This document shows, in pieces, positions 1 to 64,000 of a stretch of 64,000 nucleotides of DNA (the first letter of the stretch is position 1; each line of letters begins with the position of its first letter). The stretch covers positions 62,001-126,000 of the forward strand of contig JAPLDH010000047.1 in assembly GCA_026391355.1 (NCBI GenBank), read 5' to 3'. A model generated the notes under the pieces. That model was given only the letters and a program-made list of their open reading frames with translations. It ran no database searches and had not been told where the DNA came from. This DNA is from Bacteroidota bacterium (lineage in GTDB: Bacteria > Bacteroidota > Bacteroidia > Bacteroidales > FEN-979). A program made the position numbers and the translations under genes.

Positions 1-1
1 C

Positions 2-454
2 ATTGGCATGGGAGCAGAAAAACTGAAGTCAGTGGTAACGGGTGTTGAAATGTTCCGTAAGATCCTTGACAGGGGTGAAGCCGGCGACAACACAGGATTA
101 CTCCTCCGTGGAATTGATAAAGATGAGATTCGTCGTGGTATGGTGGTTGCAAAACCAGGTTCCATAACTCCCCATAAAGATATTAAGGCTGAAGTTTACA
201 TCCTTAAAACGCAGGAAGGTGGACGTCATACCCCGTTCCACAATAAGTACCGTCCCCAGTTCTATTTCCGCACCACAGACGTAACAGGCGAAATTACACT
301 TCCTGAAGGCGTTGAAATGTGTATGCCGGGGGATAATCTCTCTATCACAGTGAATCTGATCTCGGAAATCGCTATGAGCAAGGGATTACGTTTTGCTATT
401 CGTGAGGGTGGTCGTACAGTAGGTGCCGGACAGGTAACTGAGATTCTCGACTGA
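2..454 (+). CDS. tuf: Elongation factor Tu, C-terminal part (truncated by window edge)
   Basis: This is the 3' end of the gene for EF-Tu, the GTPase that delivers aminoacyl-tRNA to the ribosome. The frame is open through the left edge, so the G domain lies outside the window. The visible part covers the second half of domain II and all of domain [54 protein letters not shown] and the terminal [16 protein letters not shown]. It sits directly before tRNA-Trp, secE and nusG, the usual Bacteroidota order. The first in-frame ATG at position 8 is internal and is not the start. Identification is very secure. Confidence 0.97.
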
Positions 455-520
455 TGCTGGATCGCGAAACATTAGAAAACAAAGCAGTTGTAAGTAAAAT
501 TACTTGTATTGCGGTGCAGG

Positions 521-528
521 TAATTTTG
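521..528 (+). promoter_or_regulatory. Candidate -7 element (TAATTTTG) for tRNA-Trp/secE/nusG
   Basis: TAATTTTG matches the Bacteroidota primary sigma factor -7 consensus TAnnTTTG. It lies about 34 bases before tRNA-Trp. A well-spaced TTTG-like -33 box is not evident, so read-through from tuf is also possible. Confidence 0.4.
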
Positions 529-561
529 CATTTTATCTAAAAAAATAAAGTTTAATTGCAC

Positions 562-634
562 ACGGGTGTAGCTCAACTGGTAGAGTGGCGGTCTCCAAAA
601 CCGTAGGCTGTGGGTTCGATTCCTACCACCCGTG
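562..634 (+). tRNA. trnW: tRNA-Trp (anticodon CCA)
   Basis: The 73-nt cloverleaf has acceptor arms ACGGGTG/CACCCGT, then TA and the D-stem GCTC. The anticodon loop CTCCAAA carries CCA, and the T-arm is GTGGG/CCTAC around TTCGATT. The discriminator base is G, as expected for tRNA-Trp. It sits between tuf and secE. The genome does not encode the full CCA tail (only CA follows G73). Confidence 0.96.
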
Positions 635-649
635 CAAAATATTGGATAA

Positions 650-847
650 ATGGCTAAATCAAAAGTTGCAACGTATCTGAAGGAAAGTTATGATGAATTA
701 ATGCATAAAGTTTCCTGGCCTACCTGGGGTGAATTACAAGGTAGTGCGATTGTCGTCTCCATTGCTTCCCTAATCATCGCTCTGGTGGTGTTTATGATGG
801 ATGAGGTATTTCGTACTGTACTTGAACAATTCTATAAGCTATTTTAG
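650..847 (+). CDS. secE: Preprotein translocase subunit SecE
   Basis: A 65-residue single-span SecE of the short type, part of the SecYEG channel in the inner membrane. The N-terminal amphipathic helix ends in the typical HKVSWPTWGELQGS segment. It is followed by one hydrophobic helix (about residues 33-52, SAIVVSIASLIIALVVF). The C-terminus LEQFYKLF is also usual for Bacteroidota. It lies 15 bases after tRNA-Trp and just before nusG, as in most bacteria. Confidence 0.95.
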   Translation: MAKSKVATYLKESYDELMHKVSWPTWGELQGSAIVVSIASLIIALVVFMMDEVFRTVLEQFYKLF

Positions 848-909
848 GCATCCGGGGAAATTATCTGATGTTGTTACCGGTTATAATCACTAGCATTAAG
901 TAATGCAAC

Positions 910-1452
910 ATGAGTGAAGAGGCAAAAAAGTGGTATGTGATCAGGGCGATCAGCGGGAATGAGAAGAAGGTGAAACAATACCTTGAGAGTGAGATTGCCA
1001 TCCAGAATCTGAAGGATTACATTTCGCAGGTGCTGATTCCGACCGAGAAGGTTTATATGATCAGGAACGGGAAAAAAGTAAGTAAAGAAAGAAACTATTT
1101 CCCGGGTTACGTTCTGATCGAAGCTACCCTGGTTGGAGAAATACCCCATATCATCAAGAATGTCCCGGGAGTACTGGGGTTTCTGGGTGCCAAGGGGGAA
1201 CCTCATCCGTTGCGTCCGGCAGAAGTAAAAAGGATCCTTGGTAAGTTCGACGAACTGGCCGAACAAGGGGAGGAGATGAATATTCCGTTTATTATAGGAG
1301 AAACCGTGACGGTCATCGATGGTCCTTTTAACAGCTTTAGCGGTGTGATCGAAGAGATCAACGAAGAGAAGAAAAAACTGAAGGTGATGGTTAAAATCTT
1401 TGGTCGAAAAACGCCGCTGGAACTTAGCTTTATGCAGGTGCAAAAAGAATAG
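910..1452 (+). CDS. nusG: Transcription termination/antitermination factor NusG
   Basis: A 180-residue NusG. The N-terminal NGN domain starts KKWYVIRAISGNEKKV and contains LIPTEKVYMIRNGKK and NYFPGYVLIEA, the surface that binds the RNA polymerase clamp. The C-terminal KOW domain (about residues 125-178) shows GETVTVIDGPFNSFSG followed by KLKVMVKIFGRKTPLEL. It contacts Rho or ribosomal protein S10. It is placed between secE and rplK as expected. A 189-codon reading frame on the opposite strand is only a shadow of this gene. Confidence 0.97.
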   Translation: MSEEAKKWYVIRAISGNEKKVKQYLESEIAIQNLKDYISQVLIPTEKVYMIRNGKKVSKERNYFPGYVLIEATLVGEIPHIIKNVPGVLGFLGAKGEPHPLRPAEVKRILGKFDELAEQGEEMNIPFIIGETVTVIDGPFNSFSGVIEEINEEKKKLKVMVKIFGRKTPLELSFMQVQKE

Positions 1453-1504
1453 TGAACACCGGGGAATAAAATAGAATCCTGGTAAATTTCTTAATCAAAA
1501 AAAA

Positions 1505-1948
1505 ATGGCAAAAGAAGTAAGTGGAATAATAAAATTACAGATAAAAGGAGGCGCTGCAAACCCTTCCCCGCCAATCGGCCCGGCATTGGGCGCTAAAGGT
1601 GTGAATATTATGGAGTTCTGTAAGCAGTTCAATGCCCGTACACAGGATAAAGGAGGAAAGTTAATTCCTGTAATTATTACTGTATATCGCGACAAGTCTT
1701 TTGATTTTATCATTAAAACTCCTCCTGTTGCTGTTCAACTTCTTGAAGCAACCAAATTGCTGAAAGGGTCACCGGAACCAAACCGTAATAAGATAGGTTC
1801 AGTAAGCTGGGACCAGGTGCAGAAAATTGCCGAAGAAAAGATGACAGATCTGAACGCCTTCACTGTTGAATCAGCGATGAAGATGGTAGCAGGGACAGCA
1901 CGCAGCATGGGAATAACGGTCAGTGGCACATCTCCGGATAACAATTGA
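1505..1948 (+). CDS. rplK: 50S ribosomal protein L11
   Basis: A 147-residue L11 that binds 23S rRNA in the GTPase-associated centre. It begins [20 protein letters not shown], with the [10 protein letters not shown] segment of the N-terminal domain. The C-terminal RNA-binding domain carries [18 protein letters not shown] and ends with [13 protein letters not shown]. Length matches the family. It starts the rplKAJL cluster 52 bases after nusG. Confidence 0.97.
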
Positions 1949-1993
1949 TTATTCGGGACTCTGAGCTAAGTACAAATTTTTAAAAAAAGTGAA

Positions 1994-2689
1994 ATGGCTA
2001 AGTTGACAAAAAAAAGGAAAGACGCGCTTTCAAAGTTTGATAAGAGTTCGATCTATCCCTTACCGGAAGCCGTTGGAATTGTGAAGGATACCTCGAATAC
2101 AAAATTCGATTCTTCCGTTGATATGGACATTCGCCTTGGTGTGGATCCCCGTAAAGCCAATCAAATGGTAAGGGGAACAGTTACCTTGCCACATGGTACA
2201 GGAAAAACTTTACGAGTGCTTGTCATGTGCACCCCGGATAAGGAAGAAGAAGCTAAAGAGGCCGGCGCCGACTTTGTGGGACTGGATGATTATATTGATA
2301 AGATCAAGAAGGGTTGGACCGATGTGGATGTTATTATAACCATGCCAAGCGTAATGGCCAAGGTAGGTTCTTTGGGTAAGATCCTCGGACCACGTGGACT
2401 TATGCCGAATCCTAAAACCGGAACCGTTACCATGGAAATCGGTAAAGCAGTGAAGGAAGTTAAAGCAGGGAAGATCGATTTCAAAGTGGATAAATTCGGA
2501 ATCATTCACTCATCCATCGCAAAAGCCTCGTTTGATAGGGAGAAAATTGTTGATAATGCAAAGGAATTATTGCAGACAGTGATCAAATTAAAACCGGCAT
2601 CCGCGAAAGGAACCTATATTAAAAGTATCTACGTATCGAGTACTATGGGTCCTGGAGTTCAGGTAGAACCGAAGTCCGTTACTGTTTGA
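1994..2689 (+). CDS. rplA: 50S ribosomal protein L1
   Basis: A 231-residue L1, the mobile stalk protein of the large subunit, which often also represses its own operon. Visible family marks are [29 protein letters not shown], the [19 protein letters not shown] signature near residue 130, and [12 protein letters not shown]. The start ATG sits 45 bases after rplK. I did not find an obvious copy of the rRNA L1-binding site in the leader. Confidence 0.97.
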
Positions 2690-2716
2690 TTTTTTTCGAA
2701 AACCTGAGAGCTTGTT

Positions 2717-3238
2717 ATGAAAAAAGACGAAAAAACACAATTTATTGATACCCTTGCAGAAAAACTGAATCAGGTCAATAATTTTTATCTGACCGATATT
2801 TCAGACCTGAATGTGGAAACATCAACAAGGCTGAGAAGGCTTTGTTTCAAAAGAAACATTCAGCTAAGCATGGTAAAGAATTCCTTGCTGAAAAAGGCAA
2901 TGGAAAAGACCGGCAAGGATTTCGGGGAATTTTACGGGGTTATGAAAGGATCCACCTCCATTATGTTTTGTGAGGTTGCAAATGACCCTGCAAAGTTGAT
3001 CATGGAATTCCGCAGAACCAACCCAAAACCGATCCTTAAAGGGGCTTATATACAGGAAATGGTGATTCTTGGTGATGACCAGTTGAACTACCTTGTGAAT
3101 ATCAAATCGAGACTTGAACTTATCGGTGATATTATAGGTCTGCTGCAATCTCCATTGAAGAATGTTGTTTCCGGATTGAAATCCGGAGGAAACAAACTTT
3201 CCGGTCTTGTAAAAACCCTATCGGAGAAACCTGAATAG
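2717..3238 (+). CDS. rplJ: 50S ribosomal protein L10
   Basis: A 173-residue L10, the base of the L7/L12 stalk. It begins MKKDEKTQFIDTLAEKL and carries the usual FYLTDISDLNVET and LRRLCFKRNIQLSMVKNSLL segments. The C-terminal helix that binds L7/L12 dimers is at about residues 140-173 (LQSPLKNVVSGLKSGGNKL). It is 27 bases after rplA and 77 bases before rplL, a normal arrangement. Confidence 0.95.
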   Translation: MKKDEKTQFIDTLAEKLNQVNNFYLTDISDLNVETSTRLRRLCFKRNIQLSMVKNSLLKKAMEKTGKDFGEFYGVMKGSTSIMFCEVANDPAKLIMEFRRTNPKPILKGAYIQEMVILGDDQLNYLVNIKSRLELIGDIIGLLQSPLKNVVSGLKSGGNKLSGLVKTLSEKPE

Positions 3239-3315
3239 CAGATTTTTCCGGAACGAAAGAAAATAAGTTAATTTATCAGAAAAATTAGTAATAATCATAT
3301 TAAACAATTGGAAAA

Positions 3316-3693
3316 ATGGCAGATTTAAAAGCTTTTGCAGAACAGTTAGTTAATTTAACGGTAAAAGAGGTCAATGAACTAGCTAAGATATTAAAAGAGG
3401 AGCATGGTATAGAGCCTGCCGCCGCAGCTGTTGCTTTTGCAGCGCCAGGTGCCTCTCCGGCTGCCGCAGTAGCTGAAGAAAAAACAACATTTGATGTTGT
3501 TCTGAAGTCACCCGGCCAGGCTAAATTAGCTGTTGTAAAACTGGTTAAAGAACTCACAAGCTTAGGTTTAAAAGAAGCAAAAGAACTGGTTGATGCTGCA
3601 CCAAAAGCAGTTAAAGAAGGAGTAAGTAAAGACGAAGCACAAGCATTACAGAAACAATTACAGGAGGCTGGTGCAGAGGTTGAAATTAAATAG
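3316..3693 (+). CDS. rplL: 50S ribosomal protein L7/L12
   Basis: A 125-residue L7/L12. The N-terminal dimerisation domain ([19 protein letters not shown]) leads into an Ala/Pro-rich hinge (residues 36-54, [17 protein letters not shown]). The C-terminal factor-binding domain has [30 protein letters not shown] and ends AGAEVEIK. It supplies the flexible stalk copies bound by L10. Confidence 0.97.
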
Positions 3694-3726
3694 GCATTTT
3701 ACTTTCTGTAATAATGATAATGGTTA

Positions 3727-3757
3727 TCGGCCTCCTGCGCAAAAGCGTGGAGGTCGG
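3727..3757 (+). promoter_or_regulatory. Strong hairpin in the rplL-rpoB spacer (candidate attenuator or processing site)
   Basis: Bases 3727-3735 pair with 3749-3757 (9 bp including two G-T pairs). After a bulged T, 3737-3740 pair with 3745-3748, closing an AAAA loop. It sits 33 bases after rplL and about 100 bases before rpoB and is not followed by a long T-run. In E. coli this spacer holds a partial terminator and an RNase III site; a similar role here is inference. Confidence 0.5.
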
Positions 3758-3861
3758 TAGCTGATTTATTATTTAACGCAGTAAAGACGCGCAATTGCGC
3801 TTCAAATAAGTAAATTTCTAACCTGTTCCGTGTCAGTTGCGGAACGTAAATATATACAACC

Positions 3862-6800
3862 TTGGCTTCAAAAAAAATCGATCGAATTAGTTTTGCATCC
3901 ACCAAGATACATTCTGAATATCCTGATTTTCTGGATATTCAGTTGAAATCCTTTAAGGATTTCTTCCAACTGGAAACAAACCCCGAGAACAGGGTCAATG
4001 AAGGCCTGTATAAAGTCTTCGCTGAGAATTTCCCGATATCGGATGCCAGGAACAATTTTGTCCTGGAATTTCTGGATTATTTCATTGATCCTCCCAGATA
4101 TTCAATTGAAGAGTGCATCGAGCGCGGCCTTACATATAGCGTTCCGCTGAAGGCAAAGTTGAAGCTCTACTGCACCGATCCGGAACACGAGGATTTTGAG
4201 ACCATTATCCAGGATGTTTACCTTGGTATGATTCCCTACATGACTCCACGCGGTACTTTCTGTATCAATGGAGCTGAAAGGGTGGTGGTATCACAGTTGC
4301 ACCGTTCACCCGGTGTGTTTTTCAGTACTAGTTTTCATGCCAATGGTGTCCAGCTTTATTCTGCCAGGATTATCCCGTTCAAAGGATCCTGGATCGAATT
4401 TACCACCGACATCAATAATGTAATGTATGCTTATATCGACAGGAAGAAAAAATTACCGGTAACAACATTACTCAGGGCAATCGGCTATGAAAGTGATAAA
4501 GATATTCTTGAAATTTTTGGTCTTGCACAGGAAGTAAAAGTCAGCAGGGCTGCCCTGAAGAGAGTGATCGGGTCAAAGCTTGCTGCACGGGTGGTCCGTT
4601 CATGGATTGAAGACTTTGTGGATGAAGATACAGCAGAAGTTGTTTCTATCGAACGTACCGAGGTGATCATTGACAGGGAAACCATCCTTGAAGATGCTCA
4701 TATCGACCAGATCCTGGATGCCGGCATCAAAGCCATCCTGTTACACAGGGAAGAATCAATGGCAGTTGATTATTCGATTATCTTTAATACGCTTCAAAAA
4801 GATACCGCGAATTCGGAGAAAGAGGCTGTCGAATACATCTATCGGCAGCTCCGCAATGCAGAACCCCCCGACGAAGAAACCGCCCGTGGAATTATCGAGA
4901 AATTATTCTTCTCCGATAAACGGTATGACCTTGGCGATGTCGGAAGATATCGTATCAACCGGAAACTGAACCTTGAAATCCCTATTGAAACCCGCGTACT
5001 TACAAGGGAAGATATCATCTCCATCATCAAGTATCTTATCGAACTGGTGAATTCCAAAGCCGATGTCGATGATATCGATCACTTGAGTAACCGCAGGGTT
5101 AGAACCGTTGGGGAACAATTATATAACCAGTTCGGAGTCGGCTTGTCCCGTATGTCGCGTACTATCCGTGAAAGGATGAACGTCAGGGATAACGAAGTAT
5201 TTACGCCGACCGATCTGATCAATGCAAAAACATTATCATCGGTAATCAACACCTTCTTTGGAACGAACCAACTTTCGCAGTTCATGGATCAGACCAACCC
5301 GTTGGCAGAACTGACCCATAAAAGAAGGATATCAGCGCTGGGTCCCGGAGGTTTGTCGAGGGAAAGGGCTGGATTTGAGGTACGTGACGTTCATTATACA
5401 CACTATGGACGCCTTTGTACCATCGAAACACCTGAAGGTCCCAATATCGGTCTGATCTCCTCCCTTTGCGTTTATGCAAAGATCGATAAGCTGGGATTCA
5501 TTGAAACGCCCTATCACCGCGTAATTGAAGGTAAGGTTATGCTGGAGGAAGACCCTGTTTACCTGACTGCAGAAGAGGAAGAAAAGAAGATCATTGCACA
5601 GGCAAGCACACCAATGAAAGCCGATGGTGAGTTTGCTCAGGATAAGGTAAAAGTAAGATACCTTGCTGATTACCCGATTATTGAAAAAAGGAAAGTCGAC
5701 CTTATCGACATTGCTCCAAACCAGATTGCATCCATTGCAGCTTCGCTGATCCCATTCCTTGAGCACGATGATGCAAACCGTGCCTTGATGGGATCCAATA
5801 TGATGCGCCAGGCTGTTCCATTATTGAACCCTGAAATTGCAATTGTGGGTACCGGTATTGAAGGCACTGTTGCACGTGACTCCCGCGTTTTGATCAATGC
5901 GGAAAAGGATGGAATCGTTGAATATGTGGATGCAACTGAAATCGTAATCCGATATGACCGGGACGAAAAAGAACGCTTGGTCAGTTTCGACGATGATATC
6001 AAAAGTTACAAACTGACGAAGTTCCAACGTACAAATCAGAATACCTGTGTTAATCTCCGCCCGATTGTCAGGAAAGGGGATTCCGTTGTTAAGGGTCAGG
6101 TATTATGTGAAGGATATGCCACGAAAGATGGTGAGCTTGCCCTCGGGCGTAACCTGATGGTAGCTTTCATGCCGTGGAAAGGATACAATTTTGAGGATGC
6201 TATTGTGATCTCTGAAAAAGTTGTGAAGGAAGATATCTTTACTTCTATTCACATTGAGGAGTTTACGCTGGAGGTTAGGGATACCAAGCGGGGTGTAGAA
6301 GAACTGACCAACGACATTCCGAATGTAAGCGCAGATGCAACCCGTGAGCTGGATGAAAATGGTCTTATCAGGATTGGCGCTGAGGTGAATGAGGGAGATA
6401 TCCTGATCGGGAAAATTACCCCGAAAGGTGAAAGTGACCCTACACCTGAAGAAAAACTCCTCAGGGCAATATTCGGGGATAAAGCAGGAGATGTAAAGGA
6501 TGCTTCCCTGAAGGCGCCTCCATCAATGAAAGGCGTTGTCATTGAGAAGAAGCTCTTCTCGAGGGTCAGAAAAGACCGTAAAGCGAAAGCAAAGGAAAAG
6601 GATGACCTCAAAAAGATGGATGACGACCACCTGAAAGATGTTGATAAACTGAAATCCAAGCTGGTTGACAAGCTCAACGTGATGGTGAATGGAAAAATCT
6701 CCCAGGGAGTTTTTAACAACTTCAAGGAAGAAGTCATTCCCAAAGGCACGAAATTCGGTAGCAAACTGTTGATGGATATCGACTATTCGGTCATCAATCC

Positions 6801-7671
6801 GAATAAATGGACAACGGATAAAGAAAAGAATGAACTGATCAAGGTATTGATCAATAACTTTATCATAAAATTTAAAGAGCTTCTTGGGGTTTATAACCGG
6901 AAGAAGTTTGTATCAGTTGTGGGAGATGATCTTCCAACAGGGATCGTTCAGATGGCGAAAGTATATATTGCCAAGAAGCGTAAATTGAAAGTAGGGGATA
7001 AAATGGCCGGACGCCATGGGAATAAGGGAATTGTAGCAAGGATCGTTCGTGAAGAAGATATGCCCTTCCTCAAGGACGGCACTCCGGTTGATATTGTATT
7101 AAACCCTCTGGGTGTGCCTTCCCGTATGAACCTGGGACAGATCTATGAAACCATCCTTGGATGGGCTGGAAAAAAGCTGGGTTTGCGATTCACATCCCCC
7201 ATTTTTGATGGAGCAACCCAGGATGAGATCAACAACTATCTCGTCCAGGCCGGTTTACCGCAGAATGGTAAAGTGTACCTGCACGACGGCCTGTCGGGCG
7301 TTCGTTTCGACCAACCAACCACTGTCGGATATATCTACCTTATGAAATTGCATCATATGGTTGATGATAAGATGCATGCACGTTCCATAGGCCCATATTC
7401 ACTGATCACACAGCAACCTTTGGGTGGTAAAGCCCAGTTTGGTGGTCAGCGTTTCGGTGAAATGGAAGTGTGGGCGCTTGAAGCTTTTGGCGCTGCCAAT
7501 GTTTTACTGGAAATACTTACCGTGAAATCGGATGATGTAGTAGGACGTGCCAAGGCTTATGAGTCAATCGTTAAGGGTGAAAACATGCCGGTTCCCGGAA
7601 TTCCTGAATCATTTAACGTTTTGATCCATGAATTGCGGGGTTTGGGACTGAATGTCACCTTTGACGCATAA
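3862..7671 (+). CDS. rpoB: DNA-directed RNA polymerase subunit beta
   Basis: A 1269-residue beta subunit, normal length for Bacteroidota. The rifampicin pocket is at about residues 465-500 ([31 protein letters not shown]), followed by [20 protein letters not shown]. Later parts include [31 protein letters not shown] and the terminal [18 protein letters not shown]. The start is a TTG codon (TTG GCT TCA AAA): no ATG is available before the conserved DRISFAS segment, and the next in-frame ATG is over 100 codons inside. It is followed by rpoC after 90 bases. Confidence 0.98.
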
Positions 7672-7761
7672 AAAAGAGTTATTCCCGGCAGGATCTAAAA
7701 ATCTGCAAGGGTAACAATATAAGCAGGATTATTTTTTCACCTCAATATATATAGTAATCAT

Positions 7762-10700
7762 ATGGCTTTTAGAAAAGACAGTACCTTAAGCAGTGGCTTT
7801 TCGAAGATCACGATAAGCCTTGCGTCACCGGAAAAAATTCTCGAAATGTCGAGCGGTGAAGTGCTGAAGCCCGAAACCATAAATTATCGTACCTATAAAC
7901 CGGAAAGAGACGGGTTATTCTGCGAGCGGATTTTTGGTCCGGTGAAAGACTGGGAATGCCATTGCGGAAAATATAAAAGAATCAGGTACAAGGGAATTGT
8001 TTGCGACAGGTGCGGCGTAGAGGTCACAGAAAAGAAAGTGAGAAGGGAAAGAACCGGCCATATCCAGCTTGTTGTTCCTGTTGCCCATATCTGGTTTTTC
8101 CGCTCATTACCGAATAAGATCGGCGCTCTGCTGGGCTTACCCACAAAGAAACTCGATTCCATTATTTATTATGAAAAATATGTAGTTATCAATCCCGGAA
8201 TTAAATTGACCGATGGAATTAACTACCTTGATTTTCTTTCTGAAGAGGAATATTTTGATATTATCGAGAAGCTTCCTACTGATAATCAATATCTTGATGA
8301 TTCTGATCCCAATAAGTTCATTGCCAGGATGGGAGCTGAAGCACTGTATGACCTTCTCGCCCGTCTCGACCTGGACAAGGAATCTTATGACCTGAGACAC
8401 AAAGCAGGGACAGAAACATCACAGCAGAGAAAAACCGAAGCGCTGAAACGACTTCAGGTTTTCGAGGCTTTTCGTGATGCCCAGAAGAGGATGGAAAACC
8501 GTCCGGAATGGATGATCGTAAAAGTGGTACCGGTTATCCCACCCGAATTGCGGCCTCTTGTACCGCTGGATGGTGGAAGATTTGCCACATCCGACCTGAA
8601 TGACCTTTATCGTAGGGTGATCATTCGTAATAACAGGCTAAAGAGACTGATCGAGATCAAAGCCCCGGATGTGATCATGAGGAATGAAAAACGCATGCTT
8701 CAGGAAGCAGTGGATTCATTACTTGATAACTCACGCAAAGCAAGCGCTGTAAAGACTGAATCAAACAGGGCGTTGAAATCACTCAGCGATAGCCTCAAAG
8801 GAAAGCAGGGCCGTTTTCGTCAGAACCTTCTTGGAAAACGTGTCGACTATTCGGGCCGTTCGGTTATCGTGGTTGGCCCTGAACTGAAACTCAACGAATG
8901 TGGTCTCCCGAAAGAAATGGCTTCCGAATTATACAAGCCATTCATCATCAGGAAGATGTTAGAAAGAGGAATTGTAAAGACCGTTAAATCAGCTAAAAAG
9001 ATAGTAGACCGGAAAGATCCGGTTGTTTGGGATATCCTTGAGAACATCCTGAAAGGTCACCCGGTTCTGCTGAACCGTGCACCTACGTTGCACCGTTTGG
9101 GGATTCAGGCCTTCCAGCCTAAACTGATCGAGGGAAAAGCAATACAACTTCACCCATTGGTATGTACTGCATTCAATGCTGACTTCGATGGTGACCAGAT
9201 GGCCGTTCATGTGCCCTTAGGAAATGCAGCAGTGCTTGAAACACAATTGCTGATGCTGGCCTCACACAATATTTTAAATCCTGCCAATGGAGCTCCCATT
9301 ACAGTTCCATCGCAAGACATGGTACTTGGTCTGTATTACATGACCAAGGCCCGTAAAAGTGAAGGAGACCTGGTTGTGAAGGGAGAAGGGATGACCTTCT
9401 ATTCACCCCAGGAAGTGATCATTGCTTATAATGAAAAGATGATCGACCTTCATGCTATGATCAATGTCAGGATCAGGGACAGGGAGAATGGGGAACCTGT
9501 CATCCGTTTGATGGAAACAACAGTAGGCAGGGTAATCTTCAACCGGGTAGTTCCTGAAGAATATGGTTATATCAACCAGCTTCTTACCAAGAAGGCCTTG
9601 CGTGATATCATTGGCGATGTGCTGAAGAAAACCGGTACTGCAAAGACTGCTAAATTTCTTGATGATATAAAGGATCTGGGGTTCCAGATGGCTTTCAGAG
9701 GAGGGTTGTCGTTCAATCTGGATGACGTAATCATTCCTGCAGTTAAGGAAGAGCTGGTAGGTGAAGCTGAACTTGAAGTAGAAGAAGTGGTGAATAATTA
9801 CAACATGGGATTTATCACCAACAATGAACGTTACAATCAGATCATTGATATCTGGACCCATACAAATTCAGCACTGACCCAACGGCTGATGACCCAGTTA
9901 GCAAAAGACAAACAGGGATTTAACCCTGTGTACATGATGCTGGATTCGGGAGCCCGTGGTTCGAAAGAACAGATCCGACAGCTTTCCGGAATGCGTGGTT
10001 TGATGGCAAAACCCCAGAAATCAGGTGCATCCGGTGGGGAAATCATTGAAAACCCAATCCTTTCCAACTTTAAGGAAGGTTTATCGGTACTTGAATACTT
10101 TATTTCCACGCATGGCGCCCGTAAAGGTCTTGCCGATACTGCTCTAAAAACTGCCGATGCCGGTTACCTGACACGTCGTTTGGTTGATGTAGCACAGGAT
10201 GTGATTATCTCAGAAGAAGACTGTGGAACACTCAGGGGGTTGACAATTTCTGCACTTAAGAAACAGGAAGAGGTGGTGGAAACACTCTATGACCGTATCC
10301 TTGGTCGTGTGGCATTACATGATGTTTATCACCCGCAGGCAGGTAAATTGATCATTGCAGCAGGAGAAGAGATAACCGAAGAAATTGCACATATCATTGA
10401 AGATTCTCCACTTGAAAGCGCTGAGATTCGTTCAGTACTGACCTGTGAATCAAAGAAAGGTGTTTGTGCAAAGTGTTACGGCAGAAACCTGGCAACTGGC
10501 AGGATGGTCGAACGAGGCGAGGCTGTCGGTGTCATAGCTGCACAATCGATCGGGGAACCCGGTACACAGTTGACACTTCGTACATTCCACGTAGGTGGTG
10601 TTGCCGGTGCACATATAGCAAGTACATCACGCATTGAAGCCAAATATGATGGTGTTCTCGAAATCGATGAACTCAGATCGGTTGATTTTACCAATGATAA

Positions 10701-12048
10701 GAAGGAAACCTTTGAAATCGTATTGGGTCGATCTGCTGAAATGAGGATTGTGGATAGAAATACCCGGATCGCTCTTAGTTCTGCCAATATTCCTTACGGA
10801 GCCAACCTCTATTTCAAGGATGGCCAGGAGATTAAAAAAGGCGCACTGATCAGCGATTGGGATCCTTATAATGCTGTCATCCTTTCGGATATCGCCGGAA
10901 AGGTCAGCTTTGACAATATTATTGAAAATGTAACCTATCGTGTTGAATCAGATGAACAAACAGGATATCACGATAAGGTGGTCATCGAAACGCGTCAAAA
11001 GGCAAAGAATCCATCCATCAATGTCCTCAACACTTCAGGTGAGGTCATGAGGACCTATGACATTCCGGTAGGAGCCCATATTATTATTGAAGACGGAGCG
11101 AAAATCAAAGCAGGGGAGATCCTGGTGAAGATTCCGCGGGCCATCGGTAAAGCCGGTGATATCACGGGCGGTTTGCCAAGGGTAACCGAACTTTTTGAAG
11201 CCAGAAACCCATCGGACCCCGCTGTAGTCTCTGAAATAGATGGTGTGGTTTCATTTGCAAAGAAATTAAAAAGAGGGAACAGGGAGGTGGTCATCACTTC
11301 CAAGACCGGAGAAGAAAAACATTACCTGATTCCAACATCCAAACAGATCCTGGCCCAGGAGAATGACTATGTGAAAGCCGGAACACCGCTTTCAGAAGGA
11401 GCCATGACACCAAGTGATATCCTTGCCATCAAGGGTCCGATGAAGGTGCAGGAGTACATTGTCAATGAGATCCAGGAAGTTTATCGTCTCCAGGGTGTTA
11501 AGATAAATGATAAACATTTCGAAACCATCGTCCGCCAGATGATGCGGAAGGTTGAAGTCGAAGACCCGGGTGATTCGAAATTCCTTGAAGGAGAACTTGT
11601 TAACAAGATCGACTTTCAGGATGAAAACGACTGGATTTACGGAAAGAAAGTAGTCACCGAACCGGGGGATACTGCTACCTTCAAACCGGGACAGATCATC
11701 AGCGCAAGGAAGCTGAGGGATGAGAATTCTATGTTGCGTCGTAAAGACAAGAAACTCGTGGAATCAAGGGATGCACAACCGGCTACTGCCCGCCAGGTTC
11801 TCCAGGGAATAACCAGGGCTTCATTGCAGACGAAGAGCTGGATATCGGCTGCATCTTTCCAGGAAACGACAAAGGTGCTCACCCAGGCCTCCATCAATGC
11901 CCGCCAGGATGATCTGATCGGATTGAAGGAAAACGTGATCGTCGGACACCTGATCCCTGCCGGAACCGGACTCAGGGAATACGAAAACCTGATCGTCGGA
12001 AGCAAAGAAGAATATGAAACATTATTGGCATCAAAAGCCGAAGAATAA
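7762..12048 (+). CDS. rpoC: DNA-directed RNA polymerase subunit beta'
   Basis: A 1428-residue beta' subunit. The N-terminal zinc ribbon shows [20 protein letters not shown] at about residues 70-90. The catalytic Mg-binding loop [12 protein letters not shown] is near residue 470. The bridge/trigger region includes [19 protein letters not shown], and the second zinc site [15 protein letters not shown] is near residue 895. The long insertion after about residue 960 is the usual Bacteroidota form. With rpoB it forms the catalytic core of RNA polymerase. Confidence 0.98.
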
Positions 12049-12060
12049 ATATTGAAGACT

Positions 12061-12375
12061 ATGCAAGACATTAAAAATGAAAATCAGAACCAGATCAACA
12101 TTGAGATATCTGATGAAGTTGGTGAAGGGATATATTCAAACCTCGCTGTTATTACACATTCTCCTACTGAATTTATCATCGATTTTATTAAAATGATGCC
12201 TGGTGTTCCAAAGGCCAAGGTTAAATCGAGGATCATATTAACCCCGCAGCATGCAAAACGGCTTTATAAAGCCTTGAAAGAGAATGTTGCGAAATATGAG
12301 CAGATTCATGGCGAGATAAAGGATACAGGAAATGAAATGCCTTACAATCTGGGATTGCCCATAGCACAGGCTTGA
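12061..12375 (+). CDS. DUF3467 family protein (rpoC-linked)
   Basis: A 104-residue small protein of the DUF3467 family, whose function I do not know. The recognisable core is INIEISDEVGEGIYSNLAVI, THSPTEFIIDFIKMMPGVPK, and KSRIILTPQHAKRLYKALKEN. I chose ATG 12061; a TTG three codons upstream (12052) would add MKT. It lies 12 bases after rpoC and before a terminator, so it is the last gene of the RNA polymerase operon. This linkage is common in Bacteroidota and suggests a transcription-related role, which is inference. Confidence 0.85.
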   Translation: MQDIKNENQNQINIEISDEVGEGIYSNLAVITHSPTEFIIDFIKMMPGVPKAKVKSRIILTPQHAKRLYKALKENVAKYEQIHGEIKDTGNEMPYNLGLPIAQA

Positions 12376-12394
12376 TTTTGAATACTTTCTTAAA

Positions 12395-12440
12395 AATAAC
12401 CCCGGATTCCTTTCAAAAAATCCAGGGTTATTTTTTTTTG
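12395..12440. terminator. Bidirectional intrinsic terminator between the rpoC operon and the thioredoxin-like gene
   Basis: Bases 12395-12407 (AATAACCCCGGAT) pair with 12420-12432 (ATCCAGGGTTATT), a 13-bp stem with one mismatch and a 12-base loop. A T-run follows on the plus strand and an A-run precedes on the left side, so it can stop transcription from both convergent genes. Confidence 0.85.
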
Positions 12441-12451
12441 TTCCTTTTCCA

Positions 12452-13678
12452 TCAATGCTTTTTATCACCTTCCGGTTCAAGCATCTGTTTCAGGGAGGCA
12501 TCAAATTGCCTTGTCGACATCCCAATCTTTTTTGCCAGGGCAATGGCGATTCTTTCCTGGTGAATCGCTTCCTTTTTCTTTCCAAGCCTGAACAGGATCA
12601 TTGCCAAGGTATTGTTGTTTCCCGGTTCACTTTTCAGGGTAACGGATCTCCTGGACCATCCTTGCGCTTTTTCGAGGTATTTTTTTGCTTTTGCAACATC
12701 ATAGGCAGCACATAGCTGACTCACATTCCAAGCGATATTATTAAGCATGTTGTAATCTTCAGCGTAAAATTTATCCAGGTTTCCGTAAGCCAGATCAAGA
12801 TACTTTTCCTTGTCACTCCGTGTATAATACAGGTTAAGATCGCTTGTAAAGATTACCTTATCGGCACTACTGAAACCTGAAGCCTTCACCTTTTCCTTCA
12901 ATGCGTTATAAGCAGCATCTGTCATATTTGCATACCGGGTTGCCTGTCCCAGTGCGGCGACATATGTATCTGATATTTTATCATTTACAGAATCGTGTGT
13001 GTACAATTTCCCATAATCCTTTTCATGCTTTACAAGATTCTGGAACTCACGGGAATCAACATCCGTTACATAATTGCAGATAATATTCCAATTGGCCCGG
13101 CTAAAGAGATCCTCTTCTTTCTGGGTAGAAAAATATTTTTTCAGCAGGTCAGTGGGTGTGATGTATGCATCACCAAGTCGTCTAAGATATTTCTCAATGA
13201 ACTTTGGATCCATGTTTCCGGCAGCATATTTTTTATTATATGCAGCAAGACATTCGTCAGGATTCATTGCAGTCAGCCCAAAATTGATATAATCCTGAAT
13301 TTTTTGTGCGGCGCCTACTTTTTTATGCACGAGTTCACCATCGCTGTTAATAAATAACAACGATGGATAGGCCCTGATATCATACTTCTGTCGCAAGGTC
13401 ATCCCTTCTCCCTTCTCCATATCAAAAGAAGAACAGATAAAGGTTTTATTATAGAAATCAGCCACTGTATCATTGGTAAAAATATTGGAGGCCATCCACT
13501 TACAAGGCCCGCACCAGGTGGCAAAACCATCCATAAAGATCAACTTGTTTTCATTTTTTGCCATTGCCAGAATTTCTGACCAGGGTTTATCAACGAACCG
13601 GATCGTTCTGTTTTGACTCATCCCATCTGATAGTGCCATCATGATGACAATGGTGGTTATTAAAAGGAATTTCTTCAT
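12452..13678 (-). CDS. Exported thioredoxin-family protein
   Basis: A 408-residue secreted protein. The start at 13678 gives a clean signal peptide (MKKFLLITTIVIMMALSDG, cleavage near MSQ). A thioredoxin fold follows with GFATWCGPCKWMAS, putting the CxxC pair at C56 and C59, then IRAYPSLLFIN with the cis-Pro. The remaining 270 residues are helical and TPR-like, ending with an ALAKKIG helix. It is probably a periplasmic thiol-disulfide protein; its partner is unknown. It is transcribed toward the rpoC operon and shares its terminator. An upstream in-frame ATG at 13702 is less likely. Confidence 0.85.
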   Translation of the reverse strand: MKKFLLITTIVIMMALSDGMSQNRTIRFVDKPWSEILAMAKNENKLIFMDGFATWCGPCKWMASNIFTNDTVADFYNKTFICSSFDMEKGEGMTLRQKYDIRAYPSLLFINSDGELVHKKVGAAQKIQDYINFGLTAMNPDECLAAYNKKYAAGNMDPKFIEKYLRRLGDAYITPTDLLKKYFSTQKEEDLFSRANWNIICNYVTDVDSREFQNLVKHEKDYGKLYTHDSVNDKISDTYVAALGQATRYANMTDAAYNALKEKVKASGFSSADKVIFTSDLNLYYTRSDKEKYLDLAYGNLDKFYAEDYNMLNNIAWNVSQLCAAYDVAKAKKYLEKAQGWSRRSVTLKSEPGNNNTLAMILFRLGKKKEAIHQERIAIALAKKIGMSTRQFDASLKQMLEPEGDKKH

Positions 13679-13805
13679 AAGATACATGATTTGATTATGC
13701 AATATTACAGATAAAATAAATAGACCACAGAATGTCTTGCTATCTCCTCAAATTAAACGCAGAATCTTTTTTTTCATTATAAAGAGAATTCAATCTGTAT
13801 TACCA

Positions 13806-13813
13806 TAAATTTG
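13806..13813 (+). promoter_or_regulatory. Candidate -7 element (TAAATTTG) for the DUF2520 operon
   Basis: TAAATTTG fits TAnnTTTG and lies 25 bases before the ATG at 13839, at the head of the DUF2520/KdsC/UbiA/Maf run. Confidence 0.5.
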
Positions 13814-13838
13814 TAAACTTTTCATTTTGAAAATTCAG

Positions 13839-14621
13839 ATGATAAAAGGTTCAATTCATAAAGTTGTTCTTATAGGGGCCGGCAATTTCGCCACAAACCT
13901 TGCCCTTGCCATGCGGGAAGAGGGATTTGACATTATGCAACTTTATAACCGCACGGAGGAACACGGGAAAGCGCTGGCTGAAAGGTTTTCTGCTCCATAC
14001 ATTAACAACCTGAAAGAGATAACACCCGATGCAGATTTGTACATTATTTCGGTGAACGATAATGCGATCGAACCAGTAGCTGCCCAATTGAATTTGGGAG
14101 AGAAACTGATCATTCACACATCGGGTTCGATTGAAATTGATGTTCTGAAACCGGCATCTTCAAATTTTGGCGCTTTCCATAGCCCGCAAACTTTCTCAAA
14201 GCTGGTGCCGGTGAGTTTCCGGGAACTTCACGTCAGCATCGAAGCCAACAACAAAATGAATGAAGACATACTGGTGGAATTTGCAGGTAACTTGTCTGAT
14301 CATGTTCACAGGGTCAATGAGTTGCAGCGAAGAATCATTCATTTGGCGGCCATCTTTACCGGAAATTTTTCCAACTTTATGTACACAATTGCCGCAGATC
14401 TGTTAAAAGAGAATAAGCTTCCGTTTGATATCATGAAGCCCATCCTGAAAAAAACCATAGAGAACGCGTTTCAGGGAAATCCCTTCAAATACCAGACTGG
14501 CCCGGCAATCCGCGAAAATTACCAGGTTATGTCGCGTCATCTCGAACTCCTTGCAAAACACCCCGATTATAAGGATATTTACGACCTTGTTTCAAGAAGT
14601 ATCATTAAACATAAAGTATAG
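13839..14621 (+). CDS. DUF2520 Rossmann-fold protein (F420/NADP oxidoreductase-like)
   Basis: A 260-residue protein with an N-terminal nucleotide-binding Rossmann fold: VVLIGAGNFATNLALAM is a GxGxxA/G motif, followed by LYNRTEEHGKALAERF. The C-terminal half has the DUF2520 helical domain (LHVSIEANN, AAIFTGNFSNFMYTIAADLL, GPAIREN). It resembles ketopantoate/6-phosphogluconate dehydrogenase-type reductases, but the substrate is unknown. ATG 13839 is preferred to TTG 13827. The next gene starts one base after its stop, so it is co-transcribed with the KdsC-like phosphatase. Confidence 0.85.
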   Translation: MIKGSIHKVVLIGAGNFATNLALAMREEGFDIMQLYNRTEEHGKALAERFSAPYINNLKEITPDADLYIISVNDNAIEPVAAQLNLGEKLIIHTSGSIEIDVLKPASSNFGAFHSPQTFSKLVPVSFRELHVSIEANNKMNEDILVEFAGNLSDHVHRVNELQRRIIHLAAIFTGNFSNFMYTIAADLLKENKLPFDIMKPILKKTIENAFQGNPFKYQTGPAIRENYQVMSRHLELLAKHPDYKDIYDLVSRSIIKHKV

Positions 14622-14622
14622 A

Positions 14623-15144
14623 ATGAGTAATTACAAAGAATTGCTGAAGAACATCAATACCTTTATTTTCGATTATGATGGCGTACTCACTGATGGATCT
14701 GTGATCACCATGAATAGGGGCGAAGGATTCCGGGTTTCCAATGTAAAGGATGGTTACGCTTTACAACTTGCTAAAAAGAAAGGGTACAATGTTGCCATTA
14801 TTTCGGGAGCAAAAGCCGATTGCATGATAAACAGGATGAAGTCGCTGAATATCACCGACGTGTACCTTGGAGTGGAGAATAAAATGGAAGTTTATCGGGA
14901 ATACCTGAAAGAAAATGGCATTGAAGATTCCCATGTCCTCTTTATGGGTGATGACATTCCCGACTATGAGATCATGCTGAAAGCCGGCCTTTCGACCTGT
15001 CCGTCGGATGCCGCTGAAGAAATCAAAACCATAGCGAAATACATCTCTCATTTCAATGGTGGAAAGGGGTGTGTAAGGGATGTCATTGAACAAGTATTGA
15101 AGATCCAGGGAAAATGGATGAATGATGATGCTTACCACTGGTAA
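14623..15144 (+). CDS. KdsC-like HAD phosphatase (3-deoxy-D-manno-octulosonate 8-phosphate phosphatase family)
   Basis: A 173-residue C0-type HAD hydrolase. Motif I is FIFDYDGVLTDGSV (nucleophile D17, acid D19); motif II falls in VAIISGAKAD. Motif III/IV is VLFMGDDIPDYEIM, followed by GLSTCPSDAAEEIK. Length and cap-less form match KdsC/YrbI, which releases phosphate from KDO-8-phosphate for the lipopolysaccharide core. The start at 14623 lies one base after the preceding stop; an earlier in-frame ATG (14551) overlaps that gene and is rejected. Confidence 0.85.
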   Translation: MSNYKELLKNINTFIFDYDGVLTDGSVITMNRGEGFRVSNVKDGYALQLAKKKGYNVAIISGAKADCMINRMKSLNITDVYLGVENKMEVYREYLKENGIEDSHVLFMGDDIPDYEIMLKAGLSTCPSDAAEEIKTIAKYISHFNGGKGCVRDVIEQVLKIQGKWMNDDAYHW

Positions 15145-15154
15145 ATTATGAATT

Positions 15155-16120
15155 ATGAATTATAGGGTTTATAAATATTTGGCGGGTGTTTCGGGGTTAA
15201 TCAGGTTGCCTAATCTGCTGATCATCATTCTTACACAGGTTTTATTGCGGTATGGGGTATTGAAAACAATACTATATTCAGGTGATGTTTCCCTGATGTC
15301 AGGGATCATTAATTTTATACTCCTGATGATCACTACCGTGTTAATGGCGGCTGCCGGTTATATCATCAATGATTATTTTGATATTTCAACCGACACGATT
15401 AACAAGCCGGATCAAATGGTGATGGAAAAGTTTATCAGGACAAAGACTGCACTTGTATTGTACTTTGTGATAACCGGTGTGGCAATCATTGCTGGTTTCT
15501 TTCTCGCTTTCCGGTTGAATTCTGTCAGTTTCGGTATGATCTTTCCTTGCTTTGCAATCATGTTATATCTTTATTCATCCAGGTATAAAAGATCGTTTTT
15601 ATTTGGAAACCTGATGGTTGCGTTTCTCTCTGCAATGGTAATCCTGATGGTTTGGCTGTCGGAGTTCCTGTTTATCCGGATGAATTCTGATACTTTTGCC
15701 ATTGTCCTGAATAATTTGAAGTCATGCGGGATATTCTTTATCGGCTATGCATTATTCGCATTTCTCGTTTCGCTGTTCCGGGAGATAATAAAAGATATCG
15801 AGGATTATAAAGGTGATATGGCGATAAAATGCAGCACAATGCCAATTGTAATAGGGATCAGGAAAACAAAAAGCATCATTTCAATCATTTTCGTGGTCAC
15901 CTTTCTTTTATTGGCTTATGGGTTACTTATTTTATTCAGGAGAGATATGATGTATGTATTCTGGTATCTGATCGTGACCATTCAACTCCCAATAATTTAT
16001 ATCTTCTACAAGCTTTTACAAGCTGAAACCAGGGAAGATTTTCATTTTTTAAGCAGCTTCTCAAAGCTGATCATGCTTGCCGGTATCCTTTCGATGCAAC
16101 TTATATCCATCAGTACATAA
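15155..16120 (+). CDS. UbiA-family prenyltransferase (geranylgeranylglycerol-phosphate synthase-like)
   Basis: A 321-residue integral membrane enzyme with about nine hydrophobic segments. The two Asp-rich motifs of the UbiA superfamily are present: INDYFDISTDTINKP at about residues 70-84 and EIIKDIEDYKGDMA at about 210-223; they bind Mg and prenyl diphosphate. The first segment (LAGVSGLIRLPNLLIIILTQ) is typical of the Bacteroidota paralog often annotated as geranylgeranylglycerol-phosphate geranylgeranyltransferase. The acceptor is not known from sequence. It is flanked by the KdsC-like gene and maf in the same direction. Confidence 0.83.
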   Translation: MNYRVYKYLAGVSGLIRLPNLLIIILTQVLLRYGVLKTILYSGDVSLMSGIINFILLMITTVLMAAAGYIINDYFDISTDTINKPDQMVMEKFIRTKTALVLYFVITGVAIIAGFFLAFRLNSVSFGMIFPCFAIMLYLYSSRYKRSFLFGNLMVAFLSAMVILMVWLSEFLFIRMNSDTFAIVLNNLKSCGIFFIGYALFAFLVSLFREIIKDIEDYKGDMAIKCSTMPIVIGIRKTKSIISIIFVVTFLLLAYGLLILFRRDMMYVFWYLIVTIQLPIIYIFYKLLQAETREDFHFLSSFSKLIMLAGILSMQLISIST

Positions 16121-16124
16121 ACCC

Positions 16125-16709
16125 ATGATAAATCGCAGACTTCAAAAGTATCACCTGATACTTGCTTCTCAATCACCCCGTCGTCAGTATCTTTTAAAAG
16201 AGCTCGGACTTGATTTTGAGATCATTGCCACGAATGTACTGGAGGAGTACCCGGAAACACTTACCCCTGTTGAAATTGCCATTTACCTGGCAGAACTTAA
16301 ATCGGACAATTTTGACAGTTCCCGCATGGATTCTTCCGCATTGATCATCACAGCAGATACGATCGTATGTATCAATAAGGAGATCCTCGGGAAACCGCGC
16401 AATCATGATGAAGCGGTCATTATGCTAAAAAAGCTTTCCGGCCAGAAGCATGATGTTATTACAGGGGTTTCCCTGAAATCAAAGAAGAAGAGAACATCAT
16501 TCCATGTGATCTCTTCCGTTTATTTTAAAGAGCTATCGATGGAAGAGATCAATTACTATATTGAGAATTTTCAACCATTTGACAAAGCCGGGGGATATGG
16601 CGTTCAGGAATGGATCGGGTATATTGGCATTTCAAAGATCGAAGGTTCCTTTTTCAACGTAATGGGTCTCCCGGTGAAGGAACTCTATGAAGAGTTGCTT
16701 AATTTCTGA
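16125..16709 (+). CDS. maf: Maf-family nucleoside triphosphate pyrophosphatase
   Basis: A 194-residue Maf protein that hydrolyses non-canonical or dTTP/UTP nucleotides and influences septation. Family motifs are LILASQSPRRQYLLKELG (substrate phosphate loop), ADTIVCINKEILGKPRNHDEA, SGQKHDVITGVSL, and FDKAGGYGVQEWIGYIGISK. Start 16125 lies five bases after the UbiA-like gene stop; the longer form from 16077 overlaps that gene in another frame and is rejected. Confidence 0.93.
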   Translation: MINRRLQKYHLILASQSPRRQYLLKELGLDFEIIATNVLEEYPETLTPVEIAIYLAELKSDNFDSSRMDSSALIITADTIVCINKEILGKPRNHDEAVIMLKKLSGQKHDVITGVSLKSKKKRTSFHVISSVYFKELSMEEINYYIENFQPFDKAGGYGVQEWIGYIGISKIEGSFFNVMGLPVKELYEELLNF

Positions 16710-16752
16710 CCCATTATCCATGCTGATCCTGTCAATATTAGCTGAATTATCG

Positions 16753-16760
16753 TAATTTTG
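16753..16760 (+). promoter_or_regulatory. Candidate -7 element (TAATTTTG) for the surE-lpxB operon
   Basis: TAATTTTG matches TAnnTTTG and ends 45 bases before the surE start. No clear TTTG box is seen at the ideal distance. Confidence 0.4.
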
Positions 16761-16804
16761 CGTACTTTTTTACTTTTCCTGGATACTTTTCTGGAAGATT
16801 TGTG

Positions 16805-17575
16805 ATGGAGAAACCGGTAATTTTTGTGACGAACGATGACGGGATCAAGGCACCCGGGATCAGAAAACTTATTGAATTTGTAAAACCGCTGGGTAGTGTC
16901 ATGGTAGTAGCCCCGGATAAAGTGCAGTCCGGAACCGGTCATGCAATAACAGTGAATGTGCCGTTACGTATGGAAACCATTGTTAAGGAAGAAGGGTATG
17001 AGGAATACAGTTGCAATGGCACTCCCGTAGATTGTGTAAAGCTTGGCATGAAGATGATTCTGAAAGGTCGCCCTGATCTGCTGGTTTCAGGTATCAATCA
17101 TGGGTCCAATGCCTCCATCAACATCATCTATTCAGGAACGATGGCCGCAGTATTCGAAGGAGCAATGGCCGGGGTACCATCCATCGGTTTTTCTCTCCTC
17201 AATTTTATGCCGGATGCAGATTTTGAAGGATGTTCAAAATATGTCAGAAAACTTGCCGCAAAGGTACTTGAAGATGGTCTGCCAAAGGGGATCTGTTTGA
17301 ATGTCAATATTCCCGATCTTCCGGAGAGTGAGATCAGGGGAATAAAGGTCTGTAAGCAATCGGACGGATCATGGCAAGAGGATTTTGATGAGCGTACCGA
17401 TCCCGGTGGACGAAAATATTACTGGCTGAGAGGTATGTTTGTAAGGGCTGAAGACGGAGAGGATACGGATGAATGGGCGCTTGAACATCATTATGTTTCC
17501 GTTGTACCTGTTCATTTTGATTTCACTGCATTCGATGCCATAAACAAGTTAAAACCGGGTCTGGAAAATGTTTAA
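16805..17575 (+). CDS. surE: 5'/3'-nucleotidase SurE
   Basis: A 256-residue metal-dependent nucleotidase. It opens with IFVTNDDGIKAPGI, where the Asp pair binds the metal; SGTGHAITV, CNGTPVDCVKLG and SGINHGSNASINIIYSGTMAA complete the active site. The real start is ATG 16805; a GTG just upstream would add one Met. Its 3' end overlaps the next gene by 8 bases, so translation is probably coupled. Confidence 0.95.
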   Translation: MEKPVIFVTNDDGIKAPGIRKLIEFVKPLGSVMVVAPDKVQSGTGHAITVNVPLRMETIVKEEGYEEYSCNGTPVDCVKLGMKMILKGRPDLLVSGINHGSNASINIIYSGTMAAVFEGAMAGVPSIGFSLLNFMPDADFEGCSKYVRKLAAKVLEDGLPKGICLNVNIPDLPESEIRGIKVCKQSDGSWQEDFDERTDPGGRKYYWLRGMFVRAEDGEDTDEWALEHHYVSVVPVHFDFTAFDAINKLKPGLENV

Positions 17576-17843
17576 AAGGAACTCATATATAGTGGGAATT
17601 GTTTTTGGGATCATTCTCCCTGGCATTATTTTCGGATTTCTGTTTGGGATTAATGCGATCACAGGAGTGTTTTCCCATCCGCCGGTTCTCCTTCCACTCA
17701 ATAAGATGTTGTTTGTAAGCACGGCACTGAATATCATTCCGATGAGGTATTACTTTATACATGGTGGCGTTGAAGATACAGGCAAGGGAATTCTAATTAT
17801 AACAGTAATCATGATAATATTAATAACTTTGGTTATACGATGA
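17568..17843 (+). CDS. Small membrane protein between surE and lpxB
   Basis: A 91-residue protein I cannot assign to a family. It has three hydrophobic segments: residues 7-30 (VGIVFGIILPGIIFGFLFG), about 42-58 and 73-90 (GILIITVIMIILITLVI). It overlaps surE by 8 bases and lpxB by 4 (ATGA), so it is translated with both. The overlap on both sides argues that it is real. A role in lipid A or envelope biogenesis is inference from position. Confidence 0.75.
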   Translation: MFKRNSYIVGIVFGIILPGIIFGFLFGINAITGVFSHPPVLLPLNKMLFVSTALNIIPMRYYFIHGGVEDTGKGILIITVIMIILITLVIR

Positions 17844-18970
17844 AGTTTTATATCATTTCAGGAGAAGCTTCTGGCGACCTTCACGGATCAAACCTGATCA
17901 GGGAGTTGAAAAAACTGGATCCTGTCGCACATTTCCGTTGCTGGGGTGGCGACCTGATGGAACAACAGGGTGCAACCATCGTAAAGCATTACAGGGACCT
18001 TGCCTATATGGGTTTCTTTGAAGTGGTACTCCACCTTTACACCATTGCCAAGAATATAACGTTTTGCAAAAAAGACCTTCTTAACTACCGGCCTGATGTG
18101 TTGATCCTTATTGATTACCCCGGGTTTAACCTGAGAATTGCAGAGTTTGCACATTCTAACGGGATCAAGGTATTCTATTACATCTCTCCTCAATTATGGG
18201 CCTGGCGCTCTTCCAGGGTGAAGATCATCAAGGCAAATGTTGACAGGATGTTTGTGATCCTTCCCTTTGAAAAGGAATTTTATGATGAGCAACACTATCA
18301 GGTCGACTATGTGGGTCACCCATTACTTGACATTATCAACGAAGATCTTCAGTATACTGACAGGAAGACTTTTCTGGAGAAGAATAAGTTGACCGGTATG
18401 CCGATAATTGCACTGCTTCCCGGTAGCCGGAAACAGGAAATTCAGAACGTTCTGGAGATACTTTTATCCATTACACCGGCTATGAAAAACTACCAGTTCG
18501 TCATTGCAGGATCACCCTCGGTAGATTTAAAATTCTACAAGCAATTCATCGGAAAGAGCGATGTCAAGGTTATCTTTGACCAGACCTATGATCTCCTGAA
18601 ACATTCAGAAGCTGCTGCGGTTACATCGGGAACAGCCACATTGGAAACAGCCCTGATCGGGACTCCACAGGTAGTCTGTTACCGTGCAAATGCCTTCTCA
18701 TATATGATCGCACGAAAACTTGTAAAGGTTGGCTTTATCTCCCTTGTAAATCTTATTATGAAACGCGAACTGGTGAAAGAACTGATCCAGGATAACCTTA
18801 CAGATAAGAGGCTCATTTATGAACTGAAAGCCACACTGGATGATAAGGCTATTCGTCAGCGGATCATATATACATACCAGAGTTTAAAGGAGAGATTGGG
18901 AGGGAAAGGTGCATCTGAAAGAACAGCAACCCTGATTATACAATATTTAAAGGATATTGAAGTTAATTAG
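17840..18970 (+). CDS. lpxB: Lipid-A-disaccharide synthase LpxB
   Basis: A 376-residue GT19 enzyme that joins UDP-diacylglucosamine and lipid X to make the lipid A disaccharide. It starts MKFYIISGEASGDLHGSNL, the conserved N-terminal loop, and contains LIDYPGFNLRIA, YYISPQLWAWR, VDYVGHPLLD, LLPGSRKQEI and SGTATLETALIGTPQVV. Length is normal. The start ATG overlaps the preceding stop as ATGA. Confidence 0.96.
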   Translation: MKFYIISGEASGDLHGSNLIRELKKLDPVAHFRCWGGDLMEQQGATIVKHYRDLAYMGFFEVVLHLYTIAKNITFCKKDLLNYRPDVLILIDYPGFNLRIAEFAHSNGIKVFYYISPQLWAWRSSRVKIIKANVDRMFVILPFEKEFYDEQHYQVDYVGHPLLDIINEDLQYTDRKTFLEKNKLTGMPIIALLPGSRKQEIQNVLEILLSITPAMKNYQFVIAGSPSVDLKFYKQFIGKSDVKVIFDQTYDLLKHSEAAAVTSGTATLETALIGTPQVVCYRANAFSYMIARKLVKVGFISLVNLIMKRELVKELIQDNLTDKRLIYELKATLDDKAIRQRIIYTYQSLKERLGGKGASERTATLIIQYLKDIEVN

Positions 18971-19004
18971 GATAATATCCATTCACCTATACCGGAAACA
19001 AAAT

Positions 19005-20027
19005 ATGAAATTAATACGATTATTTGCATTGCTTTTATTTATTGGTTCAGTCGTTGTAACTTATGCTCAGACCAATAGTACCAAAGAGAATAGTCCCACA
19101 ACCACCCAGTCAAAAAGCCAACCCGCAAAAAAGAAGCAAGGGACAAAAGGAACTCCGCAGAATGGTGTGAAAAAGAACCAGGGGAATACTGCGGATAAGG
19201 AAATGAAAAAGTACACCCAGGAGCAATTGGGAAAGTCCCGGATGAATCAGGCCAAAGTGATCACAGATACCAATGAGAGGAAAGCAAATGACCTTCTTAT
19301 TTCCGGCAATATGAAGGGCAAACAGGGTGATTATAAAGGCGCAGTTGCAGACTATACCAAAGCCATCAATACCTTCAAAACTTCCGAATTGTTTATGAAA
19401 CGGGGGTACACTTATATGCTGATGGAGAAATACCCGGTTGCGATCCAGGATCTGAATGAAGCCCTCAAGATGGATCCTAAATCGATCAAAGCCCTGTTTT
19501 CCCGTGGCGTTTGTAAATTTGAGATGGAAGATTTCCAGGGAGCCTCGGAGGATCTTTCTGAAGTCATTGCAAAAGATACGAATAATGCGATGGCATATAA
19601 CTACCTGGGTGGAGTTTCCGTGATGAAACAGGATTACAAAACAGCCCTTGGACATTATTCGCGTGTAATCAAGCTTGCACCCAATTTCTCGGATGTCTAT
19701 ACAAACAGGGGGATGATGCGTCATTATAATGGCGATTTGAAAGGTGCGATTGAAGATTATAATGTAGCCCTTCAGCAAAACCCTGAAAATCCAAACGCCT
19801 TCAATAACCGGGGAGCTGCAAAACTGGGTCTCGGACAATTTAAAGAGGCCATTCCTGACTTTGACCAGGCGATAAAACTGAAAGATGATTACAGCGATGC
19901 ATACAACAACCGTGGCAGGGCCAAAATAAATATGGGTGATAAAACAGGCGCCTGCGAGGATTTCCAGAAATCCTATTATCTTGGACTGGAAGATGCAATG
20001 CAGATGATCACGAAATACTGCAAATGA
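19005..20027 (+). CDS. Exported TPR-repeat protein
   Basis: A 340-residue secreted protein. The start at 19005 gives a signal peptide (MKLIRLFALLLFIGSVVVTYA). After it comes a Lys/Thr/Gln-rich low-complexity linker (about residues 25-75), then roughly seven TPR units of 34 residues such as AIQDLNEALKMDPKSIKALF and AIEDYNVALQQNPENPNAFN. TPR arrays mediate protein-protein contact, here in the periplasm. The next gene, another TPR protein, starts in an ATGA overlap; the two look like a tandem pair co-transcribed with lpxB. Confidence 0.85.
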   Translation: MKLIRLFALLLFIGSVVVTYAQTNSTKENSPTTTQSKSQPAKKKQGTKGTPQNGVKKNQGNTADKEMKKYTQEQLGKSRMNQAKVITDTNERKANDLLISGNMKGKQGDYKGAVADYTKAINTFKTSELFMKRGYTYMLMEKYPVAIQDLNEALKMDPKSIKALFSRGVCKFEMEDFQGASEDLSEVIAKDTNNAMAYNYLGGVSVMKQDYKTALGHYSRVIKLAPNFSDVYTNRGMMRHYNGDLKGAIEDYNVALQQNPENPNAFNNRGAAKLGLGQFKEAIPDFDQAIKLKDDYSDAYNNRGRAKINMGDKTGACEDFQKSYYLGLEDAMQMITKYCK

Positions 20028-20953
20028 GATTTCTGCTTAAATATTTTTTTTTAATCTTCTTTTTTCAGCTCTTTATTGTCCATTCTTTTTCCCAGAATAC
20101 TGCTAAGGAACTTGTACAAACCGGAATCATAAAAGCAAGGATCGGTGATTTTGATTCCGCTGTTTTTTACTTCAATAAAGCAATATCAAACGATTCGACA
20201 GAAGCAGAACCTTGGTACAACCGGGGACTGGTAAAAAGTCAGCAACATGACTATCAGGGAGCCATAAACGATTTTTCTGTCGTTATCAGGCTAAAGCCGA
20301 CTTATCCCGAACCTTACTATAACCGTGGTGTGGCAAAAGATTTCCTTAAGGATCCCTGGGGTGCTATCTGGGATTATACGAAAGCAACTACATTGAAGAT
20401 GGATTTTGCCGACGCCTATTTCAATATGGGAATGGTGAAATTTGACATGAAAGATTACCGGGCAGCTTCTGAAGACTTTTCACGCGGATTGCAATATAAA
20501 CCTGATTTTACCGAAGGGTATTATAACAGAGGTCTGGCACTGTTTAATCTGAAAGATTATTATGGTGCAATTGCGGATCTGGATAAGGCTATAAAACTTG
20601 ACAGTACATCAGCTGAATATTATTCCACACGAGGTGCTGCCAAAGCTGCAGCACGTTTGTATTCACAGGCCATCGGTGATTTCCGTAATACCCTTCGCAT
20701 CAATAAGAACGACATAAATGCTTACCTGAACCTGGGTCTTGCAGACCTCTATCTGAAAAACTACCAGGAGGCATTGGAATGTTATTCGAGGGTGACTGAA
20801 TTGGATGCAGGTAATGTCGATGCATTTGCAAACAGGGGCGTGGCAAAACAATATCTCAATGACCTGATAGGCGCTTGTGAAGATTGGAAAAAGGCGGCTG
20901 TTATGGGTTCCGACAAAGCAAAGAACTATCTTCAGAAATTTTGTTCCCCCTGA
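20024..20953 (+). CDS. Exported TPR-repeat protein (second of tandem pair)
   Basis: A 309-residue protein with a signal peptide (RFLLKYFFLIFFFQLFIVHS, cleavage near FSQ) and about eight TPR units, for example AINDFSVVIRLKPTYPEPYY and AIADLDKAIKLDSTSAEYYS. It ends GACEDWKKAAVMGS and NYLQKFC, closely parallel to the end of the upstream protein (GACEDFQKSYYLG, MITKYC). This suggests the two genes arose by duplication. The ATG overlaps the upstream stop. Function unknown beyond scaffolding. Confidence 0.85.
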   Translation: MRFLLKYFFLIFFFQLFIVHSFSQNTAKELVQTGIIKARIGDFDSAVFYFNKAISNDSTEAEPWYNRGLVKSQQHDYQGAINDFSVVIRLKPTYPEPYYNRGVAKDFLKDPWGAIWDYTKATTLKMDFADAYFNMGMVKFDMKDYRAASEDFSRGLQYKPDFTEGYYNRGLALFNLKDYYGAIADLDKAIKLDSTSAEYYSTRGAAKAAARLYSQAIGDFRNTLRINKNDINAYLNLGLADLYLKNYQEALECYSRVTELDAGNVDAFANRGVAKQYLNDLIGACEDWKKAAVMGSDKAKNYLQKFCSP

Positions 20954-21014
20954 ACATGTTACCTTTTGATTTTTTGCCGATTAATGCAGAAGGCAAATCA
21001 CAAACCGGTAACTT

Positions 21015-23126
21015 ATGGATTCCTGGCGGCAATATCCCATCCTGAGACTCATCGTACCTTTTCTTACCGGAATAATTACTGCAATAAAATTTAATGGTCA
21101 TCCCCTTGTACTCATATGGGTGATTACTCCTGTTTTTCTGCTATTCCTTGTAATGAGAGGTATCATGAGACCTTTGGCTTACAGGAACCGATGGATTCCC
21201 GGAGTCATCATTTATTTTCTTCTGTTTCTTATACTTTACCAATTAACCCTTGATAAACAGATTTTTGGAGAGGCATCTTTTGCTGGTCCATTGAAGAGTT
21301 CAGGAGAGATTTACCTTGGGGAGATTATTGAACAGCCTGTTCAGAAGACTAAAAATGTCAAAGTGGTTATTGGCCTGAAGGGGGTAAGATGGAAGGGTGG
21401 ATGGAAAAAAATTTCGGATCGGGTTCTTGTATATTTTAGAAATGACTGGAACACAGGAACCCTTTTTTATGGCGACCGGATCGTTTTTTATTCTGAGTTA
21501 ACAGAACCTCCTGATCCTGTTACCCCTTTTATGTTTAATTATAAGCAGTTCTTAACGCTTCGTGGAATACGGCTCCAGGCTTTTGTAAAGGAAAACCATT
21601 GGCGCAGGATCGGCAGGAACAGCAGAAACCCGCTGGTAACCCTGGCGATATCTTTCAGGAACCAACTGCTTGGGATTTTCAGGGATAACCAGGTCAGGGG
21701 AAAGGAATTTGCGGTTGGGAGTGCACTACTGCTTGGCTACGTTGACGAAATTGACCAGGAACTCATGAAAGATTATTCAGCTACAGGCGCCATGCACATC
21801 CTTTCCGTTTCGGGTATGCATGTGGGTATTATCTTTCTTGTCCTTGAGAAGATGCTGCTTTTCCTGCGGAGGTACAGACATGGGGTCATCATTAAAACCG
21901 GTTTGGTCATTTTGTTTGTCTGGTTTTATGCATTACTGACAGGACTTTCTCCTTCGGTGATGAGAGCGGCAGCCATGCTATCACTCATCTCGATCGGCAA
22001 TTCCATGAAACGCACACCGGATGTACTGAACACGATGGCAGCTTCCGCACTTTTCCTTCTCATCTGGAATCCTTTCCTGCTGATAGATGCGGGTTTTCAG
22101 CTTTCTTACCTGGCCGTTGCAGGGATTGTCCTTCTCTATAAACCTGTCCAGGATATTATTACCCCCGCAAACTGGCTGATGCGTCAGGTCTGGAGTATCC
22201 TTGCTGTTTCATTTGTTGCACAACTCCTGACTTTCCCTTTAAGCCTCTTCTATTTTCATCAGTTTCCCAACTATTTCATGTTGACCAATATTTTTGTTGT
22301 ACCGCTTTCAAGCCTGATCATTTATGCAGGAATTCTTCTGCTTCTGCTGGGTAGTATTCCCGGAATTTCACTGATCATTTCAAAAGTTTTTGTTTTTCTG
22401 ATCTGGTTACTGAACAATTCTATACATTTTATCGAGGAGTTGCCATTTTCAACAACAAAAGGAATTTTTATCGGAGTTGGAGAGATGCTGCTTCTTTATT
22501 CTTTTATTCTGTTCTTCAGCTTTTATTTATTCACGAAAAAAAAACTATTTATTTATATATCCCTGTTAAGCCTGTTGATATTTGTAAGTGTCATATTTTC
22601 ATCGAAACTGATAAATTACACCCATAACAAGGTGATCATATATCAACTTTCACATCAAACCACCATCGAATTTATTCAGCAGGGGACAAGTATTATTGTG
22701 GGGGACAAAATTGTAAACCAGGATGAATATGCTTTAGGGATCATTCATCAGACCCGGTTGGCATTGGGAATAAAAGAAAAATTCAGGATGCTTGTCAATC
22801 CGTTCGTAAAAAACGATAAACCATTCAGGTATGAAAATTTCTTCAAGGAAGGAACCTTTGTTATTTTTTCAGGAAAAAGAATAGCACTCCTGAATTCGAA
22901 ACTTCCGGATTCAATTCCATTGAAAATTAAGGTTGATTTGCTGGTCATCTGTGGAAACCCTTCACTTAGCCTGATCAATGTAATGAAGATATTTAAGGCA
23001 GGAAAGGTTATTGTTGACGGTTCAAATTCATCCTTTAACGTGGAGCAATGGCTGAAGGAAGCCCGTACCTTGCATCTGGATATTTATTCGACCTGGAAAT
23101 CGGGGGCATATATTTGGGATCTATGA
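21015..23126 (+). CDS. ComEC/Rec2-family DNA uptake channel protein
   Basis: A 703-residue membrane protein. The N-terminal part (DUF4131-like, OB-fold region at about 70-190) is followed by the Competence domain with HILSVSGMHVGIIFLV and LTGLSPSVMRAAAMLSL, and about ten hydrophobic segments to residue 535. The last 170 residues match the position of the metallo-beta-lactamase-like domain but lack any HxHxDH metal site (VDLLVICGNPSLSLINVM, VIVDGSNSSFNVEQWL), as is common in Bacteroidota homologs. It probably moves transforming DNA across the inner membrane; no other competence pilus gene is nearby. Confidence 0.9.
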   Translation: MDSWRQYPILRLIVPFLTGIITAIKFNGHPLVLIWVITPVFLLFLVMRGIMRPLAYRNRWIPGVIIYFLLFLILYQLTLDKQIFGEASFAGPLKSSGEIYLGEIIEQPVQKTKNVKVVIGLKGVRWKGGWKKISDRVLVYFRNDWNTGTLFYGDRIVFYSELTEPPDPVTPFMFNYKQFLTLRGIRLQAFVKENHWRRIGRNSRNPLVTLAISFRNQLLGIFRDNQVRGKEFAVGSALLLGYVDEIDQELMKDYSATGAMHILSVSGMHVGIIFLVLEKMLLFLRRYRHGVIIKTGLVILFVWFYALLTGLSPSVMRAAAMLSLISIGNSMKRTPDVLNTMAASALFLLIWNPFLLIDAGFQLSYLAVAGIVLLYKPVQDIITPANWLMRQVWSILAVSFVAQLLTFPLSLFYFHQFPNYFMLTNIFVVPLSSLIIYAGILLLLLGSIPGISLIISKVFVFLIWLLNNSIHFIEELPFSTTKGIFIGVGEMLLLYSFILFFSFYLFTKKKLFIYISLLSLLIFVSVIFSSKLINYTHNKVIIYQLSHQTTIEFIQQGTSIIVGDKIVNQDEYALGIIHQTRLALGIKEKFRMLVNPFVKNDKPFRYENFFKEGTFVIFSGKRIALLNSKLPDSIPLKIKVDLLVICGNPSLSLINVMKIFKAGKVIVDGSNSSFNVEQWLKEARTLHLDIYSTWKSGAYIWDL

Positions 23127-23275
23127 ATGAAAAGGATGTAATGAGGGTTCAGGAAGAAATGATTTTAAATAAGCTTAACCTTATCCGGGGTCAGAAGGTG
23201 ATGCTTGAGGTTTTGGAGAAGTCGGTTATCGTTTTTTCTCACTATGCAATTTCCTGTAAGCATCATCACGGTTAG
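23123..23275 (+). pseudogene. Truncated ORF6N-domain remnant
   Basis: Starting at ATG 23123, which overlaps the comEC stop, the frame reads VQEEMILNKLNLIRGQKVML. This is the first part of an ORF6N domain (a DNA-binding domain of phage and defence-island proteins), which normally continues DxDLAELYGV. Here the match ends near 23210 and the frame runs into antisense of the downstream TPR gene, giving 50 codons in all. The rest of the domain is missing, so I read it as a gene remnant. Confidence 0.55.
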
Positions 23276-25064
23276 CATAGGCTTTGGTATAGTCAGGGTC
23301 AATCTCGATGGCCTTGGAGAAATCGGCTAATGCCTTGTCCCACTGCCCAAGGATACTGAAGGCAATGCCACGGTTGTAATACGCATCAGTAAGTTTCGGG
23401 TTATTCTCGGTCGCTTTGGTGAAATCGGCTATTGCCCTGTCCCACAACCCGAGATTACTGTATGCAATACCACGGTTGGAATAGGCTTTGGCATATTCAG
23501 GGTCAATCTCGATCGTCTTGGAGAAATCGGCTACTGCCTTGTCCCACTGTCCAAGGATAATATAGGTTGCGCCACGGTTGGAATATGCCTTTGTATTATT
23601 GGGGTCAATCTCGATCACCTTGGAGAAATCGGTTATTGACCTTTCCCACTGTCCAAGGTTATTGTAAGTATTGCCACGGTTGTAATACGCATCAGTAAGT
23701 TTCGGGTTAATTTCGATTGCTTTGGAGAAATCGGCTATTGCCCTGTCCCACTGTTTTAGTTCATCCCAGGCAGTGCCACGGTTGTAATAAGCAACCTGGG
23801 AGTAATCATATTTACTTATCACATCATCCCATAGTGTTATGCTCTCTTTCCAGACCCTGCAACGTAAAAACGTCTGGCTTGACAAAACAAGGATAAACGT
23901 AAAAAATAAGGCATACCTGATCCTTGTATTCCTGATTTCCAGCAAACCAAAGGCAAAACAAAGAATCAATCCAACTGATGGGACATAAAAATAACGGTCT
24001 GCCATAATTGCTCCTCCAACGGGGATTAATTGTAAAAGTGGAAGAAGACTCAGGAAAAACATACTAAGTCCGAATGCATAGATTTTCGAACGTTTAAATA
24101 AGAAATAAGAGCAAATTAAATAAACAGGTACTGTAAAAATGAATAACCAATAAAATGAAGGGATACTTCCATTTAATGATCTTAATGGATATGGATATAA
24201 TGCTGAAAGACCAATGGGTAAAATGCTTTTAATCAAATATTGAGTAAACCCGAATGAAGCAAAAGCGAATCTTTCAGAAAGGGTCAAATATGGGTATTCG
24301 AGAGCATTAGCCGATCCCTGGGCACGCAAAGCAACCCATCCAAAGATCACCGAAAGAAGTAAAAATGGTATTTTTTCTGATAAAACTTTTATTGAAAACC
24401 ATTTCCGGCCCTTCAAATAATCAATAAAAGGGAGAATAGCCACAAGAACTACTGCCTGTCCTTTTGCCAGTAAGGAAAGTAAAAAGAATAAAAGTGACAG
24501 CACAAAATACGAACCTTTCCTATTGGAAGCATATGTTGCATAGACTGTAAGCGATACCAAATAAAAAAAAGAATACAAAACATCTTTTCTTTCGGCTACC
24601 CAGGCAACTGATTCAACATGCAATGTATGAACTCCAAATATCATAAAAGTTAATGCAGCAAGAAGATTGTTTTGAGTGAGCCGCTTAACCAACAAGAAGA
24701 CTAAGAATGTGTTTACGAGATGTAAGAGCAGATTCGAAAAGTGAAATATAAAGGGACTATCTCCACCTATGAGATGATCTACCCCAAGTGATAACAGGGT
24801 AAGAGGATGATAATTCCCTTCAAAATAAACGGAAAATATTTTCACAATACCTGCAAGAGACAGGTTTTTCAAATAAGGATTATTAACATATTCATAGTCG
24901 TCCCAATTGGTAATACCATTGGTAAGTGAAGGAAAATAAACGATCAATGTAAGTAACAAACCTGCTATCAACCAGTAAGATGTATAATCTTTTTTGGTTA
25001 TGGATTTTATTGATATTGGCTTTGCTGGCTTTTGTTTTGCTGGTTTTTGTTTTTGTCTGGTCAT
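23226..25064 (-). CDS. Membrane GT-C-like protein with C-terminal TPR array
   Basis: A 612-residue protein. A Lys/Pro-rich cytoplasmic start is followed by about eleven membrane segments (residues 30-420) with ITNWDDYEYV in the first loop and HTLHVESVAWVAERKDVLYS after the fourth segment. This pattern is shared with the TMTC/PMT-like GT-C glycosyltransferases, where the Asp pair is catalytic. The last 190 residues form five to six TPRs (YNRGTAWDELKQWDRAIADF type). The repeats are very alike at DNA level, with a 102-base period. Sugar donor and target are unknown. It reads toward comEC. Confidence 0.8.
   Translation of the reverse strand: MTRQKQKPAKQKPAKPISIKSITKKDYTSYWLIAGLLLTLIVYFPSLTNGITNWDDYEYVNNPYLKNLSLAGIVKIFSVYFEGNYHPLTLLSLGVDHLIGGDSPFIFHFSNLLLHLVNTFLVFLLVKRLTQNNLLAALTFMIFGVHTLHVESVAWVAERKDVLYSFFYLVSLTVYATYASNRKGSYFVLSLLFFLLSLLAKGQAVVLVAILPFIDYLKGRKWFSIKVLSEKIPFLLLSVIFGWVALRAQGSANALEYPYLTLSERFAFASFGFTQYLIKSILPIGLSALYPYPLRSLNGSIPSFYWLFIFTVPVYLICSYFLFKRSKIYAFGLSMFFLSLLPLLQLIPVGGAIMADRYFYVPSVGLILCFAFGLLEIRNTRIRYALFFTFILVLSSQTFLRCRVWKESITLWDDVISKYDYSQVAYYNRGTAWDELKQWDRAIADFSKAIEINPKLTDAYYNRGNTYNNLGQWERSITDFSKVIEIDPNNTKAYSNRGATYIILGQWDKAVADFSKTIEIDPEYAKAYSNRGIAYSNLGLWDRAIADFTKATENNPKLTDAYYNRGIAFSILGQWDKALADFSKAIEIDPDYTKAYANRDDAYRKLHSEKKR
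23265..23820 (-). repeat. 102-bp tandem DNA repeats encoding the TPR array
   Basis: Five to six units of 102 bases (34 codons) share long identical stretches such as TTGGAGAAATCGGCTA and CCACGGTTG. The similarity is at nucleotide level, not just protein level, which points to recent unit duplication or gene conversion. Confidence 0.75.
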
Positions 25065-25435
25065 TTGATGTCAACGGGTCATTATTTCGATGGAATCAGG
25101 AGAACTTCAAGAAATAATTTAATTGGTGTTTGTCTTTAACCATAGGTTGTCAATAAATACTGGAGTTTGCTAAAATATTTCAAGAAAGTAGTCCCCTTTA
25201 GCTTCGAATCAAAGATAATGAATCCATAAAAATCTTCAATGAAAAGAACATTCAGTAATTTTTGAAGAGTCAGCTTGAGTAAGTCAATGGGGAGGAGATT
25301 GAGTTTAAAGAGCATAAAAGGATAGGTTTTAAACGGAATAATGAAATATCGCTGTTCTCATTTCAATAAATCTTGGTAAGTTTGTAAGAGGATAATGCCT
25401 GACACCATGTTTATCAACCCCCTAAACCTTTTCCC
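25065..25435. other. Gene-poor gap of 371 bases
   Basis: AT-rich spacer between two divergent genes. No RNA gene or terminator was recognised. On the minus strand 25136-25315 is open for 59 codons (a Leu/Phe/Lys-rich peptide ending LQYLLTTYG) with no family I recognise. The only regulatory signal is a TAAGTTTG box at its right end. Confidence 0.5.
25377..25384 (+). promoter_or_regulatory. Candidate -7 element (TAAGTTTG) for the broken vWA/T9SS gene
   Basis: TAAGTTTG fits TAnnTTTG and lies 51 bases before the ATG at 25436, so the N-terminal fragment may still be transcribed. Confidence 0.45.
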
Positions 25436-26179
25436 ATGAAAACAATCCTTTCAACCATTATTTTGATATTGATCTTCATGGAGCCATCATTCGCTCAGAA
25501 AGGCATGGTCAAAGGAAGGATAACTGATAAAGATTCAAAGGAGGCAATCCCCTTTGCAAGTGTTGTACTGGAAAACAAAGGAATTCAGGAGGCCGGTACC
25601 ACTGCAGACCGGAACGGGGAATTTATCATTAAAGCCAATCCGTCTGTTTATACGCTTAAAGTAGCATATGTGGGATATAAGGTATTCCGGCAGGATAGTG
25701 TGAAAGTCAGGAAAAATGATACTACAGTGGTCAATATCGTTTTGACACCAACCACAACAATGTTAAGGGAGGTTAAGGTGCTGGATTATTCGGTACCGCT
25801 TTTTTCAAAGGATATGTCAACTTCCGGTGGAACCGTGACCTCGGAAGAGATCATTTCCATGAGATCTCCATCATTGGAATCGACGTCAACGGGAAAACGG
25901 GCCGGGGGTAAGATGATCACTCCGGGAGTGGGGATTCTTACTGCCGGGGAGATCAATGATTTTTCAAAGTGGGATCTTTGGGAAGATATTAAGTCGAAGG
26001 ATCTGAAAACCTGGCAGGATTACTGGGAGATGGCTCCTACCGGACGATTTACGTTCCAGGTAATTACAAAAAGGGGGAAACCGGTCGTTGATGCCATTGT
26101 TTCTCTGCAGTCGGCAAAGGGATATTCATCATCCCGGTCACGGGAAGCGGTATCGATAAAAGCACGGAATACCTCCTGA
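25436..26179 (+). CDS. N-terminal fragment of a vWA-type exported protein (carboxypeptidase-like regulatory domain), broken gene
   Basis: 247 codons. A signal peptide (MKTILSTIILILIFMEPSFA) is followed by a carboxypeptidase-regulatory-like domain (GRITDKDSKEAIPFASVVLE to VNIVLTPTTT). A family segment LTAGEINDFSKWDLWEDIKS leads into TGRFTFQVITKRGKPVVDA. In related Bacteroidota proteins as I remember them, that segment is followed by about 200 residues of von Willebrand A domain. Here the frame instead runs 27 codons into sequence that is meaningful only in another frame and stops at 26179. It is the first half of one gene damaged by an internal deletion near 26095-26110. Confidence 0.75.
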   Translation: MKTILSTIILILIFMEPSFAQKGMVKGRITDKDSKEAIPFASVVLENKGIQEAGTTADRNGEFIIKANPSVYTLKVAYVGYKVFRQDSVKVRKNDTTVVNIVLTPTTTMLREVKVLDYSVPLFSKDMSTSGGTVTSEEIISMRSPSLESTSTGKRAGGKMITPGVGILTAGEINDFSKWDLWEDIKSKDLKTWQDYWEMAPTGRFTFQVITKRGKPVVDAIVSLQSAKGYSSSRSREAVSIKARNTS

Positions 26180-26184
26180 GGTCT

Positions 26185-26811
26185 ATGGCCATGGCAACGA
26201 ACGGCCGGTACGTCTTCCTCACCGATCACAGCCATATCGGAGGAGAACACCTGATTCCAACCACCGATGAATATGATGTGTTTCTGCTGAACAAGCTTAT
26301 TCTTAAGCTTTTCGATGAGTATCTTTATACACCATCATGCAGCGATTCTGCGGTCACCAGGAAAATCGGGGATACTACCTATGTCTATAACCCCAAAATT
26401 ATTGCCCATGTTGTGTCGGATTCTTCCAGGATCAACAAATTCAACAACCCGTACAAAAAACCCGACACAAATTATGTGGTTTTCAATAACCCGCCCAACC
26501 CGGATACGACCGGGACAAAGGATACCCTTCAAAAGAATCAGACAACTGATTCAACCATCATTGAAAAAGAAAAATTCCGGAGTTTTAAATATTATCCGAA
26601 TCCCACCACTGGCAATCTGACCATCGAGGTCGACGGAGTTGTTGACCTCCTTTACCTTGCTGATATATCCGGCAAACTCCTGGCAAAATATGATATCCGG
26701 GGTCAGAAGAAGATCACGATCAATATCGGTAATTACCCTTCAGGTGTATATTTCCTGCAATGTTTCCTGGAGAACAAATGGGTTAGAGGGAAGATCATCC
26801 TGGTGCATTGA
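26185..26811 (+). CDS. C-terminal fragment of the same vWA-type protein, with T9SS type A sorting domain
   Basis: 208 codons from ATG 26185, but the frame is already homologous from about 26101, reading GIFIIPVTGSGIDKSTEYLL and then RSMAMATNGRYVFLTDHS. That is the tail of a von Willebrand A domain in the known family, continuing PTTDEYDVFLLNKL. After a Pro/Thr/Asn-rich linker comes a T9SS type A sorting domain (about residues 130-208): YYPNPTTGNLTIEV, VDLLYLADISGKLL, YPSGVYFLQCF. Without its own signal peptide it cannot be exported as it stands. It belongs with the preceding fragment. Confidence 0.7.
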   Translation: MAMATNGRYVFLTDHSHIGGEHLIPTTDEYDVFLLNKLILKLFDEYLYTPSCSDSAVTRKIGDTTYVYNPKIIAHVVSDSSRINKFNNPYKKPDTNYVVFNNPPNPDTTGTKDTLQKNQTTDSTIIEKEKFRSFKYYPNPTTGNLTIEVDGVVDLLYLADISGKLLAKYDIRGQKKITINIGNYPSGVYFLQCFLENKWVRGKIILVH

Positions 26812-26829
26812 TGAAGAATAAATAAAAAA

Positions 26830-27072
26830 CTAAATTAACCCTTCATATAAATCCCAGATTGGAAAACATAGTTCGTAGTTATTCCAGATAATATCTCCAT
26901 ATTCGATTGAAAAATCAGCGAATAAATTCTTATCCAGATATTTTCTGGTCATTGGATTCCTCGCTTTTTTTAAGAAGCTGCTAAAATCAATTATCCTGAT
27001 AATGCCATCTGAAAAAGTAAACTGTATCAGATAATCTTTCAAATATTCAGCTTTCTCAATTGATATTACCAT
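26830..27072 (-). CDS. DUF2442 family protein
   Basis: An 80-residue protein of the DUF2442 type: ISIEKAEYLKDYLIQFTFSD, GIIRIIDFSSFL, then SIEYGDIIWNNYELCF. It starts one base after the stop of the upstream DUF4160 gene, so the two form an operon. Such pairs recur in bacteria and have been suspected to act like toxin-antitoxin modules, but the activity is not established and this is inference. A single downstream partner and short length are typical. Confidence 0.75.
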   Translation of the reverse strand: MVISIEKAEYLKDYLIQFTFSDGIIRIIDFSSFLKKARNPMTRKYLDKNLFADFSIEYGDIIWNNYELCFPIWDLYEGLI

Positions 27073-27073
27073 A

Positions 27074-27376
27074 TTACAATTTTTTAGTTATTTTTTCAGG
27101 TGTGATTTCAACGTTATAAATAAAAAAATCAATCCACTTTCTCACGATATCATCTCTGTAAATTTCAACCAGTTTTAAGAATTTCTTCATATGATTGATC
27201 TTCAATGGTTTTTTACCCTCTACTTCTCTTACCACGATCTCCTTGAATTTCCCATTTTCGAAAACAATCTCCGCTTTACTTTCTGTACCTTGGTACCTCC
27301 CATGAACATGAATCGGTTTATGTTCCATTGAATAGAATAAAATGATCAGCCCGAAATATTCATAAAGTTTTGGCAT
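27074..27376 (-). CDS. DUF4160 family protein
   Basis: A 100-residue protein of the DUF4160 family. It shows the core ILFYSMEHKPIHVHGRYQG (His pair near residues 22-25), then KAEIVFENGKFKEIVVRE and NHMKKFLKLVEIYRDDIVRK. It is followed after one base by the DUF2442 gene. The biochemical role is unknown. The pair lies next to tRNA-Asp and to a damaged gene, a plausible site for an acquired module. Confidence 0.75.
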   Translation of the reverse strand: MPKLYEYFGLIILFYSMEHKPIHVHGRYQGTESKAEIVFENGKFKEIVVREVEGKKPLKINHMKKFLKLVEIYRDDIVRKWIDFFIYNVEITPEKITKKL

Positions 27377-27390
27377 GTGATTGTTTTATA

Positions 27391-27398
27391 CAAAATTA
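27391..27398 (-). promoter_or_regulatory. Candidate -7 element for the DUF4160-DUF2442 pair
   Basis: On the minus strand this reads TAATTTTG, 14 bases before the DUF4160 start. Confidence 0.4.
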
Positions 27399-27498
27399 AT
27401 ATAATTTACAATAGTTCCTCATCAGCCATAAATTTCATCGGCTGTCCGATTGACCAAATATATTGTTGTAGTGGTAGTAAATGATTTTGTAAAAGAAT

Positions 27499-27529
27499 TT
27501 TGAGGAATTAAAAAAATGGATTACTTTTG
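27499..27529 (+). promoter_or_regulatory. Consensus promoter of tRNA-Asp
   Basis: TTTG at 27499-27502, a 19-base spacer, then TACTTTTG at 27522-27529. This matches the Bacteroidota TTTG / TAnnTTTG promoter with ideal spacing, 12 bases before the tRNA. Confidence 0.8.
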
Positions 27530-27541
27530 TGCCCTCTATCT

Positions 27542-27615
27542 GGTCTGGTAGTTCAGTTGGTTAGAATGCCGCCCTGTCACGGCGGAGGTCGCGAGTTCGA
27601 GTCTCGTCCAGACCG
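27542..27615 (+). tRNA. trnD: tRNA-Asp (anticodon GTC)
   Basis: The 74-nt cloverleaf has acceptor arms GGTCTGG/CCAGACC and D-arm GTTC-GAAT. The anticodon arm CCGCC-CTGTCAC-GGCGG carries GTC, and the T-arm is GCGAG-TTCGAGT-CTCGT. The discriminator base is G. CCA is not encoded. It stands alone between its promoter and terminator. Confidence 0.97.
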
Positions 27616-27628
27616 CAGATAAATATCC

Positions 27629-27667
27629 AAAACCCCTGTAACAAAACAAGTTGCTGGGGTTTTCTTT
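27629..27667 (+). terminator. Terminator after tRNA-Asp
   Basis: AAAACCCC (27629-27636) pairs with GGGGTTTT (27656-27663), and GTAAC pairs with GTTGC inside. A T-rich tail follows. The A/T-flanked stem could also stop the minus-strand exosortase-partner transcript. Confidence 0.8.
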
Positions 27668-27693
27668 AAAATAAGCTATGCTCAGACAGGATA

Positions 27694-28323
27694 TCAGCCA
27701 GATTTCCTGACAACTCCTGGTTTTGCCGGAGTGACCTCTTTGACAACAAAATCCTTCCTATTAAAAGTCACCAGGATCCAGATGATAACCATGAAAAGCA
27801 ATGACGGGGCTGTTGGGTTTATATAGGAATTGAAAAAGTGTTCTATAAAGCTCTTCCGCGATTCAGAAAAGTCATACAGCATAAGCCAGGGTTTTTCTAT
27901 ACAGATATGTTGAATATAAATCCATTCCTTGAAAATAATTAATCCCGAGACAAGGATAAATCCAATAAGGAACGAAATTACCATTCGTTTCCATTTTACC
28001 GGAGAGGCAAGAATAAGTGAAAATAGAAGGACGGTCGGGAGGTAGCCAAAATGGCGGGTATTTACCTCATAAATTGCACAATGGGCTGTTCCATCCGGTT
28101 TGACCTGCGTATAATTTCCAACATAAAGTCTTGTGATGTAAGGTTTATCTTTTGATGAGAGTTTTACAAATCCGTTTTGGTGAAACCGTTGAAAAATCAA
28201 CCCACTTGATTTACGAAAAAGGTTCCCATATAGTTCATCATAAAAAGAAAACGATATCGAGAACAAAATGTAGATGACAATTGCTTTTACAAGAAAAAGA
28301 ACAATTGTTTTAGTGCGGAACAT
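27694..28323 (-). CDS. Membrane protein paired with the exosortase
   Basis: A 209-residue protein with about four membrane segments: near the N-terminus (IVLFLVKAIVIYILFSISF), then YLPTVLLFSLILAS, MVISFLIGFILVSGLII and PSLLFMVIIWILV. Between the first and second lies a 90-residue extracytoplasmic domain. I do not recognise the family. It starts inside the last 14 bases of the exosortase gene, so the two are translationally coupled and probably work together. The longer form starting at 28464 overlaps the exosortase extensively and is rejected. Confidence 0.75.
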   Translation of the reverse strand: MFRTKTIVLFLVKAIVIYILFSISFSFYDELYGNLFRKSSGLIFQRFHQNGFVKLSSKDKPYITRLYVGNYTQVKPDGTAHCAIYEVNTRHFGYLPTVLLFSLILASPVKWKRMVISFLIGFILVSGLIIFKEWIYIQHICIEKPWLMLYDFSESRKSFIEHFFNSYINPTAPSLLFMVIIWILVTFNRKDFVVKEVTPAKPGVVRKSG

Positions 28324-28888
28324 GACCTTTGTCTTTATATGCCCAGCGTATCCAGAATATCCAGAGTGCAATTGCAAAAAGAATAAAAAGCGCCTGCCAG
28401 ATTTCCACGTGCATGATCTGAAAAAGTTTCGGAGCATAAATTCCTGTAAGAAAAAGGGATACAATCCTTACCAGGTTGAGCAGGAACAGTACTACATTAC
28501 CTGCAAGGAAACCAATCAGTTTGAGTTTCCAACTGGCCGGATATGATAGTAATGCTGCAGTAAATAAGGCCATTCCCTCTATGGCATCACAACCCTTTGC
28601 AATGCTGATGGTAAATCGCGGGGAGGAGATCACCGTACCGGATACCTGTGTATGCTGTCCGAAGAGATTGAGCAGGAAATTGGATAAATGACCATATGCA
28701 GAGATGATGAAAAACCCTATACCTGTATAATAACTGCTCTCATAGAACCAATAAAACAATACGATGATCAGTGCAAAACCAAAAACAAAGAAAAGCACTG
28801 GTTTCTTTTGAAGCCATTGCATCCTGAACTTTGCAGGCCAGGTTGCTTTTGGCTTGTTCTTTCGTTTTTTATCTATCTTGTAGGCCAA
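28310..28888 (-). CDS. Exosortase/archaeosortase-family transpeptidase
   Basis: A 192-residue polytopic protein with five to six membrane segments. The three catalytic residues of the exosortase family are visible: C100 in SIAKGCDAIEGMALF, R141 in NLVRIVSLFLTG and H160 in QIMHVEIWQALFI. Exosortases cut and transfer proteins bearing a short C-terminal sorting tail. I cannot place it in a named subfamily. The start is probably TTG 28888 (LAYKIDKK), with ATG 28822 as the alternative. No protein with a recognisable PEP-CTERM-like tail is present in the window. Confidence 0.83.
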   Translation of the reverse strand: MAYKIDKKRKNKPKATWPAKFRMQWLQKKPVLFFVFGFALIIVLFYWFYESSYYTGIGFFIISAYGHLSNFLLNLFGQHTQVSGTVISSPRFTISIAKGCDAIEGMALFTAALLSYPASWKLKLIGFLAGNVVLFLLNLVRIVSLFLTGIYAPKLFQIMHVEIWQALFILFAIALWIFWIRWAYKDKGHVPH

Positions 28889-28950
28889 AGGAATTTACGA
28901 TTTACGAATGAAAATTCAACTGCGACTTGTGTTTGATATACGGTAATACG

Positions 28951-31900
28951 TTATTTCATCAGTTCCTTGACAGCCGCCTCAATCTGCTGATCATGGCCGG
29001 ATGTGAGCACATCAGGTGCGTTGCGGACCTTGATATCCGGTTCAAGCTGGTTGTTTTCGCAGAACCTTCCATCGGGCATACGCCATCCACCCATCGGGAT
29101 CCCAAAAACCAGTGACGGATCGATCTGGCTTTCCCACCATACGAAAGTACCTGTACCTGGTACGGGCATCCCAAGGGTTTTTCCTATATTTTTGAGTTTA
29201 TAGGCAACAGGGAAAAGATGTGCATCGGAATAATTACATTCTCCCATCAGGACGATGGAAGGTTTTACCCATTTGTCGCTTGGTTCCGAGCCTACATACT
29301 GTCCGTGAGGAATGATATCAATGTATTTCTTCCCGCTCAGGAAATCGGAGAGTTGTTCGTGAATGTTCCCACCGCCGTTGAACCGGGTATCAATGATCAG
29401 CGCTTTCTTTTCAAAATTACGCCCGAGGGCTTCTTCGAAAACGATGCGCATGCTCTCATCGTCCATTGACCTGACATGGATATAGCCAATCATGCCACCT
29501 GAAAGATCATCCACCTGCTTACGACAGTTCTTTACCCAGCGTTTGTAAAGCAGTTCACCTGCTTCCCCGCCGGAGATTGGCTTCATACTTTCTTCCCAAC
29601 GGGTATCAGCAGAAGGATCATAAACCGAAAGCAGGGTCAGTTTCCCGACTTTACGGTTTAGCAGACTATAGAAGTCTGAAGAGTCAGTAATCGGCTGTCC
29701 ATCGATCTTCTCAAGGATATTCCCGGTTTTGATTTTGGAAGTGGCCTTATCTAAAGGTCCTCCTTCGATGATCTCTGCGATCTTTAACCCATTGCCTGTA
29801 AAGCTGTAATCATAGAAAAGACCCAGGTCGGCAGTTTGATCCATATTGGGTCGGGACGTCCAATAATAGCAACCTGTGTGCGACGCATTCATCTCTCCCA
29901 GCAATTCACTCATCATCTCTGCAAAATCGAAGTTATTGTTAATATATGGCAGGAATTTTTGATAGGTTTTGTAGTAAAAATCCCAATCAACACCCTGCAA
30001 ATCCACCACATAAAATTTCTCTTTCATCAACCGCCAGCAATGGTCGAAAATATATTTCCTTTCATTGGCAGGATGGAGTAATATTTCACCACTTGTTTTC
30101 AACGGCTCAGTCTTTCCATTTTCCACTTCAACTTTCATCGGTTTACCATCGGCAAGAACAAAAATAAACTTACCATCTGCAGAAAGTTCCATACCTGCGC
30201 TTTTCGCTCCAAGCTTGGCAAAAAGCTTCGTTTCCTTGGTGCGTAATTCGGTAACCCACAAATCATTGTCCTTTTCGAAACTGGTCAGGTAAAATAGTTT
30301 CTCACAATCCTTTGAAAGCAACCAGTCACTGGCGGGTGAAGTGTGTGTGGTCAGTTTGAGCCTCCGCTCTGTAAGGTTGTCCCAGTCAATCTTAACAGCA
30401 ACCTTTATACTATCCTTTGACGATTTTCCGGCAGTATCTGCCTTTTCCTTCTTGCCGGCTTTCGTCTTTTCTTCGGCTTTCTTTTTATCTTTTTCCAGTT
30501 TTTCTTCCTGTTCCTTCACCAATGCGAGTTCTTCTTTGGAAAGTTTGAACCTGTCGAAAGCTGCTTTCGTAAAGAACATTCCAAAGACATCATCGCTGGT
30601 CAGGTTGCCGCCTTGCTGACGTGTTCCTTCGCGGTCACATCCCCAGATCATCATTTTCCCGTCCATCGACCATTTTGGGCCAAAATCGTCATAACCGCTG
30701 AGGGTAAGATTATGGATCTCTCCCTTACCGTCAGATGAAACCAGTCCTACTTCAGGAGAAAAGATCCTCTCTTTAAATGCATATTGAACAAGGAACCATT
30801 TACTGTCGGGCGACCATTGATAATACTGATCCCCGTCAGCATATGAATAATTTACCTCAGCCGGCATAATGGTACGGATCTTTTTATCAGCAAGATTGAT
30901 CACTTTCAGAATGACACGGTTTTCAAGATATGATATCTCTTTGCCATCAGGTGAATAAGAGGGTTGGAATTCTTCTGCATCTGTCGCTACAACGGTTTCC
31001 TCTTTCAACAGGGTGGATGCATAAAAGTAAGGCTCTTCCTTACGGACAATCGATGTTGTATAAACATTCCAGTTATTATTTGCTTCTGCCGCATAAACCA
31101 ACGATCGTCCGTCAGGACTGAAGCTCACCGACCTTTCCTGCCATGGAGTGTTGGTGATACGTTTTGTAATACCGCCATCGACACTGCTTACAAAGATTTC
31201 TCCGCGGAAAACATATGCGAATTCCTTTCCATTCGGAGAAAGGTGCAATTCTGTGAATCCTTCATTCACCGGAACGATCTTTTCCTGGGTGCTGCGTCCG
31301 TCGGCTGCAATCCGGATATTTACTTTTTCAGGCTCTCCTCCCGGTCGAAGAATATAAATCTCTCCATCACATGTAAAACAAAGCGTATTATTTTTTGAAT
31401 GGGTGAGAAACCTCACGGGTTGCTTTGTAAAATGGGTAAGCGCAATGGACTTTGCCGTATCCGTTATGGAGCTTTTAAAAACATTGAAGGAGCCGTTTTG
31501 CTCGCTTAAATAATAGAAATCCTTGTCGTTGGAATCGAACACTCCATTCCTGTCTTCACCTTTGAAATGGGTAAGCTGGGTATATTGTTTGGTTTTAAAG
31601 TCATACATCCAGACATCGCGGGTAACGGCGGATGTATGATGTTTCCGCCAATCGCTTTCATAGCCTTTTATGTCATGGAAGATCAGTTTATCGCCTGCAG
31701 TATTGACATTTGCGTCAATTGCCGGTGTGGGGAGCACCTGTGAAACTTTTCCACCTCCGGCCGGGACACTGTACAATTCGCCCATAAGAGAGAGGGGAAA
31801 TTGTGCATTTGTGACCACATCCTGCCGGTAGGCAGAAAATAACACATTTTTATCGTCTGCTGTAAATCCTGTAGGGATCTCCCTCCCTGAATGGAATGTG

Positions 31901-32208
31901 AGTCGTTTTGCTTCACCACCATTCACCGACATGACAAATACATCAAAATTGCCCATCCTGTCTGACGCAAATGCAATGGTTTTACCATCATGACTCCAAA
32001 CGGGAGCATATTCATAGGATTCTGTCATCGTGATTGGGATTGCAGTTCCACCGGAAGCCGGCACTGACCAGATATCTCCTTTATAAGAGAAAAGAATTGT
32101 TCTGCCATCGGGTGAAATGGATGCATATCTTAACCAGAGCGGATTTTCCTGGCAAAAAGCTGATGAAACCGCAAACATCAGCAGTGTAATAGTGATAAGT
32201 TTTTTCAT
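28951..32208 (-). CDS. Tricorn-like S41-family protease
   Basis: A 1085-residue exported protein (signal MKKLITITLLMFAVSSAFC). Residues 25-560 carry two TolB/WD40-like beta-propellers (WLRYASISPDGRTILFSYKG, APVWSHDGKTIAFAS). A Lys/Glu-rich linker at about 570-610 is followed by a PDZ domain near 830-890. The C-terminal S41 core has ALIIDTRFNGGGNIHEQL and VLMGECNYSDAHLFPVAYK, in which the Ser before Asp is the expected nucleophile. This domain order matches Tricorn protease homologs that degrade peptides. It probably acts in the periplasm. Confidence 0.9.
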   Translation of the reverse strand: MKKLITITLLMFAVSSAFCQENPLWLRYASISPDGRTILFSYKGDIWSVPASGGTAIPITMTESYEYAPVWSHDGKTIAFASDRMGNFDVFVMSVNGGEAKRLTFHSGREIPTGFTADDKNVLFSAYRQDVVTNAQFPLSLMGELYSVPAGGGKVSQVLPTPAIDANVNTAGDKLIFHDIKGYESDWRKHHTSAVTRDVWMYDFKTKQYTQLTHFKGEDRNGVFDSNDKDFYYLSEQNGSFNVFKSSITDTAKSIALTHFTKQPVRFLTHSKNNTLCFTCDGEIYILRPGGEPEKVNIRIAADGRSTQEKIVPVNEGFTELHLSPNGKEFAYVFRGEIFVSSVDGGITKRITNTPWQERSVSFSPDGRSLVYAAEANNNWNVYTTSIVRKEEPYFYASTLLKEETVVATDAEEFQPSYSPDGKEISYLENRVILKVINLADKKIRTIMPAEVNYSYADGDQYYQWSPDSKWFLVQYAFKERIFSPEVGLVSSDGKGEIHNLTLSGYDDFGPKWSMDGKMMIWGCDREGTRQQGGNLTSDDVFGMFFTKAAFDRFKLSKEELALVKEQEEKLEKDKKKAEEKTKAGKKEKADTAGKSSKDSIKVAVKIDWDNLTERRLKLTTHTSPASDWLLSKDCEKLFYLTSFEKDNDLWVTELRTKETKLFAKLGAKSAGMELSADGKFIFVLADGKPMKVEVENGKTEPLKTSGEILLHPANERKYIFDHCWRLMKEKFYVVDLQGVDWDFYYKTYQKFLPYINNNFDFAEMMSELLGEMNASHTGCYYWTSRPNMDQTADLGLFYDYSFTGNGLKIAEIIEGGPLDKATSKIKTGNILEKIDGQPITDSSDFYSLLNRKVGKLTLLSVYDPSADTRWEESMKPISGGEAGELLYKRWVKNCRKQVDDLSGGMIGYIHVRSMDDESMRIVFEEALGRNFEKKALIIDTRFNGGGNIHEQLSDFLSGKKYIDIIPHGQYVGSEPSDKWVKPSIVLMGECNYSDAHLFPVAYKLKNIGKTLGMPVPGTGTFVWWESQIDPSLVFGIPMGGWRMPDGRFCENNQLEPDIKVRNAPDVLTSGHDQQIEAAVKELMK

Positions 32209-32387
32209 AGATAAAACTATTGTTTGGGTTATTGTTTACAATTCAGGCAATAATAAAATACTTAAAATTTCCAGGATTGTTACAAAGGAACGAAAATATA
32301 ATTACTTCATGTAATTGAATCAAATATATTTTTCTTTGAAGTTTTGTAACCTCAGCCTGATTTACTATTTTAATGTGAGAATTTTTG

Positions 32388-32395
32388 TAACTTTG
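32388..32395 (+). promoter_or_regulatory. Candidate -7 element (TAACTTTG) for the heparinase-like gene
   Basis: TAACTTTG lies 17 bases before the ATG at 32412. A TTTA 23 bases upstream may act as the -33 box. Confidence 0.5.
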
Positions 32396-32411
32396 GTGGA
32401 GAAATGGACAG

Positions 32412-35084
32412 ATGAAAAAAATATGCAGGAGTGGATCTTTCATTCTTATCGTGTTCTTTCCTTTATATCTTTTCTCCCAGGGAAGTTGGAATCCCCCGGG
32501 GGCCAATCTCAGTTCCCCGCGTATTTTGCTGGATAGTGCGGATATCCCGCTTGTCAGGGCTACCCTTACAGATCCTGAGATCCTTTCCTTGTATGGTTCG
32601 GTATGGCAAAATGCACACAGTAACCCACCGGCAGGCAACGCTACGGATGGTGACCGGATAACCCGCGCTATGATTGCCAAAGAAGCTGCTTTTATCGTGC
32701 TCATGGACAGAAAATTCGATCAAGGTAATATTGTCCCATTGCCGGCAGAAGAAAAGGATTCACTGATCAGTTTATCAAAAGGACTTCTCCAGGATATGAA
32801 TACAGAAGTGGGGTACCAATCGGGATGGACATTTTATAACTCATGGCAGCACCGGTCAAAGGAACTGATCACCTGCCTCATTGCCTATGATCTTCTGCTG
32901 GGTGCAGGTCTTTCCGGCTTACAGTTGCAGCAATCCAGGGATTCCCTGATCAATTTCACCACTCATTTGTATCAAAGGGCGATGGCAACCTATACTGTGT
33001 TTTTTATCCAGTTGAAATTTTTTTCTTACCAGGTTAACAATCATAGCATCATGGCTTCATCGGCATTAGGCCTTTCAGCGGTTCTTTTCAATGACCACGA
33101 AGATACAGATACCGATCGCCAGCCGCTGAACTGGATCAATGCGGGCTTATGGAACCTGGATAATACATTATGGGTGGAAAATGGCAGTTATCCGAGGGTT
33201 TCAGAACCTGATACACTGGCAGGGTATGCAGAAGGTCCCGATTATTTTGAATATGCCTTCCAGAATGCCTTCCCATTTATCCGTGCGATGGGAAATTTTT
33301 TACCGAATGGGAGCTATCCTGTTACTTTCAACGGGGAGACACGGGAAATCCCCAATCCATGGTACGATTCAAGGTATGACAGGTTATATGACTGGTTAAA
33401 CAAGATCCGGATGCCTGATGGCAGCCTGCCTGCCATACATGACAGCAGGATCGGTTTCGGGACGGTGATTGCAGCATTATCCGGAAAACCAAAATACAAC
33501 CGGGTCAACCCGGGCTTTACGGCTGATGATCCTTTCATCCGCACTCAGTATATTGCAACCCGCGTGGTGCACGGAACCATTGATGACAGCCTGTTCCAGG
33601 CATTACCTGCAGCCGGGAGCGTGGTATTCCGGTCTTCATGGGATACGAATGCAGTTTATCTGCATTTTATTGGCAAGCATGGCATTGCATTGACGGGAGC
33701 AAAGTCGCATCACCAGGGCGACGCCACGAGTTTCTCACTCTCTGCTTACGGCAGGTTGCTGGCTGTTGATCCCGGTTATGCAGGAGCCTCACAAAGCAAT
33801 ATCATCAATAAAGCTTCTGACCATAATCTTTTACTTGTAAATGGCTATGGACCCCAGCCCCCAATGGGTGAAACGGTGAATACCCAAACCAACACGTCAT
33901 TTATTGAAAACTTTTTTCATACTCCTTTGCTGGATTATGGTGAGGTGAGATCCTCCTACCTTGGAGTTGACATTATCCGCAAAACTTTGTTTATCCGTTC
34001 AAAATATTTTTTTCTGACAGATTTTCTTTCTTCACCCTATAAATTCGATTATACTTTTCAATTACACGGCAATGGATTGCTGAACAGTGATCCGGGCAGT
34101 CAGGAAGGTGCATTCATTCCGGATACCCTGAACAAAAAATGTTACTATCAAAGGGATTCTGTCACTCTGCTTGCACAGATCATATCAGGAAGTGATTCAA
34201 CAACTTGTCATTATGAACTGGATAGCCTCTCTGGACCGATGGATATTTTTCGACATTATTCCAAATTCCTGGTGACACAAAAGAATATTGATACCACACT
34301 CTTTCTCACTACTTTATTTCCTTACACTTCTGTTGTGCCCCTCGAATTACCTGTAATTACTTCAGCTTCGGCAGTGGCTTGCAGGATTACTGACAGCGAT
34401 TGGCACGACTTTATTTTTTGTACGACAGGTAGGAAAGCAATTATGGTTCCAGCCGATTCATCCGGTCTTTCTGAATCATTGTACGGTAACGGGAAGGTCA
34501 ATTTCTTTTCAGAGACTCCTGCCAAACGATTCTCTTCAGCCTATATCCAGGCAGGAGATACACTCCTGTCAGGCCGGCAACCGGTCATCATTGCAAATAA
34601 AAAGCTGGATGTTGCATTTGAAAACTGCGGAACCGGTTGGGCAGGGTTTGTTTCTGACAGCGGCGTGGTCTGTTTCTTCACGGAAACTCCGGTACATGCG
34701 GTGAAGGGGCACATTACCGGCATTCAGTATGACCAGGTCAAAAAACTTGCCTGTGTAATCTTTTCTGAAAAGGGAAATTTTATGTTGGCTGCAGGAGAGG
34801 GGCTTGATGATAAACGCGAGGGTATTGAAAGTTTACAAATAAAAGTATTTCCCAACCCTTCCATGGATGGAGTCTTTACCGTCAATATTGAAAACCGGAA
34901 AGGAAGCCAGGTTTTCATTTGCGTTTTCGACCTTTCGGGCAGACAGTTGCCTGAAATTCCCGGAAGTGTACTACAGGGTAATTCCTCCTTTAAAATAGAT
35001 CTTAATAACAAGCCGGCAGGATGTTATATCCTTCATATTTGTTATTCAACCGGAGAACAGGAAGTTCTCCTTATGAAGTTGTAG
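32412..35084 (+). CDS. Heparinase II/III-like exported protein with T9SS sorting domain
   Basis: An 890-residue protein with a signal peptide (SGSFILIVFFPLYLFSQG). An alpha-helical toroid-like N-terminal half (PRILLDSADIPLVRATL, AYDLLLGAG) leads to a beta-sandwich of the heparinase II/III type, recognisable by GAKSHHQGDATSFSLSAYG and LLAVDPGYAG near residues 430-455. The last 80 residues are a T9SS type A sorting domain (VFPNPSMDGVFTVNI, PAGCYILHICYS). It is most likely a cell-surface or secreted polysaccharide lyase; the polysaccharide is unknown. No SusC/SusD pair is nearby. Confidence 0.82.
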   Translation: MKKICRSGSFILIVFFPLYLFSQGSWNPPGANLSSPRILLDSADIPLVRATLTDPEILSLYGSVWQNAHSNPPAGNATDGDRITRAMIAKEAAFIVLMDRKFDQGNIVPLPAEEKDSLISLSKGLLQDMNTEVGYQSGWTFYNSWQHRSKELITCLIAYDLLLGAGLSGLQLQQSRDSLINFTTHLYQRAMATYTVFFIQLKFFSYQVNNHSIMASSALGLSAVLFNDHEDTDTDRQPLNWINAGLWNLDNTLWVENGSYPRVSEPDTLAGYAEGPDYFEYAFQNAFPFIRAMGNFLPNGSYPVTFNGETREIPNPWYDSRYDRLYDWLNKIRMPDGSLPAIHDSRIGFGTVIAALSGKPKYNRVNPGFTADDPFIRTQYIATRVVHGTIDDSLFQALPAAGSVVFRSSWDTNAVYLHFIGKHGIALTGAKSHHQGDATSFSLSAYGRLLAVDPGYAGASQSNIINKASDHNLLLVNGYGPQPPMGETVNTQTNTSFIENFFHTPLLDYGEVRSSYLGVDIIRKTLFIRSKYFFLTDFLSSPYKFDYTFQLHGNGLLNSDPGSQEGAFIPDTLNKKCYYQRDSVTLLAQIISGSDSTTCHYELDSLSGPMDIFRHYSKFLVTQKNIDTTLFLTTLFPYTSVVPLELPVITSASAVACRITDSDWHDFIFCTTGRKAIMVPADSSGLSESLYGNGKVNFFSETPAKRFSSAYIQAGDTLLSGRQPVIIANKKLDVAFENCGTGWAGFVSDSGVVCFFTETPVHAVKGHITGIQYDQVKKLACVIFSEKGNFMLAAGEGLDDKREGIESLQIKVFPNPSMDGVFTVNIENRKGSQVFICVFDLSGRQLPEIPGSVLQGNSSFKIDLNNKPAGCYILHICYSTGEQEVLLMKL

Positions 35085-35131
35085 CGGACAAATGGCAGAA
35101 TGATAACCCTTATAATGGTTGGGGTCCGATG

Positions 35132-36673
35132 TTACTTTGCGTAGCTGATTGCCCGGGTTTCACGGATCACAGTGATCTTGATCTGTCCGGGATAGGTCAT
35201 ATTGGACTGGATCTTGCGCGAAAGGTCATAGGCTAGCTGGTTGGCTTCGGTGTCGGTCACTTTATCAGCGCCAACGATAACACGGAGTTCCCGACCTGCC
35301 TGGATGGCGTACGTTTTTACGACACCGGGGTAAGAGAGCGCCAGTTCTTCGAGATGTTTCAGCCGTTCGATATAGGCATCGACAACTTCCCTGCGAGCTC
35401 CGGGACGTGCACCTGAAATAGCATCACAAATCTGCACAATCGGGGAGATCAGGTTATCCATTTCGATCTCGTCATGATGTGCACCGATGGCATTGCAGAT
35501 CTCAGGTTTCTCCTTGAATTTCTCGGCAGTTTTCATTCCCAGGATGGCATGTGGGAGTTCAGGCTCTGTGTCGGGCACTTTGCCAATATCATGCAGCAAT
35601 CCTGCACGTTTTGCTTTTTTGGGATTCAACCCGAGCTCGGCTGACATAGTGGCGCAAAGTTTTGCCACTTCGATAGAATGTTGAAGGAGGTTCTGACCAT
35701 ATGAAGAGCGGTATTTCATTTTTCCGATTATGCGGATCAGTTCATGGTGCAAATTGTGAATCCCCAGGTCCATACTGACCCTTTTACCCGTTTCTACGAT
35801 CTCCTGTTCAATCTGTTTCCGGGTTTTTGCGACCACCTCTTCGATACGGGCAGGATGGATCCTGCCATCGGTCACCAGTTTATGTAGTGAGAGTCGTGCT
35901 ATTTCCCTTCGTACCGGGTCGAATCCGGAAAGGATGATGGCGTCAGGGGAATCATCAATGATGATCTCAATGCCCGTTAGCGATTCAAGAGTGCGGATGT
36001 TTCGCCCTTCACGGCCGATAATCCTTCCTTTTACCTCTTCATTTTCAATGTTGAAAACCGAAACTGTATTTTCAATTGCATGTTCACTCGCTGTGCGTTG
36101 GATTGTTTCAATGATGATCTTCTTGGCTTCGGTGTTTGCCGTGATCCTGGCTTCGTCGATGATGTCCTTTATATGTACAAGGGCTTCAGACTTAGCCTCC
36201 TCTTTGAGGGTTTCAATCAATTGTGCTTTCGCTTCATTTGCAGAGAGGTTACTGATCGCTTCAAGTTTTTCAACCTGGATCTTTATTGATTTCTCAAGGT
36301 CTGTCTGCTTTTTTCCGACGATATCTGCCTGTGTTTGAAGGTTTTGCCTGATTGCAACAAGTTCTTTCTGCTTTTTTTGCAGATCTTCGATTTTCTGGCT
36401 AAAGGCTGTCTCTTTTTGCTTTAAACGGTTGTCATTTTTGGAGAGTTCTTCATTCTTTTCATGAACGAATTTTTCGTGTTCACTTTTAAGTTGTAAAAAT
36501 TTTTCCTTTGCCTGTAATATCTTTTCTTTCTTGATGACTTCGGCTTTTTCCATAGCTTCTTTCAGGATCATGTCCCGTTTACGATCCATTGCTTTTCGCA
36601 GGATCGTACCGGTTATAAGTCCGCCGATAACTATGCCGCTTATACCAATAATCAATACCATTAAGATGTCCAT
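35132..36673 (-). CDS. rny: Ribonuclease Y
   Basis: A 513-residue membrane-anchored endoribonuclease that starts mRNA decay. The start at 36673 gives [20 protein letters not shown] as the membrane anchor. Residues 30-170 are a long Lys/Glu-rich coiled coil. The KH domain shows [19 protein letters not shown], and the HD domain carries [17 protein letters not shown] and [11 protein letters not shown]. The family end [19 protein letters not shown] is complete. A 12-codon upstream extension is rejected because it overlaps the RNA terminator region. Confidence 0.96.
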
Positions 36674-36696
36674 CTTGTCGAGATTATATGTTAAAC

Positions 36697-36892
36697 AAAA
36701 AACCCGCACTAATCCAGGAGGTTATGTAAACCCCTTTACGAAATGGATAGGACGGCCAAACTTTTCGAACTTCCACTGTTCCGGTGATTAACCGGATTCC
36801 CGGTAAACCGGGTGAGGCCTGTCCTACGAGTTGTGAGCTTTGTCCTAATGTTTGTCATGTTGAGTTTACAAACAGGTATGGATCAATGCGGG
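36697..36892 (-). ncRNA. ssrS: Candidate 6S RNA (ssrS)
   Basis: A region of about 196 bases between zapA and rny folds into one long rod on either strand. The closing stem is 36703-36708 (CCCGCA) with 36887-36892 (TGCGGG). ATCCA/TGGAT and GTAAAC/GTTTAC follow, then a large unpaired central bubble, then TAGGAC-GGCC with GGCC-T-GTCCTA and a terminal hairpin with CCGG pairs. On the minus strand the closing stem is followed by TTTTTTG, an intrinsic terminator, so the RNA is read with zapA and rny. A long rod with a central bubble next to zapA is characteristic of 6S RNA, which binds RNA polymerase. Exact ends are inferred. Confidence 0.68.
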
Positions 36893-36919
36893 TAACCCTT
36901 AATAATTATTCAAAGAACG

Positions 36920-37219
36920 TTATGCAGATGGAACATTTAGAAATTCAGTCAAAGCATTATCCAACTTGTATAATTCCCTTTCAAGATGATCTTCCTTTTC
37001 AATATTCTTACGCTCATTTTGAATATAACCGGTTGTAAATTCAAGCGCTACCATGGCTAACAGGTCCTGTTTATCTTTATAGGCGTAATTATTAGAATAC
37101 TCCTTTATCCTTTTATCAATCATTTTCACCGCATTCCTGAACACCTCCTCGTGGCTTCTTTCGATGACAAGCCTGTATGTTCTGTCGGCAATTGTGATTG
37201 AAATAGAAAACTCATCCAT
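36920..37219 (-). CDS. zapA: Cell division protein ZapA
   Basis: A 99-residue FtsZ-ring stabiliser. The N-terminal beta domain reads FSISITIADRTYRLVIERSH and EEVFRNAVKMIDKRIKEY. A coiled-coil C-terminal half follows (LLAMVALEFTTGYIQNERKN, LERELYKLDNALTEFL). It acts as a dimer or tetramer crosslinking FtsZ filaments. It follows a coiled-coil gene by 21 bases and precedes the 6S RNA candidate and rny. Confidence 0.85.
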   Translation of the reverse strand: MDEFSISITIADRTYRLVIERSHEEVFRNAVKMIDKRIKEYSNNYAYKDKQDLLAMVALEFTTGYIQNERKNIEKEDHLERELYKLDNALTEFLNVPSA

Positions 37220-37240
37220 ATGCTTTTGCCAAGAATTTCG

Positions 37241-37528
37241 TTACGTGTTCAATAGTCCCATGCACTTATCGATTTCCCGCACAAGTTCATTAATTTTACT
37301 TTTTGCCTCTGAGGCTCCTTCTTTCTTCTCTATTGTTTTAGTAAGTCTTAGTATTCTGATCTTTTCTTCTAACTGGTTTATTTTCGTTTTTTGTTGACTG
37401 TTGATTTGAATAAACTCCGCAATCTCATTGTTGCTTATCCTAAGTTTTTCCTCTAATTCCTGTTGTTGACCCATCAACCTTTTCATCTTCTCCTCAAGAG
37501 AGGTCAGCAACAAAGATACGTTCGACAT
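37241..37528 (-). CDS. Small coiled-coil protein upstream of zapA (ZapB-like position)
   Basis: A 95-residue protein that is almost entirely heptad-like: LLTSLEEKMKRLMGQQQELE, LRISNNEIAEFIQ, QKTKINQLEEKIRIL, INELVREIDKCMGLL. No catalytic motif is present. It is the first gene of a run with zapA and has its own TATCTTTG box. By size and context it could be a ZapA partner like ZapB, but sequence alone cannot prove that. Confidence 0.75.
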   Translation of the reverse strand: MSNVSLLLTSLEEKMKRLMGQQQELEEKLRISNNEIAEFIQINSQQKTKINQLEEKIRILRLTKTIEKKEGASEAKSKINELVREIDKCMGLLNT

Positions 37529-37552
37529 TTGTACCTGGAGGTATTAGCTATG

Positions 37553-37560
37553 CAAAGATA
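37553..37560 (-). promoter_or_regulatory. Candidate -7 element for the coiled-coil/zapA operon
   Basis: On the minus strand this is TATCTTTG, 24 bases before the coiled-coil gene start. Confidence 0.5.
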
Positions 37561-37608
37561 ATCATTTCGATAAATTTCAATAAGAAAATGTTTTCCTCTT
37601 AACTTGCA

Positions 37609-39030
37609 TCAGATCAGGATGATTTTTCTTTGAACCGTTTTTCCATTCACTGTAATAGAGCACAAATAAACGCCAGGAGTGACACGAACACCTCCACTGT
37701 TGGTTCCATCCCATTTCAGATGATGAATACCGGCGGCTTCACGATCCGATTCTTTCAAGCTTACAACCTGTTTGCCGAGGGTATTTATTATCACCACAGA
37801 TATCACAGATTCCACAGAAAGTTGATACTCAATTTCGACTGTTTCCGAAAATGGATTAGGATTGGTCTTTACACCGAAACCGTCAGGAGAACCGGGATCA
37901 TTTATTCCGGTGGCGATATCTGCAGTGGTCATCCAAAGTTGCCAGTGGCCATTACGGTAAGATTCCCAAACATCAAATAGATAATTATGATCACCGGAAA
38001 AAAAATTAAAGAGTTGAGGATGAGTATCTGCACCGGAAAAATTTGAAAGGTTCAAATAATCAAAATTACCATAACTCAGGTTGCTCCCATAGATCTCCAT
38101 ATTCCCGTTCTGATCCGATGCGAATGTCAGAGGCCAGATATGAGCATAATCAGATGGTTCGGCATTGCCACTTTTTGTAAATATGAAAACCGTACAATAG
38201 GAGGGTTGGAGATTATTACCGGGCACAAGATCGGAAACAGAATCGGGGGTATAGGAAGGATAATCATTCATCAGCCGCCAGTAACCCGATCGTTTTTGAT
38301 CAAATACCAGATCAATACCTGCCTGGGCCGGATGAGTATCATTTCCAAGTGACAAATGCCGGCAAGGTGTGCCACTGATGGAGACCGGAGTGCTCCAGCT
38401 TCCCGATTGAAATGTGGAATACCACACCAGTGAATCCTTCAGCCAGAATGCATCTCCTGAAATAATGAGTGGATTGCTGCATCCTCCTGTTGCCAGTTCA
38501 GACGGGCTATATCCAGTCTCCTGCGCCATCACATTGCCATTTTTAAGCCAGATCACGGATGCATATGGAGGAGTACCATCGGCTGAAAAGCTGGTCTCAT
38601 CATCGGATGTTGTCAGAACAGGGATCATGGGTGAAACGATCCCTCCATTTAAATAATTAATGCGATAAATGTCCCAGTTGCCATTCATATCCGTCTCAAA
38701 ATAAACGCTGAACAGCGTATCACCATCCAGGTATTTCAGGATTTTAGGGTTCCGGAAATGAACATTTGGAAGCGAGGCAATCACAAAGGGAGCAGCCATA
38801 GGTTGCAAACATCTGCCCATGAGGGCTGTTGAACTGGCATCACCGGATCGTTCCCAGCACATGTAAAGTGGAGACCCGAAACCATTGAATATTAACAAGT
38901 CGGATAAGGTTGCATTCCTGTTGTCGTTGACTGAATCCGAAACAGGAATGGGTACCGACCATTGCCAATCCTGACCATACGAGATTAACGAGAGTAAACA
39001 GGACAATAGAAGTGTATAAAATGTTTTCAT
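37609..39030 (-). CDS. Exported protein with T9SS type A sorting domain
   Basis: A 473-residue protein. The start at 39030 gives a signal peptide (MKTFYTLLLSCLLSLISYG, cleavage before QDW). The central 350 residues are beta-rich with Ser/Asp-containing repeats (LFSVYFETDMNGNWDIYRIN, SDQNGNMEIYGSN) resembling beta-propeller blades. The C-terminal 85 residues are a T9SS type A domain (NPNPFSETVEIEYQL, SGGVRVTPGVYLCSITV, TVQRKIILI). The FlgD-like Ig insert WDGTNSGG is visible. Function unknown; secreted or surface-attached. Confidence 0.82.
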   Translation of the reverse strand: MKTFYTLLLSCLLSLISYGQDWQWSVPIPVSDSVNDNRNATLSDLLIFNGFGSPLYMCWERSGDASSTALMGRCLQPMAAPFVIASLPNVHFRNPKILKYLDGDTLFSVYFETDMNGNWDIYRINYLNGGIVSPMIPVLTTSDDETSFSADGTPPYASVIWLKNGNVMAQETGYSPSELATGGCSNPLIISGDAFWLKDSLVWYSTFQSGSWSTPVSISGTPCRHLSLGNDTHPAQAGIDLVFDQKRSGYWRLMNDYPSYTPDSVSDLVPGNNLQPSYCTVFIFTKSGNAEPSDYAHIWPLTFASDQNGNMEIYGSNLSYGNFDYLNLSNFSGADTHPQLFNFFSGDHNYLFDVWESYRNGHWQLWMTTADIATGINDPGSPDGFGVKTNPNPFSETVEIEYQLSVESVISVVIINTLGKQVVSLKESDREAAGIHHLKWDGTNSGGVRVTPGVYLCSITVNGKTVQRKIILI

Positions 39031-39044
39031 AGGATAGTTTTTTT

Positions 39045-39052
39045 CAAATATA
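39045..39052 (-). promoter_or_regulatory. Candidate -7 element (TATATTTG on minus strand)
   Basis: It is 15 bases before the start of the T9SS cargo gene at 39030, within the TAnnTTTG consensus. Confidence 0.45.
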
Positions 39053-39127
39053 CATGCTTTGAAAAAAAAATACAAAAAAAGTTGTGACTTATGCTCACCT
39101 AAACCGATTAAGGAAGAAATTTTCAAT

Positions 39128-40405
39128 ATGACAGGTATGACAGAAGAATTTCTTCATTATTTATGGGAATACAGGTTACTTAAACCGGATTTACAAACCT
39201 GTGACGGAGTTGAACTGACGATTCTGCATCCGGGTAAACATAACCGTGATGGTGGTCCCGATTTTTTTAATTCGAGGATCAGGATCAGGGATACAATCTG
39301 GGCCGGAAATGTGGAGATCCATGTCAATGCTTCTGACTGGCTCAGGCACCGGCATCAGGAAGATCCTGCTTATGAAAATGTGATATTACATGTTGTTTTT
39401 GAGAATGACATCAATATTGTGGACCGGTATGGGAAAATTCTCCCAGTCCTTGAGGTCAAAGGATGTTTTCCGGAAACAATTTATTCCCGGTACCGGGATT
39501 TTATACTCAACCGCTCCTGGATCCCATGTGAACCGCAATTAAAAGATGTCCCGGGGTTTGTTTTTGATCAGTGGTCTGCAGCCCTTGTACTGGAGCGGTT
39601 GGAACAAAAAATTCATCTGATGAAACAATCCTGGGCATCGAATCAATATGATTGGGAAGAGACCTGTTACCAGTTTCTGTTTAAAGCTTTCGGATTCAAG
39701 ATCAACGCACATGCTTTTGAATTACTGGCGAAATCCATTTCCTGGAGAACCCTGCAAAAGCACAGGGATCATCCATTTCAACTGGAATCGCTCTTATTTG
39801 GGCAGGCAGGAATGTTAATGGGAGATTTTTCAGAGGAATACCCTCAGAAATTAGCAAAAGAGTATGAATTCCTGCGCCAGAAATATGAATTGGATTCCAT
39901 TGAAAAGGGAATATGGAAATTCTTACGCTTACGCCCTTCTAACTTTCCAACCATCCGCATCGCACAATTGGCATCGCTTATCGAAGCAAAGGAAAATCTT
40001 TTTTCAGAGATACTTGAATCCGGTTCAGTAGAAAAGTTAACCGGAATATTTTCTGTCGCTGCATCGAAATACTGGAATGATCATTTTATGTTCGGGCGGT
40101 TGACTGCCAATAGTCAGAAAGTTGTCGGGATTGCATCGATCCGTCTGGTCATCATGAATTTTGTAGTCCCTTTTATGTTCTTTGCCGGCCAGGAAAAAGG
40201 GAAAAAAAACTATAAGGAAAGGGGGATGACCATCCTTGAGCAACTGCCGGGTGAGGTCAATGCTGATCTGATAAGGTGGAAGGAACTGGGGCTGCCCGTC
40301 TCCAATGCTTTATACACACAAGCGTTAATCCAGTTGAAAACCAGTTATTGTGATAAAATCAGATGTCTCGATTGCAGGATAGGGAATCAGCTCCTTAGAA
40401 CATAG
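39128..40405 (+). CDS. DUF2851 family protein
   Basis: A 425-residue protein of a Bacteroidota family of unknown function. Family marks are MTEEFLHYLWEYRLL at the start, LHPGKHNRDGGPDFFNSRI, WAGNVEIHVNASDWLRH, and YENVILHVVFEND in the N-terminal nuclease-like part. The end carries CDKIRCLDCRIGNQLL. Acidic and Asn residues in the first 100 positions recall restriction-endonuclease-like folds, which is inference. ATG 39137 is the alternative start; the TTG at 39059 is not supported. Confidence 0.8.
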   Translation: MTGMTEEFLHYLWEYRLLKPDLQTCDGVELTILHPGKHNRDGGPDFFNSRIRIRDTIWAGNVEIHVNASDWLRHRHQEDPAYENVILHVVFENDINIVDRYGKILPVLEVKGCFPETIYSRYRDFILNRSWIPCEPQLKDVPGFVFDQWSAALVLERLEQKIHLMKQSWASNQYDWEETCYQFLFKAFGFKINAHAFELLAKSISWRTLQKHRDHPFQLESLLFGQAGMLMGDFSEEYPQKLAKEYEFLRQKYELDSIEKGIWKFLRLRPSNFPTIRIAQLASLIEAKENLFSEILESGSVEKLTGIFSVAASKYWNDHFMFGRLTANSQKVVGIASIRLVIMNFVVPFMFFAGQEKGKKNYKERGMTILEQLPGEVNADLIRWKELGLPVSNALYTQALIQLKTSYCDKIRCLDCRIGNQLLRT

Positions 40406-40412
40406 AATTCAA

Positions 40413-40482
40413 AAATCAAAATGCAACCTGCCTGCCGGCAGGCAAGAATGCAAAAGTCAAAATTTCTAATGACCAATGACCA
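40413..40482. repeat. Perfect 16-base palindrome and short direct repeats between DUF2851 and the HhH gene
   Basis: TGCCTGCCGGCAGGCA (40429-40444) is a perfect inverted repeat flanked by near-identical AAAATGCAA / GAATGCAAAA segments. It is followed by two copies of AATGACC before the next start. Such elements are often scattered in Bacteroidota intergenic DNA; function unknown. Confidence 0.6.
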
Positions 40483-41196
40483 ATGACAAATAACAAAAAG
40501 ACCCTGAACCTTGTAAAGGATTTCCTGACCTTCAACCGCAGGGAACAACGCGGGATATTGGTACTTGTATCACTTTTATTCGGGATTGTAATTGCGGATG
40601 CGCTGATTCCGTATGTTGTGCCGGGTAGATCAACCGACTTGCCGCAGTTCGAAAAGGAAGTTGGTTTATTTGAGGAGGCTCTTCACCGGTCGGATTCGCT
40701 GGATAGCCTGAAGAAAGTTCAGAATCAATCATTTCATCAGGGGAAATTCATTTCTGGAAAGGATAAGAGTGATACCTATAAAGCAAAGCAGGTGTTTATC
40801 ATTGATCTCAATACGGCTGATACAATGGATCTGCAACGGTTGTATGGGATCGGATCTGCCTTCGCTAAAAGGATCATAAAATACCGCGAACGGCTTGGAG
40901 GTTTCATTGATAAAATGCAACTGATGGAGGTTTTTGGAATGGATCTTTCCCGTTTCAAGGGAATCGAAAAGTATATCACTACCAACAACGAACCGGTTCA
41001 AAAGATTAATTTAAATACAGTGACTTTCAAAGACCTTATGAAGCATCCATATTTTCCGTTTTCTGTTACAAAGGCAATCATGATGTATAGAAAGGATCAT
41101 AAGGTCATCAGGTCTGTCGGGGAGTTAAAAAGGATCGGGGAGATCAGCGATTCGGCTTACAAAAGAATTTCGGTGTATCTGAAAGTGGAGGAGTAA
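40483..41196 (+). CDS. Helix-hairpin-helix (ComEA-like) protein
   Basis: A 237-residue protein. One membrane helix near residues 22-42 (GILVLVSLLFGIVIADALI) anchors it. Two helix-hairpin-helix units follow: DLNTADTMDLQRLYGIGSAF with KRIIKYRERLGGF near 108-140, and INLNTVTFKDLMKHPYFPF near 180-198. These bind DNA backbone non-specifically, as in ComEA. It could deliver DNA to the ComEC protein encoded 18 kb away; that link is inference. Confidence 0.8.
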   Translation: MTNNKKTLNLVKDFLTFNRREQRGILVLVSLLFGIVIADALIPYVVPGRSTDLPQFEKEVGLFEEALHRSDSLDSLKKVQNQSFHQGKFISGKDKSDTYKAKQVFIIDLNTADTMDLQRLYGIGSAFAKRIIKYRERLGGFIDKMQLMEVFGMDLSRFKGIEKYITTNNEPVQKINLNTVTFKDLMKHPYFPFSVTKAIMMYRKDHKVIRSVGELKRIGEISDSAYKRISVYLKVEE

Positions 41197-41220
41197 CGTC
41201 TAAAAGAGGGATCAAGGGAT

Positions 41221-41260
41221 CACGTAACCACGTAACCACGTAACCACGTAATCACGGAAT
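41221..41260. repeat. Octamer tandem repeat (CACGTAAC) x5
   Basis: Three exact copies of CACGTAAC are followed by two degenerate ones (CACGTAAT, CACGGAAT). They sit between the HhH gene and the rhomboid stop codon, in a spacer of convergent genes. Confidence 0.8.
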
Positions 41261-41940
41261 CAGGGGATCGGGGGATTCGGAGGGTTTCCTTCCGGGTCTT
41301 CCTCATAACCCTGATATTCTGTAGGATCATCACTCTCCTCCTCATCTTCCCATACGTAAATTTTTCTTTGAGGACCGGCTTTGCGGAAATACACGGCAAG
41401 AACAATTCCTGCAAGGATCCCCATCATATGCGATTCCCATGAGATCCGTTCACGCGGGAAAAGCTGCGGGAAAACACCCCAAACCATCCCTCCATATAGA
41501 AATGAGATCAACAGGGTGATCGACATAAGTTTTGCATCCCGGCGAATAATACCGCTTAAAAAAAGAAATGAAGCAAATGCATAAACAACACCGCTGGCTC
41601 CAATGTGGATCGAATCACCTCTGCCAATGAACCAGACCCATAATCCTGTAATTAACCAGGAAAGAATAACTATTCTCCAGGCAATCACCCTGTAAAAATA
41701 AAAAAGCAGCGATGACAATACAAAGAGAGGGATGGTATTCGCAAAAAGATGGGAGAAATTTGCATGAAGCAGCGGGGCCGTTATGATTCCGGGCAGTCCT
41801 TTCAGGTGAAGCGGCTGAAGTCCGAATTGCTGCAGATCAATAATAAAAATAACTTCAACTAATTTCACAAGCCAGATTACCAATACAAATATTGCAGGAT
41901 ATATCAGGCTCTGAAATATTTTTCGTTGATCTTCGTTCAT
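41260..41940 (-). CDS. Rhomboid-family intramembrane serine protease
   Basis: A 226-residue protein with about six membrane segments. The catalytic Ser is S116 in HIGASGVVYAFASF, and the catalytic His is H171 in SWESHMMGILAGI. The LLHANFSHLFANTIPLF loop is also typical. The tail from residue 190 is acidic and Pro-rich (EEDPEGNPPNPPIP) and runs up against the octamer repeats. It cleaves membrane proteins within the bilayer. The start at 41940 (MNEDQRKIFQ) is chosen over an upstream extension to 42060. Confidence 0.88.
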   Translation of the reverse strand: MNEDQRKIFQSLIYPAIFVLVIWLVKLVEVIFIIDLQQFGLQPLHLKGLPGIITAPLLHANFSHLFANTIPLFVLSSLLFYFYRVIAWRIVILSWLITGLWVWFIGRGDSIHIGASGVVYAFASFLFLSGIIRRDAKLMSITLLISFLYGGMVWGVFPQLFPRERISWESHMMGILAGIVLAVYFRKAGPQRKIYVWEDEEESDDPTEYQGYEEDPEGNPPNPPIP

Positions 41941-42033
41941 CCTTGCACTAATAATCCTTGTTTTGTTGTCTTGAAAAACCTGGTTAAAAATAGTTATAAA
42001 ACACGTTCTTAAACAGTATTTATAAAAATAATA

Positions 42034-42041
42034 TACCTTTG
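42034..42041 (+). promoter_or_regulatory. Candidate -7 element (TACCTTTG) for the CtpA-like gene
   Basis: TACCTTTG lies 34 bases before the ATG at 42076. Confidence 0.5.
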
Positions 42042-42075
42042 ATGTCTCAAATCCATTCATTAATAAGCTGTTGAT

Positions 42076-43800
42076 ATGCGAGTAAAAGTAAGTTCGGTCC
42101 TGAATGGGCTAATTGTTATTTTCATCCTTGTATTGAATGGGAGTAATCCTTGTTTTAGCCAGAATTGGGATGCAAATGATGGTATTAAGAAGTACAATGT
42201 CCTGCTGCAGATCATCAATTATGCTTATGTTGACAGTGTAAATAATGCGAAGCTGGTTGAAAAAGCCATCGTGGAAACCCTGAAAGAACTGGATCCTCAT
42301 TCAGCATATATCCCAAAAAAGGATGTTGAAAAAGCCAATGAGAACCTGGTAGGTAATTTTGAAGGTATTGGTATTCAGTTTGAGATTCTGAATGATACGA
42401 TCAATATTGTACATACAATAACCGGTGGGCCGTCGGAAAAACTGGGAATTATGCCGGGGGATAAAATTGTAAGGATCAACAAAGCTGTATCGAAGATGAT
42501 CATGGATGAAAAAGGAGTTCAATTCCAATTGAAACAAGAAAGTGGAGATACAATTGCACCACCAGGATGGAAGACTGTAAATGACCAGTGGGAAGATGCC
42601 ACAGGGAAGAAGGTGAATAACCAATATGTCCTTGACAGGCTGAGGGGAAAGAAAGGTACCAGGGTTAGTATATCCATTTTCAGAAAAGGTAAAAAGGATC
42701 TGATCGATTATACCATTGTACGGGATAAAATTCCCATTAACAGTATTGATTGTTATTATATGATCGCACCCGGTATAGGTTACATCAATCTTACCCGTTT
42801 TTCGGGAACATCCATGACTGAATTCCATGATGCCCTCAGAAAGCTGAAAGCAGAAGGTTTGAAAAACCTGATCCTTGATCTCCGGAATAATTCAGGTGGA
42901 TATATGATGACGGCTGTTGAACTGGCTGATGAATTCCTTTCCGGGGAAAAACTGATCGTGTACACCCAGGGGCTGAGGAGTCAGAAAGAGATCTATAAAT
43001 CGACAGGGAATGGCGATCTGCAGCATGGTAAGCTGGTTGTTATGATTAACGAGAATTCAGCATCAGCCAGTGAAATTGTTTCAGGAGCCATCCAGGATTG
43101 GGACCGGGGTATCATTCTTGGCCGGCGGTCATTTGGGAAAGGACTTGTTCAACGTCCGTTCCAGTTGCCTGACAGTTCGCAAATCCGCCTGACTACTGCC
43201 CGCTATTATACTCCTTCCGGCCGGTGCATTCAGATGTCATATGCAGAAGGAGCCGACAAATATTATGAATCTTTCCGCGACCGCTTCAAACATGGAGAAA
43301 TGGTGAGTTCCGACAGCATTAAATTCCCGGATTCACTGAAATATTATACTTCGCAAAAGAGGGTTGTATATGGTGCAGGTGGGATCATGCCTGATGTTTT
43401 CATTCCACTTGATACCAGTGCTTTCACTGATTATTTTATCGATCTGAGACGGAAGAATGTGGTCAATCGTTTTATCGGGGATTATGTCGATCAGAACCGT
43501 ACCACACTGAAAAAGGAGTATCCTGATTTTAAAACATTTGACAATAAATTTGTGATCGAAGAATCATTTCTGAAGAACCTTACCGACAGGGCTACCAAGG
43601 AGGGCGTAAAGATGGATGAAAAGGGGTACGGTCTTGCGAAGGAACTGATAAAAAATCAGATCAAAGCCCTGGTTGCAGAAAAGTTATGGGATATCAATGC
43701 TCTTTACGAGGTGCTCAACGAATTTGACAAAGAGGTGCAAAAGGCGGTCAAGGTGGTCAATGATGATGCCCTTTTCAGTAAGTTAAAAATTCAACATTAA
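42076..43800 (+). CDS. C-terminal processing peptidase (S41, CtpA/Prc-like)
   Basis: A 574-residue exported protease (signal LNGLIVIFILVLNGSNPCFS). The N-terminal helical domain ends DPHSAYIPKKDV. The PDZ domain spans about 85-215 (GNFEGIGIQFEI, GGPSEKLGIMPGDKIVRIN). The S41 core shows NLILDLRNNSGGYM and catalytic S330 within NSASASEIVSGA; K355 in RSFGKGLVQRPF is 25 residues later, as in Prc. It trims or degrades periplasmic proteins at their C-termini. The GT2 gene follows after 13 bases. Confidence 0.92.
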   Translation: MRVKVSSVLNGLIVIFILVLNGSNPCFSQNWDANDGIKKYNVLLQIINYAYVDSVNNAKLVEKAIVETLKELDPHSAYIPKKDVEKANENLVGNFEGIGIQFEILNDTINIVHTITGGPSEKLGIMPGDKIVRINKAVSKMIMDEKGVQFQLKQESGDTIAPPGWKTVNDQWEDATGKKVNNQYVLDRLRGKKGTRVSISIFRKGKKDLIDYTIVRDKIPINSIDCYYMIAPGIGYINLTRFSGTSMTEFHDALRKLKAEGLKNLILDLRNNSGGYMMTAVELADEFLSGEKLIVYTQGLRSQKEIYKSTGNGDLQHGKLVVMINENSASASEIVSGAIQDWDRGIILGRRSFGKGLVQRPFQLPDSSQIRLTTARYYTPSGRCIQMSYAEGADKYYESFRDRFKHGEMVSSDSIKFPDSLKYYTSQKRVVYGAGGIMPDVFIPLDTSAFTDYFIDLRRKNVVNRFIGDYVDQNRTTLKKEYPDFKTFDNKFVIEESFLKNLTDRATKEGVKMDEKGYGLAKELIKNQIKALVAEKLWDINALYEVLNEFDKEVQKAVKVVNDDALFSKLKIQH

Positions 43801-43813
43801 GAGGAAGGGAACA

Positions 43814-45022
43814 ATGTTGTTCATTGCCCTTCCTGTCCTGAATGAAGGGGAATTTTTACCCCGGTTCATGTCATGTTTATCCAATCAGACTTGCAGGGAG
43901 TTCAGGTTATTTGTCTGTGTCAATCAGCCGGATAAATGGTGGACTGATCCTGTTAAAGTTGACATTTGCCGGAATAATGTTTCCGCAATCAATTATCTGG
44001 AAAACATCCGTGATACGGATATTGTCATCATTGATCGCTGTACACCGGGAAATGGCTGGAAAGGACGTAAACACGGTGTCGGCTGGGCCCGAAAAACGGT
44101 GATGGATGCGATCAATGTGATTGCGAATTCAACAGATATCATCATCAGTCTTGATGCAGATACGACTTTCAATGAAAATTATTTCGAATCGGTTGTGGAG
44201 AATTTCAGGAAACATTCTGATGGAGTTGCATTGGCTGTTCCATATTTCCACAAACCTGTACAGGATGAAGGCACTTACCGGGCAATACTGAGATATGAAA
44301 TTTATATGCGTCATTATGTCCTGAATTTATGGCGCATAAGAAGTCCATACACATTTACTGCCTTAGGATCTGCTACGGCATGCCCGGTTTGGGCATACAG
44401 GGCCATCGGTGGGATGACACCGAAAATGAGCGGTGAAGACTTTTACTTCCTTCAGAAACTTAGAAAATTCGGGCGTGTATTATTTTGGAACAGTGAAAAA
44501 GTTTACCCTGAAGCACGTTTCTCCGACAGGGTGTACTTTGGAACAGGTCCGGCAATGATCAAAGGAAATAATGGCGACTGGTCAAGTTATCCATTCTATT
44601 CTACTGAGTTTTTTGATGAGATACTGGAAACATACAGGATGTTCCCTTCCTTTTACTTAAAAACAACATCTACAAGAGTGTCTGATTTCCTTTGCGGGAT
44701 CTTTGGTGAAAAGGATCCTTTTGCACCGTTACGGTCGAATGCACGAACAGTGGAACAATTCATCCGTGCCTGTCATGAAAAGTTTGACGGGTTAAGGATC
44801 CTGCAGTACCTGAAAAAAAGACAGATTCAACAACCTGAAGAGGATGAAACCAGCCTGCACAGGTTTTTGCGAAGGTTTTATTCCCCGGAAGAGCTGATTG
44901 AAATTAAGGATGCTTTGGAGTCCCTCTCATTCAGAAATGGAAGATTGGAAGAACTGGAAAAGATCAGAACCTTTCTGATGAAAAAAGAGGAGGAGTACCA
45001 GGTTAACTCAATACGGTGTTGA
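43814..45022 (+). CDS. Family 2 glycosyltransferase-like protein
   Basis: A 402-residue protein with a GT-A fold: FIALPVLNEGEFLPRFMSCL (UDP-binding start), then DXD-like motif IISLDADTTFNENYF near residues 109-124, and MSGEDFYFLQKLRKFG (the ED/acidic catalytic region). No membrane segments are evident, so it is probably cytoplasmic or membrane-associated. The C-terminal 100 residues are helical. Donor and acceptor are unknown. It follows CtpA by 13 bases, and its last 20 bases overlap the sucC 3' end on the other strand. Confidence 0.8.
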   Translation: MLFIALPVLNEGEFLPRFMSCLSNQTCREFRLFVCVNQPDKWWTDPVKVDICRNNVSAINYLENIRDTDIVIIDRCTPGNGWKGRKHGVGWARKTVMDAINVIANSTDIIISLDADTTFNENYFESVVENFRKHSDGVALAVPYFHKPVQDEGTYRAILRYEIYMRHYVLNLWRIRSPYTFTALGSATACPVWAYRAIGGMTPKMSGEDFYFLQKLRKFGRVLFWNSEKVYPEARFSDRVYFGTGPAMIKGNNGDWSSYPFYSTEFFDEILETYRMFPSFYLKTTSTRVSDFLCGIFGEKDPFAPLRSNARTVEQFIRACHEKFDGLRILQYLKKRQIQQPEEDETSLHRFLRRFYSPEELIEIKDALESLSFRNGRLEELEKIRTFLMKKEEEYQVNSIRC

Positions 45023-46193
45023 CCTGGTCGGCAGCTTCCTGCAGAGTGATTGCAGATAAAACTCGCAAACCCGATTCATCAATGATCCTTTTCCCTTCTT
45101 CAGCATTCGTTCCTTGTAAACGGACAATGATGGGTACCTCGATTTTGCCTATGTTATTGTAAGCATCCACAACGCCCTGGGCAACACGGTCACATCTTAC
45201 AATACCTCCGAAGATATTTACAAGAATGGCTTTAACGTTAGGATCTTTCAGGATGATCCGGAAACCTGCCTCCACCCGTTTGGCATTGGCTGATCCGCCA
45301 ACATCAAGGAAATTGGCAGGATCGCCTCCTGATAATTTAATGATGTCCATTGTGGCCATAGCCAGTCCGGCGCCGTTTACCATACAACCTACATTCCCGT
45401 TAAGCTTTACGTAATTAAGATCGTTCCGGCTGGCTTCCACTTCGATGGGATCTTCTTCATCATAATCCCTCATCGCAGCAATATCGAGGTGCCGGAACAG
45501 TGCGTTATTGTCGATCACCACTTTTGCATCGGCGGCCAGGATTTTATCATCGGAAGTTTTAAATACGGGATTGATCTCAATCAGAGAAGCATCGGTTCCA
45601 TCATAGGCAGCAAAAATACCATGAACGAACTTCACCATGTTTTTATGGGCTTCCCCGGCCAGGCCGAGGTTAAATGCTACTTTTCTTGCCTGGAAAGGTT
45701 GCAGGCCTACCTTTGGATCAATTTCTTCGGTAAAGATCTGTTCCGGTGTCTCCTCCGCAACTTTTTCGATTTCCATACCTCCGCGGGGTGAATACATGAG
45801 GATGGTATGCCCTTTTTGACGGTTCAGTAAAACGCTCATGTAGATTTCCGAGGGTTCGGTCAGACCCGGATAGAAGATATTCTGTTCCACCAGCACCTTC
45901 CTGACTTTTTTTCCCTGGGCACCGGTTTGGGGAGTTATGAGCGTCATGCCGATGATCTGGCCGGCATAGAGTCTAACCTCCTCAATACTTTTGGCAACTT
46001 TAACACCTCCGCCTTTTCCCCTTCCGCCGGCATGAACCTGGGCCTTGATCACCCATTTATCACTTCCTGTGCTGTTTTGGATGATTTCTGCAGCTTTAAC
46101 TGCTTCTCCGGGTGTTTGCACCGGGATCCCTTCAGGAATGGCAACGCCATATTGCTTAAGGATCGATTTGCTCTGATATTCGTGAAGATTCAT
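45003..46193 (-). CDS. sucC: Succinate-CoA ligase (ADP-forming) subunit beta
   Basis: A 396-residue ATP-grasp subunit. It begins MNLHEYQSKSILKQYGVAIP and carries KAQVHAGGRGKGGGVKVA (nucleotide site), YMSVLLNRQKGHTILMYS, LIEINPVF, and NGAGLAMATMDIIKLSGG. It ends with ILVNIFGGIVRCDRVA and VRLQGTNAEEGK. It makes succinyl-CoA or runs in reverse with sucD, which is not in this window. It has a TAAATTTG box upstream and converges with the GT2 gene. Confidence 0.96.
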   Translation of the reverse strand: MNLHEYQSKSILKQYGVAIPEGIPVQTPGEAVKAAEIIQNSTGSDKWVIKAQVHAGGRGKGGGVKVAKSIEEVRLYAGQIIGMTLITPQTGAQGKKVRKVLVEQNIFYPGLTEPSEIYMSVLLNRQKGHTILMYSPRGGMEIEKVAEETPEQIFTEEIDPKVGLQPFQARKVAFNLGLAGEAHKNMVKFVHGIFAAYDGTDASLIEINPVFKTSDDKILAADAKVVIDNNALFRHLDIAAMRDYDEEDPIEVEASRNDLNYVKLNGNVGCMVNGAGLAMATMDIIKLSGGDPANFLDVGGSANAKRVEAGFRIILKDPNVKAILVNIFGGIVRCDRVAQGVVDAYNNIGKIEVPIIVRLQGTNAEEGKRIIDESGLRVLSAITLQEAADQVNTVLS

Positions 46194-46218
46194 GAGATAG
46201 CGGGTTGATATTGGTTTT

Positions 46219-46226
46219 CAAATTTA
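46219..46226 (-). promoter_or_regulatory. Candidate -7 element for sucC
   Basis: On the minus strand this reads TAAATTTG, 25 bases before the sucC start. Confidence 0.5.
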
Positions 46227-46355
46227 AGGAATTTTAATTAACTCAACCCCCGGAGTGGTCGCACAAAATAAGATTTAGCCACAAAAGGTATTTTAAATGT
46301 AAAATAAGAAATTTGCATAATTATCATATTATAATTACGTTTGATATCTTTTTTA

Positions 46356-48845
46356 ATGCGTATTGTTAACTTGAGAATCCATTTACCAGTACTTTTTCTT
46401 TTGTTTACTTTCTTCAATTCTTACGGCACTACTGTCAGCGGTATCGTAAATGATGAGAAAGACCAGCCATTGCCTTATGCAGCCGTATATATTAAAGGTA
46501 CCACGATCGGCACTGCCACGAACCTTAAAGGATTTTACTTGTTAAACCTCGACCCGGGAAGCTATACCTTGGTATTCCAGATGATAGGGTATAAAAAACA
46601 TTTTGAATCCATCACTGTCTCGTCAAAACCTGTCATTATAAATGTCAGGTTGTTCCCGGAGGAGATCATTCTGAATGAAGTAGTGGTCAAAGCTGAGGAT
46701 CCAGCCTATCCGATCATGCGGCAGGCAATTGCAAGGAAGGCATACTACCTTGACCAGATTCCGGAATACCAGTGCCGTGTATTCACTAAAAGTGTTTTCA
46801 GGATCACCAATGCACCCGCAAAAATTTTCGGCAATACCATTCTTGAAAAAGGAGACAGCCTCGGAGGGATATTCTATCTTTCAGAGGCAGAATCCCGGAT
46901 CAGTTTCCAACATCCTGATAAAATAAAGGAGGTTATGGTCTCTTCGAAGGTCAGTGGCGACAACCAGGGCTTCAGCTTTAATTTCTATTCGTTCTTCATG
47001 CTTAGTTTTTACAAGAATCTGATCGTATCTCCGCTTGGAAATCAGAGAGGTTATGTTTCACCATTATCAGACAATGCCTTCTTTTACTACAAGTTCAAGC
47101 TCGAAGGATCATTCATGGAAGGGAATGTGAAGATATTCAAGATCAGGGTCATTCCTAAACGTGAGACAGATCCGGTTTTCAGCGGGGATATCTATATCCA
47201 GGACAATACATACAGGCTTCATCTTATAGACCTTATGCTGGGTAAAGGAGCCAAAATAAATTTTGTGGATTCCATGAAGATCAGCCAGCAATATCTTCCG
47301 GTAAATGATACTACTTGGATGATCTTTTCCCAGAAGATACATTTCTTTTTTTCTCTCGATTTCTTTGGGAAAAAATTTGCAGGAAATGGTGTATTCCTTT
47401 CTCAAAATACCGATTATACGCTCGATGTGAAGTTCCCAAAAGACTTCTTCAGGCAGGAGGTGATCAGGATAAATAAAGACGCAAACAAAAAAGATTCCGT
47501 CTATTGGGAAGAAAACCGCCATATTCCGCTTACAGAGGAGGAGCAAAAGAATTATGTCAGGCGCGACAGTCTCATAAAAAAAACCAATTCGAAGGAGTAC
47601 CTTGATTCGGTGGACAGACGGAACAACAGGCTGAGATATGAAGTATTGTGGAATGGTTACCGGCATTATAAGCGCAATGACAGCCTAACCCATTTTATTT
47701 CGTCCCCATTATTTTCCGTTCAGTTTAATACTGTTCAGGGCTGGAACCTCAGTCTGTATTATTATGTGAACAAAATGTTCAGGGACCAGACCAATATCTT
47801 TTTTCGGCCTCAACTGGCCTATGGTTTCTCAGATAAGACATTTCGTGGAAATGCAAGGTTATTCTGGAGATACGACAGGGACAATTTCGGTACGGTTTCT
47901 CTTGAAGGAGGAGTGGCTGATATCCGGCAATTTAACGGAACACAGCCAATCCTTCCACTTATAAACTCCCTTTATAGCGTAATCGGTGAATTGAATTACC
48001 TTAAAATCTATGCGAGAAATTATGCCAGGTTATCCCTTTCAACAAATCTATTCCGTGGTTTTAGTTTCAATGGAAACATTGAAATCTCAAGACGAATGCC
48101 ATTGATCAATCATTTCAACTCACCTGTCACCGATATCTCACAACGGCGATTCACCAGCAACGATCCCCGGAACGCGGATAATTTTGAACCCTCGTTTCAA
48201 ACTCATAATGCAATTATTCTTGGGTTATCCCTTTCTTACACCATCGGACAAAAAGTAGCTTATCTGCCATTCAAGACATTTTTAGGTTCAAAATACCCGA
48301 CCCTCACATTCTCCTTAAAACAAGGAATTCCTGATATTCTGGGAAGCAAAACAGAGTTTACTCAGCTTCAGACAGGGATTACCCATCATTTCAGGGCAGG
48401 ACTTTTCGGAAACACGAGTTTCATGGTGATGGGGGGCGCTTTTGTTGACAAGTATCCCACCTGTTTTATCGATTGCAGGCATTTCGACGGCAACAGAACA
48501 TTATTCTCAACCCCGTCGAACTTTGCTTTTCAACTAATGGATTATTATTCAAACAGTGCCCGTAAATACTGGGTGGACGGATTCCTGGAACATCATTTTA
48601 ACGGATGGCTGATCAATAAAATTCCCTTACTGAAGAAGACCAAACTCCGGGAGATCCTTTCCTTACGATATCTCACCAATGATGCCATCAGGCATTACTG
48701 GGAAGCCGGCTTTGGGATCGATAATATTTTCAAGGTGATCCGGGTCGATTTCAATGTTGCATTTGAAGGAGATAAGCTTGTCAGGAACGGGGTTGTCCTG
48801 CGGATACCGATCATCAGCAGCAATGGGATTGAGATTCAGCCGTGA
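46356..48845 (+). CDS. DUF5686 outer-membrane protein with carboxypeptidase-regulatory-like domain
   Basis: An 829-residue protein. After a signal peptide (LPVLFLLFTFFNSYG) comes a carboxypeptidase-regulatory-like domain (GIVNDEKDQPLPYAAVYIKG, NLDPGSYTLVFQMIGYKKHF). A long DUF5686 region with alternating polar/hydrophobic beta strands follows to the C-terminus, which fits an outer-membrane barrel. It ends GVVLRIPIISSNGIEIQP. Role unknown; the N-terminal domain is shared with SusC-like transporters but there is no plug domain. ATG 46356 is preferred to TTG 46341. Confidence 0.85.
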   Translation: MRIVNLRIHLPVLFLLFTFFNSYGTTVSGIVNDEKDQPLPYAAVYIKGTTIGTATNLKGFYLLNLDPGSYTLVFQMIGYKKHFESITVSSKPVIINVRLFPEEIILNEVVVKAEDPAYPIMRQAIARKAYYLDQIPEYQCRVFTKSVFRITNAPAKIFGNTILEKGDSLGGIFYLSEAESRISFQHPDKIKEVMVSSKVSGDNQGFSFNFYSFFMLSFYKNLIVSPLGNQRGYVSPLSDNAFFYYKFKLEGSFMEGNVKIFKIRVIPKRETDPVFSGDIYIQDNTYRLHLIDLMLGKGAKINFVDSMKISQQYLPVNDTTWMIFSQKIHFFFSLDFFGKKFAGNGVFLSQNTDYTLDVKFPKDFFRQEVIRINKDANKKDSVYWEENRHIPLTEEEQKNYVRRDSLIKKTNSKEYLDSVDRRNNRLRYEVLWNGYRHYKRNDSLTHFISSPLFSVQFNTVQGWNLSLYYYVNKMFRDQTNIFFRPQLAYGFSDKTFRGNARLFWRYDRDNFGTVSLEGGVADIRQFNGTQPILPLINSLYSVIGELNYLKIYARNYARLSLSTNLFRGFSFNGNIEISRRMPLINHFNSPVTDISQRRFTSNDPRNADNFEPSFQTHNAIILGLSLSYTIGQKVAYLPFKTFLGSKYPTLTFSLKQGIPDILGSKTEFTQLQTGITHHFRAGLFGNTSFMVMGGAFVDKYPTCFIDCRHFDGNRTLFSTPSNFAFQLMDYYSNSARKYWVDGFLEHHFNGWLINKIPLLKKTKLREILSLRYLTNDAIRHYWEAGFGIDNIFKVIRVDFNVAFEGDKLVRNGVVLRIPIISSNGIEIQP

Positions 48846-48868
48846 GACGATGATAGTCATTGGTCATT

Positions 48869-48955
48869 AAGTCATAAGTCATAAGTCGTAAGTCATAAGT
48901 CATAAGTCATAAGTCGTAAGTCGTAAGTCATAAGTCATAAGTAATTAAGTCATTA
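48869..48955. repeat. Heptamer tandem repeat (AAGTCAT/AAGTCGT)
   Basis: Ten consecutive 7-base units from 48869 to 48938 alternate AAGTCAT and AAGTCGT, followed by two degenerate units. They lie between two convergent genes. There are no spacers and no CRISPR-like unit. Confidence 0.85.
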
Positions 48956-48994
48956 GGGAGGGGAAGTCAGGCAGGAATATTCGATATTCAACTG

Positions 48995-50638
48995 TTATTG
49001 GCTTCTGCCTTGTTTGACAACCTTTATCATCTTCGATATTTTTCCGGCCGATATCTTTACCAGGTAAATCCCCTGCTCCAGGTTCAATTTGGAACAATCC
49101 CAGTTGAAAGTGACATCGCTCTTATGATTGGGCATTTCGGCGACCGTAGCAATATACCTTCCTGACAGGTCAAGGAGATCCATTTTTATCGAAGAAGGCC
49201 TTTTCATTGAGATATTGATCTTCAAATTATCAATGAATGGGTTTGGAGAAGTGGTTACGGAAAGATCTTCTACAGAGCTGATATGTTTTGGAATTCCTTC
49301 ATACCAGTCGAGCGGAACACAACTGCTTCTGGCGGTATCGTGCTGGAACATTGTCCAGTCGGGACCGGTTCCGTCTCCCAGTGTAAAGGCATATGCCCGG
49401 CCATAGCCGGTAAGTGTATCCGGATAATTTGCTACACCTCCAACCACGAACCCGTCGAGTTTGCCATCACCGTCGAAATCCCCTATCACAGGTGCATGGT
49501 TAATATCAAAGGTGTTGCCGTAATCAGCAGCCAGATCAAGTTGCCAGATCTCGCTGCCATCATATCCGTACAACGCAATAACGGATCCTTCCGAAGTGCC
49601 GAAGACCAGTTCAAGGGCCCCGTCGTAATTGATGTCCGACACGGCAGGTCCCCGGAAGCAGGAGCCATAGTTAGGAATGTCATAATTCCATACTTCCGTT
49701 CCGGTATCGCTGATGGCTTTCATCTCGTACCATCCGGAGGCAAGAATTTCAAACTTGTGATCAAGGTTGACATCTGCCATGACAGTGGGCGCTCCAACAT
49801 AGCAGTAAGGACCCATATCGAATTTCCACTTCATGGATCCGTCTTCTGCATTCAGCGCATAAACAGTATCATTATAACAGCCAAAAACGAGTTCCGGCTT
49901 CCCATCCGAATCAATATCGCCAAATGAACAGCCGTGATAAATATCATCCGACAGGGTGTAGCTCTCCCAGATCTTCACGCGGGTATCACCACGAAATGCA
50001 AAGATATTTGAGTAGTAGTTTGGGTAATAGCCTCCCCAGGTGGCCACCACGAAATCCAACTGCCCGTTTCCATCCACATCAAGAATGGCAGGAGAGGTCT
50101 GAATGGGGGTATTCGCTTCTACTACCTTTTCCCATTTCTTCGACCCGTCCTCACCATTGAAGCAGATCACTTTCCCGTTGAATTCTCCATGCAGGATCTC
50201 CGGCTTCCCGTCATTGTCCAAATCCCCGATCGCAGGAGGTGAATCGGTCCCCCCTGTAAGGGATTTCCATTTAACCTCACCGGTGGCGCCATTAAAACAA
50301 TAGGTATAGATGAGGCACGAGCTTGCAACGATAACCTCTTTGTTGCCATCCCCATCCACATCATAAATTATTGGTGCTGCATCGTTACAACTGCCTGTAT
50401 AATATTTCCAAAGCAAACTGCCATCTTCAGCATTCAGTGCATAAACGGTTCCATCTCCCATGTAAGTGCTGAAAACAATTTCCAGTTTACCATCATTATC
50501 AATGTCCGCCATCGCGGCCTGTCCGAATGATGGCGCCGCCAGGTCATAATGCCAGAGAATATGGGGTGTTTGTGAAACACAGACCCCGGGTAACAAAAGC
50601 CATAAAAAACTTATGAATATTATGGAGAGTGTTCTCAT
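48995..50638 (-). CDS. FG-GAP/VCBS beta-propeller protein with T9SS sorting domain
   Basis: A 547-residue secreted protein. The start at 50638 gives MRTLSIIFISFLWLLLPGVC as signal. The body is made of seven or more FG-GAP-like blades with calcium-loop Asp clusters, such as DIDNDGKLEIVFSTYMGDG and DVDGDGNKEVIVAS. The last 85 residues are a T9SS type A domain (TSPNPFIDNLKINISM, LNLEQGIYLVKISAGK). It is probably a surface adhesin or scaffold, not an enzyme. Two further in-frame ATGs lie upstream (50644, 50680). Confidence 0.87.
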   Translation of the reverse strand: MRTLSIIFISFLWLLLPGVCVSQTPHILWHYDLAAPSFGQAAMADIDNDGKLEIVFSTYMGDGTVYALNAEDGSLLWKYYTGSCNDAAPIIYDVDGDGNKEVIVASSCLIYTYCFNGATGEVKWKSLTGGTDSPPAIGDLDNDGKPEILHGEFNGKVICFNGEDGSKKWEKVVEANTPIQTSPAILDVDGNGQLDFVVATWGGYYPNYYSNIFAFRGDTRVKIWESYTLSDDIYHGCSFGDIDSDGKPELVFGCYNDTVYALNAEDGSMKWKFDMGPYCYVGAPTVMADVNLDHKFEILASGWYEMKAISDTGTEVWNYDIPNYGSCFRGPAVSDINYDGALELVFGTSEGSVIALYGYDGSEIWQLDLAADYGNTFDINHAPVIGDFDGDGKLDGFVVGGVANYPDTLTGYGRAYAFTLGDGTGPDWTMFQHDTARSSCVPLDWYEGIPKHISSVEDLSVTTSPNPFIDNLKINISMKRPSSIKMDLLDLSGRYIATVAEMPNHKSDVTFNWDCSKLNLEQGIYLVKISAGKISKMIKVVKQGRSQ

Positions 50639-50711
50639 ATACATAATGATTAAATCAGTGCAAGTTAAAAAAAATGTCAATAACCTTTACAAATAAATAT
50701 CCCACAAACAC

Positions 50712-50719
50712 TACCTTTG
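50712..50719 (+). promoter_or_regulatory. Candidate -7 element (TACCTTTG) for the LolD-like gene
   Basis: TACCTTTG lies 18 bases before ATG 50738, with a TTTA box 22 bases further upstream (50686). Confidence 0.55.
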
Positions 50720-50737
50720 CCGTTTCACGCTCCGGAT

Positions 50738-51391
50738 ATGATAATTGCAAAGGACATCCATAAATCGTATGGAACTCTTGAAGTATTAAAAGGCATCACC
50801 CTCCAAATCATAAAAGGGGAGATCGTTTCGATAGTTGGCGCTTCCGGAGCAGGGAAATCCACACTTCTTCATATTCTTGGAACGCTGGAAAGGGCAGATT
50901 CGGGAGAGCTAGGGTTTAATAGCGCCGAAGTATTGAAGTTTTCTGAAAAAAAACTTTCTGAGTTCAGGAACAAACACATTGGTTTTATTTTCCAGTTCCA
51001 TCACCTGCTGCCTGAGTTTACTGCATTGGAAAACGTTTGCATACCTGCCTACATTGCAGGGAAGAGCAGGGGAGAAGCGGAACATGAAGCAATGGCACTC
51101 TTCAGGTTTCTCCGTCTTGAAGATCGGGCATCCCATAAACCTTCAGCATTGTCGGGAGGGGAGCAACAGCGAGTAGCCGTTGCAAGGGCGCTGATCAACA
51201 ATCCTGAAGTGATCCTGGCGGATGAACCTTCAGGCAACCTTGACTCCGCTTCTGCGATTGACCTCCATAACCTTTTTTTCCGCTTGAGGGATAATTTCAA
51301 CCAAACCTTCATTATTGTAACCCATAATAATGACCTCGCTGATATGGCCGACCGCAAACTTCTCATCAGGGACGGCATCATCCAAATTTAG
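50738..51391 (+). CDS. lolD: ABC transporter ATPase, LolD/MacB type
   Basis: A 217-residue ATPase. Walker A is [18 protein letters not shown], the Q-loop is [19 protein letters not shown], the signature is [16 protein letters not shown], and Walker B is [12 protein letters not shown] followed by the switch His in [14 protein letters not shown]. The sequence best fits LolD, which powers lipoprotein release from the inner membrane, though MacB/FtsE relatives cannot be excluded. The membrane partner (LolC/E) is not in this window, which is common in Bacteroidota. ATG 50738 is preferred to TTG 50717. Confidence 0.85.
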
Positions 51392-51465
51392 TGTCCATAA
51401 AATTAAATTCATCTATTTACGTTACTCCTTAACAGGAACTATTATTGACTATACCCTATCAGCGC

Positions 51466-54400
51466 ATGAAGTTATCATTCCACCGGCAAAAAAAATCCCT
51501 TATCCGAAGTTTGTTATTCCTGCTGTTATTCATATCTCTGCTCGGAGTCGCATCTTTTTTCACATCTTCAATTCTTTCATCGGAGCAATCGAGCCCGGTA
51601 CCCGCGCCTCCTGATACCATACGAACCCAAAAGAAACCACAGGGAGATACTCTTTATCAGCACATCATCCGTAATGCGGATAATTACTTCAGCCAGAAGC
51701 AATACGATCAGGCGGTTACGGAATATGAGAAAGCATTGAAAATGAAACCCTATGACCAGTCTGTAAAAGAGAAGATCAATAAGGGGAAGGCTGCCATTGT
51801 TGCACAGAAAAAAGCAATGGAAGATTACCAGAGATATGTCGGTTCTGCAGATAACTACTTAAAATTAAAAGATTACCTGAATGCCAAGGCAGCATACCAG
51901 ATGGCGATCGATTCCAAACCTGATGATACCTATGCGAAAGGGAAACTGAAAGAGACCATGGATCTTCTTCGGTCCCAGAAAGCAACAAACATCCTTTACG
52001 ATGTCGCCATTGCCAGCGCAGAAAAGCTTTTCCAGGCGAAAGATTATGAAAAAGCCAAGGGGGAATTTGAAAAAGCAAGCAGGGTTAACCCTTCCGATCA
52101 ATATGCAAAGGATCGTATCAATGAATGTATCAAGGTCATGATCGATCTGAAAACAAAGGAGGAGATGTATGCCAAAGCGATTGAAACCGCCGATAAATTT
52201 TATGCTTCCAAAAACTGGCAGGATGCTTTACTGCAATACCAGGATGCATCAGTCATTAAACCGGATGAGAAATACCCACAAGATCGTATTGCCGAGTTGA
52301 CTTTGCTGTTAAAATCAATGAAAGAAAAGGACGATGCATATAATAAGGCCATTGCATCCGCAGATAAGCTTTTTAAGGATGAATCATACCCGGATTCCCG
52401 GACTGACTATCAGAATGCAAGTAGAATCAAGCCGGAACAGGACTATCCTAAAAACAGGATCAGAGAGATCGATGATATCCTTGGAAATAAAAAGAAAATC
52501 GACTCACAATATATGCGGGTAATAGCGGTCGCCGATAGTTTTTATATCGAGAAGAATTTTCTCCTGGCGAAGAATAATTATCAGCAGGCATTAACCCTGA
52601 AACCCAGGGAAGCTTATCCGAAGGAGATGATCACGAAGTCGGATAACCTGATGGCCGGGTATGAAGCCAATGCAAAGGCATTGGAAGAAACCTACCAGTC
52701 AACAATAGCCAATGCGGATAAGCTTTTTGCAGATAAATCCTGGGAGCAGGCAAGATCTGAATATCAGAATGCACTGAAAATAAAACCAGTAGAGAGATAT
52801 CCGAAAGATAAAATTGCAGCGATCGATGCAATACTCACAGGTATTGAAAAACAGAAAGCCTTCGAAGAGAAATATACCCAATTGATTACAGCAGCCGATA
52901 AATTACTTTCGGAAAAATCATATGATAAGGCAAGACCCGCCTATATTGAGGCATCCGGATTAAAACCTGCAGAAGAGTACCCCAAAACAAAAATCTCCGA
53001 AATAGATAAAGTGTTTGCTGAAAATGCAAAACTGAAAGCACGCGAAGATCAATACAATAAACTGATTAATGATGGAGATAAGCTTTTTGGGGAGAAAAGT
53101 TATGAAACTGCAAAATCTCAATATTCACAGGCTTCCCAGATTAAAACAGAGGAACAGTATCCGAAAGATAAAATCGCAGAAATAGAGAAGATCCTTGCAG
53201 GTATTGCCGGTCAAAAAGCAATGGAGGAAAAATACAAAGGGATCATTGCCAATGCTGACAAGCTGTTTGCAGCAAAAACCTATGATCAGGCACGGGCTGA
53301 ATATTCAAATGGGTCTGCTTTGAAACCATCGGAACAGTATCCCAAAGATAAAATTACGGAGATTGATAAAATTCTTTCAACCATTGCTGACCAGAAGGTG
53401 AAAGATATACAGTATAAATCTGCAATTGACGGTGCGGATAAACTTTTTGCTGGTAAATCCTACGACCAGTCGAAATCCGGATACCAGTCAGCCCTGGCTA
53501 TAAAACCGGCAGAGGAATATCCAAAACAAAAAATCACGGAGATAGATAAAATTCTGGAAGAGATAGCCCGCCAGAAAGCATTGGATGATCAGTATGCTGA
53601 TCTCATAACAAAGGCCGACAAGCTGCTTTCTGAAAAGAGCTATGAACATGCAAAAATCCAATATCAGGCTGCACTGAATCTTAAATCTGCCGAAAAATAT
53701 CCAAAAGATAGAATTGCAGAAATTGATATTGCACTGGCTGACATGGCAAAACAAAAAGCATTGGATGACCAGTACCAGTCCATATTGAAAGATGCGGATA
53801 AATTATTGGCGGATATGATCTATGATCAGGCAAAGACTAAATACAGCGCTGCATCCGCATTGAAATCACTGGAACAATATCCGAAAGATAAAATTGCCGA
53901 AATTGATAAGATCCTTGCTGGTATTGCCGATCAGAAAGCAACGGATGAAAGATACAAGGGGATCATTGCCAATGCTGACAAGCTGTTTGCAGCAAAAACC
54001 TATGATCAGGCACGGGCTGAATATTCAAATGGGTCTGCTTTGAAACCATCGGAACAGTATCCCAAAGATAAAATTGAGGAGATTGATAAAATTCTTTCAA
54101 CCATTGCTGACCAGAAGGTGAAAGATATCCAGTATAAATCTGCAATTGACAGGGCGGATAAGCTTTTTGCTGATAAATCCTACGACCGGTCGAAATCCGG
54201 ATACCAATCGGCCCTGGCCATCAAACCAGCCGAGGATTATCCAACACAAAAAATTGCTGAAATCGATAAGATCTTTGCTGAGATTGCACGGTTAAAAGCG
54301 TTGGATGATCAGTATGCTGATTTCATAACAAAGGCCGACAAGCTGCTTGCGGAGAAAAGCTATGAACCGGCAAAAAACCAGTACCAGGCCGCACTGAATA

Positions 54401-55689
54401 TTAAATCTGCAGAAAAATACCCCAAAGATAAAATTGCAGAAATCGATGTTACACTGGCTGACATGGCAAAACAAAAGGCACTGGATGACCAGTACCAGTC
54501 CGTTTTGAAGGATGCGGATAAATTATTGGCAGATAAGATCTATGATCAGGCAAAGACTAAATACAGCGCTGCATCCGCCTTGAAATCACTGGAACAATAT
54601 CCGAAAGATAAAATTGCCGAAATTGATAAGATCCTTGCAGAGATTGCAAAACAGAAAACAATTGATGACCAGTACAAAGTCGCTTTGGGAAAAGCCGACA
54701 GATTGTTTACGGATAAGTCATACGAACAGGCAAAACAGGAGTATTTGAATGCCGGGAATAGTAAACCAGCGGAGCAGTATCCTAAAGATAAAGTTGCAGA
54801 AATAGATAATCTGCTGGCCGAATATAAAGCAAAAGAGGAGGCCTATAAAGCCGCCATCACAAAAGCCGACCAGTTTTTGCAAGGCAAATCCTATGATAAT
54901 GCCAAGAATGAGTACCAGAATGCATTGACGATCAAACCCGATGAGCAGTATCCAAAGAATAAGATTGAAGATATCAATAAAACGCTCTCCGATCTCATGG
55001 GAAAGAGGAAACTTTTTGATGACCTGGTGAAGAAAGGTGATGATTTCAGCGGACAGAAGGATTTCTATAAGGCCAAAGAACAGTATCAGCAGGCGTTAAC
55101 GATCTTTTCTGAGGAACCCTATCCAAGGCAGCGCCTGAACCGTATGAATTCCGCTATCGACAGCATTTACAGACAAAACAAGGGATTCTATGATAAAGCT
55201 GTGGCAGAAGGCGACAAAGCATACAACGGATTCATCTTCGATAAAGCCATCGATTCCTATACCGAAGCAGCGAGATTTCTTCCGATGGAAACCTATCCAA
55301 AAGAGATGATCAGCAAGATCAAGAAGATCATTACAGAAAATGCGATCGTCGACGTGTTCAAATCCACTGTTGTCGTGTCGGCCGGGACTGAAAAACAGTT
55401 TCCGTTTACACCTGTGAATTTTGCCTCAAGGAAGAACAACTATGTTTACGTGAAGATTAAAAATATGTCGGATAAACCATTCAATGTCTTACTGCGATAT
55501 GGTAAGGACAAGCAGACGAACGGAGGGGTAAGTATCAGAAACCTTGCTTCGGATGGAAAAATTTACGATCGTTTGATCAGTGTCAGAGAACAGGATCCCT
55601 GGTACAGGGAGGATAATAACTGGATTAGCATCTATCCGCAGGGTGGGGATGTTGAGATCTCATTCATCCAGGTATCACGTTCGCAATAA
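51466..55689 (+). CDS. Giant repeat protein, 21 tandem TPR-like units
   Basis: A 1407-residue protein. A basic start and one membrane helix or signal anchor (SLIRSLLFLLLFISLLGVAS) are followed by 21 units of 57-61 residues. A typical unit reads ADKLFADKSYDQAKxxYQ, then ALAIKPAEEYPKDKIAEID, then KILAEIAKQKALDDQY: two TPR-like helices plus a third helix with heptad Lys/Gln/Ala spacing. After residue 1300 a 110-residue beta-rich end domain follows (KQFPFTPVNFASRKNNYVYV, NWISIYPQGGDVEISFIQV). Units 10-13 and 14-17 are nearly identical. Probably an envelope scaffold spanning the periplasm; function unknown. The start at 51466 is chosen over TTG 51445. Confidence 0.85.
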   Translation: MKLSFHRQKKSLIRSLLFLLLFISLLGVASFFTSSILSSEQSSPVPAPPDTIRTQKKPQGDTLYQHIIRNADNYFSQKQYDQAVTEYEKALKMKPYDQSVKEKINKGKAAIVAQKKAMEDYQRYVGSADNYLKLKDYLNAKAAYQMAIDSKPDDTYAKGKLKETMDLLRSQKATNILYDVAIASAEKLFQAKDYEKAKGEFEKASRVNPSDQYAKDRINECIKVMIDLKTKEEMYAKAIETADKFYASKNWQDALLQYQDASVIKPDEKYPQDRIAELTLLLKSMKEKDDAYNKAIASADKLFKDESYPDSRTDYQNASRIKPEQDYPKNRIREIDDILGNKKKIDSQYMRVIAVADSFYIEKNFLLAKNNYQQALTLKPREAYPKEMITKSDNLMAGYEANAKALEETYQSTIANADKLFADKSWEQARSEYQNALKIKPVERYPKDKIAAIDAILTGIEKQKAFEEKYTQLITAADKLLSEKSYDKARPAYIEASGLKPAEEYPKTKISEIDKVFAENAKLKAREDQYNKLINDGDKLFGEKSYETAKSQYSQASQIKTEEQYPKDKIAEIEKILAGIAGQKAMEEKYKGIIANADKLFAAKTYDQARAEYSNGSALKPSEQYPKDKITEIDKILSTIADQKVKDIQYKSAIDGADKLFAGKSYDQSKSGYQSALAIKPAEEYPKQKITEIDKILEEIARQKALDDQYADLITKADKLLSEKSYEHAKIQYQAALNLKSAEKYPKDRIAEIDIALADMAKQKALDDQYQSILKDADKLLADMIYDQAKTKYSAASALKSLEQYPKDKIAEIDKILAGIADQKATDERYKGIIANADKLFAAKTYDQARAEYSNGSALKPSEQYPKDKIEEIDKILSTIADQKVKDIQYKSAIDRADKLFADKSYDRSKSGYQSALAIKPAEDYPTQKIAEIDKIFAEIARLKALDDQYADFITKADKLLAEKSYEPAKNQYQAALNIKSAEKYPKDKIAEIDVTLADMAKQKALDDQYQSVLKDADKLLADKIYDQAKTKYSAASALKSLEQYPKDKIAEIDKILAEIAKQKTIDDQYKVALGKADRLFTDKSYEQAKQEYLNAGNSKPAEQYPKDKVAEIDNLLAEYKAKEEAYKAAITKADQFLQGKSYDNAKNEYQNALTIKPDEQYPKNKIEDINKTLSDLMGKRKLFDDLVKKGDDFSGQKDFYKAKEQYQQALTIFSEEPYPRQRLNRMNSAIDSIYRQNKGFYDKAVAEGDKAYNGFIFDKAIDSYTEAARFLPMETYPKEMISKIKKIITENAIVDVFKSTVVVSAGTEKQFPFTPVNFASRKNNYVYVKIKNMSDKPFNVLLRYGKDKQTNGGVSIRNLASDGKIYDRLISVREQDPWYREDNNWISIYPQGGDVEISFIQVSRSQ
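51655..55365 (+). repeat. Internal tandem repeats of about 170-183 bp within the giant repeat protein
   Basis: 21 units, mostly 180 bases (60 codons), run through the gene. Bases 53239-53958 (four units) and 53959-54678 (the next four) are close copies with an exact 720-base offset, including long identical tracts around 53239 and 53959. The other units are much more diverged. Confidence 0.85.
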
Positions 55690-55708
55690 CAGGAGAAGAA
55701 AAATTTCC

Positions 55709-55716
55709 TAAATTTG
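55709..55716 (+). promoter_or_regulatory. Candidate -7 element (TAAATTTG) for the PLP synthase gene
   Basis: TAAATTTG lies 52 bases before ATG 55769 and 20 bases after the giant repeat gene. Confidence 0.45.
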
Positions 55717-55768
55717 CAGCTTATCCATTGGTTCTTTCCGTAACTAATTCTCAACTAATTGCCTACAT

Positions 55769-56863
55769 ATGAAGGTAAACATCGACAATAGCTTTAAATC
55801 GCGTTTCAAAGACATCTGGAGGCTGATAGGTAACTCTCCCTTACTGGTGATCGAGTTTACTTTCAAAGATCAACCGCGAATTCTTTATGCCAAAGCGGAG
55901 CATTTCAGTATTACCGGAAGCATCAAGGACAGGATGGCCCTTTATATTCTTGAAAAGGCTTATAAAGAAGGGAAAATCAAGTCTGGTGATACGATTGTGG
56001 AGGCTACCAGCGGCAATACGGGAATCGCATTTGCTGCCATCGGCCGTGCCTTAGGTCATAAAGTAAAGATCATCATGCCCGACTGGATGAGCAGAGAACG
56101 CGTGGAGATCATCAAAAGCCTCGGGGCAGATATCATCCCAGTTTCCAAACAGCAGGGAGGATTTCTGGGAAGTATTAAGATTTCAGAAGAGATTGCTGCA
56201 AATGAACCGAATATTTTTCTCCCACGGCAATTCTCGAATGAGGCAAATGCTGAAGCGCATGAGCGGACAACCGGTCCTGAAATATGGTGCCAGATGCAAT
56301 ATCATAATTTAATACCGGATGCTTTCATTGCAGGAGTTGGAACAGGAGGAACGGTAATGGGCGTTGGAAGGTTCTTCCGTTCAATGAATCCAGCCGTGAA
56401 GTTGCATCCATTGGAACCTGCCGAATCACCAACCCTCTCCACCGGTCATAAAGTAGGAACTCATCGTATACAAGGCATTTCAGATGAGTTCATCCCTGCG
56501 ATCGTGAAACTCGATACCCTCGATGAAGTGATTGCCGTACCTGACGGAGATTCGATTTTAATGGCACAGAAACTCGCCTGTCAGCTTGGACTGGCAGTTG
56601 GTATATCGTCCGGAGCAAATTTATTGGGAGCGCTGCAGATCCAGAATAAAATGGGAAAAGATGCTATCATTACCACAGTATTTGCCGACTGCAACAAAAA
56701 ATACCTCAGCACAGACCTGATGCGAAAGGAACCGGTAAGGGAAGATTATCTTTCACAACACGTAGAATTGACCGGATTCAAAGTCTATAAAAGGGTTTGC
56801 GATACCTGCTGCGAGATGTATGATTGCGGGGTGCAGATGAAGGAATTCCAATTTCCGTTGTAG
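55769..56863 (+). CDS. PLP-dependent cysteine synthase/cystathionine beta-synthase-family protein with Cys-rich tail
   Basis: A 364-residue fold-type II PLP enzyme. K53 in [13 protein letters not shown] holds the cofactor; [16 protein letters not shown] binds the substrate carboxylate; [16 protein letters not shown] binds the PLP phosphate. It resembles cysteine synthase but has a 50-residue C-terminal extension containing C344, C347, C348 and C353 ([12 protein letters not shown]). These could bind a metal or act in sulfur transfer, which is inference. Substrate (O-acetylserine, phosphoserine or another) cannot be fixed from sequence. Confidence 0.85.
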
Positions 56864-56896
56864 GGTGCAGTCGCTACCGCACGTAAAACGCGATCC

Positions 56897-58228
56897 TCAT
56901 TTATTTTTTAGTGTGATCAGTGTGATCTCCGGCCATATCCCGATCCTTCCGGGGTAACCAATCGATCCGAGTCCGCGGTTTATATAAAGATACTGGGGTG
57001 AGTTCCCAATCCTTGACTTTTCATAAAGTCCTGCCCACTCCTGGTAAAAATATTTCGACGGGCTCCATTTTAACCCGAAACATTCAATCCCCAACTGAAA
57101 ACCGTGTGTATGCCCTGAAAAGGTAACATCGATCTCCGGATGAAATTTGGCGATAACCAGATGCCAATAGGAGGGGTCATGCGACAGCAAAAGCTTAACG
57201 CGCACATGTTCCACCCCTTTCATCGCATCTTCCAGACTGGCCCGTTTCTGGAAACGTTGTGCGGATCCCCAGTTTTCAAGCCCGAGTATGGCAACAGAAT
57301 CAGTTCCCCTGACAAGAACCTGATTCTCATTCAGCATCAGATCCCATCCAAGCGATTTAAAATACAGGAAAAGATAATCCTGATCCTTCTTTTTATCTTC
57401 TCCCGATGACCATGTAATATATTCGCCATAATCATGGTTTCCAAGGATGGCAAAGACCCCGTAAGGAGCTTTCATTCCGGAGAGAATGGGTTTGAAACCG
57501 TCAACATCCTTTGTACAGAAATTCAGCAGGTCTCCCGTAAAAAAAATCACATCGGGTTTTAATGCATTAACAGTATTCACAGCCTTCTGCAGTTCACTTT
57601 TACACGTCCAGCTTCCGAGATGTATGTCTGAAATCTGCACGATCCGCAAGCCATTGAAGGAATAAGGCAGATCAGGCAACCGGATGGTAGTTTCCCTCAC
57701 CCGGAAATGATAATTTCCAAATAGAATACCGGATAACATCAGGATAAATACCAGTGTGCCCAGTACCCATCCTGTCCTGAGAATTCCCGTTTTCCTTGAA
57801 ATTATAGAGAAACTCATGCTCAGCCCGTTCATGACAGCGACAAGTCCATATTCAAACACACGGATCAGGTCAGCAATCAACAGGAAGAATGCCGGTATGA
57901 ACTTACATACATATACGACCAGGATCATACCGGTAAGATAGGTGCGGAGAGCAATATTCCAATCGACAAATGAGGTGAAGATCCCTGCAATAAAGGAGAG
58001 GAAGATCGAGATAAAAGGCAACCAGTAAATGACAGTCAGCAAATATTTATAGACAGGATTGTACGAAAAGATCTTGTTTTGCAAGGAAGACCAAAGATAT
58101 CCGTCGAGGACAAAAAGCACGATAAAAAATGGTAATATATATCCGTTACGCGGGAAAGCATAATGTATTACGATAGTAAAAGTGATCAGGAAAACTACTG
58201 AAACCAGCAGGATGAGCGCCTTTTTCAT
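56897..58228 (-). CDS. Membrane-anchored metallophosphoesterase
   Basis: A 443-residue protein. Four to five membrane segments fill residues 1-170 (ALILLVSVVFLITFTIVIHY and onward). The cytoplasmic or periplasmic calcineurin-like domain then shows all five blocks: VQISDIHLGSW, VIFFTGDLLNF, FAILGNHDYGEY, LLLSHDPSYWHL and VTFSGHTHGFQLG. This is the YkuE/UDP-diacylglucosamine pyrophosphatase-like group. Substrate unknown. Its start overlaps the upstream dehydratase stop (ATGA), so both are co-translated. Confidence 0.88.
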   Translation of the reverse strand: MKKALILLVSVVFLITFTIVIHYAFPRNGYILPFFIVLFVLDGYLWSSLQNKIFSYNPVYKYLLTVIYWLPFISIFLSFIAGIFTSFVDWNIALRTYLTGMILVVYVCKFIPAFFLLIADLIRVFEYGLVAVMNGLSMSFSIISRKTGILRTGWVLGTLVFILMLSGILFGNYHFRVRETTIRLPDLPYSFNGLRIVQISDIHLGSWTCKSELQKAVNTVNALKPDVIFFTGDLLNFCTKDVDGFKPILSGMKAPYGVFAILGNHDYGEYITWSSGEDKKKDQDYLFLYFKSLGWDLMLNENQVLVRGTDSVAILGLENWGSAQRFQKRASLEDAMKGVEHVRVKLLLSHDPSYWHLVIAKFHPEIDVTFSGHTHGFQLGIECFGLKWSPSKYFYQEWAGLYEKSRIGNSPQYLYINRGLGSIGYPGRIGIWPEITLITLKNK

Positions 58229-60000
58229 TTATTCTTTACATAATTGACCAATCCTTTTGCCTGGAAAATATCCATTAATTTGGAGGGTAATGGTGCAAAT
58301 TGAAAACTCTTTTCGCCGACATTCACGGTTCCTTTCCCAAAGTCAATTTCCACGTTATTACCCTGTGCATATGCCTCAACTGCTTCCGGGACAAGGATGA
58401 TGGGCAATCCCTGGTTTACTGCAGAACGGTAAAAAATACGATTGACAGATTTGCAGATCACCGCTTTCACACCTGCAAAAGCCAATCCCACTGCAGGGTG
58501 CTCACGGGAACTGCCGCAACCGAAATTTGCACCTGCCATGAGGATATCTCCTGCCTTTACCCTTTCCGAAAAGCTGTCGTCGAACCCTTTGAAAAGATAG
58601 GGGAGGATCTTATCACCCTCAGAGCTGTTGATATTATAGGTAAGGTTCCCCGCAAACATCTGGTCTGTATTCAGGTTATCCACATCTGCATAGTTCCAGG
58701 TGCCCGCGGCAAACCGGTCATCGCCGGCTTTCACATCCACTGTTGCACTTTGCGGCGCATGGAAAGGATATTTGTTGTTGGCAACAATCCCCCTGGGATC
58801 GGTAATCTCCCCTTTCAGGGCTGAAACCGCAACCGTAGCAGGGGATGCAAGGTAAATGTTTGCCATGTTGTTTCCCATGCGTCCTTTGAAGTTCCGGTTT
58901 GCAGTGGAAATGACATTGTAATTGTCGGCAGGAATACCCTGTCCGGTGCCAAGGCAAGGTCCGCAGGAGGTGGAAAGTACATTGGCCCCTGCTTCGATGA
59001 AGATCTCAATAAGACCTTCATGCATGGCTTGCAGGTAAATCTCTTTGGATGCCGGTATGATCAGCATCTGCATGTATTTCGGAAGCTTTTGCCCGTGGAG
59101 TACACCGGCGGCTTCCCGCAGGTCTTCGATCCTGCCGTTGGTGCAGGTTCCGATCAAGGCTTCCTGGATTTTCGTTCCCTGCACTTCGGAAACAGCCTTC
59201 ACATTATCCACATGATGAGGTGCGGCAACCACCGGGAACAGATCATTCAGGTTGATCTCTATTACTTTAAGGTATTCGGCATCCGGATCAGCCCAGGTAC
59301 CTTCATATTTATACCCGAAGTGTTTTTCGAGGACTTCATCCGACGGGAAAACTGCATTCTTGGCGCCCATCTCCGAGGCAAGATTGCAGAGTACCATACG
59401 GTCGGCAACCGATAAGGTCTTTACCCCATCGCCATGGTACTCGATCGACATATAATCTGCACCACTGCTGCCGATCATACCTATGATCCAGAGTGCAAGG
59501 TCCTTGGCATAAACACCTTGTGGGAACTTCCCTTTCAGAATGATCTTTACAGATTCAGGCACCCGGAACCAGGTTTCCCCCTGCTTCCAGAGACCTGCAG
59601 TTTCTGTGCGGTCAATGCCTGCAGCAAATGCGTTGAATGCCCCGGCAGAACTGGTATGGCTGTCGCTGCCCACGATGATCATCCCCGGCTTTGCATAGAG
59701 GGACATCAACTGGTGACAAATTCCATCGCCAACATCGTGAAATTTTCTGATCCCGGCTTTTTCCACAAGGTCACGGATTACCTGGTAATCGTTGGCCAGC
59801 TTTGAATTGGTAGGAGGGGCGTTGTGATCCAAGGTGATCAGCAGTGTATCCGGGTTGCCGATCTTCTCCCCGCCCATCTTTTTGAAAGTTGTGTATATAC
59901 TTGAAGTATTGTCGTGGGATAGAATGATGTCGGGTTTTGCAAAGACAATGGAGCCCTTAGGGGCAGTGAGGATCTTTTCTGCAAATGTTTTTCCGGGCAT
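58225..60000 (-). CDS. Fused LeuC-LeuD-type aconitase/3-isopropylmalate dehydratase
   Basis: A 591-residue [4Fe-4S] hydro-lyase joining both subunits in one chain. The large-subunit part (to about residue 420) has GDGICHQLMSLYAKPGMIIV, VGSDSHTSSAGAFNAFAAG, and cluster cysteines in IGTCTNGRIEDL and STSCGPCLGTGQG. The small-subunit swivel domain carries ANFGCGSSREHPAVGLAFAG. It could act on isopropylmalate, homocitrate or citrate; no leucine genes are next to it. The translationally coupled partner is the metallophosphoesterase. Confidence 0.85.
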   Translation of the reverse strand: MPGKTFAEKILTAPKGSIVFAKPDIILSHDNTSSIYTTFKKMGGEKIGNPDTLLITLDHNAPPTNSKLANDYQVIRDLVEKAGIRKFHDVGDGICHQLMSLYAKPGMIIVGSDSHTSSAGAFNAFAAGIDRTETAGLWKQGETWFRVPESVKIILKGKFPQGVYAKDLALWIIGMIGSSGADYMSIEYHGDGVKTLSVADRMVLCNLASEMGAKNAVFPSDEVLEKHFGYKYEGTWADPDAEYLKVIEINLNDLFPVVAAPHHVDNVKAVSEVQGTKIQEALIGTCTNGRIEDLREAAGVLHGQKLPKYMQMLIIPASKEIYLQAMHEGLIEIFIEAGANVLSTSCGPCLGTGQGIPADNYNVISTANRNFKGRMGNNMANIYLASPATVAVSALKGEITDPRGIVANNKYPFHAPQSATVDVKAGDDRFAAGTWNYADVDNLNTDQMFAGNLTYNINSSEGDKILPYLFKGFDDSFSERVKAGDILMAGANFGCGSSREHPAVGLAFAGVKAVICKSVNRIFYRSAVNQGLPIILVPEAVEAYAQGNNVEIDFGKGTVNVGEKSFQFAPLPSKLMDIFQAKGLVNYVKNK

Positions 60001-60120
60001 ATAAATTATTGAGTTACTGATTTGTTGAATTATTGATTTGTCAGTTTACCAGTTGAGAATTGGATGGGTTCAAAATTAGTAAGAAAAGTCTTATGGACAA
60101 CAGCTATTTGTAGGGCAGAA

Positions 60121-61326
60121 TCACTTCATCCATTTCCACCCAGGTATTAGCCGGATGGTTTTGTTTTCCTTCCTGATCTGATCTTCCTGATCAAAAGTGA
60201 TGATCAGGCCTTCACTGCAATTAAGTTGGTTCATTGCTTCCAATAGTCCTTCTGTTTCACGTTTTTCATTTTGGCTGCCCAATTGCCAGGTGACCTGGAT
60301 GGGCAAAAATTTATTTTTCTCTTTTCGGATGATAAAATCACATTCTTTTCTTCCATTGAAATACCAGATCTCTTTACCATTACGCCTGAGATGCAGGAAG
60401 ACAGCATTTTCAAGCAATCTGCCATGATCAGGGGAACCAGAAACAGAAGAAAAATTTACCAGTCCCTGGTCAATCGCATAAATTTTTCTCGGATTTCGCG
60501 CCTGAACCTTTAAAGAATAATCAAACCGGGGAACAAGAAAAAACAGGTAAGCATCCAACAGGTAATTCATAAAATCCATTACAGTGTTGGCAGAACCGAT
60601 TTCAAAAGTATTTTTCAGGTTATTAAATGAAGTTTCTTTGCAGGTATTACTTAGAAGATACTGAACGATTTTTTTAAAAGTATCATGGTTTCGTAAATTG
60701 TATCGCGAGAATATATCCCGTATCAGGATATCCGAAATCAGGGTGGAAAAGATCTCTTCTTTACCTTTCTCAAGATATTCAGGAAATCCCCCCTTGGTGA
60801 GATACATACTGAAATCATCTGCTGATCCGGGAAGTTTGAAATAAAGGATAAACTCGTTCCATGAAAAAGGAAACACCTCGCAATCGAGATGACGCCCCGT
60901 TAGCTTTGTCCCTAACTCGAAACTCAACATGGTTGCATTGGAACCGGTAATGACCACGGTCTTTTTTCTTTCGGTTGCAATCCTTACATACCTTTCCCAT
61001 TCAGGGACATTCTGAATCTCATCAAAGAAAAACAGGGTATCGTTTCCATGAATTTCCGAAAATACCTCTTCGAGAACCAGAAAATCATTCATTTCAAAAC
61101 CAACAACCCGGGTATCTTCAAAATTGAAATAATTTTTTGAACCATGCTTTCGCATGACCTGCCGGAGTAAAGTACTTTTCCCTGACCGGCGAACACCGGT
61201 AACAATGTAAGCAAACGGCGGAAGTGAGGAGAACCAGTTCAGGTTCTCACGTGCGATCTCGTTTTCCAGAGGAGAGATCCATTCATGTTGCGAAAGGACT
61301 ATTGTTTTGAGGGTTTCTTTAAGCAT
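60121..61326 (-). CDS. AAA-type ATPase with DUF4143 domain
   Basis: A 401-residue protein of a widespread family. Walker A is VTGVRRSGKSTLLRQVM, Walker B is DTLFFFDEIQNVPEWE, and sensor-like VVITGSNATMLS follows. The C-terminal DUF4143 domain shows SANTVMDFMNYLLDAYLFFL and LENAVFLHLRRNGKEIWYFN then KECDFIIRKE, which resembles a nuclease-like fold with an Asp-Lys pair. Such proteins are common in accessory regions and may act on DNA or in defence; the role is unknown. Confidence 0.88.
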   Translation of the reverse strand: MLKETLKTIVLSQHEWISPLENEIARENLNWFSSLPPFAYIVTGVRRSGKSTLLRQVMRKHGSKNYFNFEDTRVVGFEMNDFLVLEEVFSEIHGNDTLFFFDEIQNVPEWERYVRIATERKKTVVITGSNATMLSFELGTKLTGRHLDCEVFPFSWNEFILYFKLPGSADDFSMYLTKGGFPEYLEKGKEEIFSTLISDILIRDIFSRYNLRNHDTFKKIVQYLLSNTCKETSFNNLKNTFEIGSANTVMDFMNYLLDAYLFFLVPRFDYSLKVQARNPRKIYAIDQGLVNFSSVSGSPDHGRLLENAVFLHLRRNGKEIWYFNGRKECDFIIRKEKNKFLPIQVTWQLGSQNEKRETEGLLEAMNQLNCSEGLIITFDQEDQIRKENKTIRLIPGWKWMK

Positions 61327-61336
61327 ATATAATAAT

Positions 61337-61353
61337 TTATATTACAAATATAA
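61337..61353 (-). promoter_or_regulatory. Promoter box within a palindrome upstream of the AAA/DUF4143 gene
   Basis: TTATATT-ACA-AATATAA is a perfect 17-base inverted repeat. On the minus strand it contains TATATTTG (61352-61345), a -7 match 19 bases before the start at 61326. A palindrome over the promoter could be an operator; that is inference. Confidence 0.45.
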
Positions 61354-61397
61354 GATAATTTATAATTGAAATATAAAAAATAAAAAATGAAGAAATG

Positions 61398-62294
61398 TTA
61401 CAAATGATAAATTATTGTAACCCCTTGTCCGACGGTTGTTGTGGGCAATATTTGAAGCCGCCGGTAACTGCCGTGATATACCAGTCGTCCGATTGCAAAG
61501 CCAATCACTGAACCAACAAAAGCATCAGAAGCCCAGTGATTGTTCTCTACAACTCTGCCCATTGCAGTCAGACTTGCCAGAGTAAAGCAAACAATCGGAA
61601 CCCAGATGGTCTTGTAGTAAGAAGAACTGATTACAGTGGCAACCGCAAATGCACCTGCTGAATGACCCGAGGGAAAAGAAGCATTCGGAATAAGATGATA
61701 GGGTCCATCCCAGATCCAAGGGTCCGATGGGGTATTTGAATATGGGCGGTGCCGCTGGGATAATTCCTTTATTATCTGGACCATTGCACCGGTTAAAATG
61801 AAGGCTTCGAACCCTTTCAGGGAAGTTTCCTTGGCTTTGTCATTTTTCCAGATAGCTCCGTAACCATAAAAAATACCGAGGGTTGGTAAACTGAAAAGAC
61901 CGCTTCCCCATGGGTCAAGAATATAGGTCAGGTATGTATTGGTTTTCGATGTACGGTTTCGTTGAGCGAAAGTCTGAATTTTAGCATCCTGTGTAAAGAG
62001 TATGACCGTAACTGTTGCTACTCCCCCGGCTGCAATCCACTCCCAGTGCTTCCAGTGAAAGGGTGAAGCCACTATTGCTTTTGAATCGACCCAGAAAGAT
62101 TTGACATAACTTACATTCGGCTTAACAGGGACAAGGGCAACAGAATCTTTTTTCTTTATAGTGGAATCGTTCTTATTTTCAATGGAATCTTTTTTAATCA
62201 GATCAGTATTTCCCTGCGCAAATGAAGGCGCTGAAACCATAATTATTAACAGAAAAAATAAATACAGGGATTTCGTTTTCATCTTTTTCAACAT
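61398..62294 (-). CDS. PAP2-family phosphatase (exported/membrane)
   Basis: A 298-residue protein with a signal peptide (SLYLFFLLIIMVSAPSFAQG) and a charged linker rich in Lys/Asp to residue 60. The three PAP2 motifs are KELSQRHRPYSNT, SFPSGHSAGAFAVATV and MGRVVENNHWASDAFVGS, in which the two His and the Arg are catalytic. It removes phosphate from lipid diphosphates or lipid A-type substrates at the envelope. The start at 62282 (MKTKSL) is an equal alternative. Confidence 0.87.
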   Translation of the reverse strand: MLKKMKTKSLYLFFLLIIMVSAPSFAQGNTDLIKKDSIENKNDSTIKKKDSVALVPVKPNVSYVKSFWVDSKAIVASPFHWKHWEWIAAGGVATVTVILFTQDAKIQTFAQRNRTSKTNTYLTYILDPWGSGLFSLPTLGIFYGYGAIWKNDKAKETSLKGFEAFILTGAMVQIIKELSQRHRPYSNTPSDPWIWDGPYHLIPNASFPSGHSAGAFAVATVISSSYYKTIWVPIVCFTLASLTAMGRVVENNHWASDAFVGSVIGFAIGRLVYHGSYRRLQILPTTTVGQGVTIIYHL

Positions 62295-62329
62295 TCACCA
62301 AGCAACCCAAACTTTTTATTTAGACTGAA

Positions 62330-62337
62330 CAAAGGTA
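62330..62337 (-). promoter_or_regulatory. Candidate -7 element for the PAP2 gene
   Basis: On the minus strand this reads TACCTTTG, 35 bases before the PAP2 start. Confidence 0.5.
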
Positions 62338-62495
62338 AGAAGGTTTTTCGTTTGAAAAACGGGAACATTTATTTTCCTTCTAATAAATTTCCAAATGTTC
62401 TTTGGCAGGCATCCAGCTCCTCCCCATTTGAAGCTCCATCACTTACTCCCTGCCTTCTCCTCCTGGTTGGACAAAGGGTTAGGTGTCAGGAAGTC

Positions 62496-63428
62496 TTAGC
62501 GATCCTCATCCGGATCAGGACGGGGAAGAATATTTCCAAACAGGAACCTCAGGTAAAAACCGAAAGAAAGTTTATAATCGGGATAACCGGTAAGGTTGAC
62601 ATTGTGGTAATTGATAAATCCTCCGGGTTCGATCCCTAAAATACCTGCAAGAGGGATCCCGATTCCACCGTGAAGTGCACCGCCATATCCAAACCCACCC
62701 TGGTATTGCTGGTTTTGCTGCATGGAGGTATTCGGGATGTAATTTTGTGAACCATACAGGTTGATCATGTTGTACTCCTTATCTTCGACATAGATAGAAG
62801 ATTTCGTGACCCGCACATAATTCATGTTCAACCCGCCCTGAAGGAAGATATAGATCTTTGTTTTCAACCAGAAATTCCGCTGAAGCAGCAGGTCGACATG
62901 GACCCGTTTCTCCACACCCTGTATCGGGATCAGGCGGATATCATGAAAAGTGGGGTAGGATGGGGGATCGACGTCGAATGTAACAAAATTTGTTGCTTTC
63001 AACTGTGTATAATTAACATCGAGGCAAATGCCATACTTCCGGCTCAGATTGTATCTGAGGAAAAAACCCGCCATCATGGTGATGTTGTAATGCATGTTCA
63101 GTGGGTAATCTTTGACAACTACCGTATCTGAAGAACCAAGCGCCTGTTTGATTGCCTGGTACCAGTAATAGTTAGACATCACATAATTTACATTGTTCAC
63201 ATTCTGATATCTTCCATTGTAAAAATTAGCCGAATAGTTATTTGCATGGTACATCCCGACATTGATCCCGACATTCCACCGGATTACCTTGTTTTCCTTT
63301 TCTTCCGGTTCCTTTGTTTTCAGGTTCTTCTTTTGATCGAATTTTTCTTTTACTGATCTATCCTGGGCTTCCAGTTGAAAGGAACAAAAAATGCAGAGGA
63401 TGATAACAGCAGTAAAGAGTCTGTTCAT
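62496..63428 (-). CDS. Outer-membrane beta-barrel-like protein
   Basis: A 310-residue protein with a signal peptide (MNRLFTAVIILCIFCSFQLE, cleavage near AQD). After a Lys/Glu-rich stretch (residues 24-50) come alternating strands with aromatic girdles: WNVGINVGMYHANNYSANFY, KLSFGFYLRFLFGNIL near the end. This is the pattern of Bacteroidota porin-like or OmpA-like barrel proteins, but no C-terminal peptidoglycan-binding domain is seen. Function unknown. Confidence 0.75.
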   Translation of the reverse strand: MNRLFTAVIILCIFCSFQLEAQDRSVKEKFDQKKNLKTKEPEEKENKVIRWNVGINVGMYHANNYSANFYNGRYQNVNNVNYVMSNYYWYQAIKQALGSSDTVVVKDYPLNMHYNITMMAGFFLRYNLSRKYGICLDVNYTQLKATNFVTFDVDPPSYPTFHDIRLIPIQGVEKRVHVDLLLQRNFWLKTKIYIFLQGGLNMNYVRVTKSSIYVEDKEYNMINLYGSQNYIPNTSMQQNQQYQGGFGYGGALHGGIGIPLAGILGIEPGGFINYHNVNLTGYPDYKLSFGFYLRFLFGNILPRPDPDEDR

Positions 63429-63654
63429 TATTCAGGATTTGGAGTAGTAAACTGGGGATAAAAGTAGCAAAAATTATAAGAAGTTTGATAATTCGTAACG
63501 CATTACGCGTTTCACGTAACCTTAGATTTTCCAATTCCGTGATTGCATTCAGGATAGTTTTTTTTTGTCTTATTTTCTGCAAATTCTGAAAGAATTTTCA
63601 TCGGGATTTGGTTTATCTGAAAAGAATGACAGGATAAATACTTAACTCTCCTTC

Positions 63655-64000
63655 TTACTTGACATTAACAGAAAATTTAAGTTTCCCTTCTATTGGTTCC
63701 TTGAACGCATTGCATTTTTCCAAATGGTTCTGCATGAAATCCATGTTGAAAGTAATCGTTTCTGAGAATTGTTGTGCTCTGTCAAGCATCCTGATATAGG
63801 GTTCGGGATCTTTATCCCTGGTTAGTTTTCTCAAGGTTAATATAAAATCATCCCTGAAAACTGTCGGGATAATTATCCTTGTTTGCCCAGCTTTCACCAA
63901 TTCAGCATTCATCATGATCCTTGAGATTCGTCCATTCCCATCTAAAAATGGATGGACTTCGCTGATCATGAACATCATAAATGCAGCTTTAGCAAAGGGA
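63655..64000 (-). CDS. Fic-family protein, C-terminal part (truncated by window edge)
   Basis: The 3' end of a Fic (AMP-transferase fold) gene; the start lies right of the window. The Fic motif HPFLDGNGRISRIMMNAE is complete: His is the catalytic base, the loop binds phosphate. Upstream FAKAAFMMFMISEV is typical of the preceding helix. The end reads NAFKEPIEGKLKFSVNVK. The regulatory inhibitory helix and N-terminal domain cannot be judged. Fic proteins transfer AMP to target proteins or act as toxins or regulators. Confidence 0.88.
   Translation of the reverse strand, partial: PFAKAAFMMFMISEVHPFLDGNGRISRIMMNAELVKAGQTRIIIPTVFRDDFILTLRKLTRDKDPEPYIRMLDRAQQFSETITFNMDFMQNHLEKCNAFKEPIEGKLKFSVNVK

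Follow-up and report, generated by a model that had tools for sequence, protein, structure and literature searches.

Which sorting system, if any, does an exosortase belong to when its gene runs into that of a small membrane protein, and what is that partner? The pair lies in the window, i.e. the whole 64,000-nucleotide stretch analysed here, and was originally predicted to be, perhaps, a less-studied exosortase subtype with a dedicated accessory protein. The features concerned are:

28310..28888, minus strand: predicted exosortase H (XrtH), 192 aa, TTG start, putative catalytic residues C100/R141/H160 (by TIGR04177, TIGR04178 and the invariant triad)
27694..28323, minus strand: XrtH-adjacent partner membrane protein, 209 aa, four spans (by hhalign against XrtH and XrtF)
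28310..28323, minus strand: 14-base overlap of the enzyme and partner frames (by ORF coordinates)

Locus layout

The partner ORF extends over 27694-28464(-), and its ATG at 28323 yields the 209-aa product, which starts within the last 14 bases of the enzyme ORF. Together with four hydrophobic spans at residues 7-25, 91-109, 114-132, and 168-186, this bears out the overlapping four-span partner described at the outset. A tricorn-like protease gene (28951-32208; Tricorn_C1, Peptidase_S41, and PD40) lies upstream of the pair on the same strand, and a tRNA-Asp (27542-27616) downstream on the opposite strand. Matches to promoter-like (8 vs. 5.0 in shuffles, sd 2.4) and terminator-like sequences (3 vs. 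1.7 in shuffles, sd 1.3) around the pair are near background and were left out. T9SS tails (Por_Secre_tail) at 26185-26808 and 32412-35081, near the pair, agree with the earlier remark that this genome also uses T9SS sorting.

The first of these T9SS frames (26185-26811) lies within 6 bases of a CarboxypepD_reg-like frame on the same strand (25436-26179), and the two may be one gene broken by a stop or frameshift. Small adjoining genes with DUF2442 and DUF4160 domains are also present (26830-27376, minus strand), a pairing which we take to resemble a toxin-antitoxin-type module.

Identity of the enzyme

The enzyme is a member of the exosortase/archaeosortase superfamily, scoring 56.5 bits against the signature model TIGR04178 (cut-off 23) and 40.3 bits against Pfam Exosortase_EpsH (cut-off 25.7). 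Against the XrtH model TIGR04177 it reaches 87.3 bits (87.1 in the phylum genome search) for a cut-off of 86, a small margin of 1.3 bits over a cut-off that is passed in 2 of 395 phylum genomes. Assignments to XrtX (NF046081; 63.7 bits vs. a cut-off of 170), XrtM (52.4 vs. 125), and XrtF (TIGR04128; 52.3 vs. 90) were rejected, as was an archaeosortase by the curated cut-offs. On its curated scores, the enzyme is exosortase H, a named subtype.

The catalytic positions in the original prediction are correct. Residues C100, R141, and H160 are kept in all 14 enzyme homologues, whose alignment has nine invariant columns in total (G99, C100, G126, G130, N138, R141, L145, F156, and H160). An AlphaFold model of the enzyme is of low confidence (mean pLDDT 55.8), and an exosortase profile searched against the PDB gave one match, a cytochrome bc1 subunit at E = 0.86, taken as chance.

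Conservation of the pair

An order-level search covered 149 genomes, 42 of which have an exosortase match at E ≤ 0.001. Besides the source genome, close relatives of the enzyme (E ≤ 1.6e-43) occur in just two genomes of the order (G094 and G039), both with an adjoining partner; matches of E 4e-4 to 2e-3 with internal stops, in G076 and in two additional fragments of G039, were left out. A wider contig scan with the enzyme added one relative, on a record labelled uncultured Bacteroidetes bacterium (L045), and a plasmid scan returned two records, both Methylomonas XrtM.

A partner profile built from four sequences matched 10 of the 395 phylum genomes, including the source genome. Eight of the nine non-self matches adjoin a match to the XrtH model, the exception being a 552-aa frame in G304 (E = 9e-4) with no adjoining XrtH, which was treated as false. 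Two separate exosortase/partner pairs in a further genome, G257 (L122 and L123), were missed by the profile and found by position. This brings the total to 14 pair loci (source locus included), spread over 13 genomes or records, and the partner adjoins XrtH in all 14, a count in which some loci were collected by position. The frames overlap by 14 bases in both the window and L045, by 11 in G094, and by 4 in G039.

Sorting tails and candidate substrates

Exosortases normally have cognate C-terminal tails, and none had been seen near the pair. This holds for the window, where no IPTL-type tail was found, and fails for the genome, where three tails lie unlinked on other contigs. Two exceed the cut-off of the IPTL-CTERM model (TIGR04174, 20.5 bits), one in a 403-aa frame (contig C64, 27.5 bits) and one in a 278-aa frame (C29, 26.8 bits). 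The latter protein (L213:135-968) carries an ice-binding domain (PF11999, 124.6 bits), which suggests a surface-attached ice-binding or adhesin-like protein. The third tail, with the variant motif IPVFSRWG, ends a 640-aa frame (C59) and was found at E = 3.1e-4 with a profile of 14 tails. By eye, all three frames begin with a signal-peptide-like hydrophobic stretch. The genome-wide C-terminal search first proposed as a check did recover tails. The 14 training tails of the profile include the two strong tails of the source genome; the profile also finds tails in all four pair genomes that contributed no training row (G306, G535, G344, and G308; E ≤ 5e-10).

Among the relatives, tails often stand beside the pair. 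For example, IPTLSEWG, a helix, and RRRK close the gene that precedes the G094 exosortase, the two genes that precede the G039 exosortase carry tails with IPTLSQWG and IPTLTHWG, and a gene past the pair in L045, on the other strand, ends in VPTVSEWG; all are IPTL-CTERM sorting signals (TIGR04174, PF18203). Three IPTL-tail genes lie just upstream of one of the G257 pairs. Altogether, tail genes are present in the fetched stretch at 8 of 14 pair loci (G094, G039, L045, G340, G360, G171, G212, and one G257 locus), and were not found in the stretches fetched for the other six (the source, G535, G344, G308, G306, and the other G257 locus).

Co-occurrence of the pair and the tails

Across the phylum, IPTL-CTERM exceeds its cut-off in 11 of 395 genomes, i.e. 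in 8 of 10 with the pair and in 3 of 385 without (Fisher P = 5e-13, kinship ignored; the sample includes two same-genus pairs, G344/G535 and G212/G306). The ten pair genomes are the nine that the partner profile gives once G304 is removed, and G257, which was found by position; without this post hoc addition the plain counts are 7 of 9 vs. 4 of 386. The two pair genomes under the tail cut-off, G340 and G360, have adjoining genes with the variants SVPSLGEWG and PVPTVTEWG, and the tail-positive genomes without a detected pair are G314, G241, and G283. Among the 72 other listed genomes with an exosortase, a single one has IPTL-CTERM over the cut-off (G314, 20.7 bits). IPTL tails follow the XrtH pair, not exosortases in general.

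The partner as a probable diverged exosortase homologue

As a single sequence, the partner matches the XrtH model TIGR04177 weakly (16.1 bits, residues 97-131), and its two Pfam matches are both under their cut-offs. The model for the exosortase H-associated membrane protein (NF041730, cut-off 35 bits) has no match to the partner in the source genome. Of the 14 partners, NF041730 is matched by 6 at E ≤ 0.1 (the best at 1.6e-4) and the XrtH enzyme model by 5 at the same threshold. A G094 partner matches NF041730 over residues 4-127 of 184. None reached the NF041730 cut-off in a search of 12 genomes; the top bit score shown for a relative is 21.2.

Profile comparison gives a stronger signal. With hhalign, the partner profile aligns to XrtH with a score of 53.1 (probability 93.7, E = 2e-7), compared with 20.0 for the reversed XrtH profile, 19.2 for the best of 30 column shuffles, and 15.0 and 17.0 for a UbiA-like and a 5-span family, respectively, both polytopic and unrelated (20 sequences apiece). 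Disjoint partner subsets of 4, 3, 5, and 2 sequences match XrtH with probabilities of 93.7, 74.9, 77.1, and 36.7. The match to XrtF exosortases, whose sequences played no part in finding the partners, scores 65.0 (probability 96.1, E = 3.2e-9) over 158 columns. Five XrtX-like exosortases, the frames passing a motif filter out of 28 loci scanned, align over the same stretch with a score of 36.7 (probability 55.2).

In alignment, partner and exosortase share the register and the WK/G landmarks, and the triad is gone. Enzyme residue C100 corresponds to H91 in the partner and R141 to K132. The counterpart of H160 is F164, as given by the four-sequence comparison, which alone extends that far. Over the 14 partners, the Cys column holds no Cys, the Arg column holds Lys in nine and Arg in none, and no column has His in seven or more sequences. 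An AlphaFold model of the partner (mean pLDDT 52.4, low confidence; helix, helix, two strands, three helices) was made, like that of the enzyme, with the window and L045 sequences as input, and from the models just the helix order was used; the partner's spans and model fit the helix order of the enzyme. Since both models are of low confidence, a shared fold rests on the profile comparison and helix order. The protein first described as belonging to no recognised family is thus, by profile comparison, very probably a diverged and catalytically dead exosortase homologue, and NF041730 may be a dead-exosortase family too.

Alternative readings

An accessory of the NF041730 kind without exosortase ancestry, with a profile match produced by a generic likeness of membrane helices, would also explain a partner next to XrtH. 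It would occupy the same slot, and the NF041730 matches of 6 of the 14 partners, together with the G094 match over residues 4-127, speak for it. Against it, the scores of the XrtF accessory and of two unrelated polytopic families lie between 13 and 17, as opposed to 53 and 65 for the partner; the register and WK/G landmarks agree with exosortases, and each of four disjoint partner subsets matches XrtH, although one of these (2 sequences) has a probability of just 36.7. We regard this explanation as unlikely.

The marginal XrtH score and the lack of linkage between pair and tail genes in the source genome would fit a separate, unnamed exosortase subtype with other targets, its matches to XrtH and IPTL being coincidental. 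Coincidence accords poorly with tail genes in the fetched stretch at 8 of the 14 pair loci, with the co-occurrence of IPTL-CTERM and the pair (8/10 vs. 3/385), and with a single tail-positive genome (G314) among the 72 others with exosortases, and we consider such a subtype very improbable. What stands of the less-studied subtype originally envisaged is its accessory, which is co-encoded and not named by the curated models scanned; the subtype itself has a name, XrtH, with a score over the cut-off. A named pair with known targets, which was to refute that prediction, exists as far as the enzyme (TIGR04177) and the targets are concerned; the accessory corresponds to NF041730 by position, not by score.

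The source genome holds a second exosortase (L041:9249-9893, minus strand; G000, contig C17), which is XrtX-like at 100.2 bits vs. a cut-off of 170. In principle, the IPTL tails could be its substrates as well, leaving the pair redundant or decayed. Both pair frames are intact, the enzyme's triad is kept, and the tail class follows the XrtH pair rather than exosortases generally, all of which makes this the least probable of the explanations considered, with hardly any weight. By eye, the C17 exosortase adjoins a gene run resembling polysaccharide biosynthesis, and no pair-type partner was seen beside it.

Proposed sorting mechanism

We conclude that the pair is likely an exosortase H sorting system with the partner as a pseudoenzyme subunit, the two probably forming one sorting complex; what we infer comprises the cleavage, the transfer, the existence of a complex, and the role of the partner. 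The host is taken to be a Bacteroidota, given its T9SS tails and the Bacteroidetes label of its nearest named relative. Exosortases and archaeosortases generally use a Cys nucleophile assisted by Arg and His, and cut the tail close to its motif, on the outer side of the inner membrane, after which the protein passes to a surface anchor. Exported proteins would here be held in the inner membrane by a tail in which the motif I/V-P-T-L/V/M-x-x-W-G precedes a hydrophobic helix, with a few basic residues after it. The XrtH active site (C100, R141, and H160) would lie at the membrane's outer face, the side being presumed, with C100 as the nucleophile and R141 and H160 assisting. XrtH would then cut the tail near the motif and transfer the protein to a surface anchor. 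The three unlinked tail proteins, i.e. the ice-binding-domain protein (C29), the 403-aa frame (C64), and the 640-aa frame (C59), are the candidate substrates.

Because the genes overlap and adjoin, and because the proteins appear to share ancestry, the partner most likely forms one complex with XrtH, where it would, as its pseudoenzyme subunit, assist in binding or positioning the tail of the substrate. The pair is read as an active enzyme and a pseudoenzyme subunit since the partner is homologous to exosortases, has the same helix layout, and lacks the triad. The more specific proposal, that XrtH is a two-subunit enzyme in which a catalytic exosortase works with a co-encoded dead homologue, the latter holding or selecting the IPTL-CTERM tail, stands in our judgment at even chances. 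If true, it would mean a pseudoenzyme-enzyme heterodimer in a protein-sorting family for which the sequence search yielded no solved structure. A partner that is a dead exosortase would also explain the XrtH accessory gene, predict a heteromeric enzyme, and provide a concrete structural model for substrate handling by exosortases. Assigning the pair to a named sorting system, one whose substrates can be identified, opens its function to testing.

Comparison with known systems

The XrtH/IPTL-CTERM system is already known; what appears new, so far as the literature was searched, is the dead-exosortase identity proposed for the accessory. The matches listed in a search of mostly open-access literature include none about XrtH or about a catalytically dead partner of an exosortase. 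The window enzyme resembles the known system (TIGR04177 with TIGR04174 / PF18203) in its curated score, its triad, and the IPTL-CTERM proteins of its genome. It departs from a typical case in the marginal score, in targets that are unlinked in the source genome, and in the variant motifs of this genome and its relatives (VPTLGEWG, VPSLGEWG, and IPVFSRWG). A predicted IPTL-CTERM tail is described for an S-layer protein of Methylomirabilis lanthanidiphila (PMC8671808).

The partner is like NF041730 in being an XrtH-adjoining, multi-span membrane protein with weak matches among some relatives, and unlike it in that the window protein has no match and the relatives scanned stay under 35 bits where bits are shown. 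XrtX (NF046081) is a related exosortase present in diverged form elsewhere in the source genome, and it differs from the window enzyme by curated score (63.7 vs. 170). An exosortase setting that we did not expect occurs in G267 and G483 (L124:5338-5910 and L125:5225-5770), where the gene lies, by eye, between DUF58-like and von Willebrand A (Bat-type) genes; neither belongs to the XrtH pairs.

A parallel in gene content is XrtF with the exosortase F system-associated protein (TIGR04128 / TIGR04127), which likewise combines an exosortase with the gene of an accessory membrane protein. In Flavobacterium johnsoniae, deletions validated both xrtF and the accessory gene as genes for surface colonisation (Fjoh_1448 and Fjoh_1449; PMC10936215). 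The window enzyme differs from XrtF by score (52.3 bits vs. 90), and the XrtF accessory (18 sequences) scores 13.0 against XrtF, i.e. no detectable homology. A general rule by which exosortase accessories are dead exosortases is thereby rejected. Accessories of different exosortases seem instead to differ in origin, which suggests that they arose more than once.
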